Of a DNA stretch of 21,204 nucleotides, positions 1 to 21,204 are shown piece after piece (the stretch's first letter is position 1; each line of letters begins with the position of its first letter). The stretch is from a virus, in IMG/VR virus record IMGVR_UViG_3300042554_002499, positions 1 through 21,204 of that record; one strand, written 5' to 3'. The position numbers and the translations under genes were made by a program. Under the pieces are notes generated by a model. The model was not told where the DNA came from and did no database searches. It saw only the letters and a program-made list of their open reading frames with translations.

Positions 1-164
1 ACTATGTCGTTGTAATCGCGGACAATCTGTTTGGCGACGGCATTGCCGAAGCGGTTTAGATCAATGGCGTTGCGGTAGATATTGGCAACAGGATCTTTGC
101 GGTTAATACGCCGCTTGAATTGCTCAACGTTGAGCAGGCGAGGTGTAACGCCTGATTGGGTCAT
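1..164 (-). CDS. Probable head protein, N-terminal part (partial)
   Basis: This open frame starts at ATG 164-162 and runs off the left edge, giving 54 residues beginning MTQSGVTPRLLNVEQFKRR. The start overlaps the portal stop codon as TAATG, so it is very probably translationally coupled to the portal gene. In phages with this gene order the gene after the portal is commonly a minor head, head-morphogenesis (Mu gpF-like) or scaffold/protease protein. The visible part is basic and has no diagnostic motif, so the role rests on position only. The rest of the gene lies outside the window. Confidence 0.7.
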   Translation of the reverse strand, partial: MTQSGVTPRLLNVEQFKRRINRKDPVANIYRNAIDLNRFGNAVAKQIVRDYNDI

Positions 165-1654
165 TATTCAGGCAGGACAACGGGTTCTTGGTCATCTTCC
201 TGCATCATCTCTTCGCTGGTGATGTCTTCACTGCCAAGGTTTTCAGGACCACCCATTTCAATCAACCCGCCAGATTGGGTTGCCTCCAGTTCTTCCTCAA
301 CGTCGAAGTCATCGCCCAGCACTTCGCCCTCAGCCAGTTGATCCAACAGCGTTTTCTGGCTGATTACGCCAGCGGTGTAGGTCTGCAGCAGGGCAAGAAT
401 TTCGGCAGGCTCAAGGCGTGCAGCGATGAAGTCGCGGTTGACGAAGCTGCTGCCCGATTGCGGCAGGCCAAGGTAATCAGCGTGATACCGCAGGCAGTTG
501 TCGATTAGATCCTGCACCTGTTGAGCAATGACCATCATGGTGCTGTCGCCTTGGCTGCGGTCAATCCGCTTGGCCTCGGCAGTTTCGGCGCTCAACTTCT
601 GGCCCAGCACGGCGGACAGACCCAGCTCGTTAATCTGCGCGGCGATCTGCTCAAGGCGGCGGAACTGAGCCTCAAAGCTCTTGCCACCCGGTTCGATGTA
701 CTCGGCGCGACCCTCGGCGGGAAGGGCAAGGGCTTCAGACGGGCCGGCGCTGATTTCTTCGGCGGAACTTGGGAAGCCAAACAACGCCAGCATCGGCACG
801 GCGCTGATATGCAGCATGTTGTCTAGATCGCTTTGGATCTGATAGGTCTTCAGGTTCAGCTCTGCGATGTCTTCCAGCGGCGGGCGGGATTCCAACAGGC
901 CAGTGCGGTTTGCGTAGGCGACGGCAAAGGGAATGTAATCAAGGCTGGTGGTGCCGGAAGCAACTTCAACGAACGCACCTTTGGTGTCGTCTTGACGGAA
1001 AATCTGATAGGAGCCCGGACGCAGGACACGAACCTGCTCAACGTACTTTTCGCCAAACTCACCGTCGGGCACGACCACCCGCTCCATCAGGCGCAGCATG
1101 GTCAGACGTTGAGCGCCATTGGTTACTTCAGAGCGCCACCCCAAAATATCGCGGGGCACATAAGTACACCAGTACGGGCGCAGGCTGGCCGCGTCGGTGA
1201 TGTTCTGCAGTTCGTCTCCAGAGTCAGAAGGGAAATCAACTAAAACACCGGCGTGACCGTAGCGGACCATTTTTCGGGCCAGCTCGTAGACAAAAATATT
1301 CAGGTCATTGCCTTGGAGGTCTACATCAAACAGTTGTTCGCGCAGGACATCGGGCACATCGTCAAGACGGACTGGCTTACGGGTCAACATGCCGGCCAGC
1401 ATCCGCTCAAGGCGCTGGTAATACGGCGGGCAAACTGAACGGGCCAAACGGTTGTCGTAGGACTCGTCTTGTTCGCGGGGTTCCTGCGGCAGGTAACGGC
1501 GATGCTTACGCCGCATTCCGTAGGTGCCCTCCAGCAGGTCTTCAATCAATATCCAATGTGCTTCCTGTGCAGCCCAAGCGCCGTTGGGATCTTGCACCTG
1601 CGTTGCTGTGCGCGTCAGCAGCCGGTCATAATGCCGAAAACCGGTGTAGGTCAT
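164..1654 (-). CDS. Phage portal protein (DUF4055 family)
   Basis: The 496-residue product resembles the DUF4055 portal family. Portals form the dodecameric ring at one capsid vertex through which DNA is packaged, and to which the tail joins. Recognisable stretches are the N-terminal region with RYLPQEPREQDESYDNRLAR (residues about 53-72), LARKMVRYGHAGVLVDFP (about 125-142) and the stem-like segment around LNLKTYQIQSDLDNMLH (about 266-282). The C-terminal 50 residues are strongly acidic, ending EDDQEPVVLPE. Length is normal for the family. It lies in the same leftward block as the terminase, and its stop overlaps the start of the next gene (TAATG). The 123-bp gap upstream separates it from the 62-residue gene. 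No strong ribosome-binding site precedes ATG 1654. The assignment is by remembered family resemblance. Confidence 0.9.
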   Translation of the reverse strand: MTYTGFRHYDRLLTRTATQVQDPNGAWAAQEAHWILIEDLLEGTYGMRRKHRRYLPQEPREQDESYDNRLARSVCPPYYQRLERMLAGMLTRKPVRLDDVPDVLREQLFDVDLQGNDLNIFVYELARKMVRYGHAGVLVDFPSDSGDELQNITDAASLRPYWCTYVPRDILGWRSEVTNGAQRLTMLRLMERVVVPDGEFGEKYVEQVRVLRPGSYQIFRQDDTKGAFVEVASGTTSLDYIPFAVAYANRTGLLESRPPLEDIAELNLKTYQIQSDLDNMLHISAVPMLALFGFPSSAEEISAGPSEALALPAEGRAEYIEPGGKSFEAQFRRLEQIAAQINELGLSAVLGQKLSAETAEAKRIDRSQGDSTMMVIAQQVQDLIDNCLRYHADYLGLPQSGSSFVNRDFIAARLEPAEILALLQTYTAGVISQKTLLDQLAEGEVLGDDFDVEEELEATQSGGLIEMGGPENLGSEDITSEEMMQEDDQEPVVLPE

Positions 1655-1777
1655 TCTTTGCGCCTAGCCATACACAAATTCTATGGTTCTAGGTTAGGCC
1701 TAAATAATGACTGGGCCTCCGATACCGCCACACACGGCGTCCAGCCTTACGGACAGAACCGACCCAGCGCGGGTAGT

Positions 1778-1966
1778 TTATTCGGCTTCGTCGGCGCGGG
1801 TGATCTCGTCTTCTAGAGCTTCGGCAGCTTCGTCAAAGCCTTCGTCGTAGAGCCACTGTTGAATGGCGGTGAGCATGGCGGAAGCAGCCTCGTTGAACTC
1901 GTAACAGGCGTCGTCAACGGTTGAGTCGAAGGCGGCTTCAAGATCGCGCCAGAGGGGTGCAGACAT
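1778..1966 (-). CDS. Small acidic protein of unknown function
   Basis: A 62-residue, strongly acidic, probably all-helical protein (MSAPLWRDLEAAF at the start, ALEDEITRADEAE at the end). I do not recognise a family. It lies between the terminator that ends the terminase unit and the portal gene, in the same orientation. It is either the first gene of the portal transcript or is reached by readthrough. ATG 1966 has no Shine-Dalgarno but sits in an A/C-rich context, like other leading genes here. The frame is supported by its composition and by lack of a competing gene. A small assembly chaperone or terminase-associated protein would suit the position, but nothing in the sequence proves it. Confidence 0.6.
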   Translation of the reverse strand: MSAPLWRDLEAAFDSTVDDACYEFNEAASAMLTAIQQWLYDEGFDEAAEALEDEITRADEAE

Positions 1967-1997
1967 TGCGATGTTGCGGCGGCTTCAGGGTAGCGGC

Positions 1998-2022
1998 AAA
2001 AGAAAAGGCCCCTTCGGGGGCC
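1998..2022 (-). terminator. Intrinsic terminator after the terminase unit
   Basis: Read on the minus strand this is a perfect 6-bp G/C stem, GGCCCC/GGGGCC with a CGAA tetraloop (positions 2022-2007), followed directly by TTTTCTTTT (2006-1998). That is a textbook Rho-independent terminator. It lies just downstream of the stop codon of the 56-residue gene at 2030, and upstream of the 62-residue and portal genes. It can therefore separate expression of the terminase unit from the head genes. Confidence 0.9.
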
Positions 2023-2029
2023 CGAGAAA

Positions 2030-2200
2030 TCAGTTGAAAAGACGCTTGACTTCGATGTCGCGGTTGGTTGCCGGATTGAACTTCATCAGAACGACAATGG
2101 CGTCAGGGCGCTCAGCATGGCCACGTTCGGCTGCAGCCATGGCGGCCTTGCGAGTCATCATGCCGGTCTGAGCGATGCCGTTGACTTCAAGGAAAAACAT
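2030..2200 (-). CDS. Small 56-residue protein behind its own promoter
   Basis: ATG 2200 opens a 56-codon frame (MFFLEVNGIAQTGMMTRKAA at the start, DIEVKRLFN at the end) closed by TGA at 2032-2030. I do not recognise it. The support is contextual. A recognisable promoter and structured leader lie immediately upstream on the same strand, and an intrinsic terminator follows within 8 bp of the stop, so the gene forms a one-gene transcription unit between terminase and portal. The leader closely resembles that of the plus-strand gene at 8262, including the ACCA just before ATG. The protein is moderately basic with an alanine-rich central helix. It is short, so a functional guess would be unsafe. 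Confidence 0.7.
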   Translation of the reverse strand: MFFLEVNGIAQTGMMTRKAAMAAAERGHAERPDAIVVLMKFNPATNRDIEVKRLFN

Positions 2201-2228
2201 TGGTCTTGTGTGTGGTGGGGTCGCCCCC
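2201..2228 (-). promoter_or_regulatory. Structured 5' leader: GNRA hairpin plus A/C-rich spacer
   Basis: On the minus strand GGGG-GCGA-CCCC (2228-2217) can fold into a 4-bp stem with a GCGA (GNRA-type) loop. It is followed by 16 nt of almost only A and C ending ACCA before ATG 2200. No Shine-Dalgarno is present. The arrangement is nearly identical to the leader at 8233-8261. Confidence 0.55.
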
Positions 2229-2237
2229 TGTCCCCTA

Positions 2238-2267
2238 ATTATGGGGTATACCCCGTGGGTTTGGCAA
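2238..2267 (-). promoter_or_regulatory. Probable sigma-70-type promoter with palindrome in spacer
   Basis: Minus-strand TTGCCA (2267-2262), an 18-bp spacer, then CATAAT (2243-2238) makes a good vegetative-type promoter. The expected start near 2231 lies just ahead of the leader hairpin. The spacer and first -10 base contain the perfect 12-bp palindrome GGGGTATACCCC (2243-2254), which recurs in near-identical form at two plus-strand promoters and could be an operator. Confidence 0.6.
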
Positions 2268-2294
2268 GCACCCCAGTGGCCAGTTCACAAATCG

Positions 2295-3635
2295 TCAGTA
2301 CAGCCTGATGCCAGTGCTGCGGCCCGCGTTCGCGTGAAGCGGGTTGAACTCACGCCAGACCACGTACCCCAAGGCGTCAACCATGTGATCGTGCCCAGCC
2401 TCCTTGTCCGGCTCGCCCTTCTCTGTCCAGCTCTGCAGCTCAAGGCATTCGATCAGCCGCGTGCAGCCCTGCGCCACCGTCAACCGCACCTCGCCCTTCC
2501 CGTTTTCCAGCAGTGCCTGAACAGCAGACACCCGATCACGAACAGCAGGGTTAGACCGCCCAGATTGATTGCTAAACCCGTAGGACTCCAATATTTGTAT
2601 ATCAGTCCGGGAGGCGTTGGTGGAGCGATTGCCGCCTGAGGCGTCAGGGTAAACGTAAATACGGTGATCGGGATAACGGCGTTTAATTTCTTGCGCCAGT
2701 GCATCAGTGTCATGTGCTCCGCTCACTTCATCGACGATGGCCAGTCTGTTGCCATTCCTAACACCAATCACGGCAGACATATTCGCAACGTTGAAGTCAA
2801 CGCCCACGCGCAATGGTTCGTTACTGAAGTCATTAACGGTCGCCACTACATGCTTTGCACGATCAAACCTGTCGTACACCTGGCCGGTATTTAGGTTCAC
2901 CCATTGGCCTTCCAAATACGACTTGATTAACTGCGGCGGATAATTCGCCATCAGGCTGTCAACAAACCCGTCGGGCAGGTACGGGTTGTCCATGGTGCGA
3001 GCACGGATCAGGGCCGTGTCTTCACCGGCGTTGCGGTCGAACGTATCGAATGCCCAGCCGTAACCTTCGGGCGTGGTGGCAGCGTAAAACTGCTGCACGT
3101 TGCCAGCACGAAGACGGGCCAGAGCCATTCGTGTTGCCTGCTCTGCTACCCGCTTGTTTGCCGTGTCGGCCTCGTCAAAGCCAATGGCGCAGAGGTTCTG
3201 ACCACGAATGCGGTTCCACGTCTCCATCGTCCGCAGAAGGATGGTGTGGCTGCCCTCGGCAAAGTGCAGGGTGTATTCAGGCAGCGGGCTAACGCGGAAG
3301 TCAAACGGAATCTCCCATTCTTCCAGCAGGTCATCCATGGTGCGCTGGAGGATGTCACGCAGCATCGGGGCGACAGGCTCAAACAGGGCGCTGACGTGGC
3401 CGATGTTCAGAGCTGCCATGTGAACGGCCTTGGCTACGAGGCCATGGGTTTTGCCGGCACCGAATCCGCAGACGAGGGCGAGCTTGCGGTGTTGGGTGTC
3501 ATCACAAAAGGCCAGTTGATGCGGCAGCAGCGTTTGCCGAATGCGATCTAAGGCCTGTTGGGCTGTTGGTCCTGAGGCTTGGCTTGACGGTGGATCGAGG
3601 AGGAAACCACCGGGAGCGTTGGCGAGGAGGCTCAA
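2295..3635 (-). CDS. terL: Terminase large subunit (packaging ATPase and nuclease)
   Basis: This 446-residue protein is the packaging motor that translocates DNA into the prohead and cuts the concatemer. The N-terminal ATPase shows a Walker A motif GFGAGKT (57-63), a Walker B motif with catalytic acid in AIGFDEAD (150-157) and a coupling motif TTPEG (187-191). The C-terminal RNase H-like nuclease shows acidic residues in VGVDFNV (D280), YPDASG (D331) and DHMVDALGY (D416/D420). Length fits the family. The first codon is TTG at 3635, overlapping the small-subunit TGA as TTGA, which indicates coupling; no better downstream ATG exists before the conserved core. The 3' end lies close to the separate promoter driving the 56-residue gene. 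Confidence 0.96.
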   Translation of the reverse strand: MSLLANAPGGFLLDPPSSQASGPTAQQALDRIRQTLLPHQLAFCDDTQHRKLALVCGFGAGKTHGLVAKAVHMAALNIGHVSALFEPVAPMLRDILQRTMDDLLEEWEIPFDFRVSPLPEYTLHFAEGSHTILLRTMETWNRIRGQNLCAIGFDEADTANKRVAEQATRMALARLRAGNVQQFYAATTPEGYGWAFDTFDRNAGEDTALIRARTMDNPYLPDGFVDSLMANYPPQLIKSYLEGQWVNLNTGQVYDRFDRAKHVVATVNDFSNEPLRVGVDFNVANMSAVIGVRNGNRLAIVDEVSGAHDTDALAQEIKRRYPDHRIYVYPDASGGNRSTNASRTDIQILESYGFSNQSGRSNPAVRDRVSAVQALLENGKGEVRLTVAQGCTRLIECLELQSWTEKGEPDKEAGHDHMVDALGYVVWREFNPLHANAGRSTGIRLY

Positions 3636-3949
3636 GTATCAAGGCCGATGAGTTTGGCTTGAAGCTGAACGGCGTTGAGGGCGACTTGGGTTTGACCGCG
3701 TTTGTAAGCGGACTGTTCGTAGGTACGAAGGCGGCCTAGGGCTTCGGCAATCCATGCCGGACGGGTCATGGCGGCGTCTTCTTCTAGGCGGATACGAGCA
3801 CGTTGGATGTATTCATCGGCCTGCCGCGCAGAGCATTTCCACTGATTGGCTGCAAATTGAACGATCTGACCACGCGATTGTCCTTCGGTCAAAAGACCGT
3901 AAATAGTGTCAACACGGAAGTTGACTTCGGCAGCAGTTGAGCGTGCCAA
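3632..3949 (-). CDS. terS: Terminase small subunit (probable)
   Basis: The conserved-looking part starts around ARSTAAEVNFRVDTIYGLL, continues with EGQSRGQIVQFAANQW and an arginine/glutamate-rich helical region, and ends QLQAKLIGLDT. This pattern is typical of small terminase proteins that recognise DNA ends: a helix-turn-helix-like N-terminus followed by helices for oligomerisation. Position directly before terL, with a TTGA overlap, supports the call. I start at TTG 3949 (105 residues). The frame stays open to ATG 4051, but those extra 34 residues are hydrophobic and unlike the family. That stretch also contains direct repeats that look regulatory. No clear Shine-Dalgarno supports either start. 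Confidence 0.75.
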   Translation of the reverse strand: MARSTAAEVNFRVDTIYGLLTEGQSRGQIVQFAANQWKCSARQADEYIQRARIRLEEDAAMTRPAWIAEALGRLRTYEQSAYKRGQTQVALNAVQLQAKLIGLDT

Positions 3950-4018
3950 GTTTGCGGGAAAAAGTGATAGGAACAGGATAAACCCAAAAGGTAAAGAATG
4001 GAGCGGATATGTCTCAGA

Positions 4019-4047
4019 TTGGGACACTTGGGACAGCCTTGGGCGAG
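4019..4047. repeat. Three 9-bp direct repeats in the divergent region
   Basis: TTGGGACAC (4019-4027), TTGGGACAG (4028-4036) and, after a 2-bp gap, TTGGGCGAG (4039-4047) are tandem same-orientation copies. They lie between the leftward terminase genes and the rightward replication-like gene. Such repeats can be operator half-sites or replication iterons. They would fall inside the terminase small-subunit frame only if the doubtful start at 4051 were used. Confidence 0.5.
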
Positions 4048-4170
4048 ACATGGCGGTGCGCGGCGCCGAACCGAAAGACTTTCTGGAGTGTCATAGGGGG
4101 CACTTGCGCCCCAGTTAAAAACCGCTAGCTTTTGAAAGCAATTTTCGCAAGGAGCAAATTCCTGCAAGCC

Positions 4171-4776
4171 ATGGCAAAAGCCATTTTTCTGCGTTTACCC
4201 GACGATTTGGTTTGTGACCTAGAGCGTTACAAACCCAAAACAATGTCCCTGACTGGGTATTGCGCCTTTCTAATCGAGTTAGGGGTTGACAGGCCAGTTA
4301 CGCTGGCGGAGCGACCGAAGGGAAGCGAAGCCTCTATTTCTTCTAATAATATTATTGATACTTCTTCTTCTATTAAAAATATTCCTTTTAATAATATTAA
4401 TAGTACGGTCGGAAAATCAAAATCCGAAAAGCCGAAAAAGGCCAAGCGACCGGCTTACAGCGACGAGTTCAACACCTTCTGGAAGCTGTACCAGTCAGCC
4501 CCTGATCGTGTCTCATCTCAGACGAAGCCCAAGGCCTACGACGAGTGGAGGGGCATTGTGGCGCTGGAAGGACCGGAGACCCTCCTGAAAGCCGCTACAA
4601 GGGCGATTGAGGAGCAGAAGCGGAAGATGACAGCCGGCGAGTTCGTGGGCAGCCTTCCTGACCTGTTTCGCTGGCTCCGCGACGGCAAGTACGAGGTTTA
4701 TCTGGAGGAGCACCAAGCGCAGAAGGCAGGGCGGACATGGAGCGCCGATCTCGGCTGCTGGATTGAAAATGACTAG
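4171..4776 (+). CDS. Replication-initiation-like protein with ribbon-helix-helix start
   Basis: The 201-residue product has three parts. Residues 1-45 (MAKAIFLRLPDDLVCDLERY at the start) look like a ribbon-helix-helix DNA-binding unit. Residues 50-95 are a low-complexity Ser/Asn/Ile/Lys linker. Residues 96-201 (EFNTFWKLYQSAP, a conserved YDEW, then FVGSLPDLFRWLRDGKYEVYL) match the C-terminal pattern common in phage replication and primosome-loading proteins, F..FW..YP then WLRDG.Y..YL. ATG 4171 places the beta strand right after Met, as in ribbon-helix-helix proteins. AAGGAG at 4149-4154 is rather far away (16 nt), and the frame extends to TTG 4132. It is the first gene of the rightward block. 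The linker codons form an A+T-rich island unlike the flanks. Confidence 0.65.
   Translation: MAKAIFLRLPDDLVCDLERYKPKTMSLTGYCAFLIELGVDRPVTLAERPKGSEASISSNNIIDTSSSIKNIPFNNINSTVGKSKSEKPKKAKRPAYSDEFNTFWKLYQSAPDRVSSQTKPKAYDEWRGIVALEGPETLLKAATRAIEEQKRKMTAGEFVGSLPDLFRWLRDGKYEVYLEEHQAQKAGRTWSADLGCWIEND
4335..4420. other. A+T-rich island in the replication-like gene (possible origin)
   Basis: About 85 bp within the linker-coding part of the replication-like gene are almost pure A/T with TTC runs, in contrast to G/C-rich flanks. TAATAATATTA occurs twice, at 4344-4354 and 4389-4399, 45 bp apart. In lambda-type phages the origin lies inside the initiator gene at the linker, beside an A+T-rich unwinding region, so this is a candidate origin. 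No proof is available from sequence alone. Confidence 0.4.
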
Positions 4777-4809
4777 CCAGCTCGCCCCGCCAACCACTGA
4801 CGACTCACC

Positions 4810-5097
4810 ATGAAGCTGTATTCACCTGATGCCCGAGGCAAGTACGTCTGGCAGGTGGCTGACGCCAAGACACGCGCCGTGTCGTACACGGTCACCACGA
4901 GCCGTACGCCCCCGCCTGATGCCTGCTACGGGCACCCCATGGGCAAGTACGACGACACCGGCCTGTACCTGACCTTTTGCCCGAACGTCGGCGCTGACGA
5001 TCCGAAGAGCCCACAGGCGGCTCGCTACGTGCTGCACCCCATGGCCGCTGCTGAGCGTGATCGTGCTGACCGTGAACGGCTCTGGCGCGAAATCTGA
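4810..5097 (+). CDS. Protein of unknown function, 95 residues
   Basis: The product begins MKLYSPDARGKYVWQVADAK, has a Pro-rich segment (TSRTPPPDACYGHPMGKYDD) and ends in a charged helix RDRADRERLWREI. I recognise no family. Two cysteines (C39 and C57) are present but make no clear metal site. The gene starts 33 bp after the replication-like gene, with an A/C-rich approach (CACC just before ATG) and no Shine-Dalgarno. Its TGA overlaps the next ATG as ATGA at 5095-5099, so the next gene is coupled. Codon use is like its neighbours. It is likely an early accessory protein, with no evidence for a specific role. Confidence 0.72.
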   Translation: MKLYSPDARGKYVWQVADAKTRAVSYTVTTSRTPPPDACYGHPMGKYDDTGLYLTFCPNVGADDPKSPQAARYVLHPMAAAERDRADRERLWREI

Positions 5098-5537
5098 TGA
5101 GGCTTGCCTTTGACCTAACCGAAGTCCGCCGCCTACTCAGGCGTGGCATTGATGCAAAGCACTGGACGCTTCAGGATCTCGATAGCCCTTCGCCGGGCTG
5201 GCTGATCACAATGGAAGACGCCAAACGCATTGCCGGTTTTACCCCACCCGTTTATCAAAACCTTCTCAGAGATGAGCCCACACCAACAGAGCGCGTCGAA
5301 ATCGTCAGCCCCAGAGACTTCGCGGTGGCTGAAACCCTTGCCGATCCTGTTCAACGAGGAAGCACACCGGTATTACCACGAACCGACGGGCACATGGTTG
5401 AACCATTCAGTGACGCAGGTTTGCAAGGGCCGGAAAGATGCGTGGGCGATGAAGCGGATTATGGAGACCAAGCATATTTGGGAACCTCGGGGGAAGACGG
5501 TACACAAGGCGTTGGAGGATTTTCTGACGACTGGTGA
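5097..5537 (+). CDS. Unknown protein; C-terminal half overlaps the nuclease gene
   Basis: ATG 5097 opens a 146-codon frame coupled to the previous gene (ATGA). Residues 1-70 look like a normal protein (MRLAFDLTEVRRLLRRGIDA, then WTLQDLDSPSPGW, then PPVYQNLLRDEP), a pattern I associate with small phage proteins of unknown role. From about residue 59 the frame runs over the nuclease gene that starts at 5272 in the +1 frame. The remaining residues are Gly/Asp-rich and look like a shadow translation. Either the genes truly overlap by 266 nt, or an indel has removed an earlier stop. The first half is well supported; the end point is uncertain. Confidence 0.55.
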   Translation: MRLAFDLTEVRRLLRRGIDAKHWTLQDLDSPSPGWLITMEDAKRIAGFTPPVYQNLLRDEPTPTERVEIVSPRDFAVAETLADPVQRGSTPVLPRTDGHMVEPFSDAGLQGPERCVGDEADYGDQAYLGTSGEDGTQGVGGFSDDW

Positions 5538-5952
5538 CGCTGGCGACTATCCGGCGGAATACAGCGAGTGGATTGAGCCGTTGCTGGAGCATTCCGTTTG
5601 GCAGACCTACGAGGCCATTGCCTGTGAATACAGGTTGTGCGATGTGGAGCGCAGCATTGCCGGCAGCTTTGATTGCCTGCTGCGGCGCAAGGATGATCAC
5701 ACACAGTTGGTGCTGGTGGATCTGAAAACGCAGAGCAGGGCGGATGCCAGCCCGTATGACGTGAGCCCGCAGTTGGGCGGGTATTTGGGGATGCTGAGCC
5801 TGCACTGGCCGAAGCTGTACGTACAGAAGGCTGGGGTGCTCTGGGCCCGCCCTGGAAACACAACCCTGCAGAAGGTGGACGTTGATGAGGCTGTGATCGA
5901 GTGGCAAGGCGCCCGCGATGCCTTCCTGATGCTGAATCAGCCGGAGTTCTGA
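5272..5952 (+). CDS. PD-(D/E)XK exonuclease, Cas4/RecB-like
   Basis: The 226-residue protein fits the phage Cas4/RecB-like nucleases that resect DNA ends for recombination. It starts with a conserved-looking strand LFNEEAHRYYH (26-36), followed by HSVTQV (45-50) and WEPRGKTVHKALEDFL (70-85, with His78). The catalytic core follows: GSFDCLL (D134), LVLVDLKTQ (D150, K152) and QLGGYLGML (Q167). No cysteine cluster for an iron-sulfur centre is evident. ATG 5272 is chosen; the frame reaches TTG 5230 but adds only 14 residues without family resemblance. The start lies inside the preceding gene. The stop overlaps the next start as TGATG. It probably works with the annealing protein at 10691. Confidence 0.85.
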   Translation: MSPHQQSASKSSAPETSRWLKPLPILFNEEAHRYYHEPTGTWLNHSVTQVCKGRKDAWAMKRIMETKHIWEPRGKTVHKALEDFLTTGDAGDYPAEYSEWIEPLLEHSVWQTYEAIACEYRLCDVERSIAGSFDCLLRRKDDHTQLVLVDLKTQSRADASPYDVSPQLGGYLGMLSLHWPKLYVQKAGVLWARPGNTTLQKVDVDEAVIEWQGARDAFLMLNQPEF

Positions 5953-6551
5953 TGACTTTTTTCTTATCCACGGAAATGATTGATTACAAAACGCGCAACC
6001 ATCCGTTAGTCAACGGGAAGCGCACAACGAAGACGCAAATTGATGCTGAAAATGAACGACGCGCAATGTATTTGTTGTCGCAGGAATTCAGGTCAAAGAT
6101 TGAGGTTTACAGTGATGATCCGCACTGCAAAATTGACTTTGCGGCCAAATCACCAAACGGCGAAATTACCGCATTGTTTGAGTTCAAGAAACGCGGCGGC
6201 AAGCACAACGATCCGCAATACAAAAGGGGATGGTGGGTGCCGTGCGAAAAACTAGACGCACTTGTTTATTACGGTATTCACTTGAGAAAAGAACAAAACA
6301 AACCCTTGATAACAGAGCTGTATTACTGCTGGGGTTTCAACGACGGTTTTTATTACATTAACATTCAGGAGGCAATGGTTTGGCTTTGTGATTATGAAAT
6401 TGGCGGTTTAGGTTACTCGGTGAAAGAAAAGAAAAACAATGGCAAAGAGGCCGTGTATCTGGTTCCGCGCAACAATCCGTTTATTCGTGAAATAAGGGTT
6501 GGTTCAGTTGATACCCCGTGGCGATACGCTTCTAACGCGCTGGCGGCATGA
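5952..6551 (+). CDS. Putative PD-(D/E)XK endonuclease next to methyltransferase
   Basis: ATG 5952 overlaps the preceding TGA (TGATG) and opens a 199-residue protein. A nuclease-like core is visible: ENERRAMYLL with E33, then CKIDFAAK with D62, then ALFEFKKRG with E77 and K79. This order of E, D, and ExK is that of PD-(D/E)XK enzymes. The stop overlaps the start of the cytosine methyltransferase as ATGA, so the two are probably co-translated. A restriction-type partner to that methyltransferase is one reading; a phage DNA-processing nuclease is another. The gene is visibly richer in A+T than the genes before it, hinting at separate acquisition. The residue spacing is suggestive and no family name is claimed. 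Confidence 0.6.
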   Translation: MTFFLSTEMIDYKTRNHPLVNGKRTTKTQIDAENERRAMYLLSQEFRSKIEVYSDDPHCKIDFAAKSPNGEITALFEFKKRGGKHNDPQYKRGWWVPCEKLDALVYYGIHLRKEQNKPLITELYYCWGFNDGFYYINIQEAMVWLCDYEIGGLGYSVKEKKNNGKEAVYLVPRNNPFIREIRVGSVDTPWRYASNALAA

Positions 6552-7294
6552 CGAAATTAAAACTACTTGATACCTTTTCCGGCATTGGAGGATTTTCTTA
6601 CGCCGCCGAAAGAATTGTCGGTGGATTTGAGACGATTCAATTTATTGAATGGGAACCGTACTGCCAACGCATCTTGAATCAACACTGGCCGGCAGTGCCA
6701 ATCCATTCGGACATTCAAGATTTCAACCCGCCTGCATTTAGCGCCGATGTCATTTGTGGTGGTTTTCCATGCCAAGACATCAGCGTTGCCGGCAAGCAAG
6801 CCGGAATTAAACAAGGAACCCGCTCAGGACTTTTTTATGAACTCATCCGTGTCATTCGCTTGGTACGACCGAAATACGTCGTCTTGGAAAACGTCGCAGC
6901 AATCGTTACTAACGGACTTGGAGTCGTACTCGGAGAATTGGCCGAAGCAGGGTATGACGCTGAATGGTCATGCATACGCGCTTCGGATTTGGGAGCCTGT
7001 CACCGTAGAGACCGATGGTGGCTTGTTGCCTACGCCAACGGCAAGGGACCACAAGGATTCGGGGGAGCGAGTGAATTACGAAAAGCTGGCGCAGAAAAGC
7101 CGCCTTGCTGGGATCCTGGTAACCCAATGCTCAGCCCAGAATGGCGGGGCTACGTATCTAAACCCCTCCTTTTTAGAGGAGATGATGGGCTATCCAATCG
7201 GGTGGACCGCATTAGAGCACTAGGAAATTCAGTTGTGCCACAGGTGGCGGCGGTCCCGTTACGGCGGGTTTGGGAGCTGGAGTTATTGCAATGA
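6548..7294 (+). CDS. dcm: DNA cytosine-C5 methyltransferase
   Basis: The 248-residue enzyme transfers a methyl group from S-adenosylmethionine to C5 of cytosine in a specific DNA site. Motif I is TFSGIGG (9-15). Motif IV is GGFPCQDIS with catalytic Cys75. Motif VI is LENV (113-116), motif VIII is CHRRDRWWLVAYA (151-163), and motifs IX/X are NRVDRIRALGNSVVPQVA (217-234). The target-recognition segment between about 165 and 205 is very short, as in compact phage enzymes, and it may have low specificity. The start overlaps the upstream nuclease-like stop (ATGA); the stop overlaps the PP-loop gene start (ATGA). Likely roles are protection from host restriction, or pairing with the upstream nuclease. 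A second long frame lies within it. Confidence 0.95.
   Translation: MTKLKLLDTFSGIGGFSYAAERIVGGFETIQFIEWEPYCQRILNQHWPAVPIHSDIQDFNPPAFSADVICGGFPCQDISVAGKQAGIKQGTRSGLFYELIRVIRLVRPKYVVLENVAAIVTNGLGVVLGELAEAGYDAEWSCIRASDLGACHRRDRWWLVAYANGKGPQGFGGASELRKAGAEKPPCWDPGNPMLSPEWRGYVSKPLLFRGDDGLSNRVDRIRALGNSVVPQVAAVPLRRVWELELLQ
6747..7223 (+). CDS. Candidate overprinted gene inside the methyltransferase
   Basis: A 158-codon frame runs +1 relative to the methyltransferase and lies entirely within it. It does not look like random translation. It contains FHAKTSALPAS (7-17), SSWKTSQQSLL (45-55), SENWPKQGMTLNG (62-74), GGLLPTPTARD (91-101) and YLNPSFLEEMMGYPIGWTAL (137-156). I recall phage and bacterial proteins with this order of motifs (HARTSA, SWKTSQ, SETWPRSGM, LLPTPT, LNP..VE.LMGFPIGWT). 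Each motif is the +1 reading of a methyltransferase motif: HAKTS over PCQDI, SSWKT over VLEN, GMTLNG over YDAEW, GGLLPTP over RWWLVAYA, and MGYPIGWTAL over DGLSNRVDRIRA. No Shine-Dalgarno precedes ATG 6747. Function is unknown. It may instead be a database artefact of mis-framed genes. Confidence 0.4.
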   Translation: MSFVVVFHAKTSALPASKPELNKEPAQDFFMNSSVSFAWYDRNTSSWKTSQQSLLTDLESYSENWPKQGMTLNGHAYALRIWEPVTVETDGGLLPTPTARDHKDSGERVNYEKLAQKSRLAGILVTQCSAQNGGATYLNPSFLEEMMGYPIGWTALEH

Positions 7295-8091
7295 AATACG
7301 TTTTTTCTTGTGGTGGTGGTGTTCAATCAACAGCCTGCCTAGTGCTTGCGGCGCAAGGTCGTATCCCCTATCGGATTTTTATTTTTGCCAATGTTGGCGA
7401 TCAGGCCGAAGATCCCCGCACCATCAGGTATGTCAACGAAGTGCTGAAGCCCTACGCGATGCAGCACGACATCGAATGGATAGACGTACAGCGCCAGCGC
7501 CGCGATGGCACGCCAGTTGATTTGTACGAAGAATTATTAAGGCCAATTCGATCAATCGACATTCCCGTACGGATGGCAAACGGTGCGCCGGGCAACCGCA
7601 ACTGCACCGTTCATTTCAAGATCAAGCCCATTGCCAAGTGGATCCGCAAGCACGCACCTAACTGCATTCTTGGCAAGGGCATCAGCACCGATGAACCGCA
7701 CCGTGCCACGCCATCCCGCGAAGACGACGGCTACTTGTCCGCTTATCCGTTGATTGAACTCGGCTTGAGTCGCAGCGATTGCCTGCGGATTGTGCGCGAA
7801 GCTGGCTTGCCTCAACCGCCTAAGTCAAGCTGTTGGTTCTGCCCCTACAAGACAACAGACCAGTGGATCACGGCCCGACGTGAACGGCCAGAGCTTTTTG
7901 CAAAGGTGGTTGATCTTGAGCGCCATCTAAATGAAAAACGGTCCAAGATTGGGAAGGATTCGGTTTTTGTCTCCGGTGTTGGCGCCAGGAAGCTGCTGCC
8001 AATCGACAAGGCCATTCCCGATCAACTGGGTCTATTCCCAGAATGGATCGACGAACAGGACGGGTGCGAATCTGGTTATTGCATGACGTGA
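7291..8091 (+). CDS. PAPS-reductase-family PP-loop ATPase
   Basis: ATG 7291 overlaps the methyltransferase stop (ATGA) and yields 266 residues. An N-terminal PP-loop, SCGGGVQS (6-13), binds ATP and activates a substrate as an adenylate, as in the PAPS-reductase/DndC/tRNA-thiolation superfamily. Further matches to the phage branch, as I remember it, are IFANVGDQAEDP (31-42), IPVRMANGAPGNRNCT (91-106, C105), DEPHR (134-138) and PPKSSCWFCPYK (176-187, C181/C184). The cysteines could bind iron-sulfur or zinc, or carry sulfur. Sulfate assimilation is unlikely in this context. Coupling to a DNA methyltransferase makes a nucleic-acid modification role plausible but unproven. ORF finders may extend it to 7270; ATG 7291 fits the fold start better. 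Confidence 0.85.
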   Translation: MKYVFSCGGGVQSTACLVLAAQGRIPYRIFIFANVGDQAEDPRTIRYVNEVLKPYAMQHDIEWIDVQRQRRDGTPVDLYEELLRPIRSIDIPVRMANGAPGNRNCTVHFKIKPIAKWIRKHAPNCILGKGISTDEPHRATPSREDDGYLSAYPLIELGLSRSDCLRIVREAGLPQPPKSSCWFCPYKTTDQWITARRERPELFAKVVDLERHLNEKRSKIGKDSVFVSGVGARKLLPIDKAIPDQLGLFPEWIDEQDGCESGYCMT

Positions 8092-8102
8092 GGGGAGTTC
8101 TG

Positions 8103-8195
8103 ATGACGGAGCCGGTTTGGTCTGTTGGGGTGCTGCTGGCCGTTGGGCTGCTGGGCGTGATGGTGCTGTTGGCATGGGTTGGGACGCAGGATTGA
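8103..8195 (+). CDS. 30-residue single-pass membrane peptide
   Basis: ATG 8103 is preceded by a strong Shine-Dalgarno, AGGGGAG at 8091-8097 with 5-nt spacing, which is unusual in this window and decides the start. The product is 30 residues. After MTEPVW it is a hydrophobic segment (VGVLLAVGLLGVMVLLAWVG) long enough to cross the membrane, ending TQD. It lies 11 bp after the PP-loop gene and just ahead of the promoter for the 8262 gene, whose -35 box overlaps its last codons. No family is recognisable. A small inner-membrane phage peptide, for example for superinfection exclusion, is conceivable. Confidence 0.65.
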   Translation: MTEPVWSVGVLLAVGLLGVMVLLAWVGTQD

Positions 8196-8221
8196 CAGCC
8201 TGTTGCCCTTAGGGGTATACT
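8192..8221 (+). promoter_or_regulatory. Sigma-70-type promoter with palindromic -10
   Basis: Consensus TTGACA (8192-8197), 18-bp spacer, TATACT (8216-8221). The -10 box sits inside GGGGTATACTCC (8212-8223), a near-palindrome shared with 10630-10641 and with the spacer palindrome at 2243-2254. Transcription should start near 8228, leaving a leader of about 33 nt before ATG 8262. Confidence 0.8.
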
Positions 8222-8232
8222 CCTTTCTGTAC

Positions 8233-8261
8233 GGGGGAGACCCCACTACCACGCAAAACCA
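8233..8261 (+). promoter_or_regulatory. Structured 5' leader: GNRA hairpin plus A/C-rich spacer
   Basis: GGGG-GAGA-CCCC (8233-8244) forms a 4-bp stem with a GAGA (GNRA) loop right at the expected 5' end of the transcript. It is followed by 17 nt of A/C-rich sequence ending ACCA and then ATG. There is no Shine-Dalgarno. The minus-strand leader at 2201-2228 is almost the same sequence. Confidence 0.6.
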
Positions 8262-8828
8262 ATGGCAACCACCAGTTCACAAGTCAAGCGGACCTACCAG
8301 ACATCCCTAATAAACGACAAGGAGCGCAAGGATCCCCGCCACGGCCTTGCCTGTGAATATCTTGCGTTTTGGATGATGGAAAAATTAGTTCAACCATATT
8401 ATGAGCAACAACGTGGCGGCAAATCTTACCTAGATAATTATGGCGTTTATCAAATTGCCTCAGGCAACTGCAATCGGACGGAATTTGTCATTTCCGATTA
8501 TGTATCTAGGCCGATTAAAAACGAAAACAATTCAAGCCGATTTAATCAAGGAATAAAAGGATATGCCGATGTATTATTTGGAAGCGAATATAACGCAAAA
8601 TTTCTTGGGGAAGTAAAAATAACCCCGCAATCAGCAGAAGAAATTTTACAGCAAATTAAATTTTATCATTCTTGTATATATTGCGTTCATACAGTAATTG
8701 CATTGGATTTTGATTGCCCACAACTCGCTCGAATGGTTGAGGGCACAGACATAACCGTGGTTCGCTTGGGCGAAAAGTTTGAAATGTTTGCCAAAACACG
8801 ATCCAATCCTTCAATTCTGGAGATTTGA
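8262..8828 (+). CDS. Putative PD-(D/E)XK nuclease-like protein
   Basis: The 188-residue product heads a transcription unit with the best promoter in the window. A nuclease-like core is visible in the middle: GYADVLFG with D103, then FLGEVKI with E117 and K119, then EILQQIKFY with glutamines at 130-131. This D...ExK...Q order occurs in PD-(D/E)XK enzymes. Flanking regions (EYLAFWMMEKLVQPYYEQQR early, and VIALDFDCPQLARMV later) are unknown to me. The gene is distinctly A+T-rich compared with the genes on both sides, pointing to recent transfer. ATG 8262 is set by the promoter and leader. It could be a restriction-like, anti-host or DNA-processing nuclease; the call is by motif spacing only. Confidence 0.55.
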   Translation: MATTSSQVKRTYQTSLINDKERKDPRHGLACEYLAFWMMEKLVQPYYEQQRGGKSYLDNYGVYQIASGNCNRTEFVISDYVSRPIKNENNSSRFNQGIKGYADVLFGSEYNAKFLGEVKITPQSAEEILQQIKFYHSCIYCVHTVIALDFDCPQLARMVEGTDITVVRLGEKFEMFAKTRSNPSILEI

Positions 8829-8829
8829 C

Positions 8830-9138
8830 ATGACCGACCACAACGCAATCCTTGCCGACATCGCCAGCGTCAAGCTGGAAATTGCCTATCAGGAAGAAAA
8901 ACTGCAGGCATTGATGGATGACCTAGCCGCGCTCTACGCCAGTGGCGAGCTAGACGACCTCAAAGACGACGACGGCAACCTGACCTGTGATGGCGTCAAG
9001 GCCACCCGTTGCACCCGTACCAGTTGGAGTTACAGCAAGGCCGTTAAGGAGCTGCAGCAGCTAGAGCAGTTTGAGGGGGTGGCCACAAAGAAGGAAACAG
9101 AATATTGGAGGATTTCGCTGCCAAAGGCAGAGTTCTGA
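8830..9138 (+). CDS. Coiled-coil protein of unknown function
   Basis: ATG 8830 follows the previous stop by 1 bp and gives 102 residues. The N-terminal third is a heptad-like helix (ADIASVKLEIAYQEEKLQAL, then MDDLAALYASG) suited to coiled-coil dimerisation. The middle carries an acidic turn (LKDDDGNLTCDG), and the end (VATKKETEYWRISLPKAEF) resembles the charged tail of small phage nucleic-acid-associated proteins. I know no family name. The reading frame extends upstream to 8779, but that part overlaps the nuclease-like gene and is a shadow. The stop overlaps the next start as TGATG at 9136-9140, placing it in the coupled run leading to rusA. Confidence 0.72.
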   Translation: MTDHNAILADIASVKLEIAYQEEKLQALMDDLAALYASGELDDLKDDDGNLTCDGVKATRCTRTSWSYSKAVKELQQLEQFEGVATKKETEYWRISLPKAEF

Positions 9139-9359
9139 TGGCCGGCACTCCCGTGGACGACCGTATCGAAGCCATCCTTGGCAAATACGACCTACGGGAC
9201 AAAGACCAATACAGAGACGCCGTAGCGGAACTGACCGCTTACCTGCTGACCCTGAGCAACCGGCAAATCAAACGCAGCCTGTACCACCAACGGTTGACCG
9301 AAAAACTCCACCTTGAAAAATGCTTCAATCACAAAACAGATGAATCACAACCCTTATGA
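9138..9359 (+). CDS. Small protein of unknown function, 73 residues
   Basis: ATG 9138 overlaps the previous TGA (TGATG). The 73-residue product (MAGTPVDDRIEAILGKYDLR at the start, then YRDAVAELTAYLLTLSNRQ) is mainly helical with alternating acidic and basic stretches. I do not recognise it. It is one of a chain of coupled small genes between the nuclease-like gene and rusA. Its 3' end overlaps the next gene (start 9340) by 20 nt in another frame. Confidence 0.65.
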   Translation: MAGTPVDDRIEAILGKYDLRDKDQYRDAVAELTAYLLTLSNRQIKRSLYHQRLTEKLHLEKCFNHKTDESQPL

Positions 9360-9480
9360 GTTGACGCTGTTCACACGCTTTCTGCTGTGGATGCTGTCAA
9401 CGCGGCCTGATGTCGTCAAGATCAACGTTGGCACACCAGTGAATTACCTAGAACGTTGTTACAGCGGCTCTGGCCGATGA
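9340..9480 (+). CDS. Small 46-residue protein of unknown function
   Basis: ATG 9340 lies 20 nt inside the end of the previous gene. The 46-residue product begins MNHNPYELTLFTRFLLWMLS, which is aromatic and partly hydrophobic, and ends NYLERCYSGSGR. The TGA at 9478-9480 overlaps the rusA start as ATGA. The coupling on both sides, and the lack of any other frame filling 9360-9476, support it as real. It could be a small membrane-associated protein or just a coupling cistron. No family recognised. Confidence 0.55.
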   Translation: MNHNPYELTLFTRFLLWMLSTRPDVVKINVGTPVNYLERCYSGSGR

Positions 9481-9887
9481 AATTTGCCGTACAGGGTATT
9501 GAGCCAGCCCCGCAGGGAAGCAAGCGACATGTTGGCAATGGCCGCATGATTGAGGCGTCCAAAAAGGTCAAGCCTTGGCGTTTTGCTGTTAGTCAGGCCG
9601 CACTTGAAACTGGTTGGCAACTGGTTGATCGACCTGTCATGGTGCAGATCACGTTTATGTTCAGCAGGCCAAAATCCCATTACAACAGTAAAGGTCAACT
9701 GAAGCCCGCTGCGCCGCTCTACAAACAGACCAAGCCCGACCTTGATAAGCTGTGCCGCTCGACCTTAGACGGCCTCACGAATGTCTTGTTAAAAGACGAC
9801 TCGCAAGTTGTTAATTTGATCTGCTGCAAGATTTACGCCAACGAAGGCGAACTCCCCGGAGCACTAATCACCATCAATCCACTGTGA
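9477..9887 (+). CDS. rusA: RusA-family Holliday junction resolvase
   Basis: RusA-type endonucleases resolve Holliday junctions by paired nicks, and phages use them in recombination and in clearing DNA for packaging. The 136-residue product matches the family in length and layout. It has an N-terminal strand with APQGSKR (11-17), a central ITFMFSRPKSHY (58-69), and the signature KPDLDKL (86-92), followed by D98 in TLDGL and DDSQVV (107-112). These acidic residues form the magnesium site. The start ATG 9477 is coupled to the previous stop (ATGA); the stop is coupled to the next start (GTGA). It should cooperate with the annealing protein at 10691 and the Cas4-like exonuclease. Confidence 0.9.
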   Translation: MKFAVQGIEPAPQGSKRHVGNGRMIEASKKVKPWRFAVSQAALETGWQLVDRPVMVQITFMFSRPKSHYNSKGQLKPAAPLYKQTKPDLDKLCRSTLDGLTNVLLKDDSQVVNLICCKIYANEGELPGALITINPL

Positions 9888-10624
9888 AAGGTTCAAAGTA
9901 TCTGCGCCGTTGCATTATTTGCGATTCGGTTTTTAGTATTCCAATTCTGCGCGGCAACGTCAAAAGTCCACGGCAGACCTGCAGTCTTATTTGCCATCGA
10001 CGGTTCGTTGGTAAAAGAGCAAAACGATGGACAAAAGAAGAGATTGAAATTCTTGAAAGTCTCAGCCTGTCGATGCCACCTAAGACGCTGTATACAACCT
10101 ATTGCCAGTTAGCTGGTAGGGCTGGTTATCCAAAACGCAGTGAAGCAGCCCTGAGGGCAAAACTCAAGTTGATGGGCATTCCCTTGATGCCAGAAATTGA
10201 TTGGTACACCTTGAAGCAACTGGCGGATTTTTTTGGGGCAACAAGACACGCCATGTTCAAGATGGTAAAAATTGGCTTGAAGGCAAAGAAGGAATCCGAC
10301 TACCGAAATCAACCGTATTTCGTGAGCCGTGTTGAATTAAAGCGATTCGCACGAAAGCATCCGGGGTTATTTCGGGAGTTCAAGCGCGACGGCCTGTTTG
10401 TAGTGCTGGAAGATCGAGCGCTGATTGATTTGATCATGGAACAGCCAATACAGCGCCAGCCAAGTCGCTACAACCCAACCAAGGTGAAATGCGTTGAGAC
10501 TGGCAATGTGTATCCAAGTTGTCGGGCGGCGGCGCGGATATTCTTTGTCGATCCATCGGCTATCCACGGAGCGGCAAAGAAGGGCCACAGGGTTGCTGGG
10601 TATCACTGGGTTGCACTGCGCTGA
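9884..10624 (+). CDS. Multi-domain DNA-binding protein (zinc finger, Myb-like, NUMOD-like)
   Basis: GTG 9884 overlaps the rusA stop (GTGA); the product has 246 residues. An N-terminal four-cysteine site (C10, C13, C33, C37) looks like a zinc finger. Residues 47-100, with RWTKEEIEILESL, resemble a SANT/Myb-type helical unit. Residues 107-135, with LKQLADFFGATRHAMFKMVK, resemble a helix-turn-helix. Residues 200-246 (VKCVETGNVYPSCRAAARIF, then AIHGAAKKG, then GYHWVAL) match the NUMOD/IENR-type DNA-binding repeat found in homing endonucleases. No nuclease catalytic motif is visible, so it may be a regulator or a remnant of a homing enzyme. The 10611 promoter overlaps its end. Confidence 0.65.
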   Translation: MKGSKYLRRCIICDSVFSIPILRGNVKSPRQTCSLICHRRFVGKRAKRWTKEEIEILESLSLSMPPKTLYTTYCQLAGRAGYPKRSEAALRAKLKLMGIPLMPEIDWYTLKQLADFFGATRHAMFKMVKIGLKAKKESDYRNQPYFVSRVELKRFARKHPGLFREFKRDGLFVVLEDRALIDLIMEQPIQRQPSRYNPTKVKCVETGNVYPSCRAAARIFFVDPSAIHGAAKKGHRVAGYHWVALR

Positions 10625-10639
10625 ATTTAGGGGTATACT
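10611..10639 (+). promoter_or_regulatory. Probable promoter with palindromic -10
   Basis: TTGCAC (10611-10616), 17-bp spacer, TATACT (10634-10639). The -35 match is modest. The -10 lies inside GGGGTATACTCC (10630-10641), identical over 16 bases (TTAGGGGTATACTCCT) to the promoter at 8192-8221. It precedes the annealing-protein gene at 10691. Confidence 0.65.
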
Positions 10640-10645
10640 CCTTGT

Positions 10646-10690
10646 GGGTCCGAAGCCCCGTCCTCAATCCGACAACCGCACACAACCCCT
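10646..10690 (+). promoter_or_regulatory. 5' leader with imperfect hairpin and A/C-rich spacer
   Basis: GGG (10646-10648) can pair with CCC (10657-10659) around a CGAA-containing loop. The rest of the leader is A/C-rich (ACAACCGCACACAACCCC) up to ATG 10691, without a Shine-Dalgarno. It is a weaker and longer version of the leaders at 2201 and 8233. Confidence 0.4.
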
Positions 10691-11404
10691 ATGACCGATT
10701 ACCCCAACCTCGGGGCTGTCATTACGCAGGCTGACGTATCAACGAAGGGCACTGGCTCTTACGCCGCTGATTACGTCAACTGGTGCCGCGTCACACACCT
10801 GCTACATGACAATGCTCCCGGATGGCAGTTTGCTCTCAAAGCTCACGAAGAAACCGGCCACGTTTGGAAGGCTCCCGACGGAACCGCTTATGTGGTCGGG
10901 TGCTTTGAGCACATCAACGGATCCGATACGCCGCCCTTCCCGCAGGCGATCATGGATAACCGCAATAACGCCATCCTTTTTGAAAAGGTCACGGCCCGCG
11001 ATCTTACAGACGCGCATCGCCGCTGCCTCTGCACTGCTGCTGCTGCTCAGTTTGGCCTTGCTTGGCAGCTCTGGGCGCGAGAGCCAGTAGAAAACCCCCA
11101 TCGGGATGAAGCCGGTAAGCCTGCCTTACAGCAAGACACGCCGAAGGAAGAACCGTCCCAAGTGCGGGACACTCAGCCCAAGGCCAAAGCCAAGGCCGAA
11201 CCCAAACCTGAATCAAAGGTCGTTTTCCTGACCGATGAACAGGTGGAAGAAGTCAAGGCTGCCGTTAAGGCGTACGAGAAACGCGATGAACTGATTACTG
11301 CCTTCAAAAAGCATTTCAAGATCATCGCTCCGCGTATTGCTGACCGTATCCAATTCCCTGAACACAAGGAATTTATTGACACTTACATCACGCAGAACCC
11401 ATGA
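10691..11404 (+). CDS. Rad52-like single-strand annealing protein (Sak3/DUF1071-like)
   Basis: The 237-residue product resembles the phage single-strand annealing proteins related to Rad52, which pair complementary single strands during phage recombination. The core (about 20-130) shows GSYAADYVNWCRVTHLL (22-38), GWQFALKAHEE (44-54), VWKAPDGTAYVVG (58-70), FPQAIMDNRNNAI (83-95) and TARDLTDAHRRCLCTAAAAQ (101-120) leading to the aromatic FGLAWQLWA. A Lys/Ala/Pro/Glu linker (about 133-178) joins it to a basic helical C-terminus that may recruit partners. The start is set by the upstream promoter and leader. The stop overlaps the next gene (ATGA). The exact subfamily is from memory; the general assignment fits RusA and the Cas4-like nuclease. 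Confidence 0.78.
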   Translation: MTDYPNLGAVITQADVSTKGTGSYAADYVNWCRVTHLLHDNAPGWQFALKAHEETGHVWKAPDGTAYVVGCFEHINGSDTPPFPQAIMDNRNNAILFEKVTARDLTDAHRRCLCTAAAAQFGLAWQLWAREPVENPHRDEAGKPALQQDTPKEEPSQVRDTQPKAKAKAEPKPESKVVFLTDEQVEEVKAAVKAYEKRDELITAFKKHFKIIAPRIADRIQFPEHKEFIDTYITQNP

Positions 11405-11583
11405 GGGCGCCCAAGCCCAAATCACCCACTGAAATCAACCGGAAGAAAAACCGCTTTGTTGTAGCGGCCAAACTTTCGGCTGATCTGCACCGCCAGCTTC
11501 GGTCGTACTGCACCAAATCAGGGCAGAACATCAACCAAGCTCTTCGCCACATCATCACTACCTTTTTCGCCACCCATGGTTGA
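11401..11583 (+). CDS. Ribbon-helix-helix (Arc/CopG-like) protein
   Basis: The 60-residue product starts at ATG 11401 within ATGA. Residues 1-17 are basic and flexible (MRAPKPKSPTEINRKKNR). Residues 18-57 fit the Arc/CopG fold: a short strand FVVAAKLSADL, a first helix HRQLRSYCTKSG, and a second helix NINQALRHIITTFF. Such proteins dimerise and bind DNA operators through the paired strand. It could repress one of the palindromic GGGGTATACYCC promoters nearby, which is inference. Its end overlaps the next gene start by 8 nt. Confidence 0.7.
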   Translation: MRAPKPKSPTEINRKKNRFVVAAKLSADLHRQLRSYCTKSGQNINQALRHIITTFFATHG

Positions 11584-11857
11584 CTACCCCAAAAACGAGT
11601 TCACTCTTTGGTTTAACTGTATGCCCGATCAAAAGAAAGATGGGCATTACTGGGCAGCCGCTGAAATTCCTGTGGAGGAACTTGAGAAGCTCTACAACTG
11701 GGCGCTCAAGCAAGATCCCGTGCAGAACCAACGCGGTGAGCCTTGCGTGAAGCTCCGCGCCAACCTGATGCCTCGCACTGCTGAATCCTCTGGCCGTGAA
11801 TACCTGAAACTGGCCATCAGCGAACAGCGCCCCAAGGCAGAAACCGACCTCTTTTGA
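11576..11857 (+). CDS. Protein of unknown function with acidic tail
   Basis: ATG 11576 overlaps the end of the ribbon-helix-helix gene. The 93-residue product (MVDYPKNEFTLWFNCMPDQK at the start, AAAEIPVEELEKLYNWALKQ in the middle, EYLKLAISEQRPKAETDLF at the end) looks like a compact mixed-fold protein. The pattern of strands followed by a C-terminal acidic tip ETDLF is faintly like single-stranded DNA-binding proteins, but the fold cannot be shown from sequence alone. Its position after the annealing protein would suit a recombination accessory. Confidence 0.68.
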   Translation: MVDYPKNEFTLWFNCMPDQKKDGHYWAAAEIPVEELEKLYNWALKQDPVQNQRGEPCVKLRANLMPRTAESSGREYLKLAISEQRPKAETDLF

Positions 11858-11866
11858 TTTACCACC

Positions 11867-12208
11867 ATGATCATCCTTACTGACGCCCAACTCGTTGAAC
11901 TCGGCAACCGCATTAGCCAGATTCAGCGGATTATTGACAGCGCACAGGTCATTAAGGCCACCGCTGCACAGCCCAAAACCGTCACCGAAGCCAGCGCCAA
12001 GGCACCCAAGCCGGTCGTGAAACAACGCCGCAAGGCTCGTGCTCGTCGTGTCATGCTCAACACCGCTCAGGTCGTAGAGATCAAGCGGCGTCTGGCTACT
12101 GGTAACGAATCAGCCGCAAAGATTGCTCGGGATTACGGCGTTCACGTCACCACGGTCAACCTGATCAAATACGGGAAGACGTGGAAGGAGGTTCAGGTTC
12201 CGGCCTGA
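11867..12208 (+). CDS. Helix-turn-helix protein with basic linker
   Basis: The 113-residue product has an N-terminal helix (LTDAQLVELGNRISQIQRII, residues 4-23) that may dimerise, then a Lys/Ala/Pro/Arg linker (30-62). It ends in a helix-turn-helix, LNTAQVVEIKRRLATG then AAKIARDYGVHVTTVNLIKY (65-102), closing GKTWKEV. This module is close to residues 9-50 of the protein at 13180 (LTPAAVTHILLS, YGVTRQAISLIRNGKNWTDI), so the two share a recognition fold. ATG 11867 is preceded by TTTACCACC and no Shine-Dalgarno. It ends tail-to-tail with the minus-strand gene at 12193, overlapping 16 nt. It is likely a DNA-binding regulator; the target is unknown. Confidence 0.72.
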   Translation: MIILTDAQLVELGNRISQIQRIIDSAQVIKATAAQPKTVTEASAKAPKPVVKQRRKARARRVMLNTAQVVEIKRRLATGNESAAKIARDYGVHVTTVNLIKYGKTWKEVQVPA

Positions 12209-12396
12209 CGGTCACGCTCCATCAGTTGCAGTTCTAGGGCTGCGATCCTGTTGGTGGCCTGCTGCAGCAGCGTTTGCTGCATGTTCCACGCTCTAAATAA
12301 CTGAGCGGCAATGGGTCCGGCGTTTGGGGTGTTCTCTAGGCGTCGGGCCTCTTTTTCGACGTTGAACGCCGACGAGGGATCAGGTTTTAACAGCAT
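12193..12396 (-). CDS. Small coiled-coil protein on the opposite strand
   Basis: The minus frame ends at 12193 and is open back to 12816. I start it at ATG 12396, which has GGGAG 3 nt upstream, giving 67 residues: MLLKPDPSSAFNVEKEARRL, then PNAGPIAAQLFRAWNMQQTL, then a heptad-like LLQQATNRIAALELQLMERD. Composition and helix periodicity look genuine, and no plus-strand gene fills 12209-12567. The upstream part of the open frame passes under the plus-strand promoter, leader and two genes, and is probably non-coding. No family recognised. A convergent small gene in a rightward block is unusual, so confidence is moderate. Confidence 0.42.
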   Translation of the reverse strand: MLLKPDPSSAFNVEKEARRLENTPNAGPIAAQLFRAWNMQQTLLQQATNRIAALELQLMERDRQAGT

Positions 12397-12493
12397 CCAC
12401 TCCCAAGCGTTGTCGTCCACTGGATTGGCGCATAGCACATTAACGCTAGGCGTCGCGTCAAGGTCAAAAATTGCGACAAGGCAAATTTCCCCC

Positions 12494-12521
12494 TTGCAAC
12501 CCCTTGCACATCCGTTATCTT
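12494..12521 (+). promoter_or_regulatory. Possible promoter for the 12568 gene run
   Basis: TTGCAA (12494-12499), 16-bp spacer, TATCTT (12516-12521) is a passable sigma-70-type arrangement. It is placed correctly for a transcript that would begin near the leader hairpin at 12529. The GGGGTATACYCC palindrome seen at the other three promoters is absent. Confidence 0.4.
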
Positions 12522-12528
12522 TGACGCA

Positions 12529-12567
12529 CCGGGGCGACCCGGACAACCGATTCACCACACACCAGCC
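12529..12567 (+). promoter_or_regulatory. Structured 5' leader: GNRA hairpin plus A/C-rich spacer
   Basis: CCGGG-GCGA-CCCGG (12529-12542) is a perfect 5-bp stem with a GCGA loop, the same loop as at 2221-2224. It is followed by 25 nt rich in A and C (including CACCACACACC) up to ATG 12568. No Shine-Dalgarno is present. Confidence 0.55.
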
Positions 12568-12702
12568 ATGAAGGATCGCATTTGCAGCATCTTTGTGTTT
12601 CTGCTGCCCGCTGCAATCTTTGCTGTCATCATCCATGACGGCCTCACACTCCAAACCGCTCAACACAGCGGAACCCAGCAACTCCAAATCAATCAACAAT
12701 GA
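12568..12702 (+). CDS. 44-residue single-pass membrane protein
   Basis: ATG 12568 follows the structured leader. The 44-residue product has a hydrophobic segment at residues 5-22 (ICSIFVFLLPAAIFAVII) followed by a hydrophilic Gln-rich tail (LQTAQHSGTQQLQINQQ). It could be an anchored peptide with its tail outside, or a cleaved signal-type peptide. The TGA overlaps the next start as ATGA (12699-12702), which supports it as a real coupled cistron. No family is recognised. Confidence 0.6.
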   Translation: MKDRICSIFVFLLPAAIFAVIIHDGLTLQTAQHSGTQQLQINQQ

Positions 12703-12998
12703 GTCTCGTCGTCCTAACCGCTCAGTGCTCCGGCATTGTCGTTTCAACCATTCCGACCGGCCAAAAGACCTACAAGATGTCGCCCAATGGTCGTGGCGTC
12801 CGCGCTGAACGCCCACTTTGGAAATTCAACGCAGGTATGCCCTGCTATGTCCGAGGCTGGCCCGCCTATGAAGCCACCATTGTTGACAGGGTTGAAGGTT
12901 GCACTTGGCCGACCTACTTGGTCCAAGCCTTTGACTCTGGCGCCGTCTACCGCATTTCTCAGCTTTACCTCTCCAAACGACCCATTGAAAACCGATGA
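12699..12998 (+). CDS. Protein of unknown function, possible small beta-barrel
   Basis: The 99-residue product starts at ATG 12699, coupled to the membrane peptide (ATGA). It begins MSLVVLTAQCSGIVVSTIPT. The later part, FNAGMPCYVRGWPAYEATIVDR then VQAFDSGAVYRISQLYLSKR, has the look of an SH3/KOW-like small barrel: alternating short strands with a V-x-G...A-x-I-V-D pattern. That is only a visual impression. Three cysteines occur without an obvious metal site. It is coupled to the next gene through ATGA at its stop. Confidence 0.65.
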   Translation: MSLVVLTAQCSGIVVSTIPTGQKTYKMSPNGRGVRAERPLWKFNAGMPCYVRGWPAYEATIVDRVEGCTWPTYLVQAFDSGAVYRISQLYLSKRPIENR

Positions 12999-13180
12999 CC
13001 ACCAACGAACCCCGCCGCTTTTACTTCCAGATTCCCACTGCCAATGTCTATGACTGGGTGGTAGCAACTGGCTTCACCGAGGCCAAACAAATTGCCCATC
13101 AACAATGGGGGCATTACTACCACGACCTCCAGTGGTTGACCCCAGATCGCCATAGTCAGGTCAAGCTCCCATCCTTTTAA
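12995..13180 (+). CDS. Small protein of unknown function, 61 residues
   Basis: ATG 12995 overlaps the previous stop (ATGA). The 61-residue product (MTTNEPRRFYFQIPTANVYD, then EAKQIAHQQWGHYYHDLQWL) has a strand followed by a helix carrying clustered aromatic and His residues. That resembles the small single-domain phage proteins that rearrange positional cues, but I do not recognise a family. The TAA overlaps the next start as TAATG at 13178-13182. Confidence 0.62.
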   Translation: MTTNEPRRFYFQIPTANVYDWVVATGFTEAKQIAHQQWGHYYHDLQWLTPDRHSQVKLPSF

Positions 13181-13539
13181 TGGCACGAGTAAGGCAGACC
13201 AAGTTAACGCCTGCTGCTGTAACCCACATCTTGCTGTCTACGGAACCCAATTCCGTCATGGCCGCGCAATACGGGGTAACACGGCAGGCAATTTCTTTGA
13301 TCCGCAATGGCAAAAACTGGACCGATATTTCACCAGAACTGCCCCGCGTTCCCATTCGCGTCAAAGAATCAATCCGCAAGGATTACATCAAACAAACCCA
13401 ACACTGTTTCAACTGCCTTGAATACCAACAAGGTGAATGCGCCTTTGGCTTCCCTGAGGCCATAGATGAACCAACCTTCGCCGCCATCTGCGATCTCTAC
13501 AAGCGAGATCCAAGCCGTTCTGCAGCAGTGTCTAGCTGA
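13180..13539 (+). CDS. Helix-turn-helix protein with C-terminal four-cysteine domain
   Basis: ATG 13180 is coupled (TAATG) and gives 119 residues. Residues 9-50 form a helix-turn-helix (KLTPAAVTHILLS, VMAAQYGVTRQAISLIRNGK, NWTDI), a close relative of the C-terminal module of the protein at 11867. Residues 76-106 carry CFNC (C76, C79), then ECAFGFPEA (C87) and AAICDLY (C104), a likely zinc-binding unit. The same unit appears at the C-terminus of the protein at 14336 (C76, C79, C94, C113, also with FPEA and C.LY). So two different N-terminal modules are joined to one small metal-binding module. It is probably a DNA-binding regulator; the target is unknown. Confidence 0.7.
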   Translation: MARVRQTKLTPAAVTHILLSTEPNSVMAAQYGVTRQAISLIRNGKNWTDISPELPRVPIRVKESIRKDYIKQTQHCFNCLEYQQGECAFGFPEAIDEPTFAAICDLYKRDPSRSAAVSS

Positions 13540-13663
13540 ATACTGGGCGCCACGGTTCAACGAACTAACCATTGACCACTGTGCCCGTATGTACGCTGCA
13601 CTGCAGCCGTTTATTCGCTATCAACAAGGCAACTGCCCGATAGCCAATGACACCGCCAATTAA
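13466..13663 (+). CDS. Small protein of unknown function, 65 residues
   Basis: ATG 13466 opens a 65-residue frame that overlaps the end of the previous gene by 74 nt in another frame. The N-terminal 13 residues (MNQPSPPSAISTS) look flexible, and the rest (EIQAVLQQCLAEYW, then IDHCARMYAALQPFIRYQQG) is helical with aromatic residues. The overlap is longer than others in this run, so the true start may be further in, but no better in-frame start before the helical part is evident. Its TAA is preceded by the next start at 13647, a 17-nt overlap. No family recognised. Confidence 0.5.
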   Translation: MNQPSPPSAISTSEIQAVLQQCLAEYWAPRFNELTIDHCARMYAALQPFIRYQQGNCPIANDTAN

Positions 13664-13847
13664 GGCCACCCAAGAGTTTTACGACAGCCCTAGGCACCAC
13701 TGCTACGGGGCCGATTGGGTCGGTTACGGTGTGATGTCCGCCTTTCAGCCTTGGTGCTGGGATGGCACCGCCGTTTGGTACGGCCCCCTTTGTGACACCA
13801 GATCAGAAGCCCTTGCTATCGCCCAAAATCATGCTGACGCCTGTTGA
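13647..13847 (+). CDS. Small aromatic-rich protein of unknown function
   Basis: The 66-residue product is rich in Trp, Tyr and Cys (FYDSPRHHCYGADWVGYGV, then FQPWCWDGTAVWYGPLCD), then ends in a helix with EALAIAQNHADAC. The alternating glycine and aromatic pattern suggests a compact beta structure, and four cysteines or histidines could bind a metal. It fits a coupled run: ATG 13647 overlaps the previous gene and its own stop overlaps the next (start 13831). No family recognised. Confidence 0.6.
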   Translation: MTPPIKATQEFYDSPRHHCYGADWVGYGVMSAFQPWCWDGTAVWYGPLCDTRSEALAIAQNHADAC

Positions 13848-14094
13848 ACTTGACCAGCGCCGTGCTGACTTCATGGAAATGCTGCACCAGCACTACCAAA
13901 CTGAAAATTTGTTTACCGGACTTTGGGAACGCTTCGCCTATGACTCCGCCGTCAATCTTCGTGACTTGGATTACAGCGTTCTGCGCTCTGACCTCATTCG
14001 TGCTTTTGGCAGTGCTGACAGTGAGCTGGCTGGCCGGTACGCTGATACTGCTATCACCGTTTTGATTAACCACGTCTTTCCGCAACAGGGCTAG
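13831..14094 (+). CDS. Helical protein of unknown function, 87 residues
   Basis: ATG 13831, 17 nt inside the previous gene, gives 87 residues. The frame extends to 13762, but the extra residues overlap the neighbour and look like a shadow. The product (MLTPVELDQRRADFMEMLHQ, FTGLWERFAYDSAVNLRDLD, LIRAFGSADSELAGRYADTA) is mainly helical with no catalytic signature. It is separated from the next gene by only 3 bp. Confidence 0.62.
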   Translation: MLTPVELDQRRADFMEMLHQHYQTENLFTGLWERFAYDSAVNLRDLDYSVLRSDLIRAFGSADSELAGRYADTAITVLINHVFPQQG

Positions 14095-14097
14095 GCC

Positions 14098-14334
14098 ATG
14101 GCAACAAAAGTTCCATTCCTCAACTGGTTTGAAAATTGGTGCTTCTACTATCTGGCACGTAGCCCTCGTGTTGGCACCATTCAGGTGCGCTGGCGTTACA
14201 CACCGGCCACGTTCATCGTGCGTGACCTAAACGATCCCTGCGTTGAGCAAATTGGCGACGAGGAAATGACGCCAGCCTCGTTTGACCTAGAGCGCATCTT
14301 CCATATGCCGTCTTACGGCGAAGCGGACGAGTGA
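14098..14334 (+). CDS. Small protein of unknown function, 78 residues
   Basis: ATG 14098 begins a 78-residue product (MATKVPFLNWFENWCFYYLA, TIQVRWRYTPATFIVRDLND, acidic end). A hydrophobic and aromatic N-terminal helix precedes a strand-rich middle. The helix is too polar to call a membrane segment with confidence. It lies 3 bp after the previous gene, and the next gene starts 1 bp after its TGA with GTG. No family recognised. Confidence 0.6.
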   Translation: MATKVPFLNWFENWCFYYLARSPRVGTIQVRWRYTPATFIVRDLNDPCVEQIGDEEMTPASFDLERIFHMPSYGEADE

Positions 14335-14335
14335 C

Positions 14336-14722
14336 GTGATTAACCTTTTCAACGGCAGGGTTGTTTTAGAACGGCGAACGCTTGTTGAAAATTGGCGTGC
14401 AAAAGTAAAGCTACCTAAACAGGGCGGAGCGCAAATAACGATTGACCTACAGACGACTGACCTGAAACTGGCCTTCGTCCGCGCTCAGAATATTTACAGA
14501 TGCCTTAGAAAAGGCGAACCTTTGGCGGAATTGGACCCACCACCGACCAATCACCTTTCATGCTGGGATTGCGCTCACTGGTCTGTGTTGCGCGTGAACA
14601 ATGGAGGCAATGGCTGTGAGTTCCAATTCCCCGAGGCGCGCCAGACTGCATATGGCAAATTCGCATCTCAGTGCCACCTTTACGACGATGGAACCGAAAA
14701 TTCTGAGCAGGACCGACTTTGA
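14336..14722 (+). CDS. Four-cysteine protein with AP2/integrase-arm-like N-terminus
   Basis: GTG 14336 starts a 128-residue product. Residues 16-66 (ENWRAKVKLPKQGGAQITID, then LAFVRAQNIYRCLRKGEPL) resemble the three-strand and one-helix arm-binding or AP2-type domain seen at the front of phage integrases, though no recombinase domain follows. Residues 76-116 hold the four-cysteine module (C76, C79, C94, C113, with EFQFPEA and CHLY) that is shared with the 13180 protein. It probably binds DNA with a metal-stabilised tail. No Shine-Dalgarno precedes the GTG, and the gap to the previous gene is 1 bp. The next gene starts inside its 3' end at 14688. Confidence 0.6.
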   Translation: MINLFNGRVVLERRTLVENWRAKVKLPKQGGAQITIDLQTTDLKLAFVRAQNIYRCLRKGEPLAELDPPPTNHLSCWDCAHWSVLRVNNGGNGCEFQFPEARQTAYGKFASQCHLYDDGTENSEQDRL

Positions 14723-14873
14723 AGACGGTAGCTACATCGAAACGCTAGAGCCGGCTCAAGGCGGTGAAATGTATTACCGCAGTTGTTACAAGGGGATGTG
14801 TAGGTATTCCAGTGATCTTTGGCAGGCACAAATTTATTGCCACCAGATGACCAGTCCTAGTCTTCCCGAGTAA
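14688..14873 (+). CDS. Small protein of unknown function, 61 residues
   Basis: ATG 14688 lies 35 nt inside the previous gene. The 61-residue product (MEPKILSRTDFEDGSYIETL, then EMYYRSCYKGMCRYSSDLWQ) is mixed and contains three cysteines. An upstream in-frame start at 14601 exists but its extra residues overlap the preceding gene and look non-coding. It ends tail-to-tail with the HNH gene on the minus strand, overlapping 17 nt. No family recognised. Confidence 0.55.
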   Translation: MEPKILSRTDFEDGSYIETLEPAQGGEMYYRSCYKGMCRYSSDLWQAQIYCHQMTSPSLPE

Positions 14874-15261
14874 TCCAATCCATAATTCTGGCTTCACCTA
14901 TTTCCGACCAAAAGGGCAAACTTCTGTACCAAACTCGCCAATCTTTATGGCCCTTAGACATATTGCAGCCGAAGCAACATGCGACCAAATTGTTCATGTT
15001 ACTCGTCCCGCCTTTTGCCTTAGGGACAACATGATCAAGCGTTGGTGATCTGCCTAACGGCTCAAAGCAATACGCGCAATGATAATTGAAGTGCAACAGC
15101 ACCTGATCACGAAACCGTTTCTTTGCTTCCCGTTTTGGTACAAGCTCAGAACCGTCGATGTGCTCAACCACCAGGCAGCCGCTTGGTTCTCTAAACGGTA
15201 GCCACCGAAACCGAAATGTCCTACTACGTGAAACTGCCTGACGGTACGCGGGTTGGTCCAT
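14857..15261 (-). CDS. HNH endonuclease
   Basis: The 134-residue product has a clear HNH core: HCAYC (C62, C65), TLDHVVPKAKGG (D76, H77), NNLVACCFGCNMSKG (N91, C96, C99), with four cysteines for zinc and the catalytic His after Asp. Free-standing phage HNH enzymes of this type are often homing endonucleases, or occur near terminase genes; this one is far from the terminase here. Residues 1-30 are less convincing, and a GTG at 15171 may be the real start. The gene runs against the plus-strand block and its 5' end overlaps the divergent plus gene at 15216. It could be a mobile insertion. Confidence 0.88.
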   Translation of the reverse strand: MDQPAYRQAVSRSRTFRFRWLPFREPSGCLVVEHIDGSELVPKREAKKRFRDQVLLHFNYHCAYCFEPLGRSPTLDHVVPKAKGGTSNMNNLVACCFGCNMSKGHKDWRVWYRSLPFWSEIGEARIMDWITRED

Positions 15262-15386
15262 TCAGAACGACAGCCGCCGCCCACCACTGGTGCGAACAAC
15301 GCTATGTGATGGAGTTTTCGTTGCACCTGCTGCAAGACCCCCACGTTCCTTGTTTCATGCGGCATGAACAGGGGCCGGACCACTAG
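15216..15386 (+). CDS. Small 56-residue protein opposite the HNH gene
   Basis: ATG 15216 opens a 56-residue frame on the plus strand: MSYYVKLPDGTRVGPFRTTA, then AAHHWCEQRYVMEF, ending FMRHEQGPDH. The beginning, with alternating strand residues and a PDGTRVGPF turn, reads like a real small phage protein. The start has an A/C-rich context with no Shine-Dalgarno, like other leading genes here. Its first 46 nt overlap the HNH frame on the opposite strand. The minus-strand terminator follows just after its stop. No family recognised. Confidence 0.55.
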   Translation: MSYYVKLPDGTRVGPFRTTAAAHHWCEQRYVMEFSLHLLQDPHVPCFMRHEQGPDH

Positions 15387-15391
15387 GCAAT

Positions 15392-15424
15392 AAAAAAACC
15401 GCCTGCTCCGACAACAAGCGGTTT
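15392..15424 (-). terminator. Intrinsic terminator for the leftward tail/lysis block
   Basis: On the minus strand AAACCGC (15424-15418), a 15-nt loop, and GCGGTTT (15402-15396) form a 7-bp stem whose 3' arm runs into a T tract (15398-15392). It follows the dCTP deaminase stop at 15464 by about 40 bp, so it ends the leftward block that starts beyond the right edge. Confidence 0.82.
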
Positions 15425-15463
15425 AGGGTCTCGTCCCGATCAATGCTAACCGGACTAAATGGG

Positions 15464-15997
15464 CTAACCCTTAAAGGTTTCCCAAGACGGCATTACGGTT
15501 TCATGTCCGTTGTAGTGCCCGATTTCCGCGTAGGACCGTTCGGGGTCACCGCACAACGGCATGAATACCATTTGGCCAATCAGCATTCCGGGCCAGATGC
15601 CTAGCCGATGCTTCTGCCGCACATTTTTCAGCTCCAAAGTTAGACGACTTCCATGCCATCCCGGATCACAAAATCCGGCGAGCATATGTTGAAAGCCAAT
15701 TCGCGCACGGCTTGACTTCAGCACAAACTGTGCAGCAATCGCAGGACTATCAGGAAGGTTAAAAATCTCTTGCGTTTCAGCAAGGATGAATTCACCCGGC
15801 GCCAGCCAATAAGGATCGCTTGGACTATGCGTGCTGATGCTATGGCGGATCAGATCAATGGTTTCGGATACCTCAATCATGATGTTGTCGCCCAATGCCA
15901 CGTCATATGACGCGGGACCAAGCCGCTCAGGATTAAAGGGATGAATCAGGGCGTGGCTTTGGCAAAGGGCGCGAATCTCCGAATCGGGCAGCAGCAT
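15464..15997 (-). CDS. dcd: dCTP deaminase (dUTPase-fold)
   Basis: The 177-residue product converts dCTP to dUTP, supplying dUMP for thymidylate synthesis. It has the family features: an N-terminal MLLPDSEIRAL (1-11), ERLGPASYDVALGDNI (24-39) containing the conserved S-Y-D, and SSRARIG (95-101) for triphosphate binding. Then come GFCDPGWHGSRLTLELKN (108-125), with the general-base glutamate expected in LTLEL (E122), and RLGIWPGMLIGQMVF (131-145). Length is typical. It lies at the end of the leftward lysis/tail block before a terminator, so it is probably expressed late or by readthrough. A bifunctional dCTP deaminase/dUTPase is possible but cannot be told here. Confidence 0.93.
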   Translation of the reverse strand: MLLPDSEIRALCQSHALIHPFNPERLGPASYDVALGDNIMIEVSETIDLIRHSISTHSPSDPYWLAPGEFILAETQEIFNLPDSPAIAAQFVLKSSRARIGFQHMLAGFCDPGWHGSRLTLELKNVRQKHRLGIWPGMLIGQMVFMPLCGDPERSYAEIGHYNGHETVMPSWETFKG

Positions 15998-16003
15998 TCA
16001 GGC

Positions 16004-17056
16004 TCAATAATTCCACCGGATTTTAGGGCGATCCGGCCTCATCCCAAGGTGTACGAAACCCTTTGGCGCACCGTATCCAAGCGAATAACCCCAGTGAGCA
16101 TCGCACCAAGCCTGCACTGAATAAATGTCGGTTCCGGCGATATAGAAATCAATGGCGCCCGTATCAGGTGCATCGTATAAATGTTCCGACCGCGCCGAGC
16201 CGCCAACCTGCGCGTTGATTTTTGAAGGCCGATAGCCGCTTGTGATAACGATGGGTTTGTCGCCAAATGCCTTCCGTGCCCGCTCAAGAAACTGGCAAAG
16301 CACCATGGCGGTATCGCACTGAAACTGCTTATTAAAACGTCGTGCCTCTTCGTTTAGCGCCAGCTCGCCATATTTAATATTGGGCGTAACGCCAAAGCTA
16401 AACGGTTTGTCAGGCGTAAATTTCACATCCGTCGTCAACGGTTTAGCCCCGCCAATAAACAAATCAAGCTCATCACGCCGGCGACGAACCAAGCCCTCAA
16501 GCACTTTGCCATCGCCTTTGTTCCAGCGCGGCAGCTCTTCCATGGCCACCTTCTGCGGATCTTCGCCATTATTCAGCCTGCGCCGCAATGTGCTTTCCAT
16601 CAACGCGCCGGCGCCAACATTGAACACAAAGCTGATCAGGGCGCAACGCTGATTGTTGGTCAGCGGCACACGAATCTGAGTGTCAACGGCGCGGGCAAAC
16701 TTCTCAAGATCAGACAGCAACAATGCCTCTGCATCGGCCTCGGTAATCTTCATGCCCAGCTTTACGTTTAGCCCCGTATGGCCATAACCAATCGTTGGCA
16801 CACCAGCAGGACAGATGTAAGCATCTAGCCGCAACCCCTCCCACTTTTTAATCAAATCAACTGCCGGTTGTAGATCACGCTCTGGCTGTTTACCGTTTTG
16901 GCTCCAAGTCTTAAACCAAGCCTGATCCCTGCCCAAAATGTTTGGGTTGGCCTTGTTGATAGCCTCTTCCAGCTCCGATACAGCCGCCATTTGATGTGGC
17001 AGACCAGAACGGTAAAAGCGAAACAGGTCAATCAGCTTGATTTTGTTCTGGCTCAT
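16004..17056 (-). CDS. Two-domain endolysin: GH24 lysozyme plus M15 peptidase
   Basis: The 350-residue endolysin cuts both the sugar backbone and peptide stems of peptidoglycan. Residues 1-60 are a helical N-terminal region of unknown role. Residues 62-205 are a T4-type lysozyme (family GH24): LIKKWEGLRLDAY with catalytic Glu73, and PTIGYGHT (87-94). Residues 210-350 resemble an M15-type D-Ala-D-Ala or L-Ala-D-Glu peptidase. Zinc ligands are suggested by SEHLYDAPDTGAIDF (H292, D303), after the typical SGYRPSKIN (273-281), and by FVHLGM (H336). No signal peptide is seen, so a holin should release it. It sits directly downstream of a lysis-like set of small genes and overlaps the 17028 gene by 29 nt. 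Confidence 0.9.
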   Translation of the reverse strand: MSQNKIKLIDLFRFYRSGLPHQMAAVSELEEAINKANPNILGRDQAWFKTWSQNGKQPERDLQPAVDLIKKWEGLRLDAYICPAGVPTIGYGHTGLNVKLGMKITEADAEALLLSDLEKFARAVDTQIRVPLTNNQRCALISFVFNVGAGALMESTLRRRLNNGEDPQKVAMEELPRWNKGDGKVLEGLVRRRRDELDLFIGGAKPLTTDVKFTPDKPFSFGVTPNIKYGELALNEEARRFNKQFQCDTAMVLCQFLERARKAFGDKPIVITSGYRPSKINAQVGGSARSEHLYDAPDTGAIDFYIAGTDIYSVQAWCDAHWGYSLGYGAPKGFVHLGMRPDRPKIRWNY

Positions 17057-17357
17057 CGGACCAAGGGGCGTGAATGCTCATTGCGCCGCCCAGCAAGCGG
17101 CTTTCCCCAGTCTGCAGCTCCTCGTCAATTTCGTGGTGAACAATGACGGGTTCTGGGGCTTGTGGTTGGCTTGCGTGCCAATCAGCCTCAGCGCGATCTA
17201 ACCTCGGACCCAGCGTTTTTTCAAACTTATAGTCCTGCGCTGCCTTACGCAGGTAAGCACGCCAATCCTTGTGGCCAAATCGCGCTAGCCATACCGTTTG
17301 CCCGCTTAACGCTTTGGGAAGATCATCTTCAGCACTTTGAGCACAAGCTGCACCCAA
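17028..17357 (-). CDS. Unknown protein with TTG start, beside lysis genes
   Basis: The 109-residue frame lies between the small 45-residue gene (17306) and the endolysin, overlapping both by 52 and 29 nt. The central part (ARFGHKDWRAYLRKAAQDYK, residues 25-44) and the acidic tail (VIVHHEIDEELQTGESRLLG) look like a real protein. The only start is TTG 17357, because a stop occurs just upstream, so residues 1-18 may be partly non-coding. No membrane segment or lipobox is visible, so a spanin role is not supported. The true start may lie after the stop of the 45-residue gene at a non-standard codon. Confidence 0.55.
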   Translation of the reverse strand: MGAACAQSAEDDLPKALSGQTVWLARFGHKDWRAYLRKAAQDYKFEKTLGPRLDRAEADWHASQPQAPEPVIVHHEIDEELQTGESRLLGGAMSIHAPWSDEPEQNQAD

Positions 17358-17443
17358 GAGTTTTCACGGATGGGCAGCAGAGCAATGATTTCAGAGCCAG
17401 CGGCGATTGCAATGGCAACGACAGCAGCAGTGGTGGGGTCCAT
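17306..17443 (-). CDS. Small 45-residue membrane-active protein (possible holin)
   Basis: ATG 17443 to TAA 17306 encodes 45 residues. A hydrophobic N-terminal half (AAVVAIAIAAGSEIIALLPI, residues 6-25) is followed by NSWVQLVLKVLKMIFPKR, which ends in a strongly basic tip. I remember proteins of this pattern (SE+IALxPLRxNSWxQLxLxALKxxFPK) in cyanophages, where they are annotated as hypothetical. A short hydrophobic segment with a charged C-terminus is the layout of small holins or pinholins, and the neighbours are an endolysin and a membrane coiled-coil gene, so a lysis role is a reasonable guess, not proof. The gene is too short for many gene finders. Confidence 0.7.
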   Translation of the reverse strand: MDPTTAAVVAIAIAAGSEIIALLPIRENSWVQLVLKVLKMIFPKR

Positions 17444-17476
17444 AGTTGAAATGACCTTTAGGCCAAGTCTATGGCC

Positions 17477-17725
17477 TTATTTATCCCTGCCAATGGTCAT
17501 TTCGATTTGCCTAACCCGACCTTCAAGGTCCGCCAACCGCTCCTTTGAGTCGTTCTTCAGCTCTTGGATGTCTTGGGCAACAGTGCTAACCGATTGATCC
17601 AGCTTGGCTACTTGGATAAACAACCCGCCTAGACCCAATACGGCGGCAGCTAACAAGGCCGGTACTGCTTGGCTAAATGCGTTCGGGCCCGATGGGCTTA
17701 CGTGTCCGTCTTCGTGCCCATCCAT
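17477..17725 (-). CDS. Membrane-anchored coiled-coil protein (lysis-associated)
   Basis: The 82-residue product has an N-terminal tail rich in polar residues (MDGHEDGHVSPSGPN), a transmembrane segment at about 20-42 (AVPALLAAAVLGLGGLFIQV), and a C-terminal coiled coil (QDIQELKNDSKERLADLEGR, then VRQIEMTIGR). One transmembrane helix followed by a periplasmic coiled coil recalls inner-membrane spanins (Rz-like) and some holin-associated proteins. No outer-membrane lipoprotein partner is obvious. It is separated from the next gene by about 33 bp, with an AGGCC/GGCCT hairpin of unclear function between them. Confidence 0.68.
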   Translation of the reverse strand: MDGHEDGHVSPSGPNAFSQAVPALLAAAVLGLGGLFIQVAKLDQSVSTVAQDIQELKNDSKERLADLEGRVRQIEMTIGRDK

Positions 17726-17750
17726 TGCAAGGCGTGCGCCAACCCTCTAA

Positions 17751-17906
17751 TCAGCCTAGCGTCCGCCCCCAATCCTCCCTGTCAAAGGGATCGGCCTTGC
17801 CGCGCACAATTTCTACCGCACGTCGGTAATAGTGGTTGTCTGTTTTACCAGCCGCTTCTAGGGCTTGTTTTATTTTCAGCCAGTTATCTCGGGTTTGTTT
17901 GTCCAT
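17751..17906 (-). CDS. Small 51-residue protein of unknown function
   Basis: ATG 17906 overlaps the stop of the preceding small gene as TAATG (17908-17904), giving 51 residues: MDKQTRDNWLKIKQALEAAG, then HYYRRAVEIVRGKADPFDRE. It is a charged helical protein without a recognised family. A longer 111-residue frame covers the same bases up to 18086, but its front half is a low-complexity Arg/Pro/Gln stretch from a shadow frame. The coupled short start is much more likely. It is the last of three coupled small genes after the tail fibre. Confidence 0.65.
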   Translation of the reverse strand: MDKQTRDNWLKIKQALEAAGKTDNHYYRRAVEIVRGKADPFDREDWGRTLG

Positions 17907-18043
17907 TAGCCCTTGCCCTGCCCGCGCATCTTTTTTCTGCCGTGATTTGGCAGGCTGTGTTGTCCTTGGCCTTGGCGGGTTTTCTTCGGCTTGCCTGGGA
18001 CGTGTTGGACGCGGGCGGTGCCGGTTTTGGATTTGACCGCCAT
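17906..18043 (-). CDS. Basic 45-residue protein of the cyanophage KxG-rich type
   Basis: ATG 18043 overlaps the stop of the 18264 gene (TAATG), and its own TAA overlaps the next start (TAATG). The 45-residue product, MAVKSKTGTARVQHVPGKPK, then GQHSLPNHGRKKMRGQGKG, is extremely basic. I recall very similar short proteins in cyanophage tail regions, usually unannotated. It probably binds nucleic acid or another acidic surface, or is a virion-associated peptide. It is shorter than many gene-finder limits and is hidden beneath the larger 17751-18086 frame. Confidence 0.7.
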   Translation of the reverse strand: MAVKSKTGTARVQHVPGKPKKTRQGQGQHSLPNHGRKKMRGQGKG

Positions 18044-18263
18044 TACTGACTCTGTAGCAACGCCAGAATTGCTGCTTTTTGCTCATCCGTCAACGTAGCC
18101 AACGGATCAGGCTCTGGTTCTGGTTGCGGCTCCACATAGATCGGGTGGAGGTTGTCGGGATCCGGCACTGCGGTGCAGCCTTCCGGTGGTTGCCAGTCGG
18201 ATTGGCCGTCCCAAAGGACGCGGTTGATGCAACGACCGTCGCTGTTAAGGATTGCGTACTGCA

Positions 18264-18264
<1 letters not shown>
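18043..18264 (-). CDS. Tail-fibre-associated small protein
   Basis: ATG 18264 overlaps the tail-fibre stop (TGATG), giving 73 residues: MQYAILNSDGRCINRVLWDG, then a Pro/Glu repeat (YVEPQPEPEPDP), then LTDEQKAAILALLQSQ. The N-terminal strand-turn pattern, followed by a Pro-rich hinge and a helix, is common in small proteins encoded just after phage tail fibres, often called tail-fibre assembly or chaperone proteins. A second start, ATG 18270, adds two residues and is equally possible. The stop couples to the next gene (TAATG). Confidence 0.65.
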
Positions 18265-20176
<1,912 letters not shown>

Positions 20177-20180
<4 letters not shown>

Positions 20181-20515
20181 GCTGTATAACCCTCGGACAC
20201 GTAAACAATGCCCTCCAAGTAATACTCCTTGAGGCCGGATCCGTTGGTCAACAGTACGTCGTAATACGCCTCATTGGGGAAGAGCGCGGTTTGCTCGTCG
20301 GTGAGCGAAATGGTAATCGTTCCCGTGCTGCGGTTTGTATAAACGACGGTGAAATCGGCGTATTTGGTGGTGCGGTCTTGGTTCCAGACCTGTGAGGCAG
20401 CGGTCCAGCCGGTCAGGTTGATTGGGGTGTCGGTGCTGTCCTTAAATTGCAGCTGGATGCTGTAATCCGCCCGCCGTTGGAGCGTGATGTTGTATGTCCC
20501 AGGGGAAATAGCCAT
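20177..20515 (-). CDS. Structural protein, possibly baseplate or fibre-attached
   Basis: ATG 20515 overlaps the previous stop (TGATG) and encodes 112 residues, [20 protein letters not shown] then [20 protein letters not shown]. Its beta-sandwich-like strand alternation, NLTG after a short linker, and the later [20 protein letters not shown] resemble N-terminal domains of baseplate/upper-fibre (BppU-like) proteins. A DUF name is not claimed. It lies between a tail-fibre-assembly-like gene and the collagen-like fibre, consistent with a fibre-anchoring protein. A GTG start one codon earlier is possible. Confidence 0.7.
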
Positions 20516-21012
20516 CACTCACCTCCGTCAACCGATTCTAAGACTGGTGCATAGGGATCCACAGGCCAAGCGGGATAGTCGGCGCCGGTGATGTAGGCCG
20601 CCAATGCTGGCGTGTCGGCGGTGGCGGTGATGGCGGTCACCTTGGTGCCGGTGGCGAGGCGGATGTCTTCACGCCAGGTCTTGATGGCGGGGTCGATGGC
20701 GGTGCCGTTGTCCGCTTCGCGGATGATCATCCAGTCGGTGGGCGACAGCAGTGTGCCAGCGGTTTGCCGCGTAGCGGCGGTCCATTGTTCGACGAGTTGG
20801 GCGTGGTCTTTGGGGATTAGGTGGCCTTCGGCGTCGTAGCCCCAGTAGAAGCGCTGGTCATAGGGCGTGGGGTCGGGCACCTCGGTGATGCCGATGGCCT
20901 CTTTTTCCTCGGCGGTGGAGAGGCGCAGCCAGTTGGCGGGGTATTGCGTGCCGTCTGGGGTCTTGAAGGGGGTGTCAACCGCGAGGGGCTGACCGTCGAG
21001 CAGGAAGGCCAT
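20515..21012 (-). CDS. Tail-fibre assembly-like or virion protein
   Basis: The 165-residue product begins MAFLLDGQPLAVDTPFKTPD and contains TQYPANWLRLSTAEEKEAIG, then YDQRFYWGYDAEGHLIPKDH, then TDWMIIREADNGTAIDPAIK. The DWMIIRE.D.....IDP.I..WR pattern is common in phage tail-fibre assembly or baseplate-related proteins (DUF4376-type or XkdW-type from memory). A short Shine-Dalgarno-like GGAG precedes ATG 21012 by 6 nt. Its stop overlaps the next start (TGATG). It follows the C-terminal end of another tail protein, so this is an adsorption gene set. Confidence 0.7.
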   Translation of the reverse strand: MAFLLDGQPLAVDTPFKTPDGTQYPANWLRLSTAEEKEAIGITEVPDPTPYDQRFYWGYDAEGHLIPKDHAQLVEQWTAATRQTAGTLLSPTDWMIIREADNGTAIDPAIKTWREDIRLATGTKVTAITATADTPALAAYITGADYPAWPVDPYAPVLESVDGGE

Positions 21013-21047
21013 TGTTAGCTCCGGTGAGGGTGTGCCCGTTTCATAGG

Positions 21048-21204
21048 TCAGCGGGCGAGGGCGTACTTGAAGGGGGATTCCGCGAAGGCGGCAAAAACAA
21101 GCCTCGCGCCGCTTTGGTTTAGCGAAGGAGCACTGCTCCCATTTACCCGAATTTTGAAACCATTTGACAGGAAATCTAGGTTTCCACTGCCAGACTCAGC
21201 AGAA
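21048..21204 (-). CDS. Tail fibre / tail protein, C-terminal part (partial)
   Basis: The frame enters from the right edge and stops at TGA 21050-21048. The visible 51 residues (SAESGSGNLDFLSNGFKIRV, then ARLVFAAFAESPFKYALAR) match the characteristic ending of a family of marine and cyanobacterial phage tail proteins (...DFLSNGFKxR..., ...YxAFAExPFKYAxAR), known to me as DUF7483-type. The end motif of this family is unusually conserved, so the assignment is fairly safe. The rest of the gene is outside the window. Confidence 0.75.
   Translation of the reverse strand, partial: SAESGSGNLDFLSNGFKIRVNGSSAPSLNQSGARLVFAAFAESPFKYALAR

Follow-up and report, generated by a model that had tools for sequence, protein, structure and literature searches.

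A second coding frame under selection inside a phage cytosine methyltransferase gene appears to hold the specificity half of the enzyme

To our knowledge, few large same-strand overlaps of two selected proteins have been established in bacteria and phages. In single-chain C5-cytosine methyltransferases, the recognition module and motif IX form a small DNA-recognising domain, and the multispecific phage enzymes SPR and phi3T have several exchangeable recognition domains in a row, placed after motif VIII and before motif IX of a single chain. M.EaeI is a two-polypeptide C5 methyltransferase like M.EcoHK31I, and Lee, Kam and Shaw reportedly found in 1995 that the gene for the small subunit of EcoHK31I lies inside that for the large one, in another frame. 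Since M.EcoHK31I and M.AquI have been described, the two-polypeptide kind counts as known. The large subunit of M.EcoHK31I holds motifs I-VIII and X together with the predicted recognition domain, and the small subunit supplies only motif IX, while in the split enzyme M.AquI the alpha chain ends after motif VIII and the beta chain carries motifs IX and X (PMC3404938). A further report describes out-of-frame HNH insertions of the ShiLan type in actinophage methylases (PMC11855218).

The locus and its two reading frames

The window, i.e. the whole stretch of 21,204 nucleotides that was analysed, is a fragment of a tailed phage in which portal, terminase, endolysin and tail fibre genes are present. 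A sequence-only reading of this DNA had placed a 158-codon frame wholly inside the ORF of a cytosine methyltransferase (6548 to 7294), and this is borne out, the second frame running from an ATG at 6747 to 7223, with its TAG stop at 7221, at the proposed offset of +1. We refer to the methyltransferase as alpha and to the product of the second frame as beta. Their parts are as follows.

6548 to 7294, plus strand: alpha, a C5-cytosine methyltransferase of 248 aa with motifs I-VIII and X; no motif IX was found in this frame
6747 to 7223, plus strand: beta ORF in the +1 frame, 158 aa, first ATG at 6747; a conserved open frame that matches phrog_1008
6747 to 6836, plus strand: N-terminal tail of beta, open in relatives, its sequence hardly conserved
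6837 to 7022, plus strand: conserved N-terminal region of beta (MNSSVSFAWYD..SSWKTSQ..WPKQGMTLNG), over alpha motifs VI-VIII
7023 to 7157, plus strand: target-recognition-like module of beta (LLPTPTARDHKDSG...GGATY), one in the window and 1 to 5 in relatives
7158 to 7208, plus strand: putative motif IX of beta (LNPSFLEEMMGYPIGWT), from motif IX profiles and an excess of +1 identity
7217 to 7240, plus strand: motif X of alpha (ALGNSVVP), starting at the end of beta and placed from an alignment

Read from stop to stop, the beta frame begins at 6678 and spans 181 codons, and is thus longer than the ATG-started ORF. The motif pairs that had been proposed, each two readings of the same DNA, are right in substance: HAKTSALPAS in the +1 frame lies over PCQDIS in alpha, SSWKTSQ over ENV, GGLLPTPTARD over RWWLVAYANGK and MGYPIGWTAL over DGLSNRVDRIRAL. 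KQGMTLNG is paired with EAGYDAEW, the motif as originally written, SENWPKQGM, beginning slightly upstream.

Alpha is identified as a C5-cytosine methyltransferase by its match to PF00145 (E = 4.4e-42) and by motifs I, IV (PCQ), VI (ENV), VIII and X; among the PHROGs it matches phrog_363 (E = 1.3e-68). The Pfam alignment covers only positions 2-167 of the 324 in the profile, and neither a recognition domain nor motif IX was seen in it. Beta matches phrog_1008 (E = 6e-21, beta 3-112 on profile positions 41-153), the family to which the similar phage proteins mentioned in the sequence-only reading correspond. Searches of beta against Pfam and NCBIfam gave no match at E up to 1, while tblastn (E up to 0.01) matched it in 188 phage records. 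AlphaFold gave no informative fold for beta alone (pLDDT of 46, pTM of 0.21). PDB matches of beta to a glycolipid transfer protein and a neurotoxin (E of 0.11 and above) were set aside as chance, as was a match of the S-H1 beta to Exo_endo_phos_2 (E = 0.049). The next gene in the window (7270 to 8091) is PAPS-reductase-like (phrog_424, E = 8.6e-39), and the ORF of this gene, if counted from its first TTG, begins before alpha has ended. At 7130 to 7175, some 28 nt upstream of the LNPSF of beta, a conserved stretch similar to LNPDW is found in alpha; it may be what is left of the beginning of motif IX, or a copy of it, in the other frame.

Selection on the +1 frame

Relatives were gathered with the methyltransferase protein as the sole query, so that these 80 loci (L008-L087) were picked by alpha alone; because only the best 80 of 151 were kept, they represent the nearer relatives of the window. 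WKTxQ and PTP motifs are present in the +1 frame of all 81 loci (the window and the best 80 of 151), and the end motif matches the search pattern in 76 of them, the other five comprising a variant spelling (L077) and four frames that end before the motif completes (L020, L051, L052 and L066). When near-identical genes (at 97% or above) were removed, 66 of the 81 remained. The +1 frame is open across codons 51-225 in 61 of these 66 non-redundant genes, compared to 0.4 expected from codon resampling that leaves the protein unchanged, and the +2 frame in none. Codons 51-96 are open in +1 in 64 of the 66 genes (16.9 expected). For the window, a +1 frame of the observed length was reached by 0 of 2000 within-gene synonymous shuffles and by 1 of 2000 codon-usage resamplings. 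The corresponding counts for five relatives were 0, 0, 19, 30 and 69 of 2000 within-gene shuffles and 0, 0, 0, 0 and 3 of 2000 pooled-usage resamplings; since up to 69 of 2000 shuffles match, ORF length is weaker evidence in some relatives.

The 4-fold degenerate third bases of alpha are second positions in the +1 frame. In 1041 gene pairs with 50-65% aa identity, which as pairwise counts are not mutually independent, divergence at these sites was 0.671 upstream and 0.743 downstream of the overlap, compared to 0.399 over motifs IV-VIII, 0.465 in the module and 0.155 in the motif IX segment of beta. The constraint begins at codon 97 (window position 6837): the N-terminal tail of beta diverges by 0.47-0.54, as in non-overlapping DNA, the conserved N-terminal region (codons 97-156) by 0.17-0.41, and the strongest constraint, with a divergence of 0.03, is found at codons 205-216. 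The amino acid identity of the +1 frame likewise exceeds its resampled expectation in the N-terminal region (0.675 versus 0.338) and in the motif IX segment (0.726 versus 0.299). Downstream of the overlap no excess of +1 identity was seen (0.254 versus 0.248), and upstream of it the excess is small (0.389 versus 0.349). Because resampling ignores shared ancestry and this excess exists before the overlap, the flanks are taken as the yardstick.

Since the residues of alpha partly dictate what can be spelled in the +1 frame (EAGYDAEW permits KQGMTLNG as one of its +1 readings, and DGLSNRVDR permits MGYPIGWT), we scored synonymous shuffles for each gene. The beta profiles for the N-terminal region (bN2) and the end (bIX2) were built from 22 betas, three of them omitted from bN2, and most of the 22 are also among the loci scored with these profiles. 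With both profiles, the real frame of the window scored above all 100 shuffles (N-terminal HMM score 107.6 bits versus a shuffle maximum of 67.4), and, leaving the special groups aside, the same held for 91 of 91 other loci. In L109, 1 of 100 shuffles equals the observed N-terminal score, and in the divergent loci L102, L105, L127 and L204 the motif IX/end profile exceeds all shuffles but the N-terminal region does not. A control scan of 30 Bacteroidota loci with phrog_363-type methyltransferases found 29 without beta. The N-terminal region of beta scored above all own shuffles in none of the 30, and the sole locus with an end motif above 20 bits, L219, comes from the genome of L102, in which this motif had been found before. 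In ordinary methyltransferases, +1 stops are indeed frequent: 29 of the 30 Bacteroidota loci contain 8 to 35 of them and E. coli dcm contains 14. The synonymous shuffle and resampling controls thus rule out that the +1 frame is explained by forced motifs. Frequent +1 stops among homologues, or an absence of selection on that frame, had been named in advance as observations that would speak against a second gene; neither was found for the alpha/beta family. The open frame, the silent-site freeze and the shuffle controls all uphold the proposal that two conserved proteins share this DNA with purifying selection on the +1 frame. The +1 frame at 6747 to 7223 is a second coding frame under selection.

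Motif IX, modules and arrangements among relatives

No motif IX was detected in the alpha frame of any of the 81 loci at E<0.01 with either motif IX profile. The profile from single-chain relatives, made from ten alphas of Lentzea and other actinobacteria and one ordinary streptococcal enzyme, finds 54 of the 81 beta frames at E<0.01 (the window beta at E = 0.014), and bIX2 finds 78 of the 81, partly by construction. Pfam and PDB sequence searches did not see motif IX in beta. The end of beta (LNPSFLEEMMGYPIGWT) nevertheless resembles motif IX of C5 methyltransferases in these profile comparisons. In Lentzea and other actinobacteria (8 loci), alpha carries both IX and X, with motif IX between the variable region and motif X, and a global profile alignment places this Lentzea-type motif on RRLTPRECFRLQGF, the motif IX of the streptococcal enzyme L110. 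When Lentzea-type alphas were aligned by hhalign in global mode, the C-terminal motifs were placed against Streptococcus L110 but not against E. coli Dcm. The opposite arrangement is found in L106 (Kibdelosporangium) and in the phages Samy, Catdawg and Colucci, where alpha stops after motif VIII, before IX, and beta carries IX and X (motif X was identified by HMM in L106 and by reading the translations in the three phages). In the 779-position methyltransferase family phrog_116, the window alpha aligns to 205-379 and the betas of L106, Samy, Catdawg and Colucci within 409-499. Because IX and X are found in either frame and the phrog_116 positions run on, the motifs keep their DNA order while the frame changes. 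Some betas, those of L113, L114, L118, L121 and L122, do not end with motif IX but extend across alpha motif X, with tails that resemble one another (like EMDKFQxWLxxH).

In the stretch that separates the N-terminal region from motif IX, i.e. where single-chain enzymes keep their recognition domain, betas carry modules that start with LPTPT or similar. We counted 183 modules in 30 clusters, with one to five per beta, in 77 betas; the module counts and the module selection analysis used at most 77 of the 81. The module strings differ in 194 of 256 gene pairs whose alpha motifs I-VIII are at least 93% identical. Across 14 module clusters, aa identity is 0.874 in beta, 0.675 in alpha and 0.687 in the third frame, beta exceeding alpha in 14 of 14, and the differences by beta codon position 1, 2 and 3 number 4763, 2531 and 10712. 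Within the modules, selection acts on the +1 frame, and the alpha frame is a passenger. In where they sit and how they behave, the modules resemble target-recognition domains, and they probably set the methylation specificity. A model of the Lentzea alpha superimposes on M.HhaI with a Z of 21.4 and an rmsd of 3.7 over 243 aligned positions (residues 6-339), with IX and X folded; since residues 184-249, the expected site of the recognition domain, have pLDDT values below 50, the model agrees with alpha being a passenger there. In L097 (Sciscionella marina), LPTPTA modules follow in frame within the alpha ORF itself, which looks like a fusion of the two frames.

We scanned the arrangement of the frames in 128 loci, of which 120 gave any match and 8 gave none (L207-L209, L211-L214 and L216, most likely due to strand orientation). 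It should be noted here that nearly all of the 120 were picked by beta similarity, that nestedness is for this reason not independent of beta in L088-L206 (with the exception of L126, a DNA match), and that several of the latter share contigs already in the set. In 94 of the 120, a beta with N-terminal region and motif IX is nested over alpha; 8 have motif IX in alpha and the N-terminal region in +1, in 7 alpha is overlain by the N-terminal region alone, 4 have motif IX in +1 with no detectable N-terminal region, 4 have motif IX where the N-terminus of alpha is absent from the DNA examined, and 3 are mixed (L097, L108 and L190). L108, from an Actinomycetota MAG, has one intact alpha/beta pair and, downstream of it, another beta of about 300 codons. 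This second copy contains both the N-terminal region and motif IX, none of alpha motifs I-VIII was found beneath it, and it is the only stand-alone beta encountered.

Three further loci differ in other ways. L110 (Streptococcus parasanguinis) has an alpha (2122 to 3384) with its own motif IX and a +1 ORF (2246 to 2710) that matches another PHROG, phrog_16143 (E = 3.8e-17), and has an N-terminal score of 18.8 versus a maximum of 14.7 in 100 shuffles; it possibly represents a second family of overlapping frames. In L124 (Mycobacterium phage Llama), the frame changes in alpha and beta at the same place, around 1665, and the locus is annotated as two DNA methylase genes. In L218 (prophage of E. 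coli PCP07014), alpha contains an internal stop at about 1165 and carries a pseudogene annotation, and the beta frame is broken at nearly the same place.

The annotation of both frames is uneven. Among 15 phage records, seven annotate only alpha, four only beta (Rctr197k, VB_PaD_phPA-G, Mwe-JY08 and SOVA965, the beta of SOVA965 being named 'DNA-cytosine methyltransferase'), three both (Catdawg, Samy and Colucci, with the annotated beta start downstream of the open-frame start in at least two) and one, Llama, the two pieces of an interrupted copy. RefSeq annotates only alpha in E. coli PT62. On these counts, the suspicion that databases hold mis-framed methyltransferase genes is partly correct. 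Alpha-only records annotated as complete enzymes would on paper lack what seems to be the specificity half, and some records label that half a methyltransferase. Because of such alpha-only or mislabelled beta annotation, predicted methylation motifs and defence or counter-defence calls would be incomplete.

A two-subunit enzyme and its relation to known systems

Taken together, the two halves of one DNA-marking enzyme appear to be encoded by the same stretch of DNA, where the +1 frame, frequently overlooked in databases, seems to supply the exchangeable part by which the sequence to be marked is selected. We consider it highly probable that the locus encodes a two-subunit C5 methyltransferase with alpha and beta in overlapping frames. 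Alpha (6548 to 7294) would bind the cofactor and catalyse the reaction with motifs I-VIII, including PCQ and ENV, plus motif X. Beta (6747 to 7223, possibly from 6837), with its own N-terminal region, one LPTPTA module and motif IX, would be translated by internal initiation, assemble with alpha into an active heterodimeric methyltransferase and set the target sequence. Methylation may then protect the phage DNA against host restriction. As the beta modules of relatives appear to be exchanged as cassettes, the same alpha could be redirected to new sites.

Three other explanations were weighed. Production of beta as an alpha-beta fusion by programmed +1 ribosomal frameshifting, rather than by internal initiation, seems unlikely to us. 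It would fit with an N-terminal tail that is open but unconserved and with the lack of a Shine-Dalgarno match at the common upstream Met of beta in the 17 loci compared (in the window, at ATG 6747). However, a Met codon upstream of the conserved region is available in 64 of 66 genes. The alternative start at ATG 6837, with AGGA 7 nt upstream, is common to only 4 of the 17 loci, and conservation of start codons and Shine-Dalgarno sequences across relatives indicated no clear beta start. That the +1 frame is not a gene at all, its motifs being forced by the amino acids and codon usage of the methyltransferase, is scarcely credible: the permitted readings named above and shuffles reaching 67 bits with the N-terminal profile show how far forcing can go, yet the real frames outscore every shuffle in the window and the 91 further loci, +1 identity within the overlap is far above its resampled expectation, 29 of 30 control loci lack beta, the modules are selected in +1 only and the 4-fold divergence of alpha is low within the overlap.

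It is also very improbable that beta is an unrelated, wholly overprinted protein with a function of its own, for instance in anti-restriction or regulation. The conserved N-terminal region over motifs VI-VIII would suit such a protein: it shared an ORF with alpha motifs I-VIII in none of the 120 loci with matches, and it is retained even when motif IX is present in alpha, as in the Lentzea-type loci. Against it stand the C-terminal half of beta, whose motif IX is in frame in single-chain relatives, the joint presence of IX and X in the betas of L106, Samy, Catdawg and Colucci, and modules in the position of the recognition domain of single-chain enzymes. The proposal that the +1 protein was born by overprinting is not supported for beta as a whole, its second half (LPTPTA modules and motif IX) looking like a displaced methyltransferase part; it is still reasonable for the N-terminal region over motifs VI-VIII, but for no other part. 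This region, which has no single-frame counterpart in the loci read, is the one candidate for true overprinting. Two processes thus seem to be combined: old parts (modules and motif IX) are now read in +1, and the N-terminal region is possibly overprinted. Since Lentzea-type loci have IX in alpha yet keep the N-terminal region of beta, supplying motif IX cannot be the sole role of beta; this persistence suggests that the region has a role of its own, perhaps docking the modules on alpha.

Extending the two-subunit reading, we find it somewhat more plausible than the contrary that this is a widespread phage design in which a generic catalytic chain is overwritten with an exchangeable specificity chain, the cassettes evolving only in the hidden frame, motifs IX and X migrating between frames and free betas serving as extra specificity subunits. 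A shared alpha with extra free betas would then parallel, in C5 form, the division of labour of HsdM and HsdS. Since each frame seems to encode one half of an enzyme, a simple methylation assay could put the overlap to the test, and the frame-switching relatives offer a natural series for studying the division of a protein between frames.

Among the open-access papers listed in literature searches, none announced a nested beta in phages in its title or the opening of its abstract, and we found no account there of its phage-wide spread, a hidden-frame module array, a frame-switching series or a stand-alone beta. An HNH or intein insertion of the ShiLan type was rejected for the window locus, the insertion and the family being different; that case likewise places a second frame in a phage methylase gene, but as an inserted homing endonuclease and not as an enzyme part. 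Beta belongs to the same family as phrog_1008 (the Colucci beta scores 352 bits), although it contains none of the catalytic motifs that the label 'DNA methyltransferase' of this family implies. Compared by description, the window resembles M.EcoHK31I in having an alpha without detectable motif IX and a beta with it, and differs in that the modules of this family are selected only in the small-subunit frame and are often multiple and shuffled in relatives. The published placement of the predicted recognition domain of M.EcoHK31I in its large subunit counts against our assignment. The division described for M.AquI is matched by Samy, Colucci, Catdawg and L106, whereas in the window motif X lies in alpha rather than in the small subunit and beta is fully nested. 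The phage-wide spread and the modular specificity frame look new. The module array itself is like that of SPR and phi3T, but it is read in the +1 frame here and within a single chain there.
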